Assembly (NCBI RefSeq): GCF_014193425.1
Contig: NZ_JACHZG010000001.1
Location: 1,674,001-1,738,000, forward strand
DNA from: Microlunatus antarcticus
GTDB taxonomy: Bacteria; Actinomycetota; Actinomycetes; Propionibacteriales; Propionibacteriaceae
Direction: 5' to 3'
DNA length: 64,000 bases
Each line of letters opens with the position of its first letter. Positions within the stretch are counted from its first letter, which is position 1. The translations under genes and the position numbers were made by a program. Below, piece by piece: positions 1-64,000 of this stretch. The notes under the pieces were generated by a model. It was not told where the DNA came from and did not search any database. It saw nothing but the letters and a program-made list of their open reading frames with translations.

Positions 1-1
1 C

Positions 2-280
2 GACCTGATCGAGGACTCCGAGGCTGTCGTGCCGGCGGACGCGGTGAGCTTCACGCTCCTGCAGGAGCAGCTGCACGACGTGCTCGACACGCTCAGCGAG
101 CGGGAGGCCGGTGTGGTCTCCATGCGCTTCGGCCTGACCGACGGTCAGCCCAAGACGCTGGACGAGATCGGCAAGGTCTACGGCGTGACCCGTGAGCGGA
201 TCCGCCAGATCGAGTCGAAGACCATGAGCAAGCTGCGGCACCCGTCGCGCTCGCAGGTCCTGCGCGACTACCTGGACTGA
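2..280 (+). CDS. rpoD: RNA polymerase sigma factor, RpoD type, C-terminal end (partial)
   Basis: The reading frame is open from base 2 and enters from the left edge, so only the last 92 codons are present. They cover sigma region 4: [15 protein letters not shown] is the region 4.1 core, and [20 protein letters not shown] is the region 4.2 helix-turn-helix that reads the -35 element. The ending [17 protein letters not shown] is typical of sigma-70 group 1 and 2 proteins. Whether this is the principal sigma factor or a group 2 paralogue cannot be decided from the tail alone. A long terminator hairpin follows the stop within 11 bases. Confidence 0.9.
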
Positions 281-290
281 GTCTGCAGGC

Positions 291-327
291 GGCGGCGCTC
301 CGACGGGTTCCCCGTCGGGGCGCCGCC
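291..327 (+). terminator. Long GC hairpin after the sigma factor gene
   Basis: Arms 291-307 and 311-327 pair over 17 positions, with one G-T wobble, around the 3-base loop TTC. The outer part is GGCGGCG/CGCCGCC and the inner part CGACGGG/CCCGTCG. The hairpin starts 11 bases after the sigma stop. Only a weak T-containing stretch follows, which is common for terminators in high-GC actinobacteria. Confidence 0.75.
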
Positions 328-338
328 GTTCAGGTTCC

Positions 339-770
339 ATGGCCAAGCGCTCACCCAAGAACCGACGGCCGCCCCGCGAGATCGCTGGCGACCGGCCCGT
401 CGTCGTGGTCTGCCGCGGCGGTGACTGCGGCAACCGCACCAAGCACCCCGGCTTCGACCACGTCGCCCAGCTGCGCCAGGTCCGGCTCGGCCTCGACGGC
501 GTCGCCGACGTGGTGTCGAGCAGCTGCCTCGACGCCTGCGACCACTCCAACGTCGTCGTCGTCCTCCCCGGCCAGGACGGCCGGGCTGCCGGTGGTGATG
601 CTGTCTGGATCGGCCAGGCCCTCGACCCCGACACCACCGCCGACATCGTCCGCTGGGTCGCCGACGGAGGCCCCGGCCGGGTCGAGGAACCCACCCTCGT
701 CGAGATCAACGCCTTCCGACCCACCCGGCTCAACCGGCATGAGCTCGAGGAAGCCACCGGCGTCGGCTGA
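339..770 (+). CDS. (2Fe-2S) ferredoxin domain protein, thioredoxin-like fold
   Basis: A 143-residue protein with two cysteine pairs, CRGGDC near residue 25 and CLDAC near residue 63. This Cx4C...Cx3C arrangement is used by thioredoxin-like [2Fe-2S] ferredoxins, as in the NuoE C-terminal half. The first 18 residues are basic and probably disordered. The last 40 residues, with a conserved-looking VEINAFRPTRLNRHELEEA tail, lie outside the cluster domain. No redox partner gene is adjacent, so the electron donor and acceptor are unknown. The ATG start has only a weak ribosome binding site and lies just past the sigma terminator, so it probably has its own promoter or is leaderless. Confidence 0.7.
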   Translation: MAKRSPKNRRPPREIAGDRPVVVVCRGGDCGNRTKHPGFDHVAQLRQVRLGLDGVADVVSSSCLDACDHSNVVVVLPGQDGRAAGGDAVWIGQALDPDTTADIVRWVADGGPGRVEEPTLVEINAFRPTRLNRHELEEATGVG

Positions 771-810
771 GGCCGGCACCGCCCCCTGAGACCGTGCCGC
801 GAAGACGGGG

Positions 811-1593
811 TCAGACCTGGTGCTCGACCTCGAAGGGCGGCTCGCCCGAACGCAGGTCCTCGTCGGAATCCCGCAGCGCGAAGCGCATGGCCGCCTCGGC
901 CGCACCGGGGTCGGCCGCCCGGACGGCGTCGAGCACGGCCTGGTGGTCGGGCACCGGGTCCATCCAGCCGGCCCCCGGGTGGTGCTGAATCCGGTTGCGC
1001 GCCTCGAGCGCGTGCGTGACGACCATGTCGAGGCGGGCGTAGAGCTCGTTGTGCGTGGCCTTGAGCAGCAGCAGGTGGAACTCGAGGTCGGCGGCCGCCA
1101 GCTGGTCGACGTCGCGGCCGGCGGCGGCGAAGGCGTCGAAGGCGGACTCGAGCGCCTCGAGGTCGGCGTCGGTGCGACGGAGCGACGCGAGCCGCGCGGC
1201 CGCCGGCTCGATCGCGTCGCGGAGCTCCGCCAGGTCGGCCAGCAGCCGGTCGTCCTCGCGCCGCGCCTCGCGGCGCCACATCATCACGTCGCTGTCGAGC
1301 AGGCTCCACGCGTCGCGCTCGCGGACGAAGGTGCCGCGCTTCGGTCGCGAGTCGACCAGACCCTTGGCCCCGAGGACCTTCAGGGCCTCCCGGATGACCG
1401 TCTTGCTGACCCCGAACTCGGGCTCGAGGGCGTCGATGTCGATGACCGAGCCCGGCGGGTAGTCGCTGCGGATGATCCGCAGGCCCAGCGCGGAGACGAC
1501 CTCGCCGTGGAGGCCGCGCCCGGGGTACACAGCCACGTCCTGACCGTAGCGCAGGTGCGCCCGCCTTCCAGCCGTGCGCTTGCCACTCTTCAT
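811..1593 (-). CDS. GntR-family (FadR/FCD subfamily) transcriptional repressor
   Basis: A 260-residue protein. Residues about 28-90 form a winged helix-turn-helix with the GntR signature (ALEPEFGVSKTVIREALKVL, then the wing KGLVDSRPKRGTFV). Residues about 110-240 form an all-helical FCD effector domain that includes AELRDAIEPAAARLA and the metal-binding-type histidines in LEFHLLLLKATHN and PDHQAVLDA. FCD regulators usually bind small organic acids. The gene is divergent from the sugar-acid transport and dehydratase genes, so it is probably their repressor, relieved by an acid sugar or its keto-deoxy product. A DgoR-like role (galactonate) is possible but not proven. Confidence 0.85.
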   Translation of the reverse strand: MKSGKRTAGRRAHLRYGQDVAVYPGRGLHGEVVSALGLRIIRSDYPPGSVIDIDALEPEFGVSKTVIREALKVLGAKGLVDSRPKRGTFVRERDAWSLLDSDVMMWRREARREDDRLLADLAELRDAIEPAAARLASLRRTDADLEALESAFDAFAAAGRDVDQLAAADLEFHLLLLKATHNELYARLDMVVTHALEARNRIQHHPGAGWMDPVPDHQAVLDAVRAADPGAAEAAMRFALRDSDEDLRSGEPPFEVEHQV

Positions 1594-1632
1594 TAATTAG
1601 TATTTTATGGCGGTACCGACCTGGCGCTTACG
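1594..1632. promoter_or_regulatory. AT-rich divergent promoter/operator region of the sugar-acid locus
   Basis: The stretch just outside the GntR start codon is strikingly AT-rich for this genome. It contains ATTAAT and TAATTA palindromes (1592-1599), then TAGTATTTTAT. One half matches the TnGT half-site of FadR-type operators; the second half is not clear. It sits where a repressor would control both divergent transcripts. GGTACC (1615-1620) is a small additional palindrome. Confidence 0.4.
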
Positions 1633-1645
1633 AAGGAGTAACCCG

Positions 1646-2905
1646 ATGGCTTTCCCGCACCCCCGGCGTTCACCTCTGGCGGCTGTCGCCCTGGCCCTCG
1701 CGGCCGGGCTGAGCCTGACGGCCTGCGGCGGCTCGGCCGGCTCCGACGACGGTGGTGACGGCGGCCCCGTCACGGTCACCTTCGCGGCCTCGACGTTCGG
1801 CGACCCCGGGCTCGGCCCGCGCCTGACCGCGCTCATCGACAGCTACAACGCCAGCCAGACGGCGGTGAAGATCGAGCCGGCCGCGGTGCCGTTCCCGACC
1901 TTCGGCCAGACCGTCCTGACCCAGATGGGCGGGGGCGAGGGGCCCGACCTGGTGCGCTTCGACATGCCCGAGTTCACCGCCGCCGCCGACGCGGACCTGC
2001 TCGAGCCGCTCGACGACCGCGTGAAGACCGACGGCCTGCAGCTGCAGCCCGGCCCCGACCAGTACATGAAGCTGGACGGCAAGCGCTACGGGATCGTCTT
2101 CGACACCTCGAACTACGTCATGTACTACAACACCGAGCTCGTGAAGACGCCGCCGAAGACGTTCGACGAGTTCATGAAGACCGCGAAGGCGACGACGAAG
2201 GGCGACGTCTACGGGCTCGCCTTCCGGCAGACGCAGGCCGAGGAGAACGGCGTCTGGCAGGACATCTTCAACTACGTCTACGGCTTCGGCGGCCAGTGGT
2301 CGGACGGCACGAACCTCACGCTGAACAAGGCCGAGAACGTCAAGGGCCTCGAGGCGTACCAGTCGCTCTACGACGCGGGCGTGATCCCGAAGGGTGCCGA
2401 CGCGGCGACGTTCCGCAAGATGTTCGCCCAGAACAAGGTCGGGATGGAGCTGAACAACGGCGGCTACCTCGTGGCCACCCGCGGCACGAACCCCGACCTC
2501 AAGTTCAGCGTCGCCCCGATCCCGTTCCCGGTCCGCGCGCAGGGCGCAATCATGGCGCCGATCGTGATCAACGCGAACAGCGAGCACAAGGACCAGGCCG
2601 CCGCCTTCGTCGACTGGGTGCTCCAGAGCGAGAACCAGACGGCGCTGCAGGAGGCCCTCGGCGCCTCGAGCGTCGCGACGGTGACCCAGCGCAGCGCCAA
2701 GCAGCTGGAGGAGACGCCCTTCCTGCCCGTCTACGACGAGCTGACCAACTCCAGCGCCCCGCAGATCGTCGTCGGCTTCGGCCCGAAGACGGCGGACATC
2801 CGCAAGATCGTCGTCACCCAGGTGATCGCGGCCCTGCAGGGGCAGCAGAGCATGCAGCAGGCGATGGACAAGGCGCAGGACGAAGCGCTGAAGATCGTCG
2901 GTTGA
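1646..2905 (+). CDS. ABC transporter solute-binding lipoprotein (family 1)
   Basis: The start at 1646 is chosen over an upstream in-frame ATG at 1607 because AAGGAGT lies 7 bases ahead of it and the protein then begins with a proper signal peptide. The signal ends in the lipobox LTAC, so the protein is lipid-anchored outside the membrane. The 419-residue mature fold is a periplasmic-binding-protein type 2 solute receptor (FDTSNYVMYYNTELVKTPPKTFDEF and MFAQNKVGMELNNGGY regions), typical of CUT1 sugar importers. It heads an operon with two permeases and two sugar-acid enzymes, so the ligand is probably an aldonate, uronate or related sugar. Confidence 0.88.
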   Translation: MAFPHPRRSPLAAVALALAAGLSLTACGGSAGSDDGGDGGPVTVTFAASTFGDPGLGPRLTALIDSYNASQTAVKIEPAAVPFPTFGQTVLTQMGGGEGPDLVRFDMPEFTAAADADLLEPLDDRVKTDGLQLQPGPDQYMKLDGKRYGIVFDTSNYVMYYNTELVKTPPKTFDEFMKTAKATTKGDVYGLAFRQTQAEENGVWQDIFNYVYGFGGQWSDGTNLTLNKAENVKGLEAYQSLYDAGVIPKGADAATFRKMFAQNKVGMELNNGGYLVATRGTNPDLKFSVAPIPFPVRAQGAIMAPIVINANSEHKDQAAAFVDWVLQSENQTALQEALGASSVATVTQRSAKQLEETPFLPVYDELTNSSAPQIVVGFGPKTADIRKIVVTQVIAALQGQQSMQQAMDKAQDEALKIVG

Positions 2906-2906
2906 G

Positions 2907-3827
2907 GTGGCCGACGCCGCTCTCCTGGCCACGCGGCCACGGCGCGGCGCGCTGGGCAGCAGGAGCACGCCGTACCTGTTCCTGCTGCCGGCCGCCGTCT
3001 ACATCGTCCTGTTCCAGGCCGTGCCGCTGCTGCAGGAGGTCTACCTCAGCTTCACCCGGACCAACCTGCTGAACCCGACCCGGAGCACCTGGGTCGGGCT
3101 CGACAACTACGCACGCATCTTCGCCAGCGAGGACTTCCGGCAGACGCTGGTGACGACCCTCGCCTACGTCCTCGCCTGCGTGGTCGGCGCCGTCGGCTCA
3201 GGTCTGGTGGTGGCGCTGCTGCTGAACGGGCGCTTCCCCGGCCGGGGTGTCGCCCGGGCCCTGGTCACGATCCCGTGGGCGGCCCCGGGGATCGCCACCG
3301 CCCTCATCGCGACCTGGATGCTCAACGCCCAGTACGGCGTCCTGACGCGCGCGCTGCGCGCCGTCGGGGTCGACGTGGGGGAGAGCGGCGTCCTGGACAA
3401 CCCGCGCCTGGCCCTCGCCGCCATCCTGGTGACCACGGTCTGGCAGCTCTTCCCCTTCGTCGCCGTCGTGATCCTCTCGGCGCTGCAGTCGGTGCCCGCG
3501 GAGCTCGTCGAGGCCGCGCGGGTCGACGGCGCGCGCGGCGGGTGGATCTTCCTCGCGGTGACCTGGCCGGTGATCCGTCCGACGGTCGGGCTGGTCGCGC
3601 TGCTGATGACCATCTGGTCGCTGCGGCGCTTCGAGCTGATCTGGCTGATGACGCGCGGCGGGCCGCTCGGCCGTACGCGGACGCTGGTCATCGACCTCTA
3701 CTCCCAGGCGTTCGACTCCAAGCAGCTCGGGGCCGCCGCCGCCGTCGGCATGGTCGGGATCGTGATCGCGCTGATCGTGGTCGCCGGCAGCCGGGCCGTC
3801 GCCCGCGCAGCGGAGCGGACCGCCTGA
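2907..3827 (+). CDS. Carbohydrate ABC transporter permease (MalF/UgpA type)
   Basis: A 306-residue integral membrane protein with about six transmembrane helices; the first is in residues 20-45 (YLFLLPAAVYIVLFQAVPLL). The EAA loop ELVEAARVDGARGGWIFLAVTWPVIRP near residue 200 is the docking site for the ATPase. The GTG start lies one base after the binding-protein stop and its 3' end overlaps the next permease by one base (TGATG), so the genes are translationally coupled. It forms the heterodimeric channel with the following gene. Confidence 0.88.
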   Translation: MADAALLATRPRRGALGSRSTPYLFLLPAAVYIVLFQAVPLLQEVYLSFTRTNLLNPTRSTWVGLDNYARIFASEDFRQTLVTTLAYVLACVVGAVGSGLVVALLLNGRFPGRGVARALVTIPWAAPGIATALIATWMLNAQYGVLTRALRAVGVDVGESGVLDNPRLALAAILVTTVWQLFPFVAVVILSALQSVPAELVEAARVDGARGGWIFLAVTWPVIRPTVGLVALLMTIWSLRRFELIWLMTRGGPLGRTRTLVIDLYSQAFDSKQLGAAAAVGMVGIVIALIVVAGSRAVARAAERTA

Positions 3828-4657
3828 TGCGCCGCCTCCGTCTCGGTGTCGCCGGCCGCATGCTCGCCGTCCTGGTCGTCCTCGGGGTGTCGGTCTTCCC
3901 GATCTACTGGATGTTCACGACCGCGCTCACCAGCGACGCGGACCTCTTCGCCCCCCGCACGCGGCTGGTCCCCGACCTCCGCCAGTTCGACGTGTTCGTC
4001 GACGCGCTGACCGAGGGCCAGACCCTCACGTGGCTCGCCAACAGCACCGTCGTCGCCGTCGGCACCACCGTGCTGGCGATCGGGCTCGGGATCCCTTTGG
4101 CGTACGCGCTGTCGCGGTTCTCCTTCGTCGGCAAGAGCCTCGTCGGGCTGCTGCTGCTCATGACGCAGATGCTCCCCGAGGCGCTGATGGTCGTGCCGCT
4201 GTTCTCCCTCTACCGCCGCTTCGACCTCCTGGACTCGCTCGGCGGGCTCGTGCTCGCGAACGCCGCGTTCGTCCTGCCGATCGTCGCGCTGGTCCTCAAG
4301 GGGGCGATCGACGGCATCCCGAAGGAGCTGGAGGAGTCGGCCCGCGTCGACGGCTGCGGGCCCTTCTCGGTCCTGACACGGATCAACCTGCCGATCATGA
4401 CGCCGTCGATCGCCGCGGCCGCCGTCATCGCCTTCTTCCACGCGTGGAACGAGTACGTCTTCGCCGTCACGTTCATCTTTGACAAGGGCCTGCAGCCGGC
4501 GTCGGTCGGCCTGGCCGGCTTCGTGGGCGAGCAGGGCACCGCCATCCAGACGATCATGGCCGTCGCGTTCATGTTCACGCTGCCGGCGGTCGCGTTCTAC
4601 CTCTTCGCCCAGAAGTACGTCGTCTCCGGCATGACGGCCGGCGCCGTCAAAGGATAG
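3827..4657 (+). CDS. Carbohydrate ABC transporter permease (MalG/UgpE type)
   Basis: A 276-residue permease starting with a membrane helix (MLAVLVVLGVSVFPIYWMFT). It ends in the classic MalG-like tail FYLFAQKYVVSGMTAGAVKG, and the EAA loop ELEESARVDGCGPFSVLTRI is near residue 165. It is the partner of the upstream permease. No ATP-binding subunit is encoded in the operon, so the transporter must use an ATPase encoded elsewhere, as CUT1 systems in Gram-positive bacteria often do with a shared MsmK/MsmX-type protein. Confidence 0.88.
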   Translation: MRRLRLGVAGRMLAVLVVLGVSVFPIYWMFTTALTSDADLFAPRTRLVPDLRQFDVFVDALTEGQTLTWLANSTVVAVGTTVLAIGLGIPLAYALSRFSFVGKSLVGLLLLMTQMLPEALMVVPLFSLYRRFDLLDSLGGLVLANAAFVLPIVALVLKGAIDGIPKELEESARVDGCGPFSVLTRINLPIMTPSIAAAAVIAFFHAWNEYVFAVTFIFDKGLQPASVGLAGFVGEQGTAIQTIMAVAFMFTLPAVAFYLFAQKYVVSGMTAGAVKG

Positions 4658-4665
4658 GAACCCGC

Positions 4666-5886
4666 ATGAAGATCATCTCGCTCGACACGGTGACCGTCGA
4701 CTTCTACCGCACCAACCTCGTCTTCCTGCGGCTGACGACCGACGAGGGGCTGACCGGCGTGGCCGAGGCGACCCTCGAGGGTCAGGAGCTGGCCGTGCAG
4801 GGCGCGGTTCGGGTCCTGGAGCAGGCGGTGCTCGGCAAGGACCCGACGCGGATCAGCCAGCTGGTCTACGAGGTCTCCCGCGACGGCTACTGGCGCGGCG
4901 GCCCCGTGTCGGGCACCGCGCTCAGCGCCCTGGAGATGGCGCTCTGGGACGTGTCCGCCCGGGCGCTCGGCGTGCCGGTGCACCGGATGCTGGGTGGGGC
5001 GATCCGCGACCGGGTGCGGGCGTACGCCAACGGCTGGTTCTCCGGCGCCGCCTGCCCGGAGGACTTCGCGGCGGCGGCCGTGGTGACGACGGCGGCCGGG
5101 TTCCGCGGGCTGAAGTGGGACCCCTTCGAGGCGGCCGACCTCTACGTGACCGACCGGGACCTCGACCGGATGCTGGAGTCCGTGGCCGCGGTCCGCGAGG
5201 CGGTGGGGGGCGACGTCGAGCTGTTCGTCGAGGGCCACGGGCGCTTCGACGTGCCGACCGCCATCCGGGTGGCGCGGCGTCTCGAGCCCTTCAACCCCGT
5301 GTTCTTCGAGGAGCCCTGCCCGCCGGAGGGGATCGACGCGATGATCGAGATCCGGCGGCACTCCCCGGTCGCGATCGCCGCCGGCGAGCGCTGGTACGGC
5401 CGTCAGGGCTTCGTGCCCGCGCTGGAACGCGGTGCGGTCGACTTCGTCCAGCCCGACGTCACGCACGCCGGTGGGCTCCTCGAGCTCGCCTTCATCTCGA
5501 CGCTCGCGGCCCACCACTACGTACCGTTCGCGCCTCACAACCCGAGCGGGCCCCTCAGCACGGCGGCCACCCTCCAGCTGGGGGCGACGCTGCCCAACTT
5601 CCGCTACCTCGAGATCATGGCCGTGGACGTCCCGTGGCGGGGCGACGTGTCGGACGAGCACCTCGAGCTCACCGCGGAGGGCGACGTGCTGATCCCCGAC
5701 GGGATCGGGCTCGGGATCGACCTCGACCTGGACGCGATCGCCGAGCACCCGTACGTCCCGCACCCGATGGCACTCTTCTCCGACACGGTCGCCGACATCC
5801 GCCCGCCGGACGCCTGCTCCTACTTCAACCGCGGCGGGGCGGCGGAGCCGCTGCTCACCGGCGACGACCTGCTGGCCGCGTCCTAG
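4666..5886 (+). CDS. Enolase-superfamily acid-sugar dehydratase (mandelate racemase/muconate lactonizing family)
   Basis: A 406-residue protein with the N-terminal capping domain (1-125) and a (beta/alpha)7-beta barrel. Visible catalytic elements are K150 (GLKWDPF), the metal ligands E189 (FVEGHGRF, with H191 next in the barrel), E215 (FFEEP) and E241 (GERWYGR), D264 (QPDVTHAGG) and the general base H291 (PHNPSGPLS). The KWDPF and EGHGRF motifs place it with galactonate/arabinonate-type dehydratases rather than true mandelate racemases. It would convert an aldonate to a 2-keto-3-deoxy acid in the cytoplasm, which suits the transporter upstream and the keto-deoxy-acid enzyme downstream. The exact sugar is not readable from sequence. 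Confidence 0.82.
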   Translation: MKIISLDTVTVDFYRTNLVFLRLTTDEGLTGVAEATLEGQELAVQGAVRVLEQAVLGKDPTRISQLVYEVSRDGYWRGGPVSGTALSALEMALWDVSARALGVPVHRMLGGAIRDRVRAYANGWFSGAACPEDFAAAAVVTTAAGFRGLKWDPFEAADLYVTDRDLDRMLESVAAVREAVGGDVELFVEGHGRFDVPTAIRVARRLEPFNPVFFEEPCPPEGIDAMIEIRRHSPVAIAAGERWYGRQGFVPALERGAVDFVQPDVTHAGGLLELAFISTLAAHHYVPFAPHNPSGPLSTAATLQLGATLPNFRYLEIMAVDVPWRGDVSDEHLELTAEGDVLIPDGIGLGIDLDLDAIAEHPYVPHPMALFSDTVADIRPPDACSYFNRGGAAEPLLTGDDLLAAS

Positions 5887-5900
5887 ACCGAGGAGACGAG

Positions 5901-7064
5901 ATGACCGAACCGTTCGAGCACCTGCCGCTGACGACCGACGGCGCGGAGGCGCTCCTGGTCGGGCGGCTGCTCGACCCGGAGGTGGGCCCGTGCGTGGTCG
6001 CGGTGCGGGGCACCGAGCTCGTCGACCTGAGCGGGACGACGCCCACCGTGTCCGACCTGCTCGACCGCCAGGACCGGCTCGGCGTGGTCCGCGGGTCCGA
6101 CGGTGGCCGACGCTGGTCCCTGCCGGCCGTGCTCGCCGCGACGCTGGACGGCGACCGCACCGGGCCGCGCCTCCTGGCGCCCGTCGACCTCCAGGTGATC
6201 AAGGCCGCGGGGGTGACGTTCGCCCGCAGCATGCTCGAGCGCGTCATCGAGGAGCACGCGAAGGGCGACCCGGCCCGGGCCCGGGAGATCCGCGCGCGCG
6301 TCGCGGACGTGGTCGGCGGGGCGGTGGCCTCGGTGCGGCCGGGGTCGGAGGAGGCCGCGCGGGCCAAGACCGTGCTCATCGCCGAGGGGCTGTGGTCGCC
6401 CTACCTGGAGGTGGGCATCGGGCCCGACCCCGAGATCTTCTCCAAGGCGCCGGTCCTGTCGGCGGTGGGCACGGGGGCGCAGATCGGGGTGCTGGAGCGC
6501 TCGACCTGGAACAACCCCGAGCCCGAGGTCGTGCTGGCCGTGACCAGCACGGGCGAGCCCGTGGGCGCCACCCTGGGAAACGACGTCAACCTGCGCGACT
6601 TCGAGGGCCGTAGCGCCCTGCTGCTGACCGAGGCCAAGGACAACAACGCCTCGTGCGCGATCGGGCCGATGATCCGGCTCTTCGACGACACCTTCACCCT
6701 CGACGACGTACGCCGCCTCGACGTCACGCTGCGCATCGAGGGCCGCGACGGCTACGTGCTGGAGGCGGGCAGCTCGATGAGCGAGATGAGCCGGGACCCG
6801 CTCGACCTGGTCCGCCACGCCCACGGGCGCCACCACCAGTACCCCGACGGCTTCGCCCTGTTCACCGGGACGATGTTCGCGCCCGTCGACGACCGCGACG
6901 AGCCGGGGCTCGGCTTCACGCACCACCCGGGCGACCGCGTCACCATCTCGGCGCCCGCCCTCGGTCGGCTGGTCAACATGGTGACGTCCTCCGAGCAGGC
7001 TCCGCCCTGGACGTCGGGGATCCGGGAGCTCATGCGGAACCTGGCCGCCCGCGACCTGCTCTGA
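5901..7064 (+). CDS. Fumarylacetoacetate-hydrolase family protein, XylX-like 2-keto-3-deoxy-sugar-acid dehydratase
   Basis: A 387-residue protein with GAGGAG eight bases before its ATG. Segments such as LLAPVDLQVIKAAGVTFA, LWSPYLEVGIGPDPEIF, WNNPEPEVVLAV, LGNDVNLRDFEGRSALLL and KDNNASCAIGP closely follow, from memory, the Weimberg-pathway enzyme XylX (2-keto-3-deoxy-pentonate dehydratase). That family is an FAH fold with Mg2+ bound through acidic residues. The product would be 2-oxoglutarate semialdehyde, but no semialdehyde dehydrogenase is present locally. With the upstream dehydratase it makes two consecutive dehydration steps of a pentonate or similar acid. A hexonate substrate cannot be excluded. 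Confidence 0.8.
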   Translation: MTEPFEHLPLTTDGAEALLVGRLLDPEVGPCVVAVRGTELVDLSGTTPTVSDLLDRQDRLGVVRGSDGGRRWSLPAVLAATLDGDRTGPRLLAPVDLQVIKAAGVTFARSMLERVIEEHAKGDPARAREIRARVADVVGGAVASVRPGSEEAARAKTVLIAEGLWSPYLEVGIGPDPEIFSKAPVLSAVGTGAQIGVLERSTWNNPEPEVVLAVTSTGEPVGATLGNDVNLRDFEGRSALLLTEAKDNNASCAIGPMIRLFDDTFTLDDVRRLDVTLRIEGRDGYVLEAGSSMSEMSRDPLDLVRHAHGRHHQYPDGFALFTGTMFAPVDDRDEPGLGFTHHPGDRVTISAPALGRLVNMVTSSEQAPPWTSGIRELMRNLAARDLL

Positions 7065-7087
7065 CCGAGCGTCCGCGCCTCCGCGCC

Positions 7088-7789
7088 TCAGCGGCTGGTC
7101 GGGCTCCCGAGCTCGCGCCACTGCTCCGGGGTCACCTCGGGGTGGTCGAGCCAGTAGTCGGCGTAGTAGTCGACCAGCGGCGCGAACTCATCGAAGATGC
7201 GACGCAGCTCGGGGATCGCGTCCGTGCCGGGCGGGGCCACGTCGACCCGGAGGTCGAGCAGCGGACGCGGTGACGCGGTGCCGGCGACGACGATCGTGGA
7301 CGACAGGTGCTGCACGCCCTCGCCGCCCGCCGCGAGGCCGGACTCCACCGCGAGCAGGAGCCGTTCGGCGAAGGCGCGGTCGCCGCTGCCCTCGTAGCTC
7401 TCGGCCATCGCGTCGAGGACCTGCTGACCGACGAGCAGGTTGCCCAGCACGGCGAAGCCGTCACCGGTCCGGTGCGCGGCGTACGGGCCGCAGCTCGGTC
7501 CGGTGTGGCCCGCCACGCGCCCGTCGGGCGTGACGATCCCGACCTGCCGGTAGCCGAAGTGGGCGTCGGTCGTGCGCAGCGCGTCGATCGCGACGGCGGG
7601 CTCGAGCCCGCTCTCCACGAGGTCGAGCGCCCGCCGTCCGAGGCGCCAGTCGCTGTGGCTCTGCGAGGCGATCGCGGCGACGCCGGCGCGGACGTGGGTG
7701 CAGCGTGAGGCCACCCCCATGGCGCTCGTGCCCTGGCACAGGCCGACGGCGCGGGTCTCGGGGTCGACGGCGACGATGGTGAAGGTCAT
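7088..7789 (-). CDS. DUF1028 family protein (Ntn-hydrolase-like)
   Basis: A 233-residue protein beginning TFTIVAVDPETRAVGLCQGT, the usual start of DUF1028. Further family blocks are GVAAIASQSHSDWRLGRRALDLVESGL, RQVGIVTPDGRVAGHTG and GNLLVGQQVLDAMAESY. DUF1028 proteins resemble Ntn-hydrolases and are often encoded beside amidases or catabolic operons; their reaction is unsettled. The gene converges on the sugar-acid operon with a 23-base gap, so it is not part of that transcript. No signal peptide is evident. Confidence 0.8.
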   Translation of the reverse strand: MTFTIVAVDPETRAVGLCQGTSAMGVASRCTHVRAGVAAIASQSHSDWRLGRRALDLVESGLEPAVAIDALRTTDAHFGYRQVGIVTPDGRVAGHTGPSCGPYAAHRTGDGFAVLGNLLVGQQVLDAMAESYEGSGDRAFAERLLLAVESGLAAGGEGVQHLSSTIVVAGTASPRPLLDLRVDVAPPGTDAIPELRRIFDEFAPLVDYYADYWLDHPEVTPEQWRELGSPTSR

Positions 7790-7897
7790 GTCGGGCTGTC
7801 CTCTGCGTCCTCAGAACGTGGCGGTCGACGATGACGGCACCTGGTCGAGCCGGACCCTAGCCGAGGGCGCGGCGATACGCCCGCACGGCCCGGCCTG

Positions 7898-8914
7898 TCA
7901 GGTCACGAGACCGGTGAGGTCCAGCACGAGCAGGACGGAACCGAGCAGGAACGGGATGCCCAGCACGACCGCGTGGACCGTACGCTGCTCCACCAGCACG
8001 GCGACGAACTCGCGGAGGAAGGCGCTGGGGACGTAGTAGCGGGCGGTGGGGGACCCCACGACCTGGGCGTCGAGACCGAGGTCGCGCGCGATCATCGCGG
8101 CCCGGAGGGTGTGGTAGCTGTTCGTCACGGCCAGCACCGGACCCGGCCGGCCCGCCTGCTCCTGCACGGCGGCGGACAGGACGAGGTTCTCGCGGGTCGT
8201 CGTCGCCCGTTCCTCGGGCCGCACGTCGGCGGGGTCGACGCCCTGGGCGAGGAGGTACTCGGCCATCGCCTCGCCCTCGGGCCGCGTCTCGTCGGCGCCC
8301 TGGCCGCCGGACGGGATGAGCAGCGGAGGCCGGCCGGTCTGCGCGGCGAGGCGGTAGACCTGCACGGCCCGGTCCAGCCGGCTCCGCAGCAGCGGGGGCA
8401 CCCGGCCGTCGATGATCCGGGAGCCGAGCACGACGACGGCCGCGGGCTGGCTGCTGAAGCGCGTCCGCCCGTACACGAGGGAGTAGACGAGGAACGCGAC
8501 GAAGACGACGCCCAGGTAGCTGGCGGCGAAGACCAGCACGACGGCCAGGAGGATGCCGAGCCGCAGCCGGGTCGCGGCGAGCAGCACCGCGGCCACGGGG
8601 ACGGCGAGCACGGCCAGCCCGGCGACCAAGGACAGCAGGTTCGCCAGGCTCCGCCCCTCCTTGCGCACCATCGTCAGGCCGTTGGCGACGAGGAAGCCGG
8701 CGAGCACGAGGACGGCGGCGGGCAGCAGGGCCAGGAGCGCCACGACGACGACCCCCAGCACGGGAACGGTCTCGACGAGCAGCCCGAGCACGCCGACGAG
8801 ACCGAAGAACAGCGCGCCGACGAGGAAGACCCCGTTGCGCAGGAGGCGTCGGTCCCGTTGCCGGAACACCCCGTAGAGGACGGCGAAGACCGCGGCCAGG
8901 ATCAGGCTCGACAC
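7898..8914 (-). CDS. YdcF/ElyC/SanA-type (DUF218) membrane protein
   Basis: A 338-residue protein. The first 150 residues carry about five hydrophobic helices and residues 160-310 form the DUF218 domain (AVVVLGSRIIDGRVPPLLRSRLDRAV, IPSGGQGADETRPEGEAMAEYLL, TTRENL, VTNSYHTLRAAMIARDLGL). A last membrane helix closes the protein. Family members affect envelope and cell-wall processes, but the chemistry is not firmly established. The domain motifs are complete, so the protein is likely functional. It stands alone on the minus strand, 25 bases from the next gene. Confidence 0.82.
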   Translation of the reverse strand: MSSLILAAVFAVLYGVFRQRDRRLLRNGVFLVGALFFGLVGVLGLLVETVPVLGVVVVALLALLPAAVLVLAGFLVANGLTMVRKEGRSLANLLSLVAGLAVLAVPVAAVLLAATRLRLGILLAVVLVFAASYLGVVFVAFLVYSLVYGRTRFSSQPAAVVVLGSRIIDGRVPPLLRSRLDRAVQVYRLAAQTGRPPLLIPSGGQGADETRPEGEAMAEYLLAQGVDPADVRPEERATTTRENLVLSAAVQEQAGRPGPVLAVTNSYHTLRAAMIARDLGLDAQVVGSPTARYYVPSAFLREFVAVLVEQRTVHAVVLGIPFLLGSVLLVLDLTGLVT

Positions 8915-8939
8915 CGGGGGACCGTACCGCGGTGCCTGG

Positions 8940-9794
8940 TCAGTGCAGCTGGACCAGGCCCGTGTCGTCCGACGTCACCGGGGTCACGTCCCACCACTGC
9001 CGCTCGAGCTCGTGGTAGCGGCTGGCGGGGTCGAGCGGGGACTCCCACGGCTTGTCGATGATGAAGTGGATGTTCTTGACCGCGCTGGCGTCCCACAGGT
9101 CGGGGTGCTGGAACGGCAACGTCTTGAGCGCGTTGTAGACGTACGGCAGCGCCACCCAGCGGCCGTAGAAGTGCTCGTTGAGGAAGTCCTGCTCGGCGAA
9201 GACGTAGCGCGACAGGTCGTCCACGGCGGCGAGCTCGGCCAGCAGCGCGTCGAAGACGGCGAGGTCGGGCCGCAGCACGAGGGTGCCGCCGTTGAAGTAC
9301 GGGTCGACGACGTCCACGTCGGCGCCCGGCTCGGCCCCGGCCAGGTAGGTGTACGCGCAGCCCGCCGGCGTCCAGCTCTCCGGGTAGGACGCGATCCGGT
9401 TGGGGTTGCAGCGGCAGGCGTGGCACGCGGCGATCTCGTCGTCGTCCAGCGCGAGGTCGAACAGCTCGTCCATGTTCTGCGTGACGAGCATGTCGGCGTC
9501 GAGCACGACGAGGCGCTCGAACTCGGTCAGCCGCCAGACCCCGAGCTTGGTCCACACCTCGGCGAAGCGCGCGTTGGCGTAGTGGTCCTGCAGCCCGCTC
9601 GGGGGTCGTAGGGGCTCGAGCTCACGCAGGAGGCAGCCCTCCGCCTCGAGCAGGGCGCGGTCCTCCGCCCCGATCCCGTCTGTCACGGTAACGACGAGGG
9701 GGTAGGCGCTCCCGACCCGTTCGAGGGAGGCGCGCAGCGTGCGCACGCCGGGGAGGTAGCCCGGCTGCGTCAGCAGCGTGGCCCAGGCCTTCAC
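8940..9794 (-). CDS. Glycosyltransferase family 8 (glycogenin-like)
   Basis: A 284-residue protein starting at a GTG that overlaps the upstream stop as GTGA. The N-terminus AWATLLTQPGYLPGVRTLRASL is the usual GT8 nucleotide-binding start. The DxD motif is in VVLDADMLVTQNMDELF near residue 95, and YFNGGTLVLRPDLAVFDALL and AEQDFLN are later GT8 signatures. The predicted role is transfer of a sugar from a nucleotide sugar with retention, Mn2+-dependent, in the cytoplasm. Coupling to a sugar-lactone oxidase is unusual and suggests a shared pathway on an unusual glycoside. Confidence 0.83.
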   Translation of the reverse strand: MKAWATLLTQPGYLPGVRTLRASLERVGSAYPLVVTVTDGIGAEDRALLEAEGCLLRELEPLRPPSGLQDHYANARFAEVWTKLGVWRLTEFERLVVLDADMLVTQNMDELFDLALDDDEIAACHACRCNPNRIASYPESWTPAGCAYTYLAGAEPGADVDVVDPYFNGGTLVLRPDLAVFDALLAELAAVDDLSRYVFAEQDFLNEHFYGRWVALPYVYNALKTLPFQHPDLWDASAVKNIHFIIDKPWESPLDPASRYHELERQWWDVTPVTSDDTGLVQLH

Positions 9795-11215
9795 GCCCGC
9801 GCTCCCGCCAGGTCGCGCGACGGGTGCACGGTCGGGGCGAAGAGCTCGGAGGTGAACGCGTTGTCGAAGCGGTGGTGCGGGTCGAGCGCCGCCCGCACGC
9901 CGCGGAACGCCGCCCAGCGCGGGTAGAGCGCGGACCAGTCGTAGAGCGCCTCGTCGAAGTACTTGCCCCAGTGCGGACGCCCGCCCTCCTCGGCCAGCAC
10001 CCGCTCGACGGCCCGCAGGAAGTCCACGCCCTCGGGGGCCAGCGAGCCGTCCTCGGCGTAGTAGACGACGAAGCCGAAGAAGCACGTCTCCTGCCCGTAC
10101 GAGGGGCTCAGCCAGGAGTCCGAGGCGCCGGTCGCCCGGAGGATGACCGGGTAGTGCATGTGCGGGCGGGTCTCGGCGTGCCACCGCTTGATCGCGGCGA
10201 CCACCCGGCCGGCGCTGGCCAGCGGGATGCCGATCTCCACGTTGATCTGCGGGGTCGCGATCCCGCGGCAGAAGACCTGGTAGACGTCGCCGGTCACGTC
10301 GGAGAAGTCCTTGAAGCGGTTGACCGTCTGGAACGGCTTGCCCTGCTCGTCGAGGATCTTGGTGTCGCCACGCATGTGCTCGAGCGTCCGGTCGACGGTC
10401 GAGTTGAGCACCGCGCTGGTGACCTGCTCCTCGATCAGGACGCTGCCGCCGGCGCGGTAGCGCTCGACCTCGGTCTCGGACGCCTCCTGCGCGGTCCAGA
10501 CGTGCACCTGGTCCTGGTCGGGGAACCACCAGGCCTTGCTGAGGGCGTTGTCGCGGTTCCACGTGAGGAGGTCGGTCTCCAGCGTCGCCGCGCTCGTGAC
10601 GGCCTTCTGGCAGGAGTAGACGGGGGAGGGGACGGTCCGCAGCGTCACCTGCGTGACCACGCCGAGCAGGCCGAGGCCGAGCTTGACCGCACCGAACCAC
10701 GGGTGGTCCGCCTCGTACTCGGCGACGGAGCCGTCGGCGAGCACCATGCGCACCGAGAGGGCGGAGTCGGCGATGCAGCTCTGGCCGAGGCCCTGGCCGT
10801 GCGTCCCGGTCGCCAGGGCCCCCGCGAGCGTCTGGTGGGCGATCACGCCCGGAGAGGACGGCAGCATCCGGCCGCGGCTGCTGAGGCAGGTGTAGATCTC
10901 GCCCAGCGTGGTGGCCGCAGCGAAGGTGGCCCGATCCTCGCCGAGGTGGACGAGCCCACGCAGGTGGCTGAGGTCGAGGAGGGTGTCGCCCTGGGCGGCG
11001 AGGGACAGCATGCGTCCCGGGGACATGCGGCTCCCGATCACGCGCACGCCACCCTGCGTCGTGGCGAGTAGCTCGCGGAGCTCGTCCTCCGTGCGAGGGG
11101 CGCGGACCGATCCGGCGGAGCCAAGGGTCGCGTTACGGGCCCAGTTGCGGGTCCGTACGTCCTCTCCCGCCTGGTCGGGCTGACGTCGGGGGTAGGCGAG
11201 GTCGTCTCGGGCCAT
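9791..11215 (-). CDS. FAD-linked sugar-1,4-lactone oxidase (ALO/gulonolactone oxidase family)
   Basis: Start 11215 is chosen because AGGAG lies 10 bases upstream; a longer frame begins at 11359. The 474-residue protein has an FAD-binding type 4 domain at about residues 20-190 (VRVIGSRMSPG, SSPGVIAHQTLAGALATGTHG) and a C-terminal ALO domain that ends with the conserved PHWGKYFDEA and PHHRFDNAFTSELF. The family oxidises aldono-lactones such as D-arabinono- or L-gulono-1,4-lactone using O2 or another acceptor. There is no signal peptide. Its stop overlaps the GT8 start by four bases. Confidence 0.82.
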   Translation of the reverse strand: MARDDLAYPRRQPDQAGEDVRTRNWARNATLGSAGSVRAPRTEDELRELLATTQGGVRVIGSRMSPGRMLSLAAQGDTLLDLSHLRGLVHLGEDRATFAAATTLGEIYTCLSSRGRMLPSSPGVIAHQTLAGALATGTHGQGLGQSCIADSALSVRMVLADGSVAEYEADHPWFGAVKLGLGLLGVVTQVTLRTVPSPVYSCQKAVTSAATLETDLLTWNRDNALSKAWWFPDQDQVHVWTAQEASETEVERYRAGGSVLIEEQVTSAVLNSTVDRTLEHMRGDTKILDEQGKPFQTVNRFKDFSDVTGDVYQVFCRGIATPQINVEIGIPLASAGRVVAAIKRWHAETRPHMHYPVILRATGASDSWLSPSYGQETCFFGFVVYYAEDGSLAPEGVDFLRAVERVLAEEGGRPHWGKYFDEALYDWSALYPRWAAFRGVRAALDPHHRFDNAFTSELFAPTVHPSRDLAGARA

Positions 11216-11439
11216 CTCGTTGCTCCTGCGGGTCGTCCGGTTAGCTCCCGGTGGTCCGGCTTGGCGCCTCCCGACGCCACTGACCAGTCCAGAGTGCATC
11301 CTCGGGGGCCGTCCTGCACCCTTTTGGGGGTGTGGTGATCCCGACGTCGGGGGGTGCATCCAACCGACGGAGGGCGTGCCCCGGGGGGTGGGCCGAGTCG
11401 TCGGTCGTCCCCGGCCGGCTGCCGTGGGAGCCTGTGCGC

Positions 11440-11958
11440 ATGGTGACCAGGCGGCGGACGGCGCTGACCGCAGGCCTCGGCGTCCTGGTCGTGGTCATCG
11501 GTGTGCTCGTCCTGCGGGCCCCGGCTGCGCAGGCAGAAGTGGGCTGGTTCTCCTACGACGGACCCCCGTCGCAGGACTTCCTCGACGGCCTCGTCGCGTG
11601 GAACAGAACCCGGGCAGCCGGAGCGGTCCTGGTCATGGTCGGTCTGCTGGTGCTCGCCCGTCTTCTGGGCCTGGTCGCTGCGGCCCGCGGCCTGGCACCT
11701 GCCCGGCTCGGCGGACGTGTCCTCGTGCTCGCAGCGCTCCTCGTCGTCGGCGGCCTGGCGTCCTTCGTCGTCCTGGGGCGGCTGGACCGCACCGAGGCGA
11801 CCGTCTCCATCTCGAAGTTCAGACCCGGCTACCACCAGGTCTTCGCCACGACGGTCTGGACGCAGCAGCAGGCTGCCGCCGCGCTCGTGGCCGCGACGGG
11901 GCTGGTCCTGGCCGCGGTGGGCGTCGGGCTGCGGAAGAGGATCCGTCCCCGGGCCTGA
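11440..11958 (+). CDS. Small integral membrane protein, unknown function
   Basis: A 172-residue protein read from the ATG at 11440, preceded by GGGAG about 10 bases upstream. It has four hydrophobic segments, near residues 7-30, 60-82, 90-112 and 145-165. A polar loop after the first segment contains EVGWFSYDGPPSQDFLDGL. The C-terminus is short and basic (RKRIRPRA), so the last helix probably ends inside the cell. I recognise no family. It is divergent from the lactone oxidase gene and followed by an interspersed repeat. Confidence 0.6.
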   Translation: MVTRRRTALTAGLGVLVVVIGVLVLRAPAAQAEVGWFSYDGPPSQDFLDGLVAWNRTRAAGAVLVMVGLLVLARLLGLVAAARGLAPARLGGRVLVLAALLVVGGLASFVVLGRLDRTEATVSISKFRPGYHQVFATTVWTQQQAAAALVAATGLVLAAVGVGLRKRIRPRA

Positions 11959-11975
11959 CGGCCGACCTCACCGAG

Positions 11976-12000
11976 GCCCTTCGACAGGCTCAGGGAGCGT
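11976..12000. repeat. Interspersed repeat, single copy of the TTCGACAGGCTCAGGG family
   Basis: The core CCCTTCGACAGGCTCAGGG followed by AGCG lies in the gap between two convergent genes, 17 bases after the membrane protein stop. The same core recurs at 21304-21363 and several times at 44204-44410, there as inverted pairs. Similar elements are widespread in actinobacterial genomes. Its location between convergent genes fits a REP-like or transcription-end role. Confidence 0.7.
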
Positions 12001-12020
12001 TCTTGCGTGTACCGGACGGC

Positions 12021-12785
12021 TTAGACCTCGACGCGCTGAGGTCCGCCGAAGACCGTCCGGACGCCGGCGGAGAAGAGGGCCGAGTCGGGGGCGCGGTGCG
12101 TGAGGCCGGGCAGGCCCGCGGCGGCGACGAGGTGGTCCTCGATCTCGAGGACCCGGACGGGGCGCAGGGGCCAGGGGGCGTGCTCGTTGGGCAGGAAGAA
12201 GGTCCGCCCGAGGTGGTGGGTGAAGAGCCCCCAGCGCGCGGTGAGGAAGTCGGCCAGCGGGTCGTCGTGGATCTCGCCGGGCAGGACCTCGACGTCGACG
12301 CGCGAGCGCAGGCCGCGCGGGGAGGGCCAGCGGCGCCGGCTCTCGTACGTGTAGCGGTCGCCCTCGTGCGTGGCGCGCATCTTCGCCCACGTGTACGGGA
12401 TGTTGAGCGCGACGCGGGAGCCGATGACGAAGGCCAGCCGCTCCGCCTCGAGCGAGGCGAACACCACGCCCCGCCGGCCCGACGCGTCGACCCCGTACAG
12501 CCGGACGTTCGTCTCGGCGAACGACCCGACGTACGGCAGCACCGGCCCGCTGCCGAAGCGCGCGTCGGTCAGCCGGAAGGGGATCAGCCCGACCCAGGAC
12601 GACCCGTCGTGCACGTCCGGCACCACGCCGGTCGGCAGCAGCGGCGCGACGAGCTCGGCGTCGACCCGCCAGTGCAGGAACGTGAGGTCACGCCAGACCT
12701 GGTCCAGCAGCGCGGGCCCGCGCAGGGCGGGAGCGTCCCGCGACACGGGCTCCGGGAGGGTCGTCGCTCGCGCACCGTCGGTCAC
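12021..12785 (-). CDS. DUF2071 family protein (YqjF-like)
   Basis: A 254-residue protein starting at a GTG that overlaps the upstream GH5 stop (GTGA). Family blocks are FLHWRVDAELVAPLLPTGVVPD, WVGLIPFRL, YVGSFAETNVRLYG, GVVFASLEAERLAFVIGSR and YTWAKM. DUF2071 proteins are soluble, related to acetoacetate-decarboxylase-like folds by structure prediction, and have no established reaction. Direct translational coupling to a secreted cellulase is unexpected because this protein has no signal peptide. Confidence 0.75.
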   Translation of the reverse strand: MTDGARATTLPEPVSRDAPALRGPALLDQVWRDLTFLHWRVDAELVAPLLPTGVVPDVHDGSSWVGLIPFRLTDARFGSGPVLPYVGSFAETNVRLYGVDASGRRGVVFASLEAERLAFVIGSRVALNIPYTWAKMRATHEGDRYTYESRRRWPSPRGLRSRVDVEVLPGEIHDDPLADFLTARWGLFTHHLGRTFFLPNEHAPWPLRPVRVLEIEDHLVAAAGLPGLTHRAPDSALFSAGVRTVFGGPQRVEV

Positions 12786-14443
12786 GACACCGTCAGCGTC
12801 GGCGCCGTCGGCGCTGTTCCCGGGGTGGCCACCTGCACGCCGACCCGCACCGGCTGCCCGGGCCGCAGGTCGCCGCCCCAGCCGTCGCCGGAGCAGCTGA
12901 TCGTGCCGGCGGCGTCCGTGCAGGTCATGCCCCAGGCGTTGACGACCGAGCTCGCCTCCGCGTCCGGCCAGCTCACGGTCCAGCCCTGGCGGGCCTGCTC
13001 GCTGCTGACGGTCAGCTCGGCGACGTAGCCGCCGGGCCAGGAGCTCTGCACCTTCCAGTCGGCGGTCGTGCCGTCCGCCGTGCCCGTGGCGGTGCCGGGG
13101 CTGGTGCTCGAGGCGGGCTCGGACGGCGAAGCCGTGGGCTCGGACGGCGCGACCGACGGCTCCGCGCTCGGGCTGGCCGACGGTGCCGGGGTGCTCGGGG
13201 CGGCCGAGGCGCTCGGCGTCGGCTCGGGCTGCGGGCCGCTCGTGCGGCGCTGGGTCGTGCTGCCCGGGGTCGGCTTCGTCGTCTTCGTGCTCGGCGTGAA
13301 CGGGGTCTGCTTGCCCAGGATCGGGCGCAGCACGTCGAGCTTGGCCTGCTGCGGCGTACGCCAGTCGTCCTTGACCAGACCGCCGGTGTCGCCGCTGTTG
13401 GGGTTGAAGGACCAGTAGGCGAAGCTCATCTTGTTCTTGCGCACGTACTCGACGAGGGTCGTCAGCCACTGCTGGTCCGACGTGGTCTCGAGCTTGGTCC
13501 CGAACTCGCCGAGGAGGACGGGCGCCGTGCCGGACTCCTGCAGGTAGCCCCAGCTCGCCTTCCAGACTCCCGGCAGGTTCTTGGGGTAGTTCTTGGCCGA
13601 GAACCAGGGCTGCGCGAAGACCGACGCCGGGTAGTCGTGGGTGGAGTAGACGAGCCGGTTGGCGACCTTGAGCTTGACGGGGTGCTTCTTCGCGTCGGCC
13701 AGCCCGCCGCCCCACCAGGTCTTCGACGACTTCTGCTGCTCGACGCCCTCGACGACGATCAACAGCCTCGGGTTGACCGCGAGCACCGCGTTCCCGGCCC
13801 GGGTCGCGGCGGCGGCCCAGTCGCGCTTCGGGTCGCCGCAGCCCCAGCAGGCGGTGCCGTGCGGCTCGTTGTGGAGGTCGACGCCGACGACCGTCGGGTC
13901 CTTTGCGTACCGCCGGGCGAGCATCGTCCAGTCGGAGATCCAGCGCGACTCCGACCAGGTCGAGGTGTACCAGAGCTCGGACTGCGCGCCCGAGTCCGGG
14001 CGGTGCCGGTCGAGGATCACGCTCAGGCCGTGCGCCTTGGCGCTGGCGACGAACGCGTCCATCACCTGCAGCGGCGTGAGGCCCTTCAGCGCCGGGTTCA
14101 GCGTGAGGTCGATGCCGGAGGTCTCCGTCGCGGCGAGGCACTCGTTGGAGTACGGCAGCCGGATCGCGTTGAAGCCGAAGGAGGCGATCTCCGCCATGCC
14201 GTCGTCGAGCTTGATCTGCCACAGCCCGTGCGGGGCGCAGTTCGCCGTCTCCATCCCGAACCAGCTGGTGGCCCGGATCACGTGGTCGGCGTTCTTGGAG
14301 TCGAGGATGCGCGACCCCTTGGTGTGCAGCCAGCCCGTGGGCGCAGCCGCGACGGCGGGCAGCGCGGTGGCGCTCACCGCCGCGACCGCCAGCAGGAGGG
14401 CGCACCCGAGGGAGCACAGAGAACGAAGGACGGAGCGCAGCAC
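12782..14443 (-). CDS. Secreted glycoside hydrolase family 5 cellulase with C-terminal CBM2-like module
   Basis: A 553-residue protein. Residues 1-34 form a Sec signal peptide ending AVAAA. Residues 36-390 form a GH5 (beta/alpha)8 catalytic domain: the acid/base is E193 in DLHNEPHG and the nucleophile is E313 in LLGEFGTK. Residues 395-460 are a Pro/Ser/Thr/Ala-rich linker. Residues 462-553 resemble a cellulose-binding CBM2 beta-sandwich (WKVQSSWPGGYVAELTV, GWTVSWPDA, VNAWGMTCTDAAGTISCSG), with the cysteine pair reduced to C..C within one loop. It should cleave beta-1,4-glucan outside the cell. Start 14443 gives the full signal peptide. Confidence 0.87.
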   Translation of the reverse strand: MLRSVLRSLCSLGCALLLAVAAVSATALPAVAAAPTGWLHTKGSRILDSKNADHVIRATSWFGMETANCAPHGLWQIKLDDGMAEIASFGFNAIRLPYSNECLAATETSGIDLTLNPALKGLTPLQVMDAFVASAKAHGLSVILDRHRPDSGAQSELWYTSTWSESRWISDWTMLARRYAKDPTVVGVDLHNEPHGTACWGCGDPKRDWAAAATRAGNAVLAVNPRLLIVVEGVEQQKSSKTWWGGGLADAKKHPVKLKVANRLVYSTHDYPASVFAQPWFSAKNYPKNLPGVWKASWGYLQESGTAPVLLGEFGTKLETTSDQQWLTTLVEYVRKNKMSFAYWSFNPNSGDTGGLVKDDWRTPQQAKLDVLRPILGKQTPFTPSTKTTKPTPGSTTQRRTSGPQPEPTPSASAAPSTPAPSASPSAEPSVAPSEPTASPSEPASSTSPGTATGTADGTTADWKVQSSWPGGYVAELTVSSEQARQGWTVSWPDAEASSVVNAWGMTCTDAAGTISCSGDGWGGDLRPGQPVRVGVQVATPGTAPTAPTLTVS

Positions 14444-14469
14444 GCGAGCAGGTTAGGCAGATGTGTCGG

Positions 14470-14481
14470 CTGCCCGGGCAG
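14470..14481. promoter_or_regulatory. Perfect palindrome upstream of the cellulase gene
   Basis: CTGCCCGGGCAG is a perfect 12-base palindrome lying 26 bases before the GH5 start codon on the minus strand, in a 132-base gap. Such a position suits an operator or a leader hairpin. It does not match the known LacI-type CelR box, so the binding protein is unknown. Confidence 0.35.
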
Positions 14482-14575
14482 AGTTGAAACAGAAACTACG
14501 TCCATCGCGCCAATCCTGAGGTCGCGCAGCAGTGGGCGCCAAGGTCGTCCTCCAGATCCGACCCGGGAACGACAC

Positions 14576-14609
14576 AGCCCCCCGCTCCCAGGGTGGGGAG
14601 CGAGGGGCT
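14576..14609 (-). terminator. Hairpin terminator after the DUF7455 gene
   Basis: Arms 14576-14589 and 14596-14609 pair over 14 positions with one mismatch (outer AGCCCC/GGGGCT, inner CGCTCCC/GGGAGCG) around a short loop. It lies 22 bases past the stop of the minus-strand DUF7455 gene and 132 bases upstream of the cellulase start, so it separates the two transcripts. Confidence 0.65.
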
Positions 14610-14630
14610 GAGACGTCGTCGTGACGGGGT

Positions 14631-14828
14631 CTAGCTGATCCGCGCGGACTCGTCGTGGATCTCGAGCGCGACCTGCTTCAGCCGGTCCGCGTGCTCCTTG
14701 CTGTGGTGAGCGCAGAAGAGGAGGTCGAACCCGCTGTTCAGAGTGACGCGGACGTACGCCTGGGCTCCGCAGCGATCGCAGCGATCGGCAGCGTTGAGCG
14801 CGGCGCCTTCGATGACGGTTGTGCTCAC
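14631..14828 (-). CDS. DUF7455 small zinc-ribbon-like protein
   Basis: A 65-residue protein from a GTG start (VSTTVIEGAALNAADRCD). A longer frame reaches 15080, but its extra residues do not look like protein, and the known family starts here. Two metal-binding clusters are visible, CDRCGA near residue 15 and FCAHH near residue 40. The end, ALEIHDESARI, is the usual family end. Actinobacteria carry one copy near the sigma factor and topoisomerase genes; its function is unknown. AAGGAAG lies about 12 bases upstream of the start. Confidence 0.75.
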   Translation of the reverse strand: MSTTVIEGAALNAADRCDRCGAQAYVRVTLNSGFDLLFCAHHSKEHADRLKQVALEIHDESARIS

Positions 14829-15095
14829 GGTCGGCCTCGCTTCCTTGATCTGGTGCAGGGGGTGAAACTCACGGTGCTCGCCGACGGTGCCGACCATGTC
14901 CCGCGTCCTACGTCTAGTCAACATCCAACCAGGCCCAAAAACTTCCTGATCGGAGTCTCGGGTCGTGTCTTCTGTGTAACGGTTTCTCAGGTGTCCTCCG
15001 GGGTATGGCGCGCTGCCGGTGACATCTCTCCTTCGCCACCACGACACCCTCCGGATGGCCCAAGGTACGTGCGGGCTCAAGAGGGCCCCGGACGG
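14829..15095. other. Divergent intergenic region between DUF7455 and parE
   Basis: This 267-base stretch contains the DUF7455 leader and promoter (TTGACT on the minus strand at 14916-14921 is a possible -35 element) and, at its right end, the parE promoter. I see no convincing small gene or RNA in it. Confidence 0.4.
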
Positions 15096-15101
15096 TAGCC
15101 T
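15096..15101 (+). promoter_or_regulatory. -10 box TAGCCT of parE
   Basis: TAGCCT ends 6 bases before the GTG start of parE. This spacing places the transcription start at or next to the start codon, so the mRNA is probably leaderless, as is common in actinobacteria. No clear -35 element or ribosome binding site is seen. Confidence 0.5.
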
Positions 15102-15107
15102 CGGCCC

Positions 15108-17246
15108 GTGTCAGCCCCCGCCCGTACGAGCACCACCGCGGCGCCGAAGCCCCGGCGCACCACGCCGCGCGCCGCCGGCCCGGAGCTCGAGAGCCGGGAC
15201 TACGAGGCCCGGCACCTGCTCGTGCTCGAAGGCCTCGAGGCGGTGCGCAAGCGGCCGGCCATGTACATCGGCTCGACCGACACCCGCGGCCTCATGCACT
15301 GCCTCTGGGAGATCATCGACAACTCGGTCGACGAGGCGCTCGGCGGCCACGGTCGTGAGATCGACGTCATCCTCCGCGCGGACGGCGGCATCACCGTCAC
15401 CGACGTCGGACGCGGCATCCCCGTGGACAAGGAGCCCCGTACGGGTCTCTCCGGGGTCGAGGTCGTCTTCACCAAGCTCCACGCCGGCGGCAAGTTCGGC
15501 GCCGGCTCCTACAACGCGACCGGCGGCCTGCACGGCGTCGGCTCGTCCGTGGTGAACGCGCTGTCCGCCCGGCTCGACGTCGAGGTCGACCGCGACGGCG
15601 CCACCTGGGCCATGTCGTTCCGTCGGGGCGTGCCGGGGACGTTCGACGGCCCGGGCCCCACCGCCCCGTTCACGCCCGGGGCGCCGCTGGCCAAGGTCGG
15701 CCGCGTGGCCAAGGGCCGCTCGGGCACCCGCGTCACCTACTGGCCGGACCGCCAGATCTTCCTGGTGGACGCCGCGCTGTCGCTCACCGACCTGCACGAC
15801 CGGGCCCGTCAGACCAGCTTCCTCATCCCGGGCCTCGCGCTCAAGGTCACCGACGCCCGCGACCCCGGGGCCGACGGCGTCCAGGAGGAGGTCTTCCGCC
15901 ACGACGGTGGGGTCGGCGAGTTCTGCGAGTACCTCGCCCCTGACGCGGCCGTCACCGAGATCGTCCGGCTGCAGGGCACCGGGTCGTTCACCGAGACCGT
16001 GCCGATGCTCGACGACGCCGGTCACATGGAGCCGACCGACGTCGACCGCGAGCTCGAGGTCGACGTGGCGGTGCGCTGGGGCACCGCGTACGACACGACC
16101 GTGCGCTCGTACGTCAACATCATCGCCACGCCGAAGGGCGGCACGCACGTCGTCGGCTTCGAGCGGGGGCTGACCCGGTCGGTCACCAACGCGCTGACGC
16201 CGACCCGGCTGCTCAAGACCGGCGAGGAGGTCGTCAAGGACGACGTGCTCGAGGGCCTCACGGCGGTCGTGACCGTCCGGCTGGCCGAGCCGCAGTTCGA
16301 GGGGCAGACCAAGGAGGTGCTCGGCACGCCGGCGGTCGCCAAGATCGTGACCAAGGTCGTCGAGACCGAGCTGGGCGCGTTCCTGGAGTCGAAGAGCGGC
16401 GTGGCCAAGCAGCAGGCCCGTGCGGTGCTGGAGAAGGTCGTCAGCGCGTCGCGCGCCCGGGTGGCCGCGCGTCAGCAGCGGGAGAACCAGCGCCGCAAGA
16501 CCGCGCTCGAGTCGTCCTCGCTGCCGTCCAAGCTCGTCGACTGCCGCAGCAACGACGACCGCTCGGAGCTGTTCATCGTCGAGGGCGACTCGGCGCTGGG
16601 CACGGCGAAGGTCGCGCGGAGCTCGGAGTTCCAGGCGCTGCTGCCGATCCGCGGCAAGATCCTGAACACCCAGAAGGCCTCCACCGGCGACATGCTCAAG
16701 AACGTCGAGTGCGCCTCGATCATCCAGGTCGTCGGCGCCGGCTCGGGGCGGACGTTCGACCTCGACTCGGCCCGCTACGGCCGGGTGATCTTCATGGCCG
16801 ACGCCGACTCCGACGGCGCGCACATCCGCTGCCTGCTGGCGACGCTGTTCTTCCGCTACATGCGGCCGATGGTCGACGCCGGACGCGTCTTCACCGCGGT
16901 CCCGCCGCTCCACCGGTTCGAGCTGACCAACCCCAAGAAGGGGCAGGAACGCTTCATCTACACCTACTCCGACGCGGAGTACCAGCGCACGGCCGCCGAG
17001 CTGACCAAGCGCAACCAGCGCTTCAAGGAGCCGCAGCGCTACAAGGGCCTGGGCGAGATGGACGCCGACCAGCTGGCCGAGACGACCATGAGCCCGCGGC
17101 ACCGCACGCTGCGCCGGATGACCGTCGACGACGGGCTGATCGCCGAGACGACCTTCGAGATGCTGATGGGCAACGACGTCGCCCCCCGCAAGAGCTTCAT
17201 CATCGACGGCGCGTACGCGTTGGACGCCGCGGCGATCGACGTCTGA
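15108..17246 (+). CDS. parE: DNA topoisomerase IV subunit B (GyrB/ParE family)
   Basis: A 712-residue GHKL ATPase of type IIA topoisomerases. The ATP site includes RKRPAMYIG, ENS-type IIDNSVDEAL, VTDVGRGIPVD and GGLHGVGSSVVNALS. The TOPRIM part has ELFIVEGDSALGTAK, LLPIRGKILN and DADSDGAHIRCLL. The C-terminus ends with QRYKGLGEMDADQL and a GyrB tail. It lacks the full GyrB insert, and with parC nearby it is best called ParE. It decatenates chromosomes with the ParC protein encoded at 23054-25516. The first 28 residues are a basic, low-complexity extension. Confidence 0.9.
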   Translation: MSAPARTSTTAAPKPRRTTPRAAGPELESRDYEARHLLVLEGLEAVRKRPAMYIGSTDTRGLMHCLWEIIDNSVDEALGGHGREIDVILRADGGITVTDVGRGIPVDKEPRTGLSGVEVVFTKLHAGGKFGAGSYNATGGLHGVGSSVVNALSARLDVEVDRDGATWAMSFRRGVPGTFDGPGPTAPFTPGAPLAKVGRVAKGRSGTRVTYWPDRQIFLVDAALSLTDLHDRARQTSFLIPGLALKVTDARDPGADGVQEEVFRHDGGVGEFCEYLAPDAAVTEIVRLQGTGSFTETVPMLDDAGHMEPTDVDRELEVDVAVRWGTAYDTTVRSYVNIIATPKGGTHVVGFERGLTRSVTNALTPTRLLKTGEEVVKDDVLEGLTAVVTVRLAEPQFEGQTKEVLGTPAVAKIVTKVVETELGAFLESKSGVAKQQARAVLEKVVSASRARVAARQQRENQRRKTALESSSLPSKLVDCRSNDDRSELFIVEGDSALGTAKVARSSEFQALLPIRGKILNTQKASTGDMLKNVECASIIQVVGAGSGRTFDLDSARYGRVIFMADADSDGAHIRCLLATLFFRYMRPMVDAGRVFTAVPPLHRFELTNPKKGQERFIYTYSDAEYQRTAAELTKRNQRFKEPQRYKGLGEMDADQLAETTMSPRHRTLRRMTVDDGLIAETTFEMLMGNDVAPRKSFIIDGAYALDAAAIDV

Positions 17247-17290
17247 GCCTCGCTCCCGGACGGGTCAGAGCCGCGTGCGACGCTGAACCG

Positions 17291-19108
17291 GTGAACGTCG
17301 CTGAGCACGTCGTCGAACGGCTGCACGCCTGGGGCGTGGGGCGGGTGTACGGCTATCCCGGGGACGGGATCGGCGGCGTGATCGCCGCCCTGGCGCCCCG
17401 CCACGAGGACACGGGCGAGGGGCACATCGACTTCGTGCAGGTCCGGCACGAGGAGACCGCCGGCTTCGCCGCGACCGCCGACGTCAAGTACGGCGGCAAC
17501 CCGATCGGCTGCTGCGTCGTCACCGGCGGTCCGGGTGCGCTGCACGCGCTCAACGGCGTCTACGACGCGCTCATGGACCGCGTGCCGATCGTGGCCGTGC
17601 TGGGGCAGACGGCGTCGAGCGCGCTCGGCTCGAGCTACTACCAGGAGGTCGACCTCGCGCGCGTCTACGCCGACGTTGGGCGGGCGTACCTCCAGACGAT
17701 CACCGACGCCTCGCAGGTGCAGCACATGGTGGACCGCGCCTGCCGGACCGCCCTGGCCGAGCGGCGCCCCGCGGTGCTGATCGTCCCCAGCGACGTGCAG
17801 GAGCGCGACGCGGTGGTCGACCCGCCCGACGCCCACGGCTACGTCCACAGCAGCGCGGTCCCCAGCTCCACGGTCGCGGCGCCGGGTGCGGCGGACCTGG
17901 CGCGGGCGGCCGAGGTGCTGAACGCGGGCCGCAAGGTCGCCCTCCTCGTCGGCGCAGGCGCGCTCGGGCACAGCGCGCTGGTCGAGCAGGTCGCCGACCG
18001 GCTCGGGGCGGGGGCGGCGAAGGCGCTGCTCGGCAAGACGGTCCTCGACGACCGCCTGCCGTGGGTCACCGGGGCCATCGGTCTGCTCGGCACCACGGCC
18101 AGCTGGCACCTGATGCGCCACTGCGACACCCTGCTGATCATCGGCTCGAACATGCCGTACTCCGAGTACTACCCCGAGCCCGGTCAGGCCCGCGGCGTGC
18201 AGATCGACATCGACGGCGCGCAGTGCGGGCTCAAGTACGCCACCGAGGTCAACCTCACCGGCGACGCCGGCGCCACCCTGACCGCGCTGCTGCCGCTGCT
18301 CGACCAGCACGACGACGACTGGCGTACGGAGGTGGCCCGTCACAAGCGGCGCTGGGACGACTACTCCGCGCAGCGGGCCGCGGCCAAGGCCGACCCGGTC
18401 AACCCCGAGGCCGTCGTCCGCGCGATCTCGGCCCGCCTGCCCGCCGACGCGGCGGTCGCCGTCGACTGCGGCACGTCGACCAGCTGGTACGCCCGCGACC
18501 TCGACCTCGGTCCCGGCCACCTCGGCAGCCTGTCGGGACTGCTGCTGTCGATGGGCGGGGGGATGCCGTACGCGATCGCGGCCAAGATGGCGAACCCGGA
18601 CCGGCCCGTGCTGGCCATGATCGGTGACGGCGCGATGCAGATGAACGGGGTCAACGAGCTGATCACGGTCAGCCGCTACTGGGAGCGCTGGGCCAACCGC
18701 TCGTTCGTCGTGCTCGTGCTCAACAACCGCGACCTCTCCTTCGTCACCTGGGAGACGCGCGCCACGCTGGGGGCCAGGCCGGACCCGGAGTCGTCGAGCC
18801 TGCCGGACGTCCCGTACGCCGACTGGGCCCGCCTGCTCGGGCTGGACGGCGCACGCCTCGAGCACCCGGACCAGATCGACTCCGTGCTCGACGCCGCCTT
18901 CGCCGCGGACCGTCCGTTCGTCATCGACGCGGTCGTCGACGCGAACGTCCCGCTGATCCCGCCGCACCTCACCGCGGACCAGGTGCTGCAGACGGCCAAG
19001 GCCGAGTTCTCCGGCGACCCGGCGTTCTTCGGCATCGTCGCGGACGGCGTGCGCGAGTCCGTGGTGGCCAAGGCGAAGGCGGTCCTGGGCCGGCACCCGT
19101 CGGAATGA
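17291..19108 (+). CDS. Thiamine-pyrophosphate-dependent enzyme, PoxB/acetolactate synthase family
   Basis: A 605-residue protein with the three-domain POX/AHAS layout. The N-terminal Pyr domain has the cofactor-activating E54 (VRHEETAGFAA). The middle domain (about 190-320) is Rossmann-like. The C-terminal TPP domain has the GDG...NN motif (IGDGAMQMNGVNEL to VLNNRD). YGYPGDGIGGV at the start and the lack of branched-chain signature residues favour a pyruvate oxidase/dehydrogenase (quinone) type over acetolactate synthase. The C-terminal end lacks an obvious amphipathic lipid-binding helix. It lies 44 bases after parE on the same strand, starting with GTG. Confidence 0.78.
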   Translation: MNVAEHVVERLHAWGVGRVYGYPGDGIGGVIAALAPRHEDTGEGHIDFVQVRHEETAGFAATADVKYGGNPIGCCVVTGGPGALHALNGVYDALMDRVPIVAVLGQTASSALGSSYYQEVDLARVYADVGRAYLQTITDASQVQHMVDRACRTALAERRPAVLIVPSDVQERDAVVDPPDAHGYVHSSAVPSSTVAAPGAADLARAAEVLNAGRKVALLVGAGALGHSALVEQVADRLGAGAAKALLGKTVLDDRLPWVTGAIGLLGTTASWHLMRHCDTLLIIGSNMPYSEYYPEPGQARGVQIDIDGAQCGLKYATEVNLTGDAGATLTALLPLLDQHDDDWRTEVARHKRRWDDYSAQRAAAKADPVNPEAVVRAISARLPADAAVAVDCGTSTSWYARDLDLGPGHLGSLSGLLLSMGGGMPYAIAAKMANPDRPVLAMIGDGAMQMNGVNELITVSRYWERWANRSFVVLVLNNRDLSFVTWETRATLGARPDPESSSLPDVPYADWARLLGLDGARLEHPDQIDSVLDAAFAADRPFVIDAVVDANVPLIPPHLTADQVLQTAKAEFSGDPAFFGIVADGVRESVVAKAKAVLGRHPSE

Positions 19109-19123
19109 GGGTCGTCTGCGGTC

Positions 19124-20071
19124 TCAGCGGTCGCGGGCCGATGCCTCGCGGTCCTGGCGGGCTGCGGTCGAGCCCTGCGGGACGAGGACGTCGAGCGCGT
19201 TCGCGCTGACGGTGAACGAGACCGGCGTGGTCGCGATGATCTCGCCGTCGACGTTCACCGACATCGGGTGGTCGGTGGCCACGTCGACGGCCCGCGTGCG
19301 CAGGTGCACGACCTCCGGGTGCTCGACGAAGCCGCCGGAGCGGAACGAGCGTGCGACGTTCACGTGCTCGCGGAACCGGCCGTGCGGGATCGCGTAGACG
19401 TCGAGGCTGTGGTCGTCGATGCCGGCCTCGACCGAGACGGCGTTCCCGCCGCCGTAGAAGCGGCCGTTGCCGACCGCGAGCTGGAGGAGGTTCGGCAGGC
19501 GTACGGGCTCGTGGTCCCCGGCCGGGAACGTCAGCTCTGCGGTGAACGCGCGGTGGCGGCGGTAGGCCGGGACGGCGGCGAGCGGGTAGGCGAGGGGGCC
19601 GAGCCGGCGCTTGAGCAGCGGGCTCATGGACCTCGCCACCTCGACCGAGAGCCCGAGCGAGGCGACGTTGAGGAAGGCGGTCCCACCGATCCGGCCCACG
19701 TCGATGTCGACGACCTTGCCGTGCGCGACGGTCGCGCAGGCGGCCTCGAGGGCGAGGGGGACCTCGAGGGTGCGGGCGAGGTCGTTCGCGGTGCCGAGCG
19801 GCAGCAGCCCGAGGGTGACCCCCGTGCCGACCAGCGCGTCGACCACGCTGCTCACGGTGCCGTCGCCGCCGCCGACCACCACGAGACCGTGATCGTTGGC
19901 CACTGCCTGCTCGACCGTCTCGCGCAGCCGCGCGGGGTCGGTCACGGGGAAGGCGTCGACGATCGGCACACCCCGCTCGAGCAGCAGCCGGTGGGCCGTC
20001 TCGTACGCGACGGCACCGCGCCGCGACGCCGTGTTGACGATGAGGGCGGCCCGGTCGGTCGTCGTGGTCAC
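19124..20071 (-). CDS. Diacylglycerol/lipid kinase family protein
   Basis: A 315-residue protein with the DAGK catalytic signatures GGGDGT (67-72) and LGTANDLA (92-99), plus the later block GIDDHSLDVYAI and a VNVDGE motif that joins the two domains. Such proteins (DgkB, YegS) phosphorylate diacylglycerol or related lipids with ATP at the membrane face. Nothing in the sequence separates diacylglycerol from sphingoid or phosphatidylglycerol substrates. It converges on the PoxB-like gene with a 15-base gap. Confidence 0.85.
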   Translation of the reverse strand: MTTTTDRAALIVNTASRRGAVAYETAHRLLLERGVPIVDAFPVTDPARLRETVEQAVANDHGLVVVGGGDGTVSSVVDALVGTGVTLGLLPLGTANDLARTLEVPLALEAACATVAHGKVVDIDVGRIGGTAFLNVASLGLSVEVARSMSPLLKRRLGPLAYPLAAVPAYRRHRAFTAELTFPAGDHEPVRLPNLLQLAVGNGRFYGGGNAVSVEAGIDDHSLDVYAIPHGRFREHVNVARSFRSGGFVEHPEVVHLRTRAVDVATDHPMSVNVDGEIIATTPVSFTVSANALDVLVPQGSTAARQDREASARDR

Positions 20072-20142
20072 CCGGTCAGGCTAGGAGCGGCTCCTGTCCG
20101 TTCCCTGTGCCCGGCTCACGCGCGGACCGGGTCGGTCGGGGG

Positions 20143-20751
20143 TCAGTCGGGGCGGGTCAGGTCGAACCGGTCGCCCAGCTCGTAGTAGGCGCTCGGACCG
20201 CCACCGCGCAGGACGGGGCGGGCCAGCTCGGTCCGGTAGACGCCGTCGACCAGCAGCTCGGGGGCGATGTGGACCCCGACGACCTCCCCGGTGCACCACC
20301 AGCTGTCCGTCGGCCCCCCATCGGCGTCGAGCAGCCGGACGACCTGGGCCGTACGGCACTCGAAGCTCACCGGCGCGGCCGCCACGCGGGGCGCCGCGAC
20401 GTCCTCGGACTCGGCCGCCGCCAGCCCGGCGCGCTCGAACTCGTCGACCCCGGCCTGCGTCGACGTCGCGTTCATCTGCTCGGCGAGCGCGCGGGTGACC
20501 AGGTTCCAGGTGAAGACGCCGGTCTCGCGGGCGTTGCGGACGCTGTCCTTGTCCCCGATGCTGCTGAAGCCCACCAGCGGCGGGGTGTAGGACAGGGCGT
20601 TGAAGAAGCTGTACGGCGCGAGGTTGCGGACGCCGGCCCGCGACCGGGTCCCGATCCAGCCGATCGGCCGCGGTGCGACGATCGAGTTGAACGGGTCGTG
20701 CGCGAGCCCGTGGCCGTCGGCGGGGCGGTAGAAGTGGTGGCTGTCGCTCAC
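20143..20751 (-). CDS. Flavin reductase family protein (FMN-binding split barrel)
   Basis: A 202-residue protein starting at a GTG overlapping the carbonic anhydrase stop (GTGA). The family blocks are FNSIVAPRPIGWIGTRS, NLAPYSFFNALSYTPPLVGFSS, KDSVRNARETGVFTWNLVT and EQMNATS. FMN binds in the split barrel, and most relatives reduce flavin with NAD(P)H or use bound FMN. A catalytic partner is not adjacent. Co-translation with a carbonic anhydrase may only reflect genome compaction. Confidence 0.83.
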   Translation of the reverse strand: MSDSHHFYRPADGHGLAHDPFNSIVAPRPIGWIGTRSRAGVRNLAPYSFFNALSYTPPLVGFSSIGDKDSVRNARETGVFTWNLVTRALAEQMNATSTQAGVDEFERAGLAAAESEDVAAPRVAAAPVSFECRTAQVVRLLDADGGPTDSWWCTGEVVGVHIAPELLVDGVYRTELARPVLRGGGPSAYYELGDRFDLTRPD

Positions 20752-21248
20752 AGGAGCTGCTGCAGCTCGCCGGAGTCGACGTCGTAGAGGAAGCCGCCGA
20801 CGGTCGCGCGCTCGCCGACGTGGGGGTGCGTGCGCAGGAGGTCGACGTCCTCGACGAGCCGGGCCCGCTGGTCGGTCGAGGCGCCGAGGTGCATGTCCGA
20901 CAGGTCCTGGCCCGTCTCGCGCCGCACGCGGTCGATCACGTCGGCGTCCTCGCCGCTGGCCATGGCGCACCGGGTGTGCGGCACGACGAGGATGCGGGTG
21001 ACGCCGAGCAGGTGCACGCCGAGCACGCAGCCGACGAGCGCGTCGGGCGTGATGCGACCGCCCGGCGTCCGGATGATCTTGGCGTCGCCGGTGCGCAGCC
21101 CGATCATCTCCAGGGGCTCGATGCGCGAGTCCATGCAGGTGACCATGGCGACGCCGGCCTGGGCGATGCCGTCGAAGCCGGTCAGGCCGAACCGCTCGCG
21201 GTAGCGGGCGTTGGCCTCCAGCAGGTCGGTGAAGTCGGGGGTGCTCAC
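20748..21248 (-). CDS. Beta-class carbonic anhydrase
   Basis: A 166-residue protein with the zinc ligands C38, H91 and C94 (TCMDSRI and PHTRCAM) and the catalytic dyad D40/R42. It interconverts CO2 and bicarbonate in the cytoplasm. The length is typical of the short actinobacterial beta enzymes. The GTG start follows a 50-base gap from an inverted repeat. It is first in an operon with the flavin reductase. Confidence 0.9.
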   Translation of the reverse strand: MSTPDFTDLLEANARYRERFGLTGFDGIAQAGVAMVTCMDSRIEPLEMIGLRTGDAKIIRTPGGRITPDALVGCVLGVHLLGVTRILVVPHTRCAMASGEDADVIDRVRRETGQDLSDMHLGASTDQRARLVEDVDLLRTHPHVGERATVGGFLYDVDSGELQQLL

Positions 21249-21303
21249 GTCGCCCAGCGTATGAGGCGTGTGTGACGCGGGTGTGAAGCGCCGACCCCTG
21301 CGG

Positions 21304-21363
21304 GGCCCTTCGACAGGCTCAGGGGGCGTAGGCGGGGACGCTCCCTGAGCTTGTCGAAGGGCC
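21304..21363. repeat. Inverted pair of TTCGACAGGCTCAGGG-family repeats
   Basis: Arms 21304-21329 and 21338-21363 are 26 bases each and match with two differences, separated by 8 bases. They can form a very long hairpin. A shared extension, CTCGAAGAGGTC, continues the right arm to about 21374 and recurs at 44337-44348. The element sits between the phospholipase D stop and the carbonic anhydrase start and can act as a terminator. Confidence 0.8.
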
Positions 21364-21383
21364 TCGAAGAGGTCAGCATCCCC

Positions 21384-23057
21384 TCAGAAGCGCCGGGCCC
21401 GGCGGAGCCGGGCGGGCCGGCCGTCGGGGTCGTGCACGAGCCGGGCCATCGGACGTGCCCACAGCCGCGTCAGCGGGCCGAGGTGCGGCGGGCGCAGACG
21501 GCGGAGGCGACCGCGCGGGCGTGGGCCGACCTGCCCGCCCGCGTACCAGGCGTCGAGGCGGTCGGCGGAGGCGGCGTACGCGTCGAACATGCCGTGCTCG
21601 TCGACGCAGTCGGCCATCACCTCGAGCAGGGCGTCGTCGTCCGCGTCGACCGGACGGTCGGGGGAGAGCAGATGGCCGGTGTCGCCCGGGAACCGGGCCG
21701 CGCCCACCTCGCGGTCCAGGTGCTCAGCGGCCAGGGCCAGCCGGAGCCGGCGGGCGTACGCGGACACCCCGGGCGCTCCGGGCGGGCTCGCCTCGTCGAC
21801 GACCACGGCCGACAGCTCGGAGTCGTGCGTCCACGACCGGCGGTTGAAGTTGTCGGAGCCGACGGTCGCCCACACGTCGTCCATCACGCAGACCTTGGCG
21901 TGGACGTAGACGGGCCGGCCGGCGTGGTTCTCGAGGCTGTAGAGCGCGACCCGGTCGCCGCCGGCGCGCCGGAGCAGCTCGACGGTCTCCTGGCGGGCGA
22001 ACTCCTGCGGCACCCGCGAGAGCGGTGCGGCCTGGTCGGGCACGGGCGGCAGCACGGCGATCACCCGCAGCTCCGGGCTCGTGCTCAGCGTCTCCTCGAA
22101 CGCCCGGGCGACGTCGAGCGACCAGAGGTACTGGTCCTCGATGGAGACGAGCCGCTGGGCCTTGGCGAGCGCCTTGCCGTAGCCGCGCGCGACGCTCCGC
22201 TCACCGCCCCGGGCGAACGGGTAGTCGCGGCCGTGGCGCAGGTTGGGGTAGGTGCGGAGCAGCTGGACCGTGTGGGTCCCGCCCTCGACCGGGGCGGGCG
22301 CCGGCGCCTGCGGCGGCAGCGGGTCGGGGGAGAGGTCCGTGTGCGACAGCCGGTCGTGCAGCCAGAAGAGCGGGTTCTGGCTGAGCGGCGTCGGGTCCTC
22401 CCACCGCTCCCGGAACACGGTCTCGACGTCGCGGACCGCCGGGCCCGCGATCACCAGCTGCACGTCGTGCCAGGCCGGGGTGGGGCCGTACGCCGGCGCC
22501 ATCGGCTGGGCCTGCGGGTCGCCGTCGTGGCGGGCGTCGTCGCGGCGGCTGTGCGACAGGTCCACGCCGCCGACGTACGCGACGTCGTCCTCGGGGTGGC
22601 CCCGGTAGCGGATCACCACGAGCTTCTGGTGGTGGGAGCCTCCTGTCCGGACGCGCATGTCGAGCAGCGCCTCGGCGCCCTGCTCCTGCAGCCGGATGCC
22701 GAGCGTCCGGTTCTCGTGCGCGGAGAACGACAGCGCGTCGAGGTGGCTGCGCCAGATCAGCCCACGCACGTCGACGCCGCGCCGGTCGGCCTCGCCGAGC
22801 ACGCGCAGCACCTCGCTGCCCTCCTCGCCCAGCAGCTGCTCGTCGCCGTCACCGCGCCAGTCGGTGAACAGGACCAGGTCGCCCGGCCGCGTCGCCCGGA
22901 TCCGCCCGGCGAGATGGGCGAAGTACGCGCTGCCGTGGACGAGCGGGCGGACGACGTTCCCGGTCGACCACGCCTGGTCGCCCGGGTAGGCGTCGTCGAG
23001 GACGGTCCGGGCGTTGGCCCGCTCGGCCTTGCCGATCAGCCAGCCGGTCGCACTCAC
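21384..23057 (-). CDS. Phospholipase D family protein
   Basis: A 557-residue protein starting at a GTG that overlaps the parC stop as GTGA. Two HKD motifs are visible: GGSHHQKLVVI with a displaced Asp after the first (near residue 160), and the complete VHAKVCVMDDVWATVGSDN (near 420). Two HKD repeats in one chain give a single active site, with a phosphohistidine intermediate. The protein has no signal peptide or membrane helix. The C-terminal 60 residues are very basic. Substrate (phospholipid, cardiolipin synthesis or another phosphodiester) is not evident. Confidence 0.83.
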   Translation of the reverse strand: MSATGWLIGKAERANARTVLDDAYPGDQAWSTGNVVRPLVHGSAYFAHLAGRIRATRPGDLVLFTDWRGDGDEQLLGEEGSEVLRVLGEADRRGVDVRGLIWRSHLDALSFSAHENRTLGIRLQEQGAEALLDMRVRTGGSHHQKLVVIRYRGHPEDDVAYVGGVDLSHSRRDDARHDGDPQAQPMAPAYGPTPAWHDVQLVIAGPAVRDVETVFRERWEDPTPLSQNPLFWLHDRLSHTDLSPDPLPPQAPAPAPVEGGTHTVQLLRTYPNLRHGRDYPFARGGERSVARGYGKALAKAQRLVSIEDQYLWSLDVARAFEETLSTSPELRVIAVLPPVPDQAAPLSRVPQEFARQETVELLRRAGGDRVALYSLENHAGRPVYVHAKVCVMDDVWATVGSDNFNRRSWTHDSELSAVVVDEASPPGAPGVSAYARRLRLALAAEHLDREVGAARFPGDTGHLLSPDRPVDADDDALLEVMADCVDEHGMFDAYAASADRLDAWYAGGQVGPRPRGRLRRLRPPHLGPLTRLWARPMARLVHDPDGRPARLRRARRF

Positions 23058-25516
23058 CCGGCGCTGCGGCTCGCCACGGCGGCGATCGGCTGGCCGGCCG
23101 GCACCCCGGAACCGTCCCGGCGTCCGTCCGCGGCCGGCAGGTCGACCGGGCTTCCGCTGGCCGCCGCGGCGACGGCGGGCTGCGGCCCGACCCAGGCCAG
23201 CAGCAGCGCGTCCTCGCCCTTGAGGAACCGGTGGCAGCGCACGCCGCCCGTCGCACGGCCCTTGGCCGGGTACTCGGAGAGCGGGGTGACCTTGACGGTC
23301 CCGGGGTCGGTGCCCGGCAGGGCCGACGCGCTGCCGGCGACCGTGACGACGACGCCCTCGGTGGGGTCGGTCACGCCGAACCAGACCGCGCTGGCGCGGG
23401 GTGCGAGCCGGACGCCGGCCATCCCGCCGCCCCCGCGACCCTGCGGGCGCACGAGGCTGGCCGGGAAGTGCAGCAGCTGGGCGTCGCTGGTGACGAACAC
23501 GAGGTCGGCGCCCGCCGCCTGCTCCGCCGTCAGCTCCACCGCGCCGACGACCTCGTCGGCGTCGTCGAGGCGGACGACCTCCCACGCGTCGCGGTTGAGG
23601 ACCTCGGGAGCGACCCGCTTGACCACGCCGGAGGCCGTGCCGAGGGCCAGCCCGGGGCTGTCGGCGCGCAGCGTCGTGAGCGCGAGCGCCCGCTCGCCGG
23701 GATCGAGGGTGACGAGCTCGCTCACGTGCGTCCCGCCCTGCAGGTTGGGCGCGGCCGCGGTGGCCGGGACCGTGGGCAGGTCGAGCGCGTTCAGCCGTAC
23801 GCAGCGCCCGCGGCTCGTCAGCAGGCCCACGTCCGCGCGGGCGGTGCTGAGGATCCGGGACACGACGACGTCGTGGTTGCTGCGGGAGCCCTCGTCCGAC
23901 AGCGGGTCGGCGTGCCCGGTCCGGGCCAGCAGCCCGGCGGAGGACATCAGCACCCAGCACGGGTCGTCCGCCACCTCCAGCGGCGTGGCCGCGGTCGTCG
24001 TCGCGGTGCCGCCGGCGGCGAGCAGGATCGTCCGGCGCGCGTTGCCGTGGGTCTTGGCCACCTCGGCGAGCTCGTCGGAGACGAGCGAGCGCAGCCGGTC
24101 GGGGTTGTCGAGGATCTCGCTGAGGGCGGCGATCTGCGCGAGCAGCGCGTCCCGCTCGGACTCGAGCTCGAGGACGCTGAGCCGGGTGAGGCGGCGCAGC
24201 GGCATGTCGAGGATGTAGGTGGCCTGCACGTCGCTCAGGTCGAACGCCTCGATCAGCCGGCCCTTCGCCTGCGCCGCGTCGTCGCTGGAGCGCACGATCG
24301 CGATGACGTCGTCGATGTCGACGATGGCCAGCAGCATGCCCGCCACGAGGTGCAGCCGGTCGGTCGCCCGGGTGCGGTGGAACTCGGTGCGCCGGGTGGT
24401 GACGTCGTAGCGGTGCTGGAGGTAGACGTCGAGCATCTCGCGCAGCCCGAGGGTGCGCGGCTGGCCCTCGACCAGGGCCACGGCGTTGATGCCGAAGCTG
24501 TCCTCGAGCTTGGTCGCCTTGTAGAGCTGCTCGAGCAGCGCCTCGGGGTTGAAGCCGTTCTTGACCTCGATGACCAGCCGCATCCCGTGCGCCCGGTCGG
24601 AGAGGTCCTTCACGTCGTGGATGCCCTGCAGCCGCCGCGACTGGACGCCGGTCTTGATCTGCTCGATGACGCGCTCCGGACCGACGAGGTACGGCAGCTC
24701 GGTGATCACGATGCCCTTGCGTCGCGGGTGCACCTGCTCGATGCGCGTCGTGGCCCGGATCCGGAACGACCCGCGCCCGGTCGCGTACGCGTCGCGCACC
24801 CCGTCGAGCCCGATGATCTTGCCGCCGCTGGGAAGATCAGGACCGGGGATGAAGCGCATCAGGTCGTCGAGACCCGCCTTGGGGTGCTTGATCAGGTGAC
24901 GCAGCGCCTGCACCACCTCGACGAGGTTGTGCGGGGCGCAGTTCGTGGCCATGCCGACGGCGATGCCCGCCGCGCCGTTGACCAGCAGGTTCGGGAACGC
25001 GGCCGGCAGCACCGACGGCTCGACGTCCTTGCCGTCGTAGTTGGGCCGGAAGTCGACGGTGTCGGCGTCGAGGTCGGCCGTCATCGCCAGGGCCGCCGGT
25101 GCCATCCGGCACTCGGTGTAGCGCATCGCCGCCGGGCCGTCGTCGAGGGAGCCGAAGTTGCCGTGCCCGTCGACCAGCGTCAGCCGCATCGACCACGGCT
25201 GCGCGGTCCGGACCAGGGCGTCGTAGATCGCGCCGTCGCCGTGCGGGTGGTACTGGCCCATGACCTGCCCGACCACGCGCGCGCACTTCACGTGCGACCG
25301 GTCGGGCCGGATGCCCATCTCCTCCATCCCGTAGAGGATCCGGCGCTGCACCGGCTTCAGCCCGTCGCGGGCGTCGGGCAGCGCGCGCGAGTAGATGACC
25401 GAGTACGCGTACTCCAGGAAGCTCGTCTGCATCTCCGAGGAGACGTCGACGTCGAGGATGCGCTCGGTGAAGTCGTCCTCGGGCGGGCTCGGCTTGCTCG
25501 GCGTACGACGGGCCAT
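23054..25516 (-). CDS. parC: DNA topoisomerase IV subunit A (GyrA/ParC family)
   Basis: An 820-residue protein; start 25516 gives the usual N-terminus. The breakage-reunion domain carries the active Tyr in [12 protein letters not shown] and the helix [19 protein letters not shown], where the usual Ser (E. coli GyrA position 83) is Gly. The GyrA box QRRGGKG is absent and the C-terminal beta-propeller is short, so ParC is preferred over GyrA. It pairs with ParE (15108-17246), about 6 kb away on the other strand, for chromosome decatenation. Its stop overlaps the phospholipase D start. Confidence 0.88.
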
Positions 25517-25609
25517 GCGGTCTCTGCGTCTCCCTGGTTCCACTGCGCGGGCGGTGCTCCGGTGATTCTGCCCGCCCACGGAGCAACGGGCGTCCTCCGG
25601 CGCGCTCGT

Positions 25610-25696
25610 GACGAGATCTCGACACTCGATGAGCCTGCGACCTCCCGGCCACGCTCAGCCTGTCGGCCGAGCGCGATCGAGTGTCGAGATCTCGTC
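25610..25696. repeat. Perfect 21-base inverted repeat upstream of parC
   Basis: Arms 25610-25630 and 25676-25696 are exact reverse complements over 21 bases, with core CGAGATCTCGACACTCGA, and 45 bases between. Each arm holds its own CGAGATCTCG palindrome. The gap 25517-25864 between parC and the next gene contains this element and the parC promoter region, and I see no gene there. It may be a non-coding REP/MITE-like element. Confidence 0.75.
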
Positions 25697-25864
25697 GACG
25701 TGCGACCCGCTGCCGCCACCCCCGTCCTGGCCTCACGGCCGTGAGGCGCCGAAGCTCCGCCGTAGAAGCCGCGATCGCGGACCGCTCAGCAGAACCGTCC
25801 GACCCGGGTGCGCGTGGGGACCCACGGCAGCACTCGGCGGAACGAGGCCGCTTCGGCCGGTCCC

Positions 25865-26893
25865 TCAGCCGGGTGGCGTCGGGGCGCTTGCGGACGAGAT
25901 CGGTCGGCCGGCCCGCGCCCGCTGGACCGCGTCCTCCGGCTCGGCGTCCGTCGACCAGGTCTCGATCATGGGCCCGTGCTCGGCTCGAGGGGCTCGTTCG
26001 TCGACCAGGCCGAACGTGGCGTAGGTGGCGCAGTACTCCTCGTCCGCGATCAGCCAGGCCACGACGGCCGACCGGAGCTGGTGCGCGGCCTCCTTGACGC
26101 GGTAGAGGTGCGTCGCCGCCGCGACGGCCGGGTAGGCGTCCGTGCCGTAGTCCACACCGCTGCTGTCGTGCCCGATCCGCGCCTGCAGGACCTCCTCGAG
26201 GTCCTCGCGCTCGGCGAGCCGCAGCGGCCGGCTGCCGTCCTCCACGGTGCGCACGGTCTCGGCCGTCCAGCCCCAGCCCCGCTCCTGCAGGCGGGAGGCG
26301 AGGTCGCCGCGGGTCGTGCCTTGGCTCGACCTCGCGCGGGCCACGTCCAGGCCCGCCTGCACGTCGAGAGCGCGTCCCTCCTCCGGTGGCGCCGACCCCT
26401 CGTCCGCCTCCGACCCGGGCTCCGCCTCGGCGGCGAACCGGACGCGGGCCTGCGCCAGGACCGTCTCCGGCGTGACGGCCAGCCACCGCCGCAGCCGGTC
26501 GCGGAGCTGTGGGGTCACCGGGCCGGCGTCGTCCAGGAGGCCCAGGCAGTCGACCGCCGCCCTCAGCTCGTCGGTGACGTCGAACCACAGCTCGGCTGCC
26601 TGCTGCACGGCGTAGGAGGCGCGGTCGAGCAGGGACGACACGACCTCGTCGGCCGTGTCGGACTCGGTGCGACCGAGGAGGAAGCCCTCGGACAGCCCCA
26701 TGATGCTGCTGACGTCTTCGGACTCCGCGAGCAGCAGCGGCCGCCGGCCTGCCTCGATGTGGTCGGTGGTGCCGGCCGGCCAGGACCAGCCCCGGACCCG
26801 CATGGCCAGGTCCAGGTCGGCCGGGGCGAGCGAGGTCAGGCGCGCGCGCACCGCACCGAGGTTGCGCCCGATCTGCTCGTCGTAGCCGCCCAC
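25865..26893 (-). CDS. Protein with two tandem HTH-like units, probable DNA-binding regulator
   Basis: A 342-residue protein made of two related halves. Residues 8-68 and 180-240 both carry RGWxWxAxT....E.GxRPLxLAExED, which looks like an XRE-type helix-turn-helix with an unusual tryptophan-rich recognition region. Each is followed by a helical segment (82-120 and 250-300). Residues 155-175 are an acidic linker. I recognise no named family beyond the HTH resemblance. It is alone on its strand between an MFS gene and the parC repeat. DNA binding is inference. Confidence 0.55.
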   Translation of the reverse strand: MGGYDEQIGRNLGAVRARLTSLAPADLDLAMRVRGWSWPAGTTDHIEAGRRPLLLAESEDVSSIMGLSEGFLLGRTESDTADEVVSSLLDRASYAVQQAAELWFDVTDELRAAVDCLGLLDDAGPVTPQLRDRLRRWLAVTPETVLAQARVRFAAEAEPGSEADEGSAPPEEGRALDVQAGLDVARARSSQGTTRGDLASRLQERGWGWTAETVRTVEDGSRPLRLAEREDLEEVLQARIGHDSSGVDYGTDAYPAVAAATHLYRVKEAAHQLRSAVVAWLIADEEYCATYATFGLVDERAPRAEHGPMIETWSTDAEPEDAVQRARAGRPISSASAPTPPG

Positions 26894-26923
26894 GGCCGAG
26901 ACGATAGCGAGCAGGCGTGACCG

Positions 26924-28291
26924 TCAGTGGTGCGCGGGCACGATGTGCAGCGGGAGCCGGGAGCTGCCTCGCAGCTCCAGCTCCACCGTGAGGTGCGAGC
27001 GTCGGGCCATCATCAGGCCGACGCCGACCGAGACGACGGCCACGAGGGTGCCGCAGCCGAACATGCTCGCCCGGGCGCCGTAGTGGTCGATCAGCCAGCC
27101 CACGCACGGGCCCCCGAGGGCCTGCCCGCCCAGCAGCACCAGCAGGTAGACGCTCATCACCCGACCGCGCAGCGCAGGGGTGGCGGTGGTCTGGACGAGC
27201 GAGTTGGTGCCGGTGAGGAACTGCAGGGTGCAGAAGCCGATGGCCACCAGCACGATCCCGAAGAGCCAGGTCGACGGGGCGAGCGCGGCGAGCATCACCA
27301 TGAGGCCGAGCAGGACCAGGGTGCCGGTCAGCACCCTCAGCCGTGGGACCGACTGGCGGCGGGCCGACAGGATCGCGCCGGCCAGGGCCCCGACGGCGGT
27401 GAGGGAGTTGAAGAGGCTGTAGCCGCGGACGCCGGTGGCGAAGACGTGGTCGGCGAAGGCCGCCAGGATCACCGGCATGTTCAGGCCGAAGAGCCCGATG
27501 GTCGCGGCCAGCACGATGGACCAGGCGACCTCCGACGTACGGCCGATGTAGTGCAGCGCCTCGCGCAGCTCACGGGTCTGGCCGGCGGCGCGCCTGGTCG
27601 TGGGGGCAGGACGCGAGCGGATCACGGCCACCATCGTCACGACGACGAGGCAGGACGCGGCGTTGATCAGGAACGACCAGCCCTGGCCCACGGCGTGGAT
27701 CAGCGCGCCCGAGACGGCGGGGCCGACCAGCGCGCCGAGCTGGAAGACCGACGAGTTGAGGCTGACGGCGTTGCGGATGTGGGCCGGGCCGACGAGCTCG
27801 GAGACGAAGACCTGGCGGGTGGGGTTGTCGACCACCGTGACCAGCCCGAGGACGGTGGCGAGCACGTAGACGTGCCAGGCCTGGACGGTCCCGGTGAGGG
27901 CCAGCACGCCCAGGGTGGTCGCGACCAGCGCCAGGGTGGACTGGGTGACGATGAGGATCGTCCGCTTCGGGAAGCGGTCGGCGACCACACCGCCGAGCAG
28001 CCCGAGGAACAGCATCGGCATGAACTGCAGGGCCACCGCGACGCCGACGGCGGTCACGCTGCCCGTCAGCTCCAGCACCAGCCAGTCCTGGGCGATTCGC
28101 TGCATCCAGAGCCCGGTCGTGGCCACCATCTGCGAGGTCAGGTAGAGCCGGTAGTCGCGCACCTCGAGGGCGGCGAAGGACCGGGGCCACTGCCGTACGG
28201 CGACGGGGGGAGAGAGGTCGGGAGGCGGAGCGGCTGACGGTGCGGAGGACGTCAGAACGTGTTCGGCGGGAGCCGCGGACACAGGGTTCAC
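26924..28291 (-). CDS. MFS transporter (EntS-like MFS_3 exporter)
   Basis: A 455-residue protein with a 40-residue polar N-terminus and twelve predicted helices. The MFS loop signature GGVVADRFPKRTILI follows helix 2. The FAALEVRDYRLYLTSQMVATTGLWMQRIAQDWLVLELTGS start is typical of the MFS_3 group, which includes the enterobactin exporter EntS. The GTG start is at 28291. It is divergent from a LysR gene, with a good LysR box between them, so this exporter is probably under its control, together with the FAD monooxygenase further on. Confidence 0.85.
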   Translation of the reverse strand: MNPVSAAPAEHVLTSSAPSAAPPPDLSPPVAVRQWPRSFAALEVRDYRLYLTSQMVATTGLWMQRIAQDWLVLELTGSVTAVGVAVALQFMPMLFLGLLGGVVADRFPKRTILIVTQSTLALVATTLGVLALTGTVQAWHVYVLATVLGLVTVVDNPTRQVFVSELVGPAHIRNAVSLNSSVFQLGALVGPAVSGALIHAVGQGWSFLINAASCLVVVTMVAVIRSRPAPTTRRAAGQTRELREALHYIGRTSEVAWSIVLAATIGLFGLNMPVILAAFADHVFATGVRGYSLFNSLTAVGALAGAILSARRQSVPRLRVLTGTLVLLGLMVMLAALAPSTWLFGIVLVAIGFCTLQFLTGTNSLVQTTATPALRGRVMSVYLLVLLGGQALGGPCVGWLIDHYGARASMFGCGTLVAVVSVGVGLMMARRSHLTVELELRGSSRLPLHIVPAHH

Positions 28292-28414
28292 CCAGATTCG
28301 GAGTAGCAGGCGGTACGGAGCCGAGGCTCGACGAGGGCGGCTCCACGCTGAACCGACCTCGTCACCGTAGGTCGACGCAGACCATTCGACGGGAGAATGG
28401 GGTCGATATCTCCT

Positions 28415-28429
28415 ATTGTGTATCGCAAT
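28415..28429. promoter_or_regulatory. LysR-type box (T-N11-A dyad)
   Basis: ATTG-N7-CAAT forms a dyad that fits the T-N11-A LysR consensus (T at 28416, A at 28428). A second, overlapping dyad CGATA-N12-TATCG covers 28404-28425. The site lies 50-64 bases before the LysR start and 124 bases before the MFS start, in the divergent gap. Confidence 0.6.
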
Positions 28430-28478
28430 GACTCTCCGCCGGGACGGCGGCGGGATGGCTTAAGGAGGGGGTGGGGCG

Positions 28479-29369
28479 GTGGCCCAGGAGACCAACTTCG
28501 ACCCGGTGCTGCTGCGCACCTTCCTGGCTGTGGCCAACGGGCTGAGCTTCACGCGGGCCGCGGAACAGCTCGGTCTCAGCCAGCCCACGGTGTCGCAGCA
28601 CATCCGGCGCCTGGAGGAGGCGGCGAAGCGCCAGCTCGTCCGCCGCGACACCCGGTCGGTGTCGCTCACCGACAACGGTCAGGCGATGGCCGGCTTCGCC
28701 CGGACGATCCTCGCGGCCAACGACGAGGCGGTCTCCTACTTCACCGGCTCGGCCATGAGCGGCCGGCTGCGCTTCGGTGCCGCCGACGAGCTGGCGCTGA
28801 GCGAGCTGCCCACGATCCTGCGGCAGTTCCGCGAGCTCTACCCCCGGATCAACCTGGAGCTCACGGTCACCCAGAGCGGCACTCTTTACCGCCGGCTCGC
28901 GGCCAACCACCTCGACCTGATCTTCATCAACCAGGAGGCCGACCTCGGCCGCGGCACGCTGGTCCGGCGGGACCGGCTCGTCTGGGTCGGGATCGACCGG
29001 CTGCAGCTGGCCCCCGAGCAGCCGGTGCCCGTCATCACCTACCACGCGCCGAGCCTGAGCCGGTCCGCGGCGATCGACTCGCTGGACGCGGCCGGCCGCA
29101 CCTGGCGGATCACGTGCAACACCCGGGAGATCAACGGCGTCCTCGCCGCGACCCGCGCCGGGATCGGCATCTGCGTGCTGGCCCAGAGCCGGGTGCCCGG
29201 GGACCTGCGGATCCTGTCCGGACGCTTCGACCTGCCCGCGCTGCCGGACGTCGAGATGGCGCTGGTGGACAACCCGCGGTCGTCGCGCGAGCCCGTCGAG
29301 GCGCTGAGCCGGGCCATCGTCAACCTCCCGCTCGGCCCGCACGCGGCCACGGACCGGGGGCCGCGGTAG
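28479..29369 (+). CDS. LysR-family transcriptional regulator
   Basis: A 296-residue protein with a strong ribosome binding site (TAAGGAGGGGG) before its GTG. The N-terminal winged HTH reads LLRTFLAVANGLSFTRAAEQLGLSQPTVSQHIRRLEE. The effector-binding region follows from residue 90 with two periplasmic-binding-like lobes (GRLRFGAADELALSELPTILRQF). It is divergent from the MFS exporter and upstream of an FAD monooxygenase, the standard place for their regulator. The inducer is unknown. Confidence 0.88.
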   Translation: MAQETNFDPVLLRTFLAVANGLSFTRAAEQLGLSQPTVSQHIRRLEEAAKRQLVRRDTRSVSLTDNGQAMAGFARTILAANDEAVSYFTGSAMSGRLRFGAADELALSELPTILRQFRELYPRINLELTVTQSGTLYRRLAANHLDLIFINQEADLGRGTLVRRDRLVWVGIDRLQLAPEQPVPVITYHAPSLSRSAAIDSLDAAGRTWRITCNTREINGVLAATRAGIGICVLAQSRVPGDLRILSGRFDLPALPDVEMALVDNPRSSREPVEALSRAIVNLPLGPHAATDRGPR

Positions 29370-29458
29370 CGGCGGGCAGATGACTTCGGGGCGCCGGACG
29401 GGTCTGGGTTTGACGACGACCGTGCAGATGCGCCGGGCCGAGGAGCAGGGGGAGCGAC

Positions 29459-30631
29459 ATGACCGAGATCAGGGTGCTGGTGCAGGGCGCGAGCATCGCG
29501 GGGCCGGCCCTGGCCCACTGGCTCCGCCGGCAGGGCGCTGAGGTGACGGTCGTCGAGCAGACGTCCGGGCTCCGGCCCGGCGGCCAGGCGGTGGACGTGC
29601 GCGGCGTGGCCAAGGAGGTCGTCCGTCGGATGGGCCTCGACGCGCCGGTGCGCGCGGCCTGCACCGACACGGCCGGGGCCTACGTGGTGGACGCCGACGG
29701 GAACGTCCTGGAGACCCACCGGGCCGAGGACCACGGCGGGGACGGCTACGTCGCCGAGATCGAGATCCTGCGCGGGGACCTGGCCGAGGTCCTGCACGAC
29801 GACACCGACGACACGGTCGAGTACCTCTTCGGCGACCGGATCGGGAGTCTCGACCAGGACGCCGACGGCGTCGACGTGACCTTCGCCGGCGGGGACCGCC
29901 GCCGCTTCGACCTCGTCGTGGGGGCCGACGGGCTGCACTCGGGCCTGCGGCGGATGGTCTTCGGTCCGCCCGAGCAGCACGTCCGACACCTCGGGCTCGT
30001 GCTGGCGTACTTCAGCGTGCCGAACGAGTTCGGGCTCGACCGTTGGCTGGTCGACCACCAGGAGGGTGGACGCTCGGCGGGGCTGCGACCCGTGCGCGAC
30101 GCGACCCGGGCGATCGCGATGTGCTGCTTCCCGGCCGCCGGGCGTGACGTGCCCCGCGACGTCCGGAGCCAGAAGACCCTGCTGCGCGAGCGCATGGCGG
30201 GCTTCGGCTGGTCGACGCAGCGCATCCTGGCCCACCTCGACGACACCCCGGACTTCTACCTCGACCAGGTCGCGCAGGTGGTGATGGGACGCTGGTCCCA
30301 CGGCCGGGTCGGCTTGCTCGGCGACGCCGCGTGCAGCGCCTCGCCGATGTCCGGGGGCGGTACCGGGTTGGCCCTCGTCGGTGCGTACGTGCTCGCGGGG
30401 GAGCTGGCCTCGTCCGACTGGGACCCGGAGGTCGGCTTCGCCGCGTACGAGGGGCGGATGCGCGCGTACGCGGAGGCCAACCAGGAGATCGGCCGCCTGC
30501 ACGTGCAGAGCATCCTGGGCGCCGAGCCGGACGCCGCGGCGGGCCCCGAGCCCGACCTGGAGGCCCTGACCGCGCTGATCCAGCTCGCGGTCGGCGGCCC
30601 CGAGCTGCCGGACTACGGCTGCCGCCCGTGA
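29459..30631 (+). CDS. FAD-dependent monooxygenase (PHBH/TetX-like)
   Basis: A 390-residue class A flavoprotein monooxygenase. The FAD-binding GxGxxG is altered to QGASIAGPALAHWL, the DG motif is LVVGADGLHSGLR, and the second FAD motif is GLLGDAACSASPMSGGGTGLAL. GGGGGAG precedes the ATG. It hydroxylates an aromatic or similar small compound with NAD(P)H and O2. The nearby LysR and MFS exporter suggest a detoxification or specialised-metabolite role. There is no membrane anchor. Confidence 0.83.
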   Translation: MTEIRVLVQGASIAGPALAHWLRRQGAEVTVVEQTSGLRPGGQAVDVRGVAKEVVRRMGLDAPVRAACTDTAGAYVVDADGNVLETHRAEDHGGDGYVAEIEILRGDLAEVLHDDTDDTVEYLFGDRIGSLDQDADGVDVTFAGGDRRRFDLVVGADGLHSGLRRMVFGPPEQHVRHLGLVLAYFSVPNEFGLDRWLVDHQEGGRSAGLRPVRDATRAIAMCCFPAAGRDVPRDVRSQKTLLRERMAGFGWSTQRILAHLDDTPDFYLDQVAQVVMGRWSHGRVGLLGDAACSASPMSGGGTGLALVGAYVLAGELASSDWDPEVGFAAYEGRMRAYAEANQEIGRLHVQSILGAEPDAAAGPEPDLEALTALIQLAVGGPELPDYGCRP

Positions 30632-30756
30632 GACCGGCGGTGGACGCGGTCGTCTCGTCGTCGGTGGTCGGCCCGAGCGGGAGGTCGCGCCGGTAGGCTC
30701 CACGTCGATCGCGTGACTGCTCTCCGGGCGGGATGCCGAGCACCGGGGGAGTCGTG

Positions 30757-31863
30757 ATGCCTGCAGACCCAGAGGTCGCCCCGGCCTCCGACCAGCCGGG
30801 CGCGCCCTCGCCGGAGCCCACCCTCTCCGAAGACCTCGTCGCGATGCTGGACCGGCTCGCGCAGACGATCGTCGACGTGCTCGGCTTCGGTGTCGCCGTC
30901 GTCAACCTCGTCCGTCCGGGCGACCGGCTGGAGGTCGTCTCCGTCGCCGGGGACGAGGACGCCCGCGCCGTCCTCCTCGGAACGACCGAGGGCAGCGCCC
31001 GGTGGGACCGGATGCTCGCCGTCAGCGAGTCGTGGGGCGCGCTCTGCTTCATCGACCACCGCAACGAGGCGGCGACCGCCGACATCTTCAGCTGGGTGCC
31101 CGAGATGGAGATCGGCCTCGACCCGGCGGCGTGGCACCCCGAGGACGCCCTGTTCGCGCCGCTGGTCGCCAGCGACGGCTCCCGGCTCGGCGTGCTGTCG
31201 GTGGATCTCCCGCCCGGTGGCCGGCGGCCGACGCCCGCCACCTGCCGGGCGCTCGAGGCGTTCGCGATCTCGGCCGCGCTCGCCGTCGAGCACGCCACCC
31301 TCCGCCAGCGGGCCGAGGCGTCCGAGGCCCGCTACCGGCTGCTCGCGAGCCAGGACCAGCTGACCGGCATCGCCAACCGGTCCAGCATCATCGACGACCT
31401 CGGTCGGACGAGCCAGAGCCACAACCAGGGCCAGGAGCAGGGGCAGAGCCTGGAGGCGCTGGCGTTCCTCGACCTGGACGGCTTCAAGCAGATCAACGAC
31501 CAGTACTCCCACCTCGCGGGCGACCACGTGCTCAGGACGATCGCGAGCCGCCTCAAGCGGCGGCTGCGCCCGGGCGACCAGGTGGGGCGGTGGGGCGGCG
31601 ACGAGTTCTTAGTGCTCCTGCGGCGCCTCGAGAGCGAGCGCGACGCCCTCGTCGTGCTGGAGCGGCTGTCCGCCGCCGTGGCGGAGCCCATCACGTACGG
31701 CGAGCACGAGCTGCGGCTGACGGTCAGCGTCGGGGTCGCGTTCCTCGACCCGGGCGAGGAGCTGGACCTCGAGGACCTGGTGCGGCGGGCCGACGCGGCC
31801 ATGTACCGGGTCAAGCGCGCCGGGCGCAACGCCATCGTCGTGGACGACGCGCCGCCCGGCTAG
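30757..31863 (+). CDS. GAF-GGDEF diguanylate cyclase
   Basis: Start 30757 is preferred (GGGGGAG 7 bases ahead) over an in-frame ATG at 30733. The 368-residue protein has a GAF sensor at about residues 20-175 and a GGDEF domain at 200-365. The catalytic loop is intact as WGGDEFLVLLRR, with DLDGFKQINDQYSHLAGDHVL as the GTP site. No RxxD inhibitory site precedes GGDEF by the normal five residues (LRPGDQVGRWGGDEF); R..D is displaced. It would make cyclic di-GMP. A TAGGCT -10 box is at 30694-30699. Confidence 0.87.
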   Translation: MPADPEVAPASDQPGAPSPEPTLSEDLVAMLDRLAQTIVDVLGFGVAVVNLVRPGDRLEVVSVAGDEDARAVLLGTTEGSARWDRMLAVSESWGALCFIDHRNEAATADIFSWVPEMEIGLDPAAWHPEDALFAPLVASDGSRLGVLSVDLPPGGRRPTPATCRALEAFAISAALAVEHATLRQRAEASEARYRLLASQDQLTGIANRSSIIDDLGRTSQSHNQGQEQGQSLEALAFLDLDGFKQINDQYSHLAGDHVLRTIASRLKRRLRPGDQVGRWGGDEFLVLLRRLESERDALVVLERLSAAVAEPITYGEHELRLTVSVGVAFLDPGEELDLEDLVRRADAAMYRVKRAGRNAIVVDDAPPG

Positions 31864-32795
31864 GCGCCACCGACCTCGGCGGGCACCGGGACCTCGACGG
31901 CGGCGAGGCGGTGGGCGCCCTCCACGCGCTGGCCCCAGGAGGTGGCGGCGACGATCAGCGCCGCACCGACGACGGTGAGGACGCTCAGGCGCTCGCCGCC
32001 GAGGCCGACCCCGACGGCTACGGCCCAGACGGGTTCGGTGCCCATGAGCAGGCTGGCGCGGCTGGGCGACGTACGCCGGATGGCCGACGTCTGGGCGAGG
32101 AAGGCGAAGACGGTGCACGCCAGGGCCAGGTAGGCCAGCTGCGCCCAGGCGGACAGCGGCAGCGCGGGCACCGCGCTCCCCAGCCGGGGCGCGGCGACGG
32201 CCGTCAGGAGCACGGCGCCGACCACCGCCTGGATCGTGGTGAGCGTCAGGGAGCTGTACGGGCGGTCAGCCGTGAGGCGCCCGACGAGGCTGACGTGCAC
32301 CGCCCGGACCGCCGCGGCGGCCAGCATCAGCCCGTCGCCCGACCCCGGCGCCCGGAACCCACCGTCCGACACGAGCAGGGCGACGCCCACCACCGCCACG
32401 GTCGTGGCCGCGAAGAACGGTGCGGGCAGCGGCCGGCGGCTCCAGACCCCGTCGAGCAGCGGGGTGAGGACGACGACGAGGCTGATGATCAGCCCGGCGT
32501 TGGTCGCGGTGGTCGCGGACACCCCGTACGTCTCCAACGTCAGCACCGCCGCCTGCGTGCAGCCCAGCAGGACGCCGACGCCCACCTCGCGCCGCCCGCT
32601 GATCCTCGCCCGCGCGCGCCGGCACACGAGGCCCAGCGCGACCGCGGAGATCGCGTACCGCAGGGCCAGGACCACGACGACCGGCGCCACGACCGTCAGG
32701 TCCTTGGCCACGAGGTAGCTGCTGCCCCAGACCAGGGCGACGCCCAGGAGGACGGCGTCGGTCAGCCGGCTGGACCGGGCTCGGGTGGTGCGCAC
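31860..32795 (-). CDS. EamA-family (DMT superfamily) transporter
   Basis: A 311-residue protein with ten predicted helices in two EamA repeats. The first starts ADAVLLGVALVWGSSYLVAKDL-like near residue 13 and the second near residue 155. It resembles RhtA/YdcZ-type drug and metabolite exporters. The GTG start at 32795 lies 71 bases from the divergent LysR gene. Its stop overlaps the diguanylate cyclase stop by four bases (CTAG), so the two converge. Confidence 0.83.
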   Translation of the reverse strand: MRTTRARSSRLTDAVLLGVALVWGSSYLVAKDLTVVAPVVVVLALRYAISAVALGLVCRRARARISGRREVGVGVLLGCTQAAVLTLETYGVSATTATNAGLIISLVVVLTPLLDGVWSRRPLPAPFFAATTVAVVGVALLVSDGGFRAPGSGDGLMLAAAAVRAVHVSLVGRLTADRPYSSLTLTTIQAVVGAVLLTAVAAPRLGSAVPALPLSAWAQLAYLALACTVFAFLAQTSAIRRTSPSRASLLMGTEPVWAVAVGVGLGGERLSVLTVVGAALIVAATSWGQRVEGAHRLAAVEVPVPAEVGGA

Positions 32796-32827
32796 CCGCC
32801 CACGGTCGCCAACGGCTCGATGAAGAA

Positions 32828-32840
32828 CAAGGACGTCTTG
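32828..32840. promoter_or_regulatory. Dyad in the EamA/LysR divergent promoter
   Basis: CAAG-GACGT-CTTG is an inverted repeat in the 71-base gap between the two divergent starts. It lies just upstream of TAGCGT (32855-32860), a -10 box that ends 6 bases before the LysR ATG at 32867. The placement fits autoregulation, but the dyad is not a standard T-N11-A box, so confidence is moderate. Confidence 0.4.
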
Positions 32841-32866
32841 CTCACCCGACCTTGTAGCGTGGCTTC

Positions 32867-33766
32867 ATGGACGCACGTCAGCTAGCGGTGCTGCGCGAGC
32901 TCGGCGACCGTGGCAGCGTGACCGCGGTCGCGGAGGCCCTGTTCATCACCCCCTCGGCGGTGTCCCAGCAGCTCGCCGCCCTCCAGCGGAACGTCCCCGT
33001 CGCCCTGACCCGGCGCCGCGGCCGCACCCTGGTCCTCACCGATGCAGGCCAGGCGTTGGCCGCGGCGGCGACCGAGGTGGCCACTGCGCTGGCGCGGGCC
33101 GACGCCGCGGTCGACGTGTTCCTCGCCGACCCGCGTGGCCCCGTACGCGTGTCCGCGTTCTCGAGCGCGGCCACCGCCTTCTTCCCGCCGCTGCTGCGGG
33201 CGACCTCCGCGGGCGGACCGCCCGTCGTGTGCGCGGAGCACGACGTGGCCCAGAGCCGCTTCCCGGCGCTGTGCGCCGACCACGACGTCGTCCTGGCCCA
33301 CCGGCTCGACCACAGCCCGCCGTGGCCGACGACCGTGTCCGTGACCTCGCTGCTGCGCGAGCCCCTCGACGTCGCCCTACCGGCCGACCACCCGCTGACC
33401 GGCCAGGCGTCGGTCGGCGTCGACCAGGTGGTCGGGCAGCCCTGGATCGCCGTGCACGAGGGGTTCCCGCTCCTCGCCCCGCTCGAGGCGATCGCCGCGG
33501 CGGGTGGTCGCCCGCTGACGATCGCCCACCGGGTCAACGACCTCACGGTCGTCGCCGGCCTGGTCGCCGCCGGGGGCGGGATCGCGCTGATGCCCCGCCA
33601 CACGGCGCCGTCCCACGCCGGCGTCGTCCTGCGTCCGCTCGGCGACCTCGTCCTCGCCCGGCACGTCGACGCCCTGGTGCGACCCGAGGGCGCCTACCGC
33701 GCTGCGGTCACCGACGTCCTCGACGTCCTCACCCGTGCTGCGGGGCGCCTCGTCGGGGACGGCTAG
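32867..33766 (+). CDS. LysR-family regulator of the EamA transporter
   Basis: A 299-residue protein with the N-terminal HTH ELGDRGSVTAVAEALFITPSAVSQQLAALQRN and a C-terminal substrate domain from residue 85. It is divergent from the EamA exporter gene, the usual arrangement for exporter regulators such as ArgP-type proteins. The TAGCGT -10 box 6 bases before the ATG indicates a leaderless mRNA. The effector is probably the exporter's substrate, unidentified. Confidence 0.85.
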   Translation: MDARQLAVLRELGDRGSVTAVAEALFITPSAVSQQLAALQRNVPVALTRRRGRTLVLTDAGQALAAAATEVATALARADAAVDVFLADPRGPVRVSAFSSAATAFFPPLLRATSAGGPPVVCAEHDVAQSRFPALCADHDVVLAHRLDHSPPWPTTVSVTSLLREPLDVALPADHPLTGQASVGVDQVVGQPWIAVHEGFPLLAPLEAIAAAGGRPLTIAHRVNDLTVVAGLVAAGGGIALMPRHTAPSHAGVVLRPLGDLVLARHVDALVRPEGAYRAAVTDVLDVLTRAAGRLVGDG

Positions 33767-33819
33767 GACCGCGCTGCGCGTCGACGTATCAGGCACCGCG
33801 GGACCGTCCTCCTGAGGGC

Positions 33820-36084
33820 ATGGCACTCGAACTGCAGATCCGGTCGTCCGTCCTCGCCGAGCTGGCGGTGAGCAGCGTGCAGGAGCAGCTGCTCGTCGCC
33901 TGCTTCCCACCCACCCCGCTGGGCTTCGTCGACCACGTCGACGTCGGGGCCGCTCCCGTGGGGCTCGAGCCGGCGGGGGAGGCCGTACGGCTGCGGGTGC
34001 CGCTCGACGTGTTCGTGGTGAGCCGGACGGACGTGCTGGCCGCTCCGAACGCCGTCCCGGCGGGGGCGTCGGGGCCGGCGCACGCGGCGGGGGCGGTGCT
34101 GGAGCTGAAGGCGGCCGGCCATCTCGTGACCATGACCTGCGTCGCCGTCGAGCCCGACGTGCCGGGCTTCGACCAGGCGGCGATGGTCGCCTCCGTCGGC
34201 GCCGCCACGACCCTCGACCTCGGGCCCGCGCTGGAGCGGTTCGGCCTGCCCGACCTCGCGCTGGCGACCGTCGAGCTCGTGGACGGGGTCGTCGCGATCC
34301 GGCTCGGGCCGGACGGCCCCGCGGCCGGTCACCTCTTCCCCGGACAGGACTGGGGCCTCTACCTCGACGGTGCCGCGGTCGAACAGCTGGCGCTGAGCAA
34401 GGTTCCGAGTGACCTGAGCGCCAAGATCGACGGGCTGCGGGTCAGCCCGCACTGGCGCCCCGACGGGACCACGCCGCACGTCGACGTGGACTACTCCGGC
34501 CAGGCGCCGGCGCCTGACCCGTTCGCCGGCGACGTCGACGGCACGTTGTCCTGCGACTTCTCCCTCAGCCCGCCGCCGGTGCTGGGCTTGCGGACGAGCG
34601 TGACCTGGTCGCTCCACGTCGACCTCGGCACCCTGGTGCCGGCCTTCGTCGACGACATCGTCGCGTCCGTGATCGCCGGGTCCCTGGACCCGACCACCTT
34701 CGGCGGCAGCTCCACCGGCGCCCGCTCCTTCACCCTCGACACGGGCCTGCCCGGCGTCTCCTTCGGCGGCGCCAGGCTCCGCTACGACTCGGTCCTGGCC
34801 GCACCCGAGGGCATGACGCTGGGCGGCGCCGTACTGCTTCCGCTCGCGCCCGACCGCGCCACGCTGCGGGCCACGGCGAGGCCGTTCGGGCTGCCCGTAC
34901 GGACGACGTTCTGCCGCGAGCTGGCGAAGTCCGGCAGCGGCGACCCGAGCCAGGTGGTGCTGCTCAGCGAGGTCTCCACCACGGGCAGCGTGTGGCTCGA
35001 CGACCTCGGGCGCTGGTGCGGGGTCGAGGTGGTGTCGCCCGGGTCCTGGGTCGAGACGTTCCTCAGGCCACCGGCCACGTTCCCGGAGGTCGTGATCACC
35101 ATCCCCTCGAAGGTCGCCCTCGGCATCCACGACCCGGTCCGGCTCATCGTGCGGACGGCCCGCGGCGTACGGCTGCTCGACCTGGGCGTACCGCCGCGGG
35201 TGGCCGTCGACGCGGAGGGCCACGTCACGAACGCGGTGGTCAACCACATCCCCAACTGCCTCGTCGTGAACGTCGAGCACGGGCTCACCTGGTACCTCGG
35301 TCACCCGGACGACCCGGGTTCGCTGAACCCCCCGCCCGAGCACCCCGACTGGGTGACCCTGATGACGTCCCACCCCGGCGTCGACGTCCAGCTGGTCACC
35401 CTCGGCGACCTCGAGCCCGGCGAGCTGGTCCGGTTCTCCTCGGTCGACCACACGGTGGAGGTCAGCGCCGACCGCTTCGGGCGGGCCCTCCTGCCGGTGC
35501 TGCTGCCGGTGCAGGCGCACCAGCCGTCGTCGAGCCTGGTCCGGCTCAACCGGGCGCGCATCGCGGGGCACGTCGACGTCGAGTCAGTCCTGCTCGAGGC
35601 CGTGTCCAGCGTGCCGGCGCCGCTCGGCGCCCGGTTGAGGACCGACGACCGCGGCGGACCGCTGCTCGTGGTCGAGCAACCCGGTCACCTGGAGCTGCAC
35701 ACCGTCGACGAGGTGGGGGCGACCGTGCTGGTCGGCCGCGAGTCGACCGGGGGGCGCCGCGACGAGCCGCAACCGCTGGGCGACGGCGAGGTCGAGCTCA
35801 ACCCGCAGCCCCTGCCGCCCGTCGACGACGGCCCCCGCAGCTGGGGCCGGTTCGACCTGCCCGGGCTCGTGGGCGTGACGACGGTGCCGGGCTTCCCCGA
35901 CGCGCCCGTGGCGCTGGCCCTGCTCGAGGACGGCTCGACGCTGGTCCTCGACCGCGACGACCGCGGCCAGGTCCGGGTGGCGGGGACGTTCGAGGGGCCG
36001 ATCGGGACGGTGGTGGTGCAGGGTCCGTGGGCGTTCACGTCCGTGGACGGACGTGCCGCGATCCTCCGGTTGCGCCGGGTCTGA
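33820..36084 (+). CDS. Large soluble protein of unknown function with an NPQPLPP motif
   Basis: A 754-residue protein starting at ATG 33820, weak GAGG upstream. It has no signal peptide and no clear membrane helix. It is rich in short beta-type segments (SVTWSLHVDLGTLVPAFVDDIV, FPEVVITIPSKVALGIHDP) throughout. Near residue 670 it has VELNPQPLPPVDDGPRSWGR; the NPQPLPP motif recurs in assorted actinobacterial hypothetical proteins, from memory. The final 80 residues look like a separate unit with six short strands (VTTVPGFPDAPVALALLEDGSTLV). I recognise no domain. It is alone between a LysR gene and an aldo/keto reductase. Confidence 0.65.
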   Translation: MALELQIRSSVLAELAVSSVQEQLLVACFPPTPLGFVDHVDVGAAPVGLEPAGEAVRLRVPLDVFVVSRTDVLAAPNAVPAGASGPAHAAGAVLELKAAGHLVTMTCVAVEPDVPGFDQAAMVASVGAATTLDLGPALERFGLPDLALATVELVDGVVAIRLGPDGPAAGHLFPGQDWGLYLDGAAVEQLALSKVPSDLSAKIDGLRVSPHWRPDGTTPHVDVDYSGQAPAPDPFAGDVDGTLSCDFSLSPPPVLGLRTSVTWSLHVDLGTLVPAFVDDIVASVIAGSLDPTTFGGSSTGARSFTLDTGLPGVSFGGARLRYDSVLAAPEGMTLGGAVLLPLAPDRATLRATARPFGLPVRTTFCRELAKSGSGDPSQVVLLSEVSTTGSVWLDDLGRWCGVEVVSPGSWVETFLRPPATFPEVVITIPSKVALGIHDPVRLIVRTARGVRLLDLGVPPRVAVDAEGHVTNAVVNHIPNCLVVNVEHGLTWYLGHPDDPGSLNPPPEHPDWVTLMTSHPGVDVQLVTLGDLEPGELVRFSSVDHTVEVSADRFGRALLPVLLPVQAHQPSSSLVRLNRARIAGHVDVESVLLEAVSSVPAPLGARLRTDDRGGPLLVVEQPGHLELHTVDEVGATVLVGRESTGGRRDEPQPLGDGEVELNPQPLPPVDDGPRSWGRFDLPGLVGVTTVPGFPDAPVALALLEDGSTLVLDRDDRGQVRVAGTFEGPIGTVVVQGPWAFTSVDGRAAILRLRRV

Positions 36085-36149
36085 GCGGGGTCGGGCCCCG
36101 ACGGCGACCCCGCCCGTCGGGTTGTCAAACCGGCGGGTTGGATGGAGCC

Positions 36150-36935
36150 ATGACGTCCTCCGACTACACCGAACCCGCCGTCGCGCTCGGTCAGCACCGC
36201 ATGCCCCTGCTGGGCTTCGGCACCTGGCAGATCGAGAACGACGACGCCCCGCAGGCCACGACGACGGCGCTGGAGCTCGGCTACCGCCACATCGACACGG
36301 CGACCGGCTACGGCAACGAGGCCGGCATCGGCGCGGCGCTCGCCTCGTCCGGCCTCGACCGCGACGCTGTCTTCGTCACCACCAAGCTCCCGCCGGAGAA
36401 CGTCGGGCACGAGCGGCAGACGATCGAGGAGAGCCTGACCAAGCTCGGCCTCGACCGCGTCGACCTGTGGCTGGTGCACTGGCCGCCGAACTCCCAGGCC
36501 TCGCCCGAGGTCTGGGAGCACGTGATCAAGGCCCAGCAGGACGGCCTGGCCACCAGCATCGGGGTCAGCAACTACTCGCTCGCCCAGATCGACGAGCTCG
36601 TCGCCGCGACCGGGGTCACCCCTGCGGTCAACCAGATCCGCTGGAGCCCGGGCATCTACGACGCCGCGGTCGCCGAGGGGCTGGCCGAGCGGGGCGTCGT
36701 GCTCGAGGGCTACAGCCCCTTCAAGGCGAGCAACCTCGACGACCCGACGCTGCTCCGGATCGCGGAGGCCCACGACGCGACCGCCGCGCAGGTGATCGTG
36801 GCGTGGCACGTGGCGCACGACTACGTCGTGATCCCCAAGTCGGTCCGGCGCGAGCGCATCGAGGCCAACGGCGCCGGCGCGCGGATCGAGCTGAGCGCCG
36901 AGGAGGTCGCGGCGATCGACGGTCTGGGTGCCTGA
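36150..36935 (+). CDS. Aldo/keto reductase (AKR5-type)
   Basis: A 261-residue (alpha/beta)8 oxidoreductase with the full catalytic tetrad D49, Y54, K79 and H110 (GYRHIDTATGYGNE, VTTKL, LWLVHWP). The NADPH-binding end is VVIPKSVRRERIEANGA. The length and motifs match 2,5-diketo-D-gluconate reductase-like enzymes. It reduces aldehydes or ketones with NADPH; the native substrate is not evident. GGAG precedes the ATG. The next gene begins 35 bases after its stop, so they may be co-transcribed. Confidence 0.87.
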   Translation: MTSSDYTEPAVALGQHRMPLLGFGTWQIENDDAPQATTTALELGYRHIDTATGYGNEAGIGAALASSGLDRDAVFVTTKLPPENVGHERQTIEESLTKLGLDRVDLWLVHWPPNSQASPEVWEHVIKAQQDGLATSIGVSNYSLAQIDELVAATGVTPAVNQIRWSPGIYDAAVAEGLAERGVVLEGYSPFKASNLDDPTLLRIAEAHDATAAQVIVAWHVAHDYVVIPKSVRRERIEANGAGARIELSAEEVAAIDGLGA

Positions 36936-36970
36936 CTGCGCCGCGACCCGGCGGCGCTGAGGGGGTCGGG

Positions 36971-37957
36971 GTGCACGTCCTGATCACCGGCGCCGCCGGC
37001 ATGGTGGGCCGCAAGCTCACGGCCCGGCTGGTCGCGGACGGGCGGCTGGGCGAGCGGCCGGTCGAGCGGCTGACGCTCGCCGACGTCGTCCTGCCGCCCC
37101 GGCCCGAGGGCTACGCGGGCGTCGTCGACGTCGTGGCCGCCGACCTGGCCGAGCCGGGCGTGGTCGAGCGACTGATCGAGGCCCGGCCGGACGTCGTGTT
37201 CCACCTGGCCGCCGTGGTCTCCGGCCAGGCGGAGGCGGACCTCGACCTCGGCTACCGGGTGAACCTCGACGGCACCCGCGCCCTGCTCGACGCCATCCGT
37301 ACGGCGCACGTCGAGGACGGCTACCACCCGCGCGTGGTCTTCACCTCGTCGATCGCCGTGTACGGGGCGCCGCTGCCGAACCCGATCGGCGAGGACCTCC
37401 ACCAGGCCCCGCTGACCAGCTACGGCACCCAGAAGGCGATCGGGGAGCTGCTGCTGGCCGACTGGACGCGCCGCGGGTTCCTCGACGGGGTCGGGATCCG
37501 GCTGCCGACGATCTGCATCCGGCCCGGTGCACCGAACCAGGCGGCCTCCTCGTTCTTCTCGAGCATCCTGCGGGAGCCGCTGGCCGGGCGGGAAGCAGTG
37601 CTGCCCGTGCCCGAGACGGTGCGCCACTGGCACGCGTCACCACGATCGGCGGTCGCGTTCCTGGTCCGCGCGGCCACGCTCGACACGGCCCTGGTGGGGC
37701 CGCGTCGCACGCTGTCGATGCCGGGGCTGAGCGCGACGGTCGGCGAGCAGATCGAGGCGCTGCGGCGGGTGGCGGGGGAGCGTGCCGTCCACTTGATCCG
37801 GCGCGAGCCGGACCCCGTGATCATGGGGATCGTCCAGACGTGGGCGGAGGCGCTGGACGCGTCCCGGGCGGAACGGCTCGGCTTCGTGGCCGAGACCTCG
37901 TTCGACGAGATCATCCGCGTGCACGTCGAGGACGAGCTGGGCGGCGTCCTGCCGTAG
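36971..37957 (+). CDS. NAD-dependent epimerase/dehydratase, D-erythronate dehydrogenase (DenD)-like
   Basis: A 328-residue extended SDR starting at GTG 36971. The NAD motif is VLITGAAGMVGRKL, the catalytic Tyr-Lys are in YGTQKAIGELLL (YxxxK), and TSSIAVYG carries the active Ser. IRLPTICIRPGAPNQAASSFF strongly resembles the DenD family, which oxidises D-erythronate at C3 in tetronate catabolism. The other tetronate genes (isomerase, kinase, aldolase) are absent here. An unrelated substrate is possible. Confidence 0.75.
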   Translation: MHVLITGAAGMVGRKLTARLVADGRLGERPVERLTLADVVLPPRPEGYAGVVDVVAADLAEPGVVERLIEARPDVVFHLAAVVSGQAEADLDLGYRVNLDGTRALLDAIRTAHVEDGYHPRVVFTSSIAVYGAPLPNPIGEDLHQAPLTSYGTQKAIGELLLADWTRRGFLDGVGIRLPTICIRPGAPNQAASSFFSSILREPLAGREAVLPVPETVRHWHASPRSAVAFLVRAATLDTALVGPRRTLSMPGLSATVGEQIEALRRVAGERAVHLIRREPDPVIMGIVQTWAEALDASRAERLGFVAETSFDEIIRVHVEDELGGVLP

Positions 37958-37973
37958 GGCGGGCGCCGAGCGG

Positions 37974-38831
37974 TCAGTCGGTGCCGAGCACGTCGCGCCA
38001 CGAGTAGGTGGGCGTCCAGCCGAACAGGGTCTTGATCTTGCCGCAGCCGAAGGCCGAGGCTGGGTCCTGGTAGTCGTCGGCGAAGCGGTCGTACCCGTCG
38101 TAGTACTCGGCCATGAGGTCGCGCAGGCCGCGCTTCGCCCGGGTGTCGGCGGCGGCGATCAGGCACACCTCGTGCCCGGTGCTGTCGCCCTCGAGCGCGG
38201 CGCGGTAGGCCGTGCCGACGTCGCGGGCGTCGATGTAGCTCCAGAAGTTCGCGCTGCTCAGGGACGGGTCCGCCCACTCGTCGCGGAACCGGCCGTAGCC
38301 GTCGGGGTCGATCACGTTGTTGATCCGCAGGCCGACCCACGCCGTGCCCGGGTGGGCGAGGACGAGGGAGTCGACGATCACCTCGCTGATGTACTTGCTC
38401 AGCGCGTACGCGTTGGGCGACGGCCGGCGCTCGCCCTCGTCGAAGGGGATCCGGTCCGGCACGACGCCGTCGGTGAGGAGCCCGGTCGCCATCTCGCTCG
38501 AGGCGTAGACGACGCGCCCGATGCCGAGGTCCCCGGCCGCCTGCAGGACGTTGTGGGCGCTGACCACGTTGTTGTCGAACACGCTGATCCGCGCGTTCCC
38601 GCTCGGCGACGGGTTGGCGGCCAGGTGCGCGACGCCGTCCGGGCGGTACTGGGCCAGGACGTCGTACACCTGGCCCGCGTCGGTCAGGTCCACCCGGCAG
38701 AACTCGCCGGGCAGCTCCAGGTCGGACCGGGGCGCGAGGTCGAGGTTGACGACGTCGTGCCCGGCGGCGGCCAGGTCACGGACGACCCACTGCCCGGCGC
38801 GGCCGTTGCCGCCGGTGACGACGATCTTCAC
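37974..38831 (-). CDS. NAD(P)-dependent extended SDR (NAD-dependent epimerase family)
   Basis: A 285-residue protein, GTG start, with GGNGRAGQWV as the Rossmann nucleotide motif and the catalytic YALSKYISEVIV (YxxxK) preceded by VYASSEMATGL. The C-terminus (CGKIKTLFGWTPTYSWRDVL) is typical of UDP-sugar-epimerase relatives. It converges on the DenD-like gene with a 16-base gap. No tightly linked sugar pathway is present, so the substrate is unassigned. Confidence 0.8.
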   Translation of the reverse strand: MKIVVTGGNGRAGQWVVRDLAAAGHDVVNLDLAPRSDLELPGEFCRVDLTDAGQVYDVLAQYRPDGVAHLAANPSPSGNARISVFDNNVVSAHNVLQAAGDLGIGRVVYASSEMATGLLTDGVVPDRIPFDEGERRPSPNAYALSKYISEVIVDSLVLAHPGTAWVGLRINNVIDPDGYGRFRDEWADPSLSSANFWSYIDARDVGTAYRAALEGDSTGHEVCLIAAADTRAKRGLRDLMAEYYDGYDRFADDYQDPASAFGCGKIKTLFGWTPTYSWRDVLGTD

Positions 38832-38843
38832 CGGTGCCGCCCG

Positions 38844-39854
38844 TCAGGCTTCGCGGGTCTTGGGCGAGCTCTCCGCCGTCCTGGCCGGGTCGCGCTCGAT
38901 CACCGGGTCGAGGATCTCGTCGATCTTGGCCAGCAGGTCGGCGTCGAGGGTGACCCCGGCCGCCGCGGCGTTGTCCGCGACCTGCTCGGGCCGCGAGGCG
39001 CCGATGATCGCGGTCGCGACGTTCTCGTTCTGCAGCGTCCACGCCACGGCGAGGGCGGCCATCGACAGCCCGGCCTCGTCCGCGAGCGGCCTGAGCTGCT
39101 GGACCCGCTCGAGCACGTCGTCGCGCATCCAGCGGGCGATCATGTTCGCGCCGCCCTTCTCGTCCGTGGCGCGCGAGCCGGCCGGGGGCTGCTCGCCCGG
39201 CTTGTACTTGCCGGTGAGGACGCCCTGGGCGATCGGCGACCAGACGACCTGCGAGATGCCGAGCTCCTTCGACGTGGGCACGACCTCGCCCTCGATCACG
39301 CGCCACAGCATCGAGTACTGCGGCTGGTTGGAGATCAGCTGGAACCCGAGGTCACGAGCCAACGCCGCGCCGGCGCGGAGCTGCTCGGCGGTCCACTCGC
39401 TCACACCGACGTAGAGCACCTTGCCCGCGCGGACGAGGTCGGCGAAGGCCTGCATCGTCTCCTCGAGCGGCGTCTCCACGTCGAAGCGGTGCGCCTGGTA
39501 GAGGTCGATGTAGTCGGTCTGCAGCCGGCTCAGCGAACCGTGCGCGGCCTCCATGACGTGCTTGCGCGACAGGCCGAGGTCGTTGTGCCCCTTCGGCCCG
39601 ATCGGTCCGAAGACCTTGGTGAAGATCTCCAGCGACTCGCGCCGCTCGCCCTTCAGCGCCTCGCCCAGCACGGTCTCCGCCTTGGTGTTGGCGTAGACGT
39701 CGGCGGTGTCGAAGGTCGTGATGCCGACGTCGAGGGCGGCGCGGACGCAGGCCTGCGCCTGCTCGTTCTCGACCTGCGAGCCGTGCGTCAGCCAGTTGCC
39801 GTAGGTGACCTCGGAGATCTTGAGGCCCGAGTTGCCGAGGTAGCGGAAGTCCAT
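38844..39854 (-). CDS. Aldo/keto reductase (Kv-beta/YghZ-type)
   Basis: A 336-residue AKR with start 39854; an in-frame upstream start at 39878 would add 8 residues that do not match the family. The tetrad is visible as D and Y (GITTFDTADVYANTKAE), K (IFTKVF) and H (IDLYQAHRFD). The C-terminal NADP-binding region includes AIIGASRPEQVADNAAA. Kv-beta-like AKRs reduce methylglyoxal and other aldehydes. It lies 12 bases upstream of the SDR on the same strand, so they are likely co-transcribed. Confidence 0.87.
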   Translation of the reverse strand: MDFRYLGNSGLKISEVTYGNWLTHGSQVENEQAQACVRAALDVGITTFDTADVYANTKAETVLGEALKGERRESLEIFTKVFGPIGPKGHNDLGLSRKHVMEAAHGSLSRLQTDYIDLYQAHRFDVETPLEETMQAFADLVRAGKVLYVGVSEWTAEQLRAGAALARDLGFQLISNQPQYSMLWRVIEGEVVPTSKELGISQVVWSPIAQGVLTGKYKPGEQPPAGSRATDEKGGANMIARWMRDDVLERVQQLRPLADEAGLSMAALAVAWTLQNENVATAIIGASRPEQVADNAAAAGVTLDADLLAKIDEILDPVIERDPARTAESSPKTREA

Positions 39855-39937
39855 GCCTCCACACAACCACGCGCGCACGCACGTGCCCGGTGGCCGGCGT
39901 GAGGCCGTTCAGCGTCCCGACGGTGCCGCCCTCTCCG

Positions 39938-40888
39938 TCAGAGCGAGCGGAGGGCGCGGACGCGGTCGGCCCGCACGCGCTGCGCGAGGGCGCTGCCGGG
40001 TGCGTAGAGCTCGAAGCCGTGCGGTGCGCCGGGGTGCACGTGCAGCTCGACCGGCACGCCGGCGGCGGCCAGCCGGGCGGCGTACGCGAGGTCCTCGTCG
40101 AGGAAGATGTCGAGGTCGCCGACGTCGAGGTAGGTCGGCGGCAGCCCGCGGAGGTCGGTTGCGCGGGCCGGGGCCGCGTACGGGGACACGTCGTCGCCGC
40201 TGGCGTTCCCCGACAGCAGGGCCTGCCACCCGGTGACGTTGTCGACGTAGCTCCAGGTGATCAGGCCCGAGAAGCGCGGGTCGGGCTCGAGGTTGCGGTC
40301 GTCGAGCATCGGGTAGACCAGGATCTGCCGGGCGAGCGCCGGGCCGGACCGGTCGCGGGCGAGCAGCGCCACCCCGGCGGCCAGGCCGCCTCCTGCGCTG
40401 TCACCCATCACGGCGACCCGCGCCGGGTCCACGCCCAGCTCGTCCGCGTGGGCGGCCAGCCAGACGAGGGCGGCGTAGCAGTCCTCGACCGGGACCGGGT
40501 GCGGGAACTCCGGCGCGAGGCGGTAGTCGACGGCGAGCATGGGCACGCCGCTGAGCTCGGCGAAGGAGGCGATGCCGGCGTCGTTGAGCTCGACGCTGCC
40601 CATGATCATCCCGCCGCCGTGGAGGTAGAGCACCGCCGCCCCGTCGCTCCGGTCCTGCGGGACGTACCAGCGCAGGAGGATCTCGGTCCCGTCGGCGACG
40701 GTCAGCGTGCGGTCGGTGCGGGTGACGCCGACGGCCTGCGGCACCCCGGCGAAGAGGCGGGGATAGTTCTCCTCCGACCGCGCGCGGCGCGCGGCGACGT
40801 CACCGACGGCCGGCAGCGGGGCCTCGGGCTGCCCGGCGAACAGCGCCGCCAGGGCGGCGGCGGTCTCGGGGTCCATGGCCAGCGTCAT
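39938..40888 (-). CDS. Alpha/beta hydrolase of the hormone-sensitive-lipase family (esterase)
   Basis: A 316-residue protein with GAGGAGGACCCG directly before its ATG, an excellent ribosome binding site. It has the HSL oxyanion motif HGGGMIMGS, the nucleophile elbow GDSAGGG (near residue 165), a late acidic residue in DVGDLDIFLDE and the histidine in HPGAPHGFELYAPG. It cleaves short-chain esters in the cytoplasm. It is divergent from the channel gene, with a 118-base gap that I see nothing specific in. Confidence 0.86.
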   Translation of the reverse strand: MTLAMDPETAAALAALFAGQPEAPLPAVGDVAARRARSEENYPRLFAGVPQAVGVTRTDRTLTVADGTEILLRWYVPQDRSDGAAVLYLHGGGMIMGSVELNDAGIASFAELSGVPMLAVDYRLAPEFPHPVPVEDCYAALVWLAAHADELGVDPARVAVMGDSAGGGLAAGVALLARDRSGPALARQILVYPMLDDRNLEPDPRFSGLITWSYVDNVTGWQALLSGNASGDDVSPYAAPARATDLRGLPPTYLDVGDLDIFLDEDLAYAARLAAAGVPVELHVHPGAPHGFELYAPGSALAQRVRADRVRALRSL

Positions 40889-41006
40889 CGGGTCCTCCTC
40901 GTCGAGGCCGCGTACGCGGCTTTGCTGATCTTCGCGCAGGCCTTCGCATCCAGTTCATCTCTGAGAGACTCCTCAGTGCTCGGGGCCCGTTCGGGAAGAG
41001 CCTGTC

Positions 41007-42884
41007 ATGACCCCTGTCCGCACCCGAGACCGCGCTCGGTACGCCTTCGACAACCTGATGTCGCGCGGCACCCCCGCCCTGGTGGGGCTGCTGGCGCTCG
41101 GCTCGGCCGCGCTGGTGGTCGTCGTGTCGGCCGTGGCCTGGCTGGTGACCCCCGCCGACGTCCGGGAGAACGGCAGCCTGCCGGGCGTGCTCTGGCGCAG
41201 CCTGCTGGGCGCCATGGACCCAGGCACGATCGGCGGCGAGTCGGGCAGCCGGCTCTACCTGTTCTTGATGTTCGTGGTCACGATCGGCGGCATCTTCATC
41301 TTCAGCGCCCTGATCAGCGTCCTCACCGCGGGCCTCGACGCGAAGATCACCCACCTGCAGCGGGGACGTTCCCGGATCATCGAGAACGACCACACGGTGC
41401 TGCTCGGCTGGTCCGACCAGGTGTTCGTCGTGCTGTCCGAGCTGGTCCAGGCCAACGAGAGCCGCCGGAGGCCGTGCGTCGCGATCCTGGCCGACCTCGA
41501 CCGGATCGAGATGGAGGAGATGATCCGGGAGCGGCTGGGCCCGACCGCGAACACCCGGGTGGTCTGCCGCCGGGGCAACCCGCTGAAGGCGGCCGACGTC
41601 AGCCTCGTCAGCCCGGACACCGCCCGGTCGATCGTCGTGATCACGCCGCCCGTGCCCGACCCGGACACCCACGTGATCAAGATCCTGCTCTCGCTCGGGG
41701 CCCGGCGCTGGGACGGCGAGCCGCCGCCCGTGGTCGCCGCCGTGTCGAAGTCGCACAACCTCGCCGCCGCCCTGCTCGCCGGCGGCCCGGCCGCACAGGT
41801 GATCGACGCGGCCGACATCGGCATCCGCCTCCTGGTCCAGTCCCACCGGCAGCGCGGGCTGTGCACCGTGTGCACCGACCTGCTGGACTTCGGCGGCAAC
41901 GAGCTCTACCTCCGGCCCGAGCCGTCGCTGGTCGGCCGCACCTACGGCGAGGCGCTGGACGCGTACGAGCTGGGCTGCCCGATCGGTCTCCGGTCGGCGG
42001 TCGGGGTCGTCCGGGTGAACCCTCCGGCCGACACGGTCGTCGCGGCCGGGGACGAGCTGATCGTGCTCGCCGAGGACGACGTCCTGATCCGGCTGGCGAC
42101 CGCGTCGACGCCCGTGGTGGAGACGGCGATCACCGCGAGCGACCCGGTCCTGCCACCGCCGATCCAGACCCTGGTGCTGGGGTGGAACCAGCGCGCCGCC
42201 ACCATCGTCCGGCTGCTCGACAGCTTCTGCGAGCCTGGCTCGCGGCTCGTCGTCGCCACCGGGTGGGACGACCCGACCCCGGCGCTCGAGCCGCTGCTGG
42301 TGAACACCGACATCAGCTACCAGCGCTGCGACCTCAACGACCGGCCCCAGCTCGAGAAGCTCGACGTCGGCTCCTTCCAGCACCTGATGGTGCTGTCCGA
42401 CGACAGCGTCGACGAGCAGGAGGCGGACGCCCGCACGCTCGTGACGCTGCTGCACCTGCGCGACATGGAGAACCGGCTCGGCGAGTCCTACTCGATCGTC
42501 ACCGAGATGAACGACGACGCCAACCGCGAGGTCGCCGAGGTCACCCAGGCCGACGACTTCGTGGTGAGCACCAAGCTGATCAGCCTGCTGCTGACCCAGC
42601 TGAGCGAGGACCGTCGGCTCGGCGAGGTCTTCGGTGCGCTGTTCAGCCCCGAGGGCTCCGAGATCCACCTCAAGCCGGCCGACGTCTACCTCCGCCCGGG
42701 CGCCACGGCCAACTTCGCCACCGTGCTCGAGGCCGCCCGGCGCCGGGGCGAGACCGCCATCGGCTACCGGCTCGCCACCGACGTCGGGAGCGCCCCGTCG
42801 TACGGGCTCACGCTCAACCCGGACCGCCAGCGCCCGCTCACGCTCACGGCGGCCGACCAGGTGGTCGTGCTGGCCGACGCGTGA
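41007..42884 (+). CDS. CASTOR/POLLUX-type ion-channel protein
   Basis: A 625-residue protein with two membrane helices near residues 25-48 and 85-110 around a pore loop (LLGAMDPGTIGG). The long cytoplasmic part has two RCK/TrkA-N-like domains: the first begins IIENDHTVLLGWSDQVFVVLSEL near residue 125 and the second IQTLVLGWNQRAATIVRLL near 385. This layout matches the bacterial relatives of plant CASTOR/POLLUX channels. Ion selectivity (K+, Ca2+ or other) cannot be read here because the K+ filter GYG is absent. It probably acts as a gated cation channel. Confidence 0.82.
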   Translation: MTPVRTRDRARYAFDNLMSRGTPALVGLLALGSAALVVVVSAVAWLVTPADVRENGSLPGVLWRSLLGAMDPGTIGGESGSRLYLFLMFVVTIGGIFIFSALISVLTAGLDAKITHLQRGRSRIIENDHTVLLGWSDQVFVVLSELVQANESRRRPCVAILADLDRIEMEEMIRERLGPTANTRVVCRRGNPLKAADVSLVSPDTARSIVVITPPVPDPDTHVIKILLSLGARRWDGEPPPVVAAVSKSHNLAAALLAGGPAAQVIDAADIGIRLLVQSHRQRGLCTVCTDLLDFGGNELYLRPEPSLVGRTYGEALDAYELGCPIGLRSAVGVVRVNPPADTVVAAGDELIVLAEDDVLIRLATASTPVVETAITASDPVLPPPIQTLVLGWNQRAATIVRLLDSFCEPGSRLVVATGWDDPTPALEPLLVNTDISYQRCDLNDRPQLEKLDVGSFQHLMVLSDDSVDEQEADARTLVTLLHLRDMENRLGESYSIVTEMNDDANREVAEVTQADDFVVSTKLISLLLTQLSEDRRLGEVFGALFSPEGSEIHLKPADVYLRPGATANFATVLEAARRRGETAIGYRLATDVGSAPSYGLTLNPDRQRPLTLTAADQVVVLADA

Positions 42885-42917
42885 GGCTCCGCGTCAGCCC
42901 TCACGGGCTGCCCGGCG

Positions 42918-43580
42918 CTACGGGCCGCCCCGCCAGTGGTCGATGCGCCGGTGGTCGGGCTTGAACCCGTTCTCCACGCCCCAGAGCACCGCCTGCGTCC
43001 GGCTCTCGACGCCGATCTTGCGGTAGACGGAGCGGACGTACGACTTGACGGTGTTGATGCTGAGGTAGCAGAGCGAGGCGATCTCGAGGTTGCTCTTGCC
43101 CTGGGTGATCAGCGCCAGGACCTCGGACTCGCGGTCGCTCAGGCCCTTGCTGCGACCCGGCCAGTCGGAGCCGCTCGCCGGCCGGGCGCGTGGCGGCGGC
43201 TCGGTGACGACGACCTCGCCGGCGTGCACGGCCTCCAGCGCGGCGACGAGCTCGGACGCGGGCAGCGACTTGGACAGGTAGCCGTGGACGCCCTGCTTCT
43301 TCGCGTCCTCGATCAGGTCGGGGTGGAAGTTCCAGGTGTAGACGACGACCCGGCGTGCGCGCGGGTTGTCGACGAGGACCTTGATCTCGTCCCGGTCGGA
43401 CTCGGGCTGGGCGAAGGAGTCGTAGAGCACGACGTCGACGTCGTCCGACAGCGGCTGGTTGGTGTCGATCTCCGCGATCACCACCCGGTCCGGGTACTGC
43501 CCCAGGATGTTCGCGACGCCGATCACCACCACGTCGTAGTCGTCGACCAGCGCGACGGTGATGGGGCGGGTCTCGGTCAT
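42918..43580 (-). CDS. Orphan NarL/LuxR-type response regulator
   Basis: A 220-residue protein with a receiver domain and a LuxR HTH. The receiver has the acidic pair D13-D14, the phospho-acceptor D54 (VVLYDSF), T82 and K104 (YLSKSL). The HTH at residues about 148-205 reads LSDRESEVLALITQGKSNLEIASLCYLSINTVKSYVRSVYRKIG. No sensor kinase is adjacent, so its input is unknown. A clean palindrome lies 15 bases before its start. It is divergent from the GlsB-like gene and converges on the channel gene. Confidence 0.86.
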   Translation of the reverse strand: MTETRPITVALVDDYDVVVIGVANILGQYPDRVVIAEIDTNQPLSDDVDVVLYDSFAQPESDRDEIKVLVDNPRARRVVVYTWNFHPDLIEDAKKQGVHGYLSKSLPASELVAALEAVHAGEVVVTEPPPRARPASGSDWPGRSKGLSDRESEVLALITQGKSNLEIASLCYLSINTVKSYVRSVYRKIGVESRTQAVLWGVENGFKPDHRRIDHWRGGP

Positions 43581-43595
43581 GACGCCACCCTAGTC

Positions 43596-43615
43596 GTACA
43601 TCCTTAGGGATGTAC
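43596..43615. promoter_or_regulatory. Perfect palindrome between the LuxR regulator and the GlsB-like operon
   Basis: GTACATCC-TTAG-GGATGTAC is a perfect 8+8 dyad with a 4-base centre. It begins 15 bases upstream of the regulator's start codon and 102 bases from the GlsB-like start. NarL-type dimers bind sites of this size, so it is a good candidate operator for autoregulation and control of the divergent stress operon. Confidence 0.55.
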
Positions 43616-43717
43616 CAAAGCGCTGTCCGGGCTGGCTGAATAGAAGACGAAGAGACCGGAACATCTCCGGCTCTGGCCGCATCAACAACGGCAACTCATC
43701 GCAACAAGGAGGAAGTC

Positions 43718-43993
43718 GTGGAGATCATCGGCGTCATCGTGGCCGGCATCGTCATCGGTCTGCTGGGCAAGTTCGTGGCCCCGGGCAACCGGGACAACAT
43801 CCCGCTCTGGCTCACCATCGTCTGCGGCATCGGCGGAGTGATCATCGGCTGGTACGTCTACACCGCGTTCGGCGGGAACGGCAGCTCCGGCATCGACTGG
43901 ACCCGCTGGATCGTCGCGATCGTGGTCGCCGCGGTCCTGGTCGTCATCGCCTCGGCCCTGACCGGCCGCTCGCGCACCCGCACCGCGCTCTAG
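43718..43993 (+). CDS. GlsB/YeaQ/YmgE-like stress membrane protein
   Basis: A 91-residue protein with three predicted helices. The Gly-rich first helix (IGVIVAGIVIGLLGKFVAPG) is the usual transglycosylase-associated signature. It ends with a short basic tail (TGRSRTRTAL). A good ribosome binding site, AAGGAGGAAG, is close to the GTG start. This family is stress-induced, with no enzymatic activity proven. It is followed 41 bases later by a 26-codon gene with its own ribosome binding site, so the two likely share one mRNA. Confidence 0.8.
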   Translation: MEIIGVIVAGIVIGLLGKFVAPGNRDNIPLWLTIVCGIGGVIIGWYVYTAFGGNGSSGIDWTRWIVAIVVAAVLVVIASALTGRSRTRTAL

Positions 43994-44034
43994 GTCCCAG
44001 CACCACCCGTCACGCCCAACCGAAGGAGAAGATC

Positions 44035-44115
44035 ATGAACCGCGGACTCATCGGAACGATCATCGGCATCCTGGTGATCATCATCCTGGTCATCGTCATC
44101 CTGCAGCTCACCTGA
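44035..44115 (+). CDS. 26-residue single-helix membrane peptide
   Basis: An ATG preceded by AAGGAGAAGATC, a near-perfect ribosome binding site, opens 26 codons and a TGA. The peptide starts MNRGLIGTI and then runs as an almost pure Ile/Leu/Val helix (GILVIIILVIVILQL) ending LT. The codon use is GC-rich in the third position (ATC, CTG, GTC), as in real genes here. It lies 41 bases after the GlsB-like gene. The function is unknown; a stress-induced membrane micropeptide is the natural guess. Confidence 0.65.
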   Translation: MNRGLIGTIIGILVIIILVIVILQLT

Positions 44116-44203
44116 GCACGTAGGCGACGATCGGTCGAGGGCCTCCAAACGTGGGCGTGGAGGCCCTCTGCTGTCCCCGGAGCAAGGACGCCGACCCGCT
44201 TCG

Positions 44204-44410
44204 GGCCCCTCGACGAGCTCAGGGGGCGTGCTGGGGGAGCGCGCTCCCTGAGCTCCTCGAAGGGTCTGACGATCGACGCCCCTCGCGTCTGCCGAAGGGC
44301 GTCGCGCGTAACGCTCCCTGAGCCTGTCGAAGGGCCTCGAAGAGGTCGGCGTCCTCGGGCGAGGCAGATGCCAACCCGTTCCGGGCCCTTCGACAGGCTC
44401 AGGGAGCGTT
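44204..44410. repeat. Cluster of TTCGACAGGCTCAGGG-family inverted repeats
   Basis: Four copies lie in the 369-base gap before the beta-mannosidase. The first pair (about 44204-44229 and 44240-44266) is degenerate. The second pair (44310-44336 and 44384-44410) is a perfect inverted repeat over 27 bases with 47 bases between. The second pair's left copy carries the same CTCGAAGAGGTC extension as 21363-21374. No ORF is apparent in the gap after the micropeptide stop. Confidence 0.8.
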
Positions 44411-44484
44411 GCTCGAGCGGGCGCCCTCGGCGAGCTCAGGGGGCCTCGGTCTCTGCCCAGAGCGGGGGAGGAAGACTCGGGGTC

Positions 44485-46950
44485 GTGCGACGACTCCTCG
44501 ACCAGGGCTGGACCGTACGAGCGACCGCGGGCCCGGTGGCTCCCGCGCTGGAGGGCGTGGTGGTCCCGGCCACCGTGCCCGGCTGCGTGCACACCGACCT
44601 GCTCGCGGCGGGGCTGGTGCCCGACCCGTACCTCGACGAGAACGAGGCGCTGCTGACCTGGATCGGCGACGTCGACTGGCGCTACGAGACGACCTTCACC
44701 TGGTCCGCTGACGACGCGGCCGCGGCGCACGACGTCGTGGAGCTCGTCGCCGCCGGGCTCGACACCCTCGCCACGGTGGAGCTCGACGGCCGCGTGGTCG
44801 CCCGCACGGCGAACATGCACCGCTCGTACCGGATCGCCGTCACCGACGACCTGACGGTGGGGGAGCACTCGCTGGCCGTCACCTTCGCCGCCCCGGCGCC
44901 CGCCGCCGAGCGGGCCAGCCAGGAGCTCGGCCCGCGGCCGGGCGCGTACCGGGCGCCCTTCAACGCGATCCGCAAGATGGCCTGCAGCTACGGCTGGGAC
45001 TGGGGCCCGAGCCTGACGACGTCGGGGATCTGGCGTCCGATCGCCCTGGAGGCGTGGAGCACCGCCCGCGTCGCCTCCGTCCGCCCGCTGGTCGACGTGC
45101 GCACCAGTGCCGAGGGGACCACCGGCCTGCTCCACGCCCACGTCGACGTCGAGCGCGCCCCCGGGTCGTCCGGGCCGCTGACCGTCACGGCCGAGGTCGC
45201 CGGCCGGGCCGCCGAGGTCGTGCTGGCCGCGGGTGACAGCAGCGCGACGGTCGAGCTCGAGGTCGACGACGTCGCGCTGTGGTGGCCCGTCGGCCACGGC
45301 GACCAGCCGCTGTACCCCGTCGCCGTGACCCTGGCCGACGCCAGCACGACCATCGACGCGTGGTCGGGCGACGTGGGCTTCCGCACCGTGGTGCTCGACA
45401 CCACCTCGGACGCCGAGGGCACGCCGTTCCGCCTGGTCGTCAACGGCGTCCCGGTCTTCGCGCGCGGGCTGAACTGGATCCCCGACGACTGCTTCCCCAC
45501 GCGGGTCACGGCCGAGCGCTACGCCACCCGGCTGACCGAGGCCGTCGACGTCGGCGCCAACCTGGTCCGCGTCTGGGGCGGCGGGCTCTACGAGAGCGAC
45601 GACTTCTACGACGCCTGCGACCGGCTCGGGCTGATGGTCTGGCAGGACTTCCTCTTCGCCTGCGCGGCGTACGCGGAAGAGGAGCCGCTGCGCTCCGAGG
45701 TCGAGGCGGAGGCGCGCGAGGCCGTCACCCGGCTGACGCCGCACCCGAGCCTGGTCCTCTGGAACGGCAACAACGAGAACATCTGGGGCCATGCGGACTG
45801 GGGCTGGGCCGAGCAGCTCGAGGGCCGGACCTGGGGGTGGGGCTACTACACCGAGCTGCTGCCGAGCATCGTCGCCGAGCTCGACGGGACTCGGCCCTAC
45901 TGCCCGGGCAGCCCGTACGGGATGGACCCCGCCGTCTACCCCAACGACCCGGCGCACGGGCCAACCCACCTCTGGGACGTGTGGAACGGCGTCGACTACA
46001 CGCACTACCGCGACTCCGTGCCCCGGTTCGTCGCCGAGTTCGGGTGGCAGGCGCCCCCGACGTGGGCCACGCTCACCCGGGCCCTGCACGACGAGCCGCT
46101 GGCCTCGGACTCACCGGGGATGCAGGCCCACCAGAAGGCGGTCGGCGGCGACCTCAAGCTGAGCCGCGGCCTGGAGCCGCACCTGCCCGAGCCGCGCACG
46201 TTCGACGACTGGCACTGGGCGATGTCGCTCAACCAGGCCCGCGCCGTCTCGCTCGGCGTGGAGCACCTGCGCTCGTGGACGCCGACGTGCTCCGGGGCGA
46301 TCTGGTGGCAGCTCAACGACTGCTGGCCCGTCACCTCGTGGGCGGTCGTCGACGGCGACGGGCGCCGCAAGCCCTCCTGGTACGCCCTGCGGAACGCCTT
46401 CGCCGACCGGCTGGTGACCGTGCAGCCGCGCGACGCGGGTCTGGCCGTCGTGCTGGTCAACGACAGCGCCGTCGGGTGGTCGGGCTCGGCCCGGGTGCGT
46501 CGGCTCGGCTTCGACGGCACCGCGCTCGCCGACGTCGAGCTGGCGTACGACGTCGCCCCCCGCAGCGCGGTGACCCTGCCGGTCCCGGCCGACGTCGCCA
46601 CCGCCGGCGACCGGGCGGCCGAGGTGCTGCTGGCCGAGGTCGACGGCCGGCGGGGCTGGTGGTGGTTCGCGGAGGACCGGGACGCGGCCCTTCCGGGGCA
46701 GGACCTGAGCGCGCGGGCGTGGGCCGTCGACGACGGCTACGAGGTCACGGTCACCGCCCGGTCGCTGGTCAAGGACCTGGCGCTCCTGGCCGACCGGGCG
46801 GCACCGGACGCCCGTGTCGACGCCATGCTCCTCACCCTGCTGCCGGGCGAGTCCGCGACGATCACCGTGCGGTCGGCCGCGGGCGTCGCGCCGGAGGCGT
46901 TCCTCGAGCCGCTGGTGCTGCGTTCCGCGAACCAGCTGGTCTACAGGTAG
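44485..46950 (+). CDS. Glycoside hydrolase family 2 beta-mannosidase
   Basis: An 821-residue protein; GTG 44485 is chosen, with GGGGGAGGAAG about 12 bases upstream. The N-terminal sugar-binding domain (1-180), the immunoglobulin-like middle and the (beta/alpha)8 catalytic domain are in order. The acid/base is Glu in LWNGNNENIWG (near 435) and the nucleophile Glu in RFVAEFGWQ. MACSYGWDWGPSLTTSGIWRPI is typical of GH2 mannosidases rather than galactosidases. There is no signal peptide, so it acts in the cytoplasm on imported manno-oligosaccharides. It converges on the CHAD gene with a 10-base overlap. Confidence 0.85.
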   Translation: MRRLLDQGWTVRATAGPVAPALEGVVVPATVPGCVHTDLLAAGLVPDPYLDENEALLTWIGDVDWRYETTFTWSADDAAAAHDVVELVAAGLDTLATVELDGRVVARTANMHRSYRIAVTDDLTVGEHSLAVTFAAPAPAAERASQELGPRPGAYRAPFNAIRKMACSYGWDWGPSLTTSGIWRPIALEAWSTARVASVRPLVDVRTSAEGTTGLLHAHVDVERAPGSSGPLTVTAEVAGRAAEVVLAAGDSSATVELEVDDVALWWPVGHGDQPLYPVAVTLADASTTIDAWSGDVGFRTVVLDTTSDAEGTPFRLVVNGVPVFARGLNWIPDDCFPTRVTAERYATRLTEAVDVGANLVRVWGGGLYESDDFYDACDRLGLMVWQDFLFACAAYAEEEPLRSEVEAEAREAVTRLTPHPSLVLWNGNNENIWGHADWGWAEQLEGRTWGWGYYTELLPSIVAELDGTRPYCPGSPYGMDPAVYPNDPAHGPTHLWDVWNGVDYTHYRDSVPRFVAEFGWQAPPTWATLTRALHDEPLASDSPGMQAHQKAVGGDLKLSRGLEPHLPEPRTFDDWHWAMSLNQARAVSLGVEHLRSWTPTCSGAIWWQLNDCWPVTSWAVVDGDGRRKPSWYALRNAFADRLVTVQPRDAGLAVVLVNDSAVGWSGSARVRRLGFDGTALADVELAYDVAPRSAVTLPVPADVATAGDRAAEVLLAEVDGRRGWWWFAEDRDAALPGQDLSARAWAVDDGYEVTVTARSLVKDLALLADRAAPDARVDAMLLTLLPGESATITVRSAAGVAPEAFLEPLVLRSANQLVYR

Positions 46951-47786
46951 CGGCGCAGGTCGCGGACGACCTGCTGCGCGACCGCCTGCTCGCGGGCGTG
47001 CAGCAGGCCCCAGGTGAAGCCGTTCTGGCCGTCGGCGCCGGCGAGCGCCCCGAGCTCGCGCAGCAGGCCCGCGGCCACCACGCTGTCCTGGTGCTCGCCC
47101 AGGAGCTCCTGGAACTCCTTGCGCGACGCCATGATCCGGTCGGCCTTCGTGCCGAGGACCGGCGCGGCCAGCTCGACGGCGTAGCGGTGGCGCTTGCCGG
47201 CCTTGCGGGCCCGGTGCATGAGCTCGTCCGCGTCGGGAGCCCCGCGGCGGTAGGCCCTGGACGCGCTCGACAGACGCTTCTGCGTCTTCCGGTCGGCCCG
47301 CTCGACGTAGCCCGACGCCTTCTTGGCGCTGACGTCGGCCGCGGCGGTGAACGGCGGGTCCGCGCGCCAGGCCCGCAGCAGCGCGTCCAGCGCCCGGTAG
47401 CGCGGCGAGTCCATCGCCTCGAGCCGGCGGGCGACCGCCTCGCCCCGACGGACCGACACGAGCTCGGCGAGCTGCGTACGGAGCGGGCCCATCGCGAGGT
47501 CGTCGGGGACCGCGTCGAGCGCGGCACCGAGCCGCCCGGACTGCACGTCGAGGTCGCGGACCTCGCCGAGGACGCCCGCCCACCACTGCAGCTCCTCGTC
47601 GAGCCGGCCCGCCTTGGGCACCTCGAAGAGCTCGGGGAACACCCGGAGGGTGCTGCGCAGGCGCCGGGCCGCGACCCGGGTCGGGTGCGTGACGTCCTCA
47701 CCGGCCCGGATGTGGGTCGGGGCGTCGACCAGGACGGTCAGCTGGGTGATCAGGTAGTCGGCGACGAGGGCACGGAGCTGGGTCAT
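46941..47786 (-). CDS. CHAD domain protein
   Basis: A 281-residue all-helical protein with the conserved histidines of CHAD: THPTRVAARRLRSTLRVF near residue 35 and HRARKAGKRHRYAVELAAPVL near 190. The arginines and lysines around them form the positively charged surface that binds polyphosphate in known CHAD proteins. It stands alone; no CYTH domain is fused or adjacent. The ATG 47786 is preferred to a TTG at 47798. Neither has a clear ribosome binding site. Confidence 0.85.
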   Translation of the reverse strand: MTQLRALVADYLITQLTVLVDAPTHIRAGEDVTHPTRVAARRLRSTLRVFPELFEVPKAGRLDEELQWWAGVLGEVRDLDVQSGRLGAALDAVPDDLAMGPLRTQLAELVSVRRGEAVARRLEAMDSPRYRALDALLRAWRADPPFTAAADVSAKKASGYVERADRKTQKRLSSASRAYRRGAPDADELMHRARKAGKRHRYAVELAAPVLGTKADRIMASRKEFQELLGEHQDSVVAAGLLRELGALAGADGQNGFTWGLLHAREQAVAQQVVRDLRRYL

Positions 47787-47868
47787 GAGATGACCCAATC
47801 TAGGCGGGGGTCCCGGACGGACAGTGGCCGTGCCGGCGGTACGTCACCGACTTGTCACCTGGGCTGGA

Positions 47869-47874
47869 TAACCT
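47869..47874 (+). promoter_or_regulatory. -10 box TAACCT of the acetyltransferase gene
   Basis: TAACCT ends 6 bases before the GTG start at 47881, the spacing expected for a leaderless transcript. No Shine-Dalgarno sequence is present there. Confidence 0.45.
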
Positions 47875-47880
47875 GAGCGG

Positions 47881-50553
47881 GTGCCCGTCGGAACCGCTTC
47901 TGTGGAGCTGGACGAGGACCCGCCCGGCTACCCGCGGGGGTGGGAGGCCGACGTCCTGCTCGCGGACGGCGGCACGGCGCGCCTGCGCCCGATCCGGCCG
48001 TCGGACGCCGCTCTGCTCGTCGCCTTCTACGACCGGGTGTCGCCGGAGTCGAAGTACCTGCGGTTCTTCGCCCCCTACCCGCGGCTGAGCCGGCGTGACG
48101 TCAAGCGCTTCACCGAGGTGGACTACGTCGACCGGGTGGCGCTGATCCTGACGCTGGGCGGCGAGATGATCGGCGTCGGGCGCTGGGACCGGCTGGAGGA
48201 GGGCTCGAGGTCGGGCAAGGCGGAGATCGCCTTCCTCGTCGAGGACGCCCACCAGGGCCGCGGCGTCGCGCAGCTCCTGCTCGAGCACCTGGCCGAGGCC
48301 GCCCGGGAACGGGGCATCACCGGCTTCGTGGCCGAGGTCCTGCCCGAGAACCGGCGGATGGCCCAGGTCTTCGCCGACGCCGGCTACCGCGTGCGCAAGG
48401 GCGTGGAGGACGGCGTGCTGGTCGTCGAGTTCCCGATCCTGCCGACCGACACCTCTGTGGGCGTCATGGAACGTCGCGAGCACCGGGCGGAGTCCGCCTC
48501 CGTACGCCGTCTGCTGAGCCCGGAGCGGGTCGTCGTCTACGGCAAGGGCGACCGCGTGCGCGGGGTCGTCGACTCGATGCTGCGCGGCGGGTTCCGCGGC
48601 GAGGTGCTGGCGGTCACCTCCGACGGCTCCGACGTCCCCGGGGTCGCGAACGCCCCCTCGATCGGCGAGGTGCCCGGGAACCTCGACCTCGCCGTCGTCT
48701 CCATCGGGATCGCCGACCTGGGCTCGGTCGTCATCGACACGGCGCACAAGGGCGCCCACGGGCTCGTCGTGCTCACCGGCTCGGACTTCGGGCCGCAGGA
48801 GAACCGGCTGCTCGTCCAGCTCGCCCGGGCGTACGGGGTGCGTGCGCTCGGCCCCGACGCGCTCGGCCTGATCAACACGCGGCTGGGCGCGGAGATGAAC
48901 GCGACGCCGGGCCCGATGCCGCGGACCGGCGCGGTGGGGCTGTTCTGCCAGTCCGCGGCGACCGGTGTCAGCCTGCTGAACGCGACGCTGCGCCACGACA
49001 TCGGGCTGAGCTCCTTCGTGTCGACCGGCGACTACGCCGACGTCACCGCCAACGACGTCCTGCAGTACTGGGAGGACGACGACGACACCCGGGTCTGCCT
49101 GATGTCGCTCGACTCCATCGGCAACCCGCGCAAGTTCTCCCGGATCAGCCGTCGCCTCGCCCGCCGCAAGCCCGTCGTGGCCTTCGCGCCCGGCCGGACG
49201 CACCGCTCCGAGCACCTCGGGGTGCGGGGCGGGCTCGGGCACGCCCCGGACGAGGCGATCGACGCGCTCTTCCGTCAGGCCGGGATCATGGTCACCCACC
49301 GCCGGAACGCGATGTTCGACATCGCCAAGATCGCGGCGCGGCAGCCGCTGCCGGCCGGGGAGCGTGTCCGGGTGATCGCGAACTCCACGACCCTGGCCGC
49401 CCAGCTCACGACGAGCGCGGCCGCCGCGGGCCTGCTGGTCGAGCAGCCCGCGGTCGTCCTGCCCGCGCAGTCGTCGCCCGCCGCGTTCAGCGCCGCCGCG
49501 CAGCAGGCGCTCGCGGAGGAGACCTGCGACTCGGTCCTGTGCGCCGCGGTGAACGTCTACTCCGAGGGCGTCGACCACGTCATCGCCGCGCTCGACGGCG
49601 TCGCCCGGCACGCGTCGAAGCCCCTGGTCGGGGTGTTCCTCGACTTCAACGAGCCGCTGACCTCGATGGGCCCCGACGAGCGCGGGGCGCTGCCGCGCTT
49701 CGACTCCGGGGTCGACGCCGTCCGGGCGCTGGCGGCCGTGACGGCCCACGCCCGGTGGCGCGACCGCGACCCGGGTGCGGTGCCGATGCTGGAGCTCGAC
49801 CGGGACCGCGCCCGCCGCCTCATCAACCAGGTGCTGCGGGGCACACCGCAGGGCCGCGAGCTCACCGGGGACGAGGCGACCGAGCTGCTGGCCGCGTACG
49901 GGATCGAGCTCGTGCGCCGCTACTACGTCACCAGCCTGGACGAGGCCTGCCGGGTGGCCGACTCCCTCGGCTGGGACGTCGTGCTCAAGGCGACGTCGTT
50001 GAGCGTGGGGGGACGGCCCGACCACGCCGGCGTCTACCGCAACATCGACGACCCCGAGGACATGGCGCAGGCCTGGGACGACCTGTACGAGCTGCTCGTC
50101 GCCCTCGGCCTCGGGACCGACGACGCCCTCAGCGGGGCGGAGCCCGTCGTGCAGGTGATGGCGCCGCCCGGCGTCGCGCTGGTGGTGACGAGCCGCGAGG
50201 ACGCCGCGTTCGGCCCGATCGTCTCGCTCGGTCTGGAGGGCGTCGCCTCGCAGCTCCTCGGCGACACGGTCTACCGCGTGCCGCCGCTGACCGACGTGGA
50301 CGCCGGGGCGATGGTCCGCGACCTCCGGACCGCACCGGTGCTGTTCGGGCGCAACGACAGCCCGGGCGTCGACATCGGCCGGGTGGAGGACCTGCTGCAC
50401 CGCGTCGCGCAGCTCGCCGACGAGCACCCGCAGCTGGCCTCGGTCAGCCTCAGCCCGGTCATCGCGTCGACGGGGTCGCTCGCCGTGCTGGGTGCGCGCA
50501 TCCACATCGCGCCCACGGCCGACCGCCGAGACCCGCTGGCCCGGACGCTGTGA
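47881..50553 (+). CDS. GNAT acetyltransferase fused to an ADP-forming acyl-CoA synthetase-like region (Pat-type lysine acetyltransferase)
   Basis: An 890-residue protein. Residues about 20-190 form a GNAT domain with acetyl-CoA-binding VEDAHQGRGVAQLLLEHL. Residues 205-680 are CoA-binding and CoA-ligase units (SPERVVVYGKGD; FCQSAATGVSLLN). Residues 690-885 form an ATP-grasp fold (TGDEATELLAAYGIELV). In active ADP-forming acyl-CoA synthetases a catalytic His lies in an SHTGALAG-type loop. Aligning on DALFRQAG, that position is Arg here, so synthetase activity is probably lost and the module senses acyl-CoA. The N-terminal GNAT order resembles Streptomyces PatA, which acetylates acetyl-CoA synthetase. 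Confidence 0.82.
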   Translation: MPVGTASVELDEDPPGYPRGWEADVLLADGGTARLRPIRPSDAALLVAFYDRVSPESKYLRFFAPYPRLSRRDVKRFTEVDYVDRVALILTLGGEMIGVGRWDRLEEGSRSGKAEIAFLVEDAHQGRGVAQLLLEHLAEAARERGITGFVAEVLPENRRMAQVFADAGYRVRKGVEDGVLVVEFPILPTDTSVGVMERREHRAESASVRRLLSPERVVVYGKGDRVRGVVDSMLRGGFRGEVLAVTSDGSDVPGVANAPSIGEVPGNLDLAVVSIGIADLGSVVIDTAHKGAHGLVVLTGSDFGPQENRLLVQLARAYGVRALGPDALGLINTRLGAEMNATPGPMPRTGAVGLFCQSAATGVSLLNATLRHDIGLSSFVSTGDYADVTANDVLQYWEDDDDTRVCLMSLDSIGNPRKFSRISRRLARRKPVVAFAPGRTHRSEHLGVRGGLGHAPDEAIDALFRQAGIMVTHRRNAMFDIAKIAARQPLPAGERVRVIANSTTLAAQLTTSAAAAGLLVEQPAVVLPAQSSPAAFSAAAQQALAEETCDSVLCAAVNVYSEGVDHVIAALDGVARHASKPLVGVFLDFNEPLTSMGPDERGALPRFDSGVDAVRALAAVTAHARWRDRDPGAVPMLELDRDRARRLINQVLRGTPQGRELTGDEATELLAAYGIELVRRYYVTSLDEACRVADSLGWDVVLKATSLSVGGRPDHAGVYRNIDDPEDMAQAWDDLYELLVALGLGTDDALSGAEPVVQVMAPPGVALVVTSREDAAFGPIVSLGLEGVASQLLGDTVYRVPPLTDVDAGAMVRDLRTAPVLFGRNDSPGVDIGRVEDLLHRVAQLADEHPQLASVSLSPVIASTGSLAVLGARIHIAPTADRRDPLARTL

Positions 50554-50556
50554 CCG

Positions 50557-50570
50557 ACCCCCTTCGGGGT
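50557..50570 (+). terminator. Short hairpin after the acetyltransferase gene
   Basis: ACCCC-CTTC-GGGGT starts 3 bases after the acetyltransferase stop. It is short but very stable and has no T run, so termination is plausible rather than certain. A second palindrome, ACCGCGCGGT, follows near 50580. Confidence 0.4.
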
Positions 50571-50640
50571 GCAGCGGTTCACCGCGCGGTGGGGCAGACT
50601 GGTCGCGTCCGATCGATCCCGACCCCCCGAGGATGAGCTG

Positions 50641-51420
50641 ATGACGGCAGGTAGAGGGCCCTCGGGCGAGGACCGGTCCGTGGACGAGCTGGCGGGCGAG
50701 GACAGCAGGCTCGCCGACAGCGTCAGCGCCCTGTCCTCCCTGGGCTCGCACACCATGCCGCTGCGTGAGCTCCTCACCCGGGTCGCCGGCTACGCCGTGA
50801 ACGCGATCCCGGGCGCCGACGGGGCGGGGCTCACCCTGATCGAGGACGACCGGGCCGACACCATCGTGGCGACCGCCGCCTTCGTCTCCGACGTCGACGA
50901 CGTGCAGTACGGGCTGGGGGACGGGCCCTGCATCATGGCGGCCCGCGAGGGCCGCACGGTGATGTCCGGCTCGCTCGAGGACGAGCCGCGCTGGGGTGCC
51001 TTCGGTGGTCGGGTGGCGGCCCTCGGCGTGCACAGCGTGGTGTCGCTGCCGCTGCGGCTCGGTGTTGACGTGCTGGGCGCCATGAACGTGTACGCGCGGG
51101 CCCACGACGCCTTCGACGCTCGCGCCGCCGAGCTCGGCGAGGCGTTCGCGGCCCCGGCTGCGGTCGCGGTCCAGCACGCGCAGGTGGTGGAGCAGACGCG
51201 GCGTCTCGCGGAGGAGCTGCTGGCCTCGCTGGAGACGCGGGCGTCGATCGAGCAGGCGGTGGGGGTGCTGATGGCGCGCGAGGGCATCGACGTCGACGAG
51301 GCCCGTGCCATGCTCGACGTGCTGGCGCACGAGCGCGGCGCGCCGCTCGGGGTGCTCGCGCGGGCCCTCCTCGCCGACGCCGTCCGGCGTGGGGCCGAGG
51401 GCAACGCCAGCGATCGGTGA
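50641..51420 (+). CDS. GAF-ANTAR regulator 1
   Basis: A 259-residue protein from ATG 50641, preceded by GAGGATGAG. A full GAF domain covers about residues 45-175 (AVNAIPGADGAGLTLIEDDRADTIVATAAF, VQYGLGDGPCIMAAREGRTV, VVSLPLRLGVDVLGAMNVYA). A C-terminal ANTAR domain covers 195-250 (ASIEQAVGVLMAREGIDVDEARAMLDVLAHERG). ANTAR domains bind RNA hairpins and prevent transcription termination. It is the first of five consecutive ANTAR genes and overlaps no other gene. Confidence 0.87.
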   Translation: MTAGRGPSGEDRSVDELAGEDSRLADSVSALSSLGSHTMPLRELLTRVAGYAVNAIPGADGAGLTLIEDDRADTIVATAAFVSDVDDVQYGLGDGPCIMAAREGRTVMSGSLEDEPRWGAFGGRVAALGVHSVVSLPLRLGVDVLGAMNVYARAHDAFDARAAELGEAFAAPAAVAVQHAQVVEQTRRLAEELLASLETRASIEQAVGVLMAREGIDVDEARAMLDVLAHERGAPLGVLARALLADAVRRGAEGNASDR

Positions 51421-51505
51421 GCGTTGGCGTATCCTCGGGGCCAACGACGGCCGCACGCTGGTCCGTAAGGCCGTCGGCACCCTGTCAGCACCTCAGCTCG
51501 GGCAG

Positions 51506-52198
51506 GTGACCAATCTGGTGGACGGATCCGCCGCCGGAGTCGTCGTGGAGCTGTCTGCTCAGCTGGTCGACCAGCTCGCGCTGGTCGCCCTGGGGGACGC
51601 ACGCGACGGGGACGGCCTCGTCTCCGACCTCGACGCCCTGGTGACGACGCTGCACGGGGCCGTGCCGAGCTTTCTGGGGCTCCGGCTGACCCTCGTCCAC
51701 AGCGGCCTCCCCGTCCAGGTGACGTCCCTGCTCCCCGGGTGGACCGACGGCGCGGCTGTCACGTCGCTCCGGCTGGCGCTCGCCCCGGTCTCGCGGGCCT
51801 TCGAGGCGGGCGGGGCCCTGGTTCTGTGGAGCGGCGTGCCCGGCTCGCTGGTCGACCTGGCCGCCGACCTGGGCTACGTGGTCGCGCGGGGCGGGAACGA
51901 CGCCGGGTCACCGGCGGTGGAGCTGGACCGGCACCTGCCGCCGAGCGGCATCACCTCGGGCGTCGAGGGCCTCGACGAGCTGGCGACGGTCCAACGCGCA
52001 GCCGGTCTGCTGATCTCCGCGGGCCACGACCCGGTCGCGGCCCACGAGACGCTCCGCGTCGGGGCCGCCGACCACGGCTCCAGCACGTACGAGTGGGCGG
52101 TAAGGCTGCTCGACGAGCACCGGGCCGCCCGACGCAGACCAGAGAGTGCCGGCCGCTCGCGTCCCGGCCCAGAAGGAGGGGACGACCATGACGTCTGA
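51506..52198 (+). CDS. Short-GAF ANTAR-like regulator 2
   Basis: The reading frame is open from before 51420, but no ATG occurs; GTG 51506 or GTG 51518 are the usable starts, so the N-terminus is uncertain. The protein (about 230 residues) has a reduced GAF-like sensor, with DALVTTLHGAVPSFLGLRLTLV and SLRLALAPVSRAFEAGGALVL matching, respectively, the beginning and end of the GAF domain in gene 1. A C-terminal ANTAR-like segment is LATVQRAAGLLISAGHDPVAAHETLRVGA. The end overlaps the next gene by 11 bases. Degeneration of ANTAR motifs makes RNA binding less certain. Confidence 0.6.
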   Translation: MTNLVDGSAAGVVVELSAQLVDQLALVALGDARDGDGLVSDLDALVTTLHGAVPSFLGLRLTLVHSGLPVQVTSLLPGWTDGAAVTSLRLALAPVSRAFEAGGALVLWSGVPGSLVDLAADLGYVVARGGNDAGSPAVELDRHLPPSGITSGVEGLDELATVQRAAGLLISAGHDPVAAHETLRVGAADHGSSTYEWAVRLLDEHRAARRRPESAGRSRPGPEGGDDHDV

Positions 52199-52958
52199 GG
52201 AGCTGAACCCGGAGTCGCGCTCGAGCGACCAGCGCGAGGCGGAGGACGACGACCTGGCCGCGAGTCTGCGCGGGCTCTCGGTGCTCTCCGCCGGAGCCCT
52301 GCCGCTCGAGGAGATGCTCACGCGTGTCGCCCGGTACGCGGTGCAGGCCATCCCCGGTGCCGACGGGGCCGGGCTCACCCTCATCGAGCACCACCGCGCG
52401 GACACGATCGTCATGACGGCGGAGTTCGTCGCCGAGGTCGACGCGGTGCAGTACGGCATCGGCGAGGGCCCCTGCATCAGCGCGGCGCGCGACGGGGTCA
52501 CCGTGATGTCGGGCTCGCTCGGCGGCGACACCCGCTGGCCCCGCTTCGGCGGGCGCATCGCGCGCATGGGCGTGCACAGCGCGCTGTCGCTCCCGCTCAT
52601 CGCCAGCGACGAGGTCGTCGGGGCCATGAACATCTACGCCCACGCCAAGCACGTCTTCGACGAGCGCGCCGCGGCGCTGGGCGAGCTCTTCGCCGTCCCG
52701 GCCGCGGTCACGGTGCAGAACGCCCGGGTCCTCGAGGACGCCCGGCGCCTCGCCGAACGGCTCCAGAGCGCGCTCGACGAGCGGATGGTCGTGGAGCGCG
52801 CGGTGGGGATCGTGATGAGCCGGTCGGGCATCGACGAGGACGAGGCGCTCGCCCGGCTGACGCGGCTGAGCCAGCACGAGCACGTCAAGCTCGTCGAGGT
52901 CGCCCGCACGCTCGTCGACGAGGCCGTCCGGAGGGCCCGGGCGGCACCTCACGGCTGA
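52188..52958 (+). CDS. GAF-ANTAR regulator 3
   Basis: A 256-residue protein with the excellent ribosome binding site AAGGAGGGG before ATG 52188. It is a close paralogue of gene 1: GAF (AIPGADGAGLTLIEHHRADTIVMTAEF, YGIGEGPCISAARDGVTVMSG, ALSLPLIASDEVVGAMNIYAHAKHVFD) and ANTAR (MVVERAVGIVMSRSGIDEDEALARLTRLSQHEHVKL). Canonical ANTAR residues are present, so it can be expected to bind an RNA target. It overlaps gene 2 by 11 bases, so they are co-translated. Confidence 0.87.
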   Translation: MTSEELNPESRSSDQREAEDDDLAASLRGLSVLSAGALPLEEMLTRVARYAVQAIPGADGAGLTLIEHHRADTIVMTAEFVAEVDAVQYGIGEGPCISAARDGVTVMSGSLGGDTRWPRFGGRIARMGVHSALSLPLIASDEVVGAMNIYAHAKHVFDERAAALGELFAVPAAVTVQNARVLEDARRLAERLQSALDERMVVERAVGIVMSRSGIDEDEALARLTRLSQHEHVKLVEVARTLVDEAVRRARAAPHG

Positions 52959-53197
52959 GCGGCCGGGCCCGTACGGCTGCCTCCCTTCGCTGCCGGGGGG
53001 CGGCGGGGATGCAGTCGGCGCGGCGGTATTTGACGGATCGCGGTGGAAATAGCAGGCTGACGCTGCGTGCTTGCCCACGCCGCGGGCTCGGGGGAGCGTC
53101 CTGACGCTCCTGCGACGAGATCCCGCCCGAGGAAGGCAGCCGTGGACGCCGTTGCACGTCGCACCACCGTCCGGTCATCGCGCCGCGGGGCCCGGCC
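52959..53197. promoter_or_regulatory. Intergenic promoter and leader before the fourth ANTAR gene
   Basis: This 239-base gap contains TTGACG at 53031-53036 (a -35-like hexamer) and, after a short spacer, TAGCAG (53052-53057) as a weak -10 candidate. A hairpin, GGAGCGT-CCTG-ACGCTCC, lies at about 53094-53111, and CCCGAGG follows it, as in the leaders at 53851 and 54596. The layout (promoter, hairpin, long leader) matches the other two ANTAR-region leaders in plan, not in exact sequence. Confidence 0.45.
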
Positions 53198-53785
53198 GTG
53201 ACGGCCCGTGCGCCGGACGCGGCGCAGGCCCGGTTCTCGGCCGTGCTGCTCGCCGACCTCGCGGACTGGAGCGTGCAGCTCCACGCGCGGAGCTTCACCC
53301 GGGTGTCGGTCGAGATGCTGCTGCGCGACCTCCGCCGGTCGGTGCCGTCGGCCCTCGGCTACACCCTCGCGCTGGGCGACGCCGCCGACCTGGCGCGCGT
53401 CACGATCACGGTGGCCGACGAGAAGCTCCTGCCGGCGCAGGTCGGCAGCACCATCACCTTCGCCCTGCCGGTGGTGCAGGGCACGTCCGCCACCGCGACG
53501 TTCTACGCCGCCGAGCAGCAGGCGTTCGACGAGCTCGCGGTGCTCCTCGCGGGCAGCCCGGCCTGCGGCCCCGACCGGGTCCGTCTCGACGGCGCGCCCG
53601 CGACCGACGTCGAGCCGGGCGTCGACGGGCTCGCCGACCACACGAGGATCAACTACGCCATCGGGATCCTGCTCGCCCGGGGGCTGTCCTACGAGGAGTC
53701 CCAGCGCTACCTGCACCGGCTGGCGGACCACTTCCAGACGCTCGAGGCGGCGGCGGACCACCTGCTCACGGGCGTCGGCGACTGA
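53198..53785 (+). CDS. Short-GAF ANTAR-like regulator 4
   Basis: A 195-residue protein, GTG start. It lacks the middle of a GAF domain: VLLADLADWSVQLHARSFTRVSVEMLLRDLRRSVPSALGYTL leads directly to TFALPVVQGTSATATFYAAEQQAFDELA, the counterpart of the GAF C-terminal strands and helix. The ANTAR-like end is DHTRINYAIGILLARGLSYEESQRYLHRLADHF. The next gene is a clear paralogue (about half of residues identical by eye), so this is a tandem duplication. The RNA target is unknown. Confidence 0.68.
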   Translation: MTARAPDAAQARFSAVLLADLADWSVQLHARSFTRVSVEMLLRDLRRSVPSALGYTLALGDAADLARVTITVADEKLLPAQVGSTITFALPVVQGTSATATFYAAEQQAFDELAVLLAGSPACGPDRVRLDGAPATDVEPGVDGLADHTRINYAIGILLARGLSYEESQRYLHRLADHFQTLEAAADHLLTGVGD

Positions 53786-53825
53786 GGAGCGGGGCTACGG
53801 GCGCCGAGGCCTTGGCCGGTCCGCC

Positions 53826-53939
53826 TAGCCTTCTGGGACTGCTCCCGCAGTCCTCCCGAGGCGTGGCCGCCGTACGCAGCACCGTGGCCCGACGCCGATC
53901 GGTCCCACCCCGGGCGCACCGCTCCGACAGGCCTTCCCC
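53826..53939 (+). promoter_or_regulatory. Promoter and hairpin leader of ANTAR gene 5
   Basis: TAGCCT (53826-53831) is a -10 box. The hairpin GGACTGC-TCCC-GCAGTCC (53836-53853) follows 4 bases later, so it is at the very 5' end of the mRNA. CTCCCGAGG comes next and the leader runs about 100 bases to the GTG at 53940, ending in CGCTCCGACAGGCC. The same ordered elements are found before the desaturase gene at 54567-54672. Confidence 0.55.
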
Positions 53940-54527
53940 GTGACCCCGCGTCCGCCGTCGTCGTCCTCGGCCCCGGCCCGGCTCGCCGCCGCGCTGCTCG
54001 CCGACCTCGGTGACTGGGGCGTCCACCTGGGGACCCGCAGCTTCACCCGGGTGGCGGTCGAGATGCTGCTGCGCGACCTCCGACGGATGGTCCCCTCGAC
54101 CCTCGGCTACACGCTCGTGGTCGTCGAGACCCTCGAGCTCCCCCAGGTCTCGATCACGGTCGCCGACGGCCCGCCGACGCCGGGGCAGGTGGGCGCCAGC
54201 CTCGGCTTCGACCTGCCGGTCGCGCGGGGTGCGTCGGCCGTCGCCACCTTCTTCGCCCGCGAGCAGGGCGCCTTCGACCGGCTCGCCGACCTGCTCGGGG
54301 CAGGCCTCGGGACCGGCGGCGTCCGGCTTGCGGGCAGGTCCGTCGAGGTGCTGACGCCCGGTGTCCACGGCCTGGCCGACCACACCACGGTGAACTACGC
54401 GATCGGGATCCTGCTCGAGCGGGGTCTGTCCTTCGACGAGGCGCGGCGCTACCTCGACCGGCTGGCCGGGCGCCTCGGCACGCTCCCCGGCGCCGCCGAC
54501 CACGTCCTCGCCGGCTTCACGGTCTGA
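53940..54527 (+). CDS. Short-GAF ANTAR-like regulator 5
   Basis: A 195-residue paralogue of the preceding gene. It carries the same signature SFTRVAVEMLLRDLRRMVPSTLGYTL, followed by GASLGFDLPVARGASAVATFFAREQGAFDRLADLL and the ANTAR-like DHTTVNYAIGILLERGLSFDEARRYLDRLAGRL. It begins with a low-complexity Pro/Ser/Ala stretch. GTG start at 53940. The desaturase gene follows after 124 bases, with a similar leader. It may be the direct regulator of the desaturase. Confidence 0.68.
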   Translation: MTPRPPSSSSAPARLAAALLADLGDWGVHLGTRSFTRVAVEMLLRDLRRMVPSTLGYTLVVVETLELPQVSITVADGPPTPGQVGASLGFDLPVARGASAVATFFAREQGAFDRLADLLGAGLGTGGVRLAGRSVEVLTPGVHGLADHTTVNYAIGILLERGLSFDEARRYLDRLAGRLGTLPGAADHVLAGFTV

Positions 54528-54566
54528 GGCGCTCGCGTCGCACCGGGCGTTCTTGCTGCGCTCCTA

Positions 54567-54672
54567 TAGCCTCGCCGGACTGCTCTCGCAGTCGTCCTGA
54601 GGCAGGGCCCCCGTCCGACCGCGGTCCGCGTCGCTCGGCTCCTCTCCAGGTATGTCGCTCCGACAGGCCCCT
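54567..54672 (+). promoter_or_regulatory. Promoter and hairpin leader of the desaturase gene
   Basis: TATAGCCT (54565-54572) contains a -10 box TAGCCT. GGACTGC-TCTC-GCAGTC (54577-54593) is a hairpin of nearly the same sequence as at 53836. CCTGAGG follows, then CGCTCCGACAGGCC at 54656-54669, shared with the preceding leader. The start is ATG 54652 or GTG 54673; the alignment with leader 5 places the latter at the same position. A possible ANTAR-type leader; no canonical AxxGxx dual hexaloop is evident. Confidence 0.55.
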
Positions 54673-55776
54673 GTGACCTCCCTCGCCATCCCCCCTGCCC
54701 CCTCGTCGTCCCGCGCCGGCGACCGAGCCGCCCGGACGACCAGCAGCTTCACCGCGCTGACGCGCCAGGTGCACGAGCTCGGTCTGATGCGCCGCCGCTA
54801 CGGCTACTACTGGACCAAGCTGGTCGGTGCCACCGTGCTCCTCGCCGCCTGGGCCGTGGGCTTCGTCCACCTCGGGGACACCTGGTGGCAGCTGGCGTCG
54901 GCGGTCGTGCTCGCCGTGCTCGTCACGCAGGTGGCGTTCCTGGGCCACGACGCCGCGCACCGCCAGATCTTCGTCTCCGGGCGCTGGAACGACTGGGCCA
55001 GCCTCGTCGTGGCCGACCTGTTCGTGGGGATCAGCTACGGCTGGTGGCAGAGCAAGCACACCCGGCACCACGCCAACCCGAACAAGGACGGCTACGACCC
55101 CGACATCGCGCTGGGGGCGGTGGCCATCACGCCGACGCAGGCGAACCGGCACCAGAGCCCGGTGCTGCGCTGGCTGGTCGCCCACCAGGGCTGGTACTTC
55201 TTCCCGCTGCTGCTCCTGGAGGGCCTGTCCCTGCACGTGGAGGCGGTCAAGCGCGTGACGAGCCGTACGCCGGTCCAGCGCCGCTGGGTCGAGGCGGCCT
55301 TCCTCCTCGTGCGCCTGGGCGGGCTGCTCGCCCTCGTCCTCGTCGTCCTGCCGCTGCCCAAGGCCGCCGCGTTCCTGGGCGTCGAGCTCGGGGTCTTCGG
55401 GCTCTACATGGGCGCCACGTTCGCCCCGAACCACATCGGCATGCCCCTGGTCTCGCCGCGGCTCAAGCTCGACTTCCTGCGGCGCCAGGTGCTGACCAGC
55501 CGCAACATCAGCGGCGGCCGCTGGGTGTCGGTCCTGATGGGCGGGCTGAACCACCAGGTCGAGCACCACCTCTTCCCGTCCATGGCCCGTCCGCACCTGC
55601 GCCGGCTCGCCCCGCTGGTCGCCGCACACTGCGCGGCGGAAGGGGTCCCGTACACGCAGACGACGCTCCTGCAGAGCTACCGGCAGGTCGTCGTCTACCT
55701 GAACACGGTCGGGCTCAAGGGGCGCGACCCGTTCCTCTGCCCCCTCGTCGCGCAGCGGCGGGCGCTGCAGCCGTAG
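54652..55776 (+). CDS. Membrane fatty-acid desaturase
   Basis: A 374-residue protein (367 if GTG 54673 is used, which the shared leader favours). The three histidine boxes are complete: HDAAH (near residue 105), HTRHH (near 139) and HQVEHH (near 303), forming the di-iron site. Four predicted helices surround them. It inserts a cis double bond into a membrane lipid or acyl-CoA with O2 and reductant; the layout resembles DesA3-type acyl-CoA desaturases. Its leader is shared with the preceding ANTAR gene, so membrane fluidity may be the controlled output of the block. Confidence 0.85.
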   Translation: MSLRQAPVTSLAIPPAPSSSRAGDRAARTTSSFTALTRQVHELGLMRRRYGYYWTKLVGATVLLAAWAVGFVHLGDTWWQLASAVVLAVLVTQVAFLGHDAAHRQIFVSGRWNDWASLVVADLFVGISYGWWQSKHTRHHANPNKDGYDPDIALGAVAITPTQANRHQSPVLRWLVAHQGWYFFPLLLLEGLSLHVEAVKRVTSRTPVQRRWVEAAFLLVRLGGLLALVLVVLPLPKAAAFLGVELGVFGLYMGATFAPNHIGMPLVSPRLKLDFLRRQVLTSRNISGGRWVSVLMGGLNHQVEHHLFPSMARPHLRRLAPLVAAHCAAEGVPYTQTTLLQSYRQVVVYLNTVGLKGRDPFLCPLVAQRRALQP

Positions 55777-55805
55777 GAGTGGGACGGCGGACCGCGTCGG
55801 GCGAA

Positions 55806-55811
55806 TAGGGT
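55806..55811 (+). promoter_or_regulatory. -10 box TAGGGT of the DUF5998 gene
   Basis: TAGGGT ends 7 bases before the ATG at 55819. As with parE, this spacing marks a leaderless transcript. No ribosome binding site is seen. Confidence 0.5.
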
Positions 55812-55818
55812 GGGCCGC

Positions 55819-56397
55819 ATGAGGCTGGGCTCCACACGCAGGGACATGCGTGCTGACATCGACGCGACCGGCTACTTCCCGGAGCTGGTGGAGGAGGGCA
55901 TCGTCCTCGCCGTCGCCGACGAGGACCTGCTCGACTTCGTCGTGCACCACGAGCCGACCTTCGACCACGACGAGATCCACCGGCACGTCACGGTGCTCGC
56001 GCTCACGCCGACGCGGCTGGTGGTCGGCCACACCGACGACCAGCCGGCCGAGGCGCCGGCGACCGGGACGTACGCCGCCTCCTCGACCGAGTCGGTGCCG
56101 CTGTCCAAGATCAACTCGGTCGTGCTGACCCGGGTCGTCACGCAGCCCGAGCGCTACCGCGCCGGCTCCGACGACGTGGGGGAGACCTGGCTGACCGTGG
56201 GCTGGGACGGCGTCCGGCGGGTCGACCTCGAGCCGGCCGGCTGCGAGGACCCGCAGTGCGAGGCCGACCACGGCTACACCGGCACGTTCGCCGGCGACGA
56301 CCTCACCGTCCGCATGAGCTCCGCCGCGGACGGGCCGGACCGGGTCGCCCGGCTGGTGCGCTTCTCCACGACGCTGCAGCGCGCAGCGGCGGTGTGA
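55819..56397 (+). CDS. DUF5998 family protein
   Basis: A 192-residue actinobacterial protein. It has the conserved blocks DIDATGYFPELVEEGIVLAVADEDLLDFVVHHEPTFD, HVTVLALTPTRLVVGHTDD and RRVDLEPAGCEDPQCEADHGYTGTF. The last has a CxxxxC pair (C E D P Q C) that may bind metal. No enzymatic activity is known for the family. Gene neighbours in other actinobacteria are the phosphodiesterase and thymidine-kinase genes, as here. Its stop overlaps the next GTG (GTGA). Confidence 0.72.
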   Translation: MRLGSTRRDMRADIDATGYFPELVEEGIVLAVADEDLLDFVVHHEPTFDHDEIHRHVTVLALTPTRLVVGHTDDQPAEAPATGTYAASSTESVPLSKINSVVLTRVVTQPERYRAGSDDVGETWLTVGWDGVRRVDLEPAGCEDPQCEADHGYTGTFAGDDLTVRMSSAADGPDRVARLVRFSTTLQRAAAV

Positions 56398-57557
56398 GGG
56401 TGGCCCCGGGGCCGCCGGCTCCGCTGCTGCCCGCGTACGGACGTTCCACCCTCGCGGACCTGCTGCCCTCGGTGGGGCACCACCTCGGGGTCCCGGGGTG
56501 CGACGCGGACGTGCTCGGCCTGCCCGACGCGCAGCGCTACGTCGTGCTCCTGGTCGACGGGCTCGGCCACGACCTGGTCGTCCGGGCCGCCGACCGCGCA
56601 CCCTGGCTGTCCGCCCGCCTCGGCGACCACCCGCTGACGTCCGGGGTCCCGGCGACGACGGTCACGAGCCTGACCTCCCTCGGCACCGGCCTCCCGCCCG
56701 GCCAGCACGGCCTCGTGGGCATCACGTCCCGGGTGCCCTCGACGGGCGAGATCCTCAACGCGCTGAGCTGGGAGTCCGACCTCCTGCCGGAGGCCTACCA
56801 GCCGAACCCGACGATGTTCGAGCGGGCGGCGGCCGCAGGTGTGGGCGTCAGCTCGGTCGCCCTCCAGCGGTTCGCCCGGACCGGGCTCACCCAGGCCGCG
56901 CTGCGCGGCCCGCGCTTCGTGCCCTTCCCCAGCGAGAAGGACACGCAGCTGCGGATCGACCTCGTGGCCGACGCAGCCAGCCGGGGCCAGCGCACGCTCG
57001 TGTACGCCTACGAGCGCGAGCTCGACCACGTCGGGCACGGCCAGGGCTGCGGCTCCGCCGCGTGGGCCGACCAGCTCGCCCGCATCGACGACGTGCTCGC
57101 CCGGCTGCGGGAGGCGCTGCCGAGCGACGTCGTGCTGGTCGTCACGGGCGACCACGGCATGGTCGACGTGCCCGCCGACCGTCGCCTGGTCATCGAGGAC
57201 GAGCCCGAGCTCGCCGCGGGCGTGAGCGTCGTCGCCGGGGAGGCCCGGTTCCGGCACCTGTACGTGGACGTCGACGCCCCGGCATCGGTCGCCCGCCGCT
57301 GGCGCGACCGCCTCGGGAGCCGAGCCTGGGTGCGGACCCGCGACGAGGCGATCGACGAGGGCTGGTTCGGGCCCGTGCGCGACGAGGTGCGCGAACGCTA
57401 CGGCGACGTCGTCGCCGCGCCGACGGGGGACTGGGCCTTCATGACGCGGACGTTCCCGCAGGAGATGGAGCTGGTGGGCATGCACGCGTCGCTGACCCCC
57501 GTCGAGATGCGGGTGCCGCTGGTCGTGGCCACCGCCGGGTCGGGCGGACGGTCGTGA
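56394..57557 (+). CDS. Alkaline phosphatase superfamily nucleotide pyrophosphatase/phosphodiesterase
   Basis: A 387-residue protein from GTG 56394, overlapping the DUF5998 stop; GTG 56400 is an alternative. The metal site is visible as LLVDGLGHDL, the nucleophile Thr as PATTVTSLTSLGTG, and later metal ligands as ELDHVGHGQG and VTGDHGMVDV. It has no signal peptide, so it works on an intracellular substrate. Relatives cleave nucleotide or other phosphodiesters. It is coupled to the following oxygenase (GTGA). Confidence 0.83.
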   Translation: MRVAPGPPAPLLPAYGRSTLADLLPSVGHHLGVPGCDADVLGLPDAQRYVVLLVDGLGHDLVVRAADRAPWLSARLGDHPLTSGVPATTVTSLTSLGTGLPPGQHGLVGITSRVPSTGEILNALSWESDLLPEAYQPNPTMFERAAAAGVGVSSVALQRFARTGLTQAALRGPRFVPFPSEKDTQLRIDLVADAASRGQRTLVYAYERELDHVGHGQGCGSAAWADQLARIDDVLARLREALPSDVVLVVTGDHGMVDVPADRRLVIEDEPELAAGVSVVAGEARFRHLYVDVDAPASVARRWRDRLGSRAWVRTRDEAIDEGWFGPVRDEVRERYGDVVAAPTGDWAFMTRTFPQEMELVGMHASLTPVEMRVPLVVATAGSGGRS

Positions 57558-58627
57558 GCGCGCCGCCTACGGGGGCCGGGTCGTTCGCGGTGCCGGTCGT
57601 CGACCTCGCGCCCTGGGTGGACCCGGGGGCGTACGACGACGAGGCCCGCGCGCGGGTCGCCGCCGAGCTCGACGACGCCTGCCGCGCGGTCGGCTTCGTC
57701 CAGGTGCTGGGCCACGGCGTGCCCGACGCGGCCGTCGCGGGGCTGGCCGGGGCGATGGACGACTTCTTCGGCCTCCCGCTCGCGGACAAGCTCGCGCTCA
57801 AGGTCCCCGCCAACCGGGGCTACTCGGCGCCGAAGAGCGAGTCGCTGAGCCTGAGCCTCGGGGTCGAGTCGGCCAACCGGATGAACGACTTCTTCGAGGC
57901 CTTCAACGTGGGCGTGGAGGCGCGTTCGTTCCTGGGCCTGGGGCTGGACGAGGCCGACTACGGGCTGAACGTCTGGCCCGACGTCCCCGGGTTCCGCGAG
58001 CGCGTCGAGGCGTACTTCGTCGAGGCCGGCCGGGTCGCCCGGACCCTGCTGCGGGTCTTCGCCGCCGCGCTGGCCCTGCCCGCCGACCACTTCGAGGCGC
58101 TCACCGACCACTCGATCGACGTGCTGCGGATGAACAACTACGCGCTGCCGCCCGGCGAGATCACCCTCGACGGCGAGCTGACGGGCATGGGCGAGCACAC
58201 CGACTTCGGCCTGGTGACGGTCCTCTGGGCCGACCAGGTCGCCGGGCTGCAGGTGCTCGACCGCGAGGGCGGCTGGCACGACGTCAGCCCCGTCGACGGG
58301 GCCCTGCTCGTCAACCTGGGCGACCTGACCGCACGCCTGACCAACGACCGGTGGTCCTCCACCCTGCACCGGGTCAAGCCACCCGTGGTCGACGGTCGGA
58401 TCCTGCGGCGCCGCTCGGCCGCGTACTTCCACGACGGCAACGTCGACGCCGTCGTCGCGACGCTGCCGTCCCACCTCGACGCCAGCGGCTGGGGCGGCGA
58501 CGCCGACCAGGCGTACGGGCCGGTCACCGTCCGTGACCACATCGCCGCCAAGCTCGCCGGCTCGCGGCAGGGCCGGGTCAACGTGTCCGCCGTCCGCGAG
58601 GCCGCCCGCGTGCGGGCCTCCCGCTGA
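57554..58627 (+). CDS. 2-oxoglutarate/Fe(II) oxygenase (isopenicillin N synthase family)
   Basis: A 357-residue protein with an N-terminal DIOX_N region (VPVVDLAPW, GFVQVLGHGV) and a jelly-roll domain. The iron ligands are H215, D217 and H272 (GEHTDFGLVTVL, STLHRV), and R286-x-S288 (RRSAAYF) binds 2-oxoglutarate. It catalyses hydroxylation or desaturation of an unidentified small molecule. It does not necessarily make beta-lactams, since bacterial members have diverse functions. It is translationally coupled to the phosphodiesterase gene. Confidence 0.83.
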   Translation: MSAPPTGAGSFAVPVVDLAPWVDPGAYDDEARARVAAELDDACRAVGFVQVLGHGVPDAAVAGLAGAMDDFFGLPLADKLALKVPANRGYSAPKSESLSLSLGVESANRMNDFFEAFNVGVEARSFLGLGLDEADYGLNVWPDVPGFRERVEAYFVEAGRVARTLLRVFAAALALPADHFEALTDHSIDVLRMNNYALPPGEITLDGELTGMGEHTDFGLVTVLWADQVAGLQVLDREGGWHDVSPVDGALLVNLGDLTARLTNDRWSSTLHRVKPPVVDGRILRRRSAAYFHDGNVDAVVATLPSHLDASGWGGDADQAYGPVTVRDHIAAKLAGSRQGRVNVSAVREAARVRASR

Positions 58628-58641
58628 GCGCCCCATCTCCG

Positions 58642-59304
58642 ATGGCGTCGTTCCGCTACTTCACCGGTCCGATGGACTGCGGCAAGTCGACCCTCGCGCT
58701 CCAGATCGACCACACGCACGCCGGCGGCGGGCGGCGCGGGCGGCTGTTCACGAGCCGGGACCGGGCCGGGGAGGCGATCATCTCCTCGCGCCTGGGCCTG
58801 CGGCGCCCGGCCGTCGAGGTGCACCCGGCCTTCGGCTTCTGGACGTACGTCGTCGAGCAGCTGAGCGCGGGCGCGCGGATCGACTACGTGATCTGCGACG
58901 AGACGCAGTTCTACACCCCGGCCCAGGTCGACGACCTCGCCCGGCTCGTCGACGAGCTCGACATCGACGTCTTCGCCGTCGGGATCCTCACCGACTTCCA
59001 GACCCACCTGTTCCCGGGGTCGCGCCGCCTCGTCGAGCTCTGCGACTCGATGGAGGTCCTGCAGGTCGAGGCCCTCTGCTGGTGCGGACGCCGCGCCACC
59101 CACAACGCGCGGACGGTGGACGGCCTGATGGTCGTCGAGGGCGACCAGGTCGTCGTCGGCGACACGGCCGACCTCGGCACCTCCGCCGACGACCGCGCGG
59201 TGGCGTACGAGGTCCTCTGCCGCCGCCACCACCGCGCGCGCACCACCCGCGTGGTCGCCCAGGCCGGCCTGGCCGAGACCCTCCCCTTCGAGCCCTCCCG
59301 CTAG
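58642..59304 (+). CDS. tdk: Thymidine kinase
   Basis: A 220-residue type II thymidine kinase. The P-loop is GPMDCGKS (9-16), the Mg/base motif DETQF (86-90), and FAVGILTDFQTHLFPGS is the lasso-loop region. The structural zinc ligands are in CWCGRRATHNAR and CRRHH, with the second pair as C and H. It phosphorylates thymidine for DNA synthesis salvage. The ATG is 14 bases after the oxygenase stop. Confidence 0.92.
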   Translation: MASFRYFTGPMDCGKSTLALQIDHTHAGGGRRGRLFTSRDRAGEAIISSRLGLRRPAVEVHPAFGFWTYVVEQLSAGARIDYVICDETQFYTPAQVDDLARLVDELDIDVFAVGILTDFQTHLFPGSRRLVELCDSMEVLQVEALCWCGRRATHNARTVDGLMVVEGDQVVVGDTADLGTSADDRAVAYEVLCRRHHRARTTRVVAQAGLAETLPFEPSR

Positions 59305-59324
59305 CCGACCCGGCCGGACCCAGC

Positions 59325-59436
59325 GGTCAACTGACCACTGGTCACCCCGGACCCGGGTCGGACCAGACGGGAGCGACCAGTGGTCGCCTGCGGCCTGTTC
59401 TGGAGCTGACGACCCGGTGGAAGTGACCAGTGGTCG
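59325..59436. repeat. Cluster of GACCAGTGGTC-type palindromes
   Basis: The convergent gap between tdk and the next gene holds TGACCACTGGTCA (59332-59344), CGACCAGTGGTCG (59374-59386) and TGACCAGTGGTCG (59424-59436). GACCCGGGTC (59350-59359) and the overlapping GGTCAACTGACC (59325-59336) add two more dyads. Centres are 42 and 50 bases apart. No gene is visible in the 161-base gap. Confidence 0.7.
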
Positions 59437-59465
59437 TGGGACCGGGGTACGGGGAAGGTGGGGCG

Positions 59466-60236
59466 TCAGATCCAGAGGTACGGGGCGAGGCGGCGGGCGG
59501 CGTGGCGGGTCGCCCACTTGGCGCGCTGGACCGGGCTCTCGTAGCGGGCGTTGTCGACCCCGCGGGTCCCCGACAGGCGCGGCTCGACGCCGAAGCGGCG
59601 CTGCACCGCCACCCCCTGGTCGTGGAGCTCGTTGACGATCCGGAACATGGAGAGCTCGGCCGACCCGCCCGGCTCCACCTCGTTCACCGCCGGCAGGTGC
59701 GGCCGCAGCGCGGCGATGCCCTTCTGGTTGGCGAAGAAGACCCACATGTCCGCCCAGGGCTTGGGGTAGCGGCGCAGGTTGAAGCCGAGGTCCTGCTCGG
59801 GGTCCATGGACCGGACGACGGCGCCGAGGTTCTCCACCCGGTAGCGGCCGGTCACCTTGACCCCCACCGCGCCCGGCTCGGCGAGCAGCCAGGACGAGGC
59901 GAACGCGTCGGCCACCAGCGCCATCTCGAGGTAGCCGCGGCGGGTGCCGGGGGCGCTCGGCGCGGCCGGGATGCTCAGCAGCTCGAGCGGCAGCGAGGAC
60001 GGCACGGCCGCTGCGAAGCCGGACAGGTCGGCGCCGCTGTTCTCGGCGAGCACGATGCCGTCGAGGTCGCCGTCGGCACGGTCCGCGTACGAGCGGAGCG
60101 CCTCCTCGTACTGCCGGCGGCGGTCCGCCGGGTCCAGCACGGCGAGTCGGCTGGAGACGTTGGGCTCCGGGACGACGGTCGCCGTCATGAGGAGCACGCG
60201 TGGGCCCTGCACTGTCACGGACGTGGCGTCGGACAT
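59466..60236 (-). CDS. Protein of unknown function, possibly a glycosyltransferase-like sugar enzyme
   Basis: A 256-residue soluble protein. Its first strand VQGPRVLLMTATVVPEPNV and the block LDGIVLAENSGADL look like a nucleotide-sugar-type Rossmann start. KVTGRYRVENL near residue 130 resembles capsular-polysaccharide biosynthesis proteins. C-terminal GVAVQRRFGVEPRLSGTRGVDNARY is Arg/Gly-rich. The family is not recognised with confidence. It stands alone between palindromic repeats and sepH. Confidence 0.5.
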   Translation of the reverse strand: MSDATSVTVQGPRVLLMTATVVPEPNVSSRLAVLDPADRRRQYEEALRSYADRADGDLDGIVLAENSGADLSGFAAAVPSSLPLELLSIPAAPSAPGTRRGYLEMALVADAFASSWLLAEPGAVGVKVTGRYRVENLGAVVRSMDPEQDLGFNLRRYPKPWADMWVFFANQKGIAALRPHLPAVNEVEPGGSAELSMFRIVNELHDQGVAVQRRFGVEPRLSGTRGVDNARYESPVQRAKWATRHAARRLAPYLWI

Positions 60237-60304
60237 GCCGACGACTCTGGCAGACGGGTCGGCGGGGGTGGTGGGCGCCGCCCCCGCCGGCCTCAGGCCG
60301 CGGG

Positions 60305-61834
60305 TCAGCCGGGCTTCGGTCCGCCGAACATGATCTCGTCCCAGCTCGGTACCGACGCCCGCTTGCGCCGGCCCGGCTTGCGCGAGGCGCCGGGGCTCGG
60401 GATCAGCGGTTCGGGGACGTCGTCGTCGGCGGGTGCCTCCGGCTCCGGGTCGGTCGTCGCCTCGGCCTCGGGCGCCACGAGCTCGGGACGCTCGCCCGGC
60501 GCGACCTCGTCGGCGGCGTCCTCGTCCTCTTGTTCCGGCGAGCCGGGCTCGGGCTCGGCCGGGACGAGGACGTCGGCGGCCGGCTCGAACTCGTGCTCGT
60601 CGACCACGGGCACCGCCGTGGCGTCGGAGAGCCCGGGGTAGACCCGGGGCGACTCCTCGGCGTAGCCGCCGAGCATGTCGTAGAGGGTGTCCAGCGCGGA
60701 ACGCGCCTCGTCCGCGTCGACGTCGCCGTCCGCGTCCTGCGCACCCGGGACCGAGTCGACCTCGACCTCGTCGACCTCGACCGTGAGACGGGTCAGGTGG
60801 CGGACGACCGCGATCGTGGGTTCCGCGGCCTCGTCGCGCCGGGCGATCAGCGTCGGCTCGTTCCGACCCGCGAAGGCGTCGTCATCCGACCCGTCCTCCG
60901 GACCGCCGCCCTCGGACCCGTCGGTCTCGTGGTCGTCGCTCTCGGGGTCGTCGGCCACGAGCTCGGCCAGCTCCTCGGCGCTGAGCTCGGCCGGCGGGGC
61001 GGCCTGCAGCACGGCGCCCAGCTCCTCGGCGATCGCCCGGACCATCTCCTGCGTCTCGGCCGCGGTCGCGCCCTCCTCGTCGTCGTCCGCGGCGGACCCG
61101 GCGGCCGAGCGCTCCACGTCCTCGTCGCCGGAGAGCTCACGGGTCGCCCGCACCAGGGCGAGCTCGTCGTCGCGGTCGTCCGACGCCGTCACGGGGGAGG
61201 GAGCCTCGCCGGCGAGCCAGCGGGCCTCGTCGTCCTCGGCCACGGAGAAGCGGCCCTGCGCGTCGAAGCGGAACTCGGCGCGCCGCGGCTCGCCCTGCAG
61301 CTCGTAGTCGGCGCTGAGCAGCCACTGCGAGTCGCCGACCTTCCAGGCGTCCCAGCTGACGTCGTCGCCGTCGACCCCCTGGGCCTGCAGCCGTTCGGCG
61401 ACCACGGAGCGCAGCGGGCGGTGGCCCGAGGCCTCCCCGCGGCGACGGACCGACGAGCCCAGGGCGGTCAGCGCCAGGTGCTCGCGCTCGGCCAGCACGG
61501 GCGCGGCGAAACGCTCGATGCGCTCGGCGTCCATCCCGGAACCGGCGACCACGTCCTCCAACGACTCACCGGCCCGGATCCGGGTCTGGATGTCGCGAGG
61601 GCTGAGGGGGGTGTCCATGGGCGTCTCCCGACGTCGGGGCGGGCGTCGTACGACGGCCGGTGGAGCAGGGGTGTCGACCTCGGTCGGTCGGTCCCCGCCC
61701 TGGGCCGGTCGGAGGACGGAGGGGGTGTCCGGGTCGGCGGGATCGAGGGCGACGGTGATCTCTTCGCCGTCCTCGGTCACCAGGACGACCGACGTGCCGT
61801 CGGCAGTCGGTCCCACCAGTCGCGCGGTGCGCAT
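60305..61834 (-). CDS. sepH: Septation protein SepH
   Basis: A 509-residue protein. Residues 1-165 are the DUF3071 domain with a helix-turn-helix (SPRDIQTRIRAGESLEDVVAGSGMDAERIERFA). The long middle is acidic and low-complexity, rich in Asp, Glu and Ala. The end RKPGRRKRASVPSWDEIMFGG is the conserved C-terminal motif of SepH. SepH stimulates FtsZ ring assembly in actinobacteria. It is divergent from the Mg-chelatase-type ATPase gene with a 147-base gap. Confidence 0.88.
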   Translation of the reverse strand: MRTARLVGPTADGTSVVLVTEDGEEITVALDPADPDTPSVLRPAQGGDRPTEVDTPAPPAVVRRPPRRRETPMDTPLSPRDIQTRIRAGESLEDVVAGSGMDAERIERFAAPVLAEREHLALTALGSSVRRRGEASGHRPLRSVVAERLQAQGVDGDDVSWDAWKVGDSQWLLSADYELQGEPRRAEFRFDAQGRFSVAEDDEARWLAGEAPSPVTASDDRDDELALVRATRELSGDEDVERSAAGSAADDDEEGATAAETQEMVRAIAEELGAVLQAAPPAELSAEELAELVADDPESDDHETDGSEGGGPEDGSDDDAFAGRNEPTLIARRDEAAEPTIAVVRHLTRLTVEVDEVEVDSVPGAQDADGDVDADEARSALDTLYDMLGGYAEESPRVYPGLSDATAVPVVDEHEFEPAADVLVPAEPEPGSPEQEDEDAADEVAPGERPELVAPEAEATTDPEPEAPADDDVPEPLIPSPGASRKPGRRKRASVPSWDEIMFGGPKPG

Positions 61835-61981
61835 CGCTCGCGGTGGTTCCCTCCAGTCGGACTTCGGCGCCCAACCTACCGTCCGCGCGGACGTCCGGCG
61901 GTCAGGACCCGGCGCGCGCTCTCCGTGGGCTCTGCCCGTACGCCCGCCACGGGGCTTGGGTCCGGTCGTACGTTGCTGGTC

Positions 61982-63400
61982 ATGACTGCGTCATCGCCCA
62001 CCTCGCACCCGGCCGCGACCACCCTGGGCGAGCTGCGCGCCTCCGGCCACGTGAGCCGCGGCGTCGCCGACGAGCTCCGGGAGAACCTGCTCCTCCGGCT
62101 CCGCGCGGGGGAGGACGCGTTCCCGGGCATCGTCGGCTTCGAGGACACGGTGCTGCCCGAGCTGGAGTCCGCCCTGCTCGCCGGCCACGACATCGTCCTG
62201 CTGGGCGAGCGCGGCCAGGGCAAGACCCGCATCATGCGCACGCTCGTCACGCTGCTCGACGAGTGGACCCCCGAGGTCGCGGGCTGCGAGATCCACGACG
62301 ACCCGTACGCCCCCGTCTGCGTCCGCTGCCAGGGGCTGCTGGCCGCGCAGGGCGACGACCTGGCCGTCGCCTGGCGCCACCGCGACGACCGCTACACCGA
62401 GAAGCTCGCGACCCCGGACACCTCCGTCGGTGACCTGATCGGCGACGTGGACCCGGTGAAGGTCGCGCAGGGCCGGACGCTCGGCGACCCGGAGACGGTC
62501 CACTACGGGCTGGTCCCGCGGGCCAACCGCGGGCTGTTCGGGCTGAACGAGCTGCCCGACCTCGCCGAACGCATCCAGGTCGCGCTCTTCAACGTGCTCG
62601 AGGAGCGCGACATCCAGGTCCGCGGCTACTCGCTGCGGCTGCCGCTGGACGTGTTCCTGGTGGCGACGGCCAACCCCGAGGACTACACCAACCGCGGCCG
62701 GATCATCACGCCGCTGAAGGACCGCTTCGGCGCCGAGATCCGCACGCACTACCTCTCCGAGGTCTCCGACGAGGTCACGCTGCTCCGTCAGGAGGCCGGC
62801 CTCGTGGCCGAGGTCGGCGACCACCTGCTCGAGGTGCTCGCCCGGTTCGTCCACCTGCTGCGCGAGTCCAGCTCGGTCGACCAGCGGTCCGGGGTGTCGG
62901 CCCGCTTCGCCATCGCCGCGGCCGAGGGCGTCGCCGCCTCCGCGCTGCGCCGCGCCGCCCGTACGGGTGACTCGAACGACGCCGGCGCGGTCGCCCGGGT
63001 CTGCGACCTCGGTCCGGTCCTGCCGACGCTGCTGGGCAAGATCGAGTTCGAGATGGGGGAGGAGGGCCGCGAGCGCGCCGTCCTAGACCACCTGCTCCGC
63101 CTCGCCGTCGCGGCCACGTTCCGGGAGCGGCTCTCGGGGCTGGACCTGTCCGGCTTCACGTCCGTCTTCGCCGAGGGCGCGGTCGTCGAGACCGGTGACC
63201 TCGTGCCCGCCGCCGACGTGCTGTCCCAGCTCGGGACCGTTCCCGGGCTGGCGAAGGTCCTCGACCGCCTCGGCTACGGCGACGCCGCCTCCCGCGGCCA
63301 GGTCGCCGCGGCCGTCGAGTTCGTCCTCGAGGGACTCCACCTGACGCGTCGCATCGAGAAGGAGACCGTCGACGGCCGTACGGTGTACGGCGCCGCCTGA
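61982..63400 (+). CDS. Magnesium-chelatase subunit I-like AAA+ ATPase
   Basis: A 472-residue AAA+ protein with the Walker A GERGQGKT (75-82), Walker B within RGLFGLNELPDL, and sensor VATANPEDYTNRGRIITPLKDRFG. It resembles ChlI/BchI and MoxR-type ATPases, which remodel partner proteins, usually with a von Willebrand A partner. The Cys pair in VCVRC near 118 is unusual. No VWA gene is adjacent in this window, and recQ follows on the same strand. No chlorophyll genes are present, so Mg insertion is unlikely. Confidence 0.82.
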   Translation: MTASSPTSHPAATTLGELRASGHVSRGVADELRENLLLRLRAGEDAFPGIVGFEDTVLPELESALLAGHDIVLLGERGQGKTRIMRTLVTLLDEWTPEVAGCEIHDDPYAPVCVRCQGLLAAQGDDLAVAWRHRDDRYTEKLATPDTSVGDLIGDVDPVKVAQGRTLGDPETVHYGLVPRANRGLFGLNELPDLAERIQVALFNVLEERDIQVRGYSLRLPLDVFLVATANPEDYTNRGRIITPLKDRFGAEIRTHYLSEVSDEVTLLRQEAGLVAEVGDHLLEVLARFVHLLRESSSVDQRSGVSARFAIAAAEGVAASALRRAARTGDSNDAGAVARVCDLGPVLPTLLGKIEFEMGEEGRERAVLDHLLRLAVAATFRERLSGLDLSGFTSVFAEGAVVETGDLVPAADVLSQLGTVPGLAKVLDRLGYGDAASRGQVAAAVEFVLEGLHLTRRIEKETVDGRTVYGAA

Positions 63401-63444
63401 GCGTCCGCGCTCGCCCACCACGTCCCCGGGAACGAGTCGTCACC

Positions 63445-64000
63445 CTGTCCTCCACCACCAGCACGGTCAGCACCCCGCTGGAGGTGCTGCAGACCGTGTT
63501 CGGCTACGACGCCTTCCGCGGCCAGCAGGCGGAGATCATCGAGACGGTCGTCGGCGGCGGGGACGCTCTCGTGCTGATGCCGACCGGGGCGGGCAAGTCG
63601 CTCTGCTACCAGGTCCCGGCCCTGGTTCGCGAGGGCACGGGCGTCGTCGTGTCGCCGCTGATCGCCCTCATGCAGGACCAGGTCGACGCGCTCGCGGCCC
63701 TCGGGGTCCGCGCCGCGTTCCTGAACTCCTCGCAGCGCCTCGACCAGCGCCGCGAGGTCGAGGCCGCCTACCTCGCCGGTGAGCTCGACCTGCTCTACCT
63801 GGCCCCCGAACGGCTCAACGTCCCCGACACGGTCCGGCTCCTCGAACGCGGTCGGATCGCCCTCTTCGCCATCGACGAGGCGCACTGCGTCTCCTCGTGG
63901 GGCCACGACTTCCGACCCGACTACCTCGCCCTGGCCATGCTGCACGACCACTGGCCCGACGTCCCCCGCATCGCGCTCACCGCGACGGCCACCGCCGCCA
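63445..64000 (+). CDS. recQ: ATP-dependent DNA helicase RecQ, N-terminal part (partial)
   Basis: The frame is open past the right edge. It starts around TPLEVLQTVFGYDAFRGQQAEII, with helicase motif I MPTGAGKSLCYQVPAL, motif Ia SPLIALMQDQV, motif II DEAHCVSSWGHDFRPDY and motif III ALTATAT. RecQ unwinds DNA during recombination and repair. No ATG or GTG lies in frame ahead of the conserved start; CTG 63445 is the likely start, with GTG 63484 as the first canonical one but cutting into the domain. It follows the ATPase by 44 bases. Confidence 0.88.
   Translation, partial: MSSTTSTVSTPLEVLQTVFGYDAFRGQQAEIIETVVGGGDALVLMPTGAGKSLCYQVPALVREGTGVVVSPLIALMQDQVDALAALGVRAAFLNSSQRLDQRREVEAAYLAGELDLLYLAPERLNVPDTVRLLERGRIALFAIDEAHCVSSWGHDFRPDYLALAMLHDHWPDVPRIALTATATAA

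Follow-up and report, generated by a model that had tools for sequence, protein, structure and literature searches.

Directly upstream of a membrane fatty-acid desaturase gene, the window (the whole 64,000-nucleotide stretch of Microlunatus antarcticus DNA that was analysed) carries five genes for ANTAR-type or ANTAR-like proteins. Do these proteins control the enzyme, and if so, at what level? GAF-ANTAR proteins are numerous in actinobacteria, and to our knowledge most of them have no known RNA target, so that a conserved hairpin going with such proteins would offer a small, concrete candidate target for the class. We consider it probable that a GAF-ANTAR module controls the neighbouring desaturase at the RNA level, through a hairpin in its 5' leader, which would tie this class of regulators to membrane unsaturation.

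Gene order and ANTAR domains in the window

Six genes lie head to tail on the + strand between 50641 and 55776, as had been predicted: A (50641..51420), B (51506..52198), C (52188..52958, its start overlapping the end of B), D (53198..53785), E (53940..54527) and the desaturase (54652..55776). The identity of the enzyme is confirmed by Pfam (PF00487, 1.1e-38), and its motif histidines are invariant in alignment A3; translation is taken to start at the ATG at 54652, with a GTG at 54673 as a possible alternative by visual comparison with relatives. Upstream on the same strand (47881..50553) lies what had been described as a GNAT/acyl-CoA-sensor gene. Pfam retains the GNAT part and places it in a fusion with CoA-binding/Succ-CoA-ligase and ATP-grasp domains, of the acetate-CoA-ligase/acetyltransferase type; an 83% identical homologue precedes an ANTAR cluster in another species (L062). 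Homologues of gene C (63-80% identity) adjoin a desaturase in three genomes (G059, G088 and G135).

The original prediction described five ANTAR-type regulators. The curated cut-off of Pfam ANTAR PF03861 (27.3 bits) is passed by A (45.6 bits, 6.2e-12; GAF_2 at 7e-17) and C (64.1 bits, 9.9e-18), both GAF-ANTAR regulators. The short proteins B, D and E score under it (12.8, 12.0 and 16.2 bits; E-values of 0.1, 0.18 and 0.0091) and are therefore called ANTAR-like rather than members by score, an assignment for which alignments were also used in the case of B. Protein E matches at 1e-9 a protein of a relative (L065) whose own ANTAR match (1.6e-5, 25.1 bits) falls just short of the cut-off. The structure model of E ends in a C-terminal three-helix bundle like that of solved ANTAR structures, with pLDDT of 92-97 over residues 151-190 and a mean of 63.5 for the whole model. 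Foldseek support for this likeness is weak by itself: there were 23 weak matches, none at E<=0.001, and by E-value two RuvA chains (probability 0.12-0.13) preceded EutV and, lower, AmiR and NasR. These last three had E-values of about 1-10 and probabilities of 0.41-0.80, with AmiR and NasR aligned over 47-49 columns at 1.3-1.5 A. Given the better-scoring relative and the EutV/AmiR/NasR-like model, B, D and E look like degenerate ANTARs; the count of five holds by descent, and by Pfam score for A and C only.

Passages of PMC8934654 name R142, E160, Y164 and M172 as RNA-contact residues of EutV. When these positions are mapped by eye on alignments, B, D and E largely show other residues (in D/E H/H, Y/F, Q/R and D/G), which suggests that the three may be dimer partners or decoys rather than three further sensors. 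The genome as a whole has 11 ANTAR matches at E<=0.001, eight of them over the cut-off; two of these eight (A and C) are found here, and several of the 11 sit in another cluster.

D and E are tandem paralogues (59% identity), and the duplication also copied the downstream leader, so that E and the desaturase have a common leader with one hairpin. Between D and E (53786..53939, + strand) this leader contains TAGCCT at 53826-53831 followed by GACTGC-TCCC-GCAGTC at 53837-53852, and before the desaturase (54528..54672, + strand) TAGCCT at 54567-54572 followed by GACTGC-TCTC-GCAGTC at 54578-54593. A duplicated leader fits the earlier idea of sensors acting on leaders, for which several of them might compete.

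ANTAR genes and leader hairpins in relatives

The proposed link between ANTAR genes and the desaturase was upheld by comparison of neighbourhoods. Of the 18 closest desaturase loci of the genus (17 fetched loci plus the window), 10 have ANTAR genes at most 3 kb away from the enzyme gene, in every orientation. Outside the genus, an ANTAR domain lies within 2.5 kb of a desaturase in 9 of 78 loci; 13 of the 17 ANTAR domains in these loci fall within that distance (binomial p 2.8e-5, though paired genes are not independent). Locus L083 was at first counted as linked and then rejected, its neighbour being a response-regulator ANTAR, which we take to be PdtaR-like, and not a GAF-ANTAR protein; in the count just given, its domain is one of the four that lie farther than 2.5 kb away. 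Since the pairing occurs in all orientations, it does not merely reflect a common operon, and the association is strong as linkage.

Other actinobacteria have desaturases that go together with an alpha/beta GAF-ANTAR pair and carry a covarying hairpin in the 5' leader. The loop of this hairpin reads C-N-N-G-A-C-C, more fully C1-N-N-G4-A-C-C-Y(-Y) with 8-9 nt. As in known ANTAR targets, the fourth loop position is G. The 3' part of the loop tends to match the ribosome site; the loop and 3' arm pair better with their own ribosome site than with those of other leaders (2 of 10000 permutations as low). The 35-row hairpin alignment has a covariation score of 0.697, against at most 0.196 in slid controls. 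It should be noted that the desaturase rows of alignment A5 came from a scan with A and CC fixed at loop positions 5-7, A/G at 4, C/T at 1 and at least four of six pairs, so part of the loop constancy and pairing is by construction. The 10-row alignment A4 holds ANTAR-linked leaders out of the same scan, with the linked L083 and L087 (8-nt loops) left out.

A covariance model (R1) trained on 10 leaders was used for the tests. In 98 loci it gave 28 matches of at least 20 bits, 20 of which are in desaturase leaders; the figure becomes 10 of 18 when the 10 training leaders are set aside. A strict hairpin descriptor found 12 matches, where shuffles gave 1.8 and control flanks predict 3.2, and a loose one was much less telling (32 matches; 15.7 in shuffles, 22 expected from control flanks). 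A retrained model (R2) was applied to whole genomes and also matched at other places in 53 of 58 of them, whether or not they have the pair; since many of the leaders concerned had served to train R2, this ranking is largely circular.

Hairpin and GAF-ANTAR genes also occur together across genomes. Under a final hairpin rule that was fixed once the leaders had been examined and with the ANTAR counts in view, and that counts leaders with 8-nt loops (e.g., L078, L087 and L139) as hairpin-less, 25 of 78 genomes have the hairpin and at least two ANTAR genes, one (L097) has the hairpin but no extra ANTAR genes, 21 have extra ANTAR genes with no hairpin at the examined desaturase, and 31 have neither (Fisher 1.2e-6, or 6e-5 when the 8 training genomes are excluded). 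The sample comprises a first 50 genomes chosen with a by-eye hairpin class and 28 others, the rest of 80 loci without L065 and L067. On the tree the co-occurrence comes down to about 7 supported independent contrasts, 4.6 in the same direction and 0.1 opposite (median p 0.06); leaving out the training genomes gives 6 contrasts, 3.6 in the same direction and 0.1 opposite (p 0.125).

Support also comes from loci outside the training set. A hairpin lies near 11 of 20 fetched alpha/beta pairs, with no adjacent match at the other nine; these pairs were hand-picked from genomes with a pair outside the fetched desaturase flanks, those of G235, G239 and G256 being left out. At 30 loci anchored by the beta protein alone (the matches listed, from 98 genomes with a beta match), 21 hairpin matches of at least 15 bits were found at 20 loci, when about 5.5 were predicted from the off-leader density in the 98 loci (90 matches in 1.79 Mb). 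The hairpin is in the desaturase leader at eight of the 30 and before an alpha-type gene at three, in counts that omit L195, L205, L210, L213 and L220; the match at L196 sits inside alpha coding sequence.

The original prediction of an RNA-level circuit gains support in so far as an RNA element in desaturase leaders goes with GAF-ANTAR genes. The canonical form of that element fared otherwise: dual A1/G4 hexaloops (linker 2-25) are not enriched, being present in one of 23 linked leaders (1.1 in shuffles) and in eight of 79 other leaders (5.25 in shuffles), and in none of six window stretches tested.

The window's leader and the proposed mechanism

The hairpin of the window differs from that of the wider family. 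R1 has no match at E<=10 in the desaturase leader (54528-54672), and a beta-type protein is absent from the genome at 1e-45. The best R1 match in the window (60752) was discounted, since it runs antisense within a coding gene. The two leaders fold no better than shuffles (z of 0.17 and -0.12), and the whole leader, searched against relatives, gave weak, scattered matches (best 1e-4 outside its own genome). Its hairpin pattern has two exact copies in the genome, both at this locus; with up to two mismatches there are 18 matches, against 24 for a control pattern. Against Rfam, the window region gave a microRNA match and, below threshold, a Guanidine-II match (51604-51652), neither of them convincing; the desaturase leaders of seven relatives gave nothing that reached gathering scores. 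A simple scan of the window region found no intrinsic (U-tract) terminators and no sigma-70 promoters, with 0.3 and 0.1 expected. From its position and duplication, the window's hairpin may nevertheless be the target.

Over eight sequences, the window hairpin has one compensated pair of five, so the element could be a DNA operator instead: CTGC-N4-GCAG, just after TAGCCT, would lie at the transcription start and bind some unspecified repressor, with ANTAR proteins acting elsewhere. Both arms are indeed conserved in sequence, and different palindromes occupy about the same place, by eye, in other desaturase leaders of the Microlunatus group (L045, L049 and L050). We nonetheless think an operator unlikely. 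The outer pair changes between A-U and G-C in step, none of the six genes (A-E and the desaturase) resembles a DNA-binding repressor by Pfam, and in the alpha/beta relatives the leader hairpin is clearly of the RNA type.

Complementarity of the loop and 3' arm to the ribosome site would also suit an RNA switch, for example a thermosensor, that controls the desaturase without any protein; the proximity of the ANTAR genes would then have some other cause. Desaturase genes are natural members of a cold response, and at some hairpin-bearing loci the ANTAR pair is far away. The co-occurrence of hairpin and GAF-ANTAR genes argues against such a switch, as does the fact that the hairpin also stands before genes of other kinds next to the pair, namely small ORFs, alpha-type and sigma-like genes and a gene for a small membrane protein. 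We find this explanation improbable. That abundant GAF-ANTAR genes merely cluster with a desaturase in a flexible region would fit the other ANTAR cluster in this genome and a cluster beside the CoA-ligase gene in G088 (L062), with no desaturase in the fetched stretch, but is very improbable given their concentration near desaturases in several families and all orientations, and is already disfavoured by the 2.5-kb linkage count and the beta-anchored loci.

According to the RNA-level reading that we favour, the intact proteins A and C would use GAF to detect redox state or a small ligand and act as dimers, partly with the degenerate partners B, D and E, which would tune or block RNA binding. 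Their target would be the hairpin at the 5' end of the enzyme's mRNA, and the same leader before gene E could provide feedback. In the wider family, the 5' half of the loop resembles the G4 hexaloop read by ANTAR and the 3' half can pair with the ribosome-binding site, so that translation would be switched when the protein binds. Gene order, linkage and the hairpin's covariation and co-occurrence with GAF-ANTAR genes are observed; heterodimers, the ligand, RNA binding and the direction of control are what we infer. As a non-canonical variant of ANTAR control, the case is strong as linkage and moderate as mechanism. More tentatively, canonical/degenerate pairs of actinobacterial GAF-ANTAR proteins might act on a single C-N-N-G4-A-C-C-Y hairpin at the extreme 5' end of desaturase messages, its loop being an anti-ribosome-site and the protein the switch of translation. 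The window would then represent a branch that has diverged, having a hairpin of its own and, as decoys, three pseudo-ANTAR proteins, of which one is under the same leader as the enzyme. If true, ANTAR recognition would extend past the A1/G4 dual hexaloop, and a role would be suggested for degenerate ANTAR partners.

The proposed system shares with EutV/NasR/AmiR antitermination the ANTAR three-helix fold, a hairpin in the 5' leader and, in the wider family, G at loop position 4. It differs in having GAF rather than REC or NIT-type sensors, a wider-family loop of 8-9 nt starting with C rather than a hexaloop with A1, no enrichment of dual hexaloops and no U-tract terminator found in the window region. 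A single hexaloop can be bound by ANTAR dimers, according to passages of PMC8934654. The actinobacterial ANTAR-target RNAs described in parts of PMC8164766 consist of two stem-loops whose hexanucleotide loops may vary at one point, and translational control is reported there for mycobacteria. Our element resembles them in its leader position and its overlap with or pairing to the ribosome site, and differs as a single hairpin with a CNNGACC loop; the main text of that paper does not contain the words desaturase, fatty, GAF, Microlunatus, Nocardioides or Kribbella. Passages of PMC11854999 on Rhodococcus AlkB9 loci concern an alkane monooxygenase rather than a desaturase and describe no RNA element. 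In these loci, as here, a membrane di-iron enzyme adjoins a GAF/ANTAR gene, located downstream of AlkB9.

Gene order and probable degenerate ANTAR domains

The five head-to-tail genes A to E lie on the forward strand between a GNAT/CoA-ligase fusion (47881-50553, +), upstream of A, and a membrane desaturase (54652-55776, +), which follows E. The original prediction, that all five carry C-terminal ANTAR or ANTAR-like segments, was borne out by Pfam for A (50641-51420, +) and C (52188-52958, +), both with GAF and ANTAR domains, while B (51506-52198, +), D (53198-53785, +) and E (53940-54527, +) reached sub-threshold ANTAR scores only; an NCBIfam search of A to E gave no family above cut-off.

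Our reading of B, D and E is that they are degenerate ANTAR proteins. D and E (59% identity) are tandem duplicates, and the copied unit takes in 51 nt of the leader that follows (78% identity). GAF-ANTAR genes followed by E relatives occur in three related genomes (G088, G074 and G135), and the G135 relative, matched to E at 1e-9, has an ANTAR score of 25.1 bits, against the Pfam cut-off of 27.3. Elsewhere in the window's own genome (locus L006, C1:1507067-1510603), one ORF of 389 codons encodes an E-like protein fused to a sub-threshold ANTAR segment. The AlphaFold2 model of E (18 rows) has a block at residues 151-190 with pLDDT 92-97 and poor confidence elsewhere, the mean over the whole model being 63.5. 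Foldseek returned 23 matches to this model, all weak and none at E<=0.001; by E-value two RuvA chains lead the list, ahead of EutV with RNA and EutV, AmiR and NasR stand lower, and by probability AmiR and NasR rank above RuvA. In alignments read by eye, none of the EutV RNA contacts R142, E160, Y164 and M172 (PMC8934654) is retained in D and E, and C keeps R142 and E160 and has L for Y164.

At the A-B junction (51406-51446) two mutually exclusive stems, GCCAGCG..CGTTGGC and CGTTGGC..GCCAACG, can be drawn by eye. A Guanidine-II riboswitch match inside gene B (51604-51652; 22.3 bits, cut-off 32) is probably due to chance.

Linkage of ANTAR genes and desaturases

Within the genus, the desaturase search gave 38 matches in 19 of the 20 genomes, and surroundings were fetched for the best 17 of the 38, the window's own apart. 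Counting the window as the 18th, an ANTAR or short ANTAR-like gene lies within 3 kb of the desaturase at 10/18 loci (the window, L045, L046 with a short one only, L047, L048, L049, L052, L055, L056 and L057), so that the proposed association recurs in relatives. The remaining loci are L050, L051, L053, L054, L058, L059, L060 and L064 (the contigs of L051 and L053 are short). Orientation to the desaturase is mixed (same strand upstream or downstream, convergent, divergent). A second desaturase of the window's genome (C1:103530-104603, 52% identical) has no ANTAR gene around it within the fetched stretch.

For other actinobacteria, a desaturase-alignment scan with one genome per species gave at least 305 relatives, and the best 80 loci were taken; leaving out L065 and L067 of the Microlunatus group, 13/17 flank ANTAR domains are no more than 2.5 kb away from the desaturase, and they belong to 9 of 78 loci. 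Most of these neighbors form a conserved pair of alpha (weaker ANTAR score) and beta (standard GAF-ANTAR); at some loci beta stands alone. In one Microbacterium (L148, 4675-7313) the pair directly adjoins a response-regulator ANTAR gene, and one Microbacterium desaturase locus (L115) has a Guanidine-III riboswitch above cut-off in its flank (268-332). No ANTAR-desaturase link was found in the titles and passages of the mostly open-access literature searched; PMC11854999 describes a GAF/ANTAR gene adjoining an alkane monooxygenase.

A leader hairpin in the wider family

Inspection of the desaturase leaders by eye brought out a hairpin with a recurrent loop (C-N-N-G-A-C-C), often just 3' of a TAnnnT box. 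R1, a covariance model trained on 10 ANTAR-linked leaders, gave 28 matches of at least 20 bits in 98 loci, 20 in desaturase leaders (10 of them outside the training set) and 8 elsewhere. With 35 hairpins aligned, pairing holds for 87.6% of cells, and covariation scores 0.697, whereas sliding the partner gives 0.196 at most. All of these rows share C1, G4, A5 and C7 in the loop, the scan for desaturase rows having fixed A5-C6-C7 and left position 4 open to A/G and position 1 to C/T.

Two tests covered loci that had not gone into the training of R1. Among 20 alpha/beta pairs beyond the fetched desaturase flanks, R1 found a hairpin near 11 (17-28 bits; L145, L148, L149, L150, L152, L153, L156, L157, L159, L161 and L164); the other 9 had none nearby. 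In 10/11 the hairpin is no farther than 0.5 kb from beta; at L149 it is about 1.6 kb from the pair, with a small ORF and a second desaturase behind it, and this accounts for one apparent exception, L138. Eight of the 11 hairpins (L145, L148, L150, L152, L153, L157, L159 and L161) precede look-alike ORFs of about 110-120 codons, L156 has a DUF7882 protein behind its hairpin, and no such small ORF was recognized at L164. By eye the small proteins (about 110-120 aa) form one family; the three searched (L145, L150 and L157) gave no Pfam match.

The beta protein was found at 1e-45 in 98/391 genomes of the window's order. In 30 beta-anchored loci drawn from these 98, R1 gave 21 matches of at least 15 bits, in 20 loci, with about 5.5 expected from off-leader density. 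Genes behind these hairpins, read from translations with L195, L205, L210, L213 and L220 left out, are desaturases at eight loci (L201, L203, L207 twice, L208, L209, L217, L222 and L224), alpha-type genes at three (L197, L200 and L216, the last two on the other strand from the anchoring beta), sigma-like genes at L211 and L223, and a small membrane-protein gene at L214. The L196 match sits within a coding gene. In the beta-anchored loci a strict descriptor found 12 matches, where control flanks predict 3.2 and 100 shuffles give 1.83, with a maximum of 6; a looser one found 32, where control flanks predict 22 and shuffles give 15.7.

The hairpin and GAF-ANTAR genes co-occur. Every one of the 78 genomes tested encodes one ANTAR protein or more; 25 have the hairpin and at least two ANTARs, 1 the hairpin alone, 21 extra ANTARs alone and 31 neither (Fisher 1.2e-6). 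The 61 Microbacteriaceae give 23/1/9/28 (2.7e-8), and removal of training genomes leaves 6e-5 and 2.4e-6, respectively. On the tree, the independent contrasts with support number only about 7 (4.6 agree in direction and 0.1 run the other way; median p 0.06; 6 contrasts and p 0.125 without training genomes), and the co-occurrence is therefore suggestive, not proof.

In 34 leaders, the loop and 3' arm pair with their own ribosome site at a mean of -14.28 kcal/mol versus -12.71 with those of other leaders, an advantage found in 2/10000 permutations; several leaders (L093, L098, L107, L119 and L142) have little such pairing. In the hexaloop bound by EutV, G4 is the base that the protein flips out (PMC8934654), and the constant G4 of the leader loop corresponds to it. 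Because of this pairing and the constant G4, the data suggest that predicted ANTAR binding to the hairpin and ribosome-site pairing would be mutually exclusive.

The window's own leader

With no beta protein at 1e-45 in its genome, no R1 match in its desaturase leader and a different hairpin, the window is best described as related to the wider system but divergent from it, a non-member by the hairpin test. Its hairpin, CTGC-N4-GCAG, occupies a similar place, 3' of TAGCCT, and by eye is common to L046, L047, L048, L051, L052 and L053. Homologues of C adjoin the desaturase in L047, L048 and L052, and a short ANTAR-like gene in L046; neither was seen in L051 and L053. Covariation of this hairpin is thin, as would suit a DNA operator, a reading we consider rather unlikely. 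A hexaloop scan found no alternative hairpin in the desaturase leader; in the D-to-E leader it found TGGG-ACTGCT-CCCG (53834-53847), with A1 and G4, overlapping the main hairpin.
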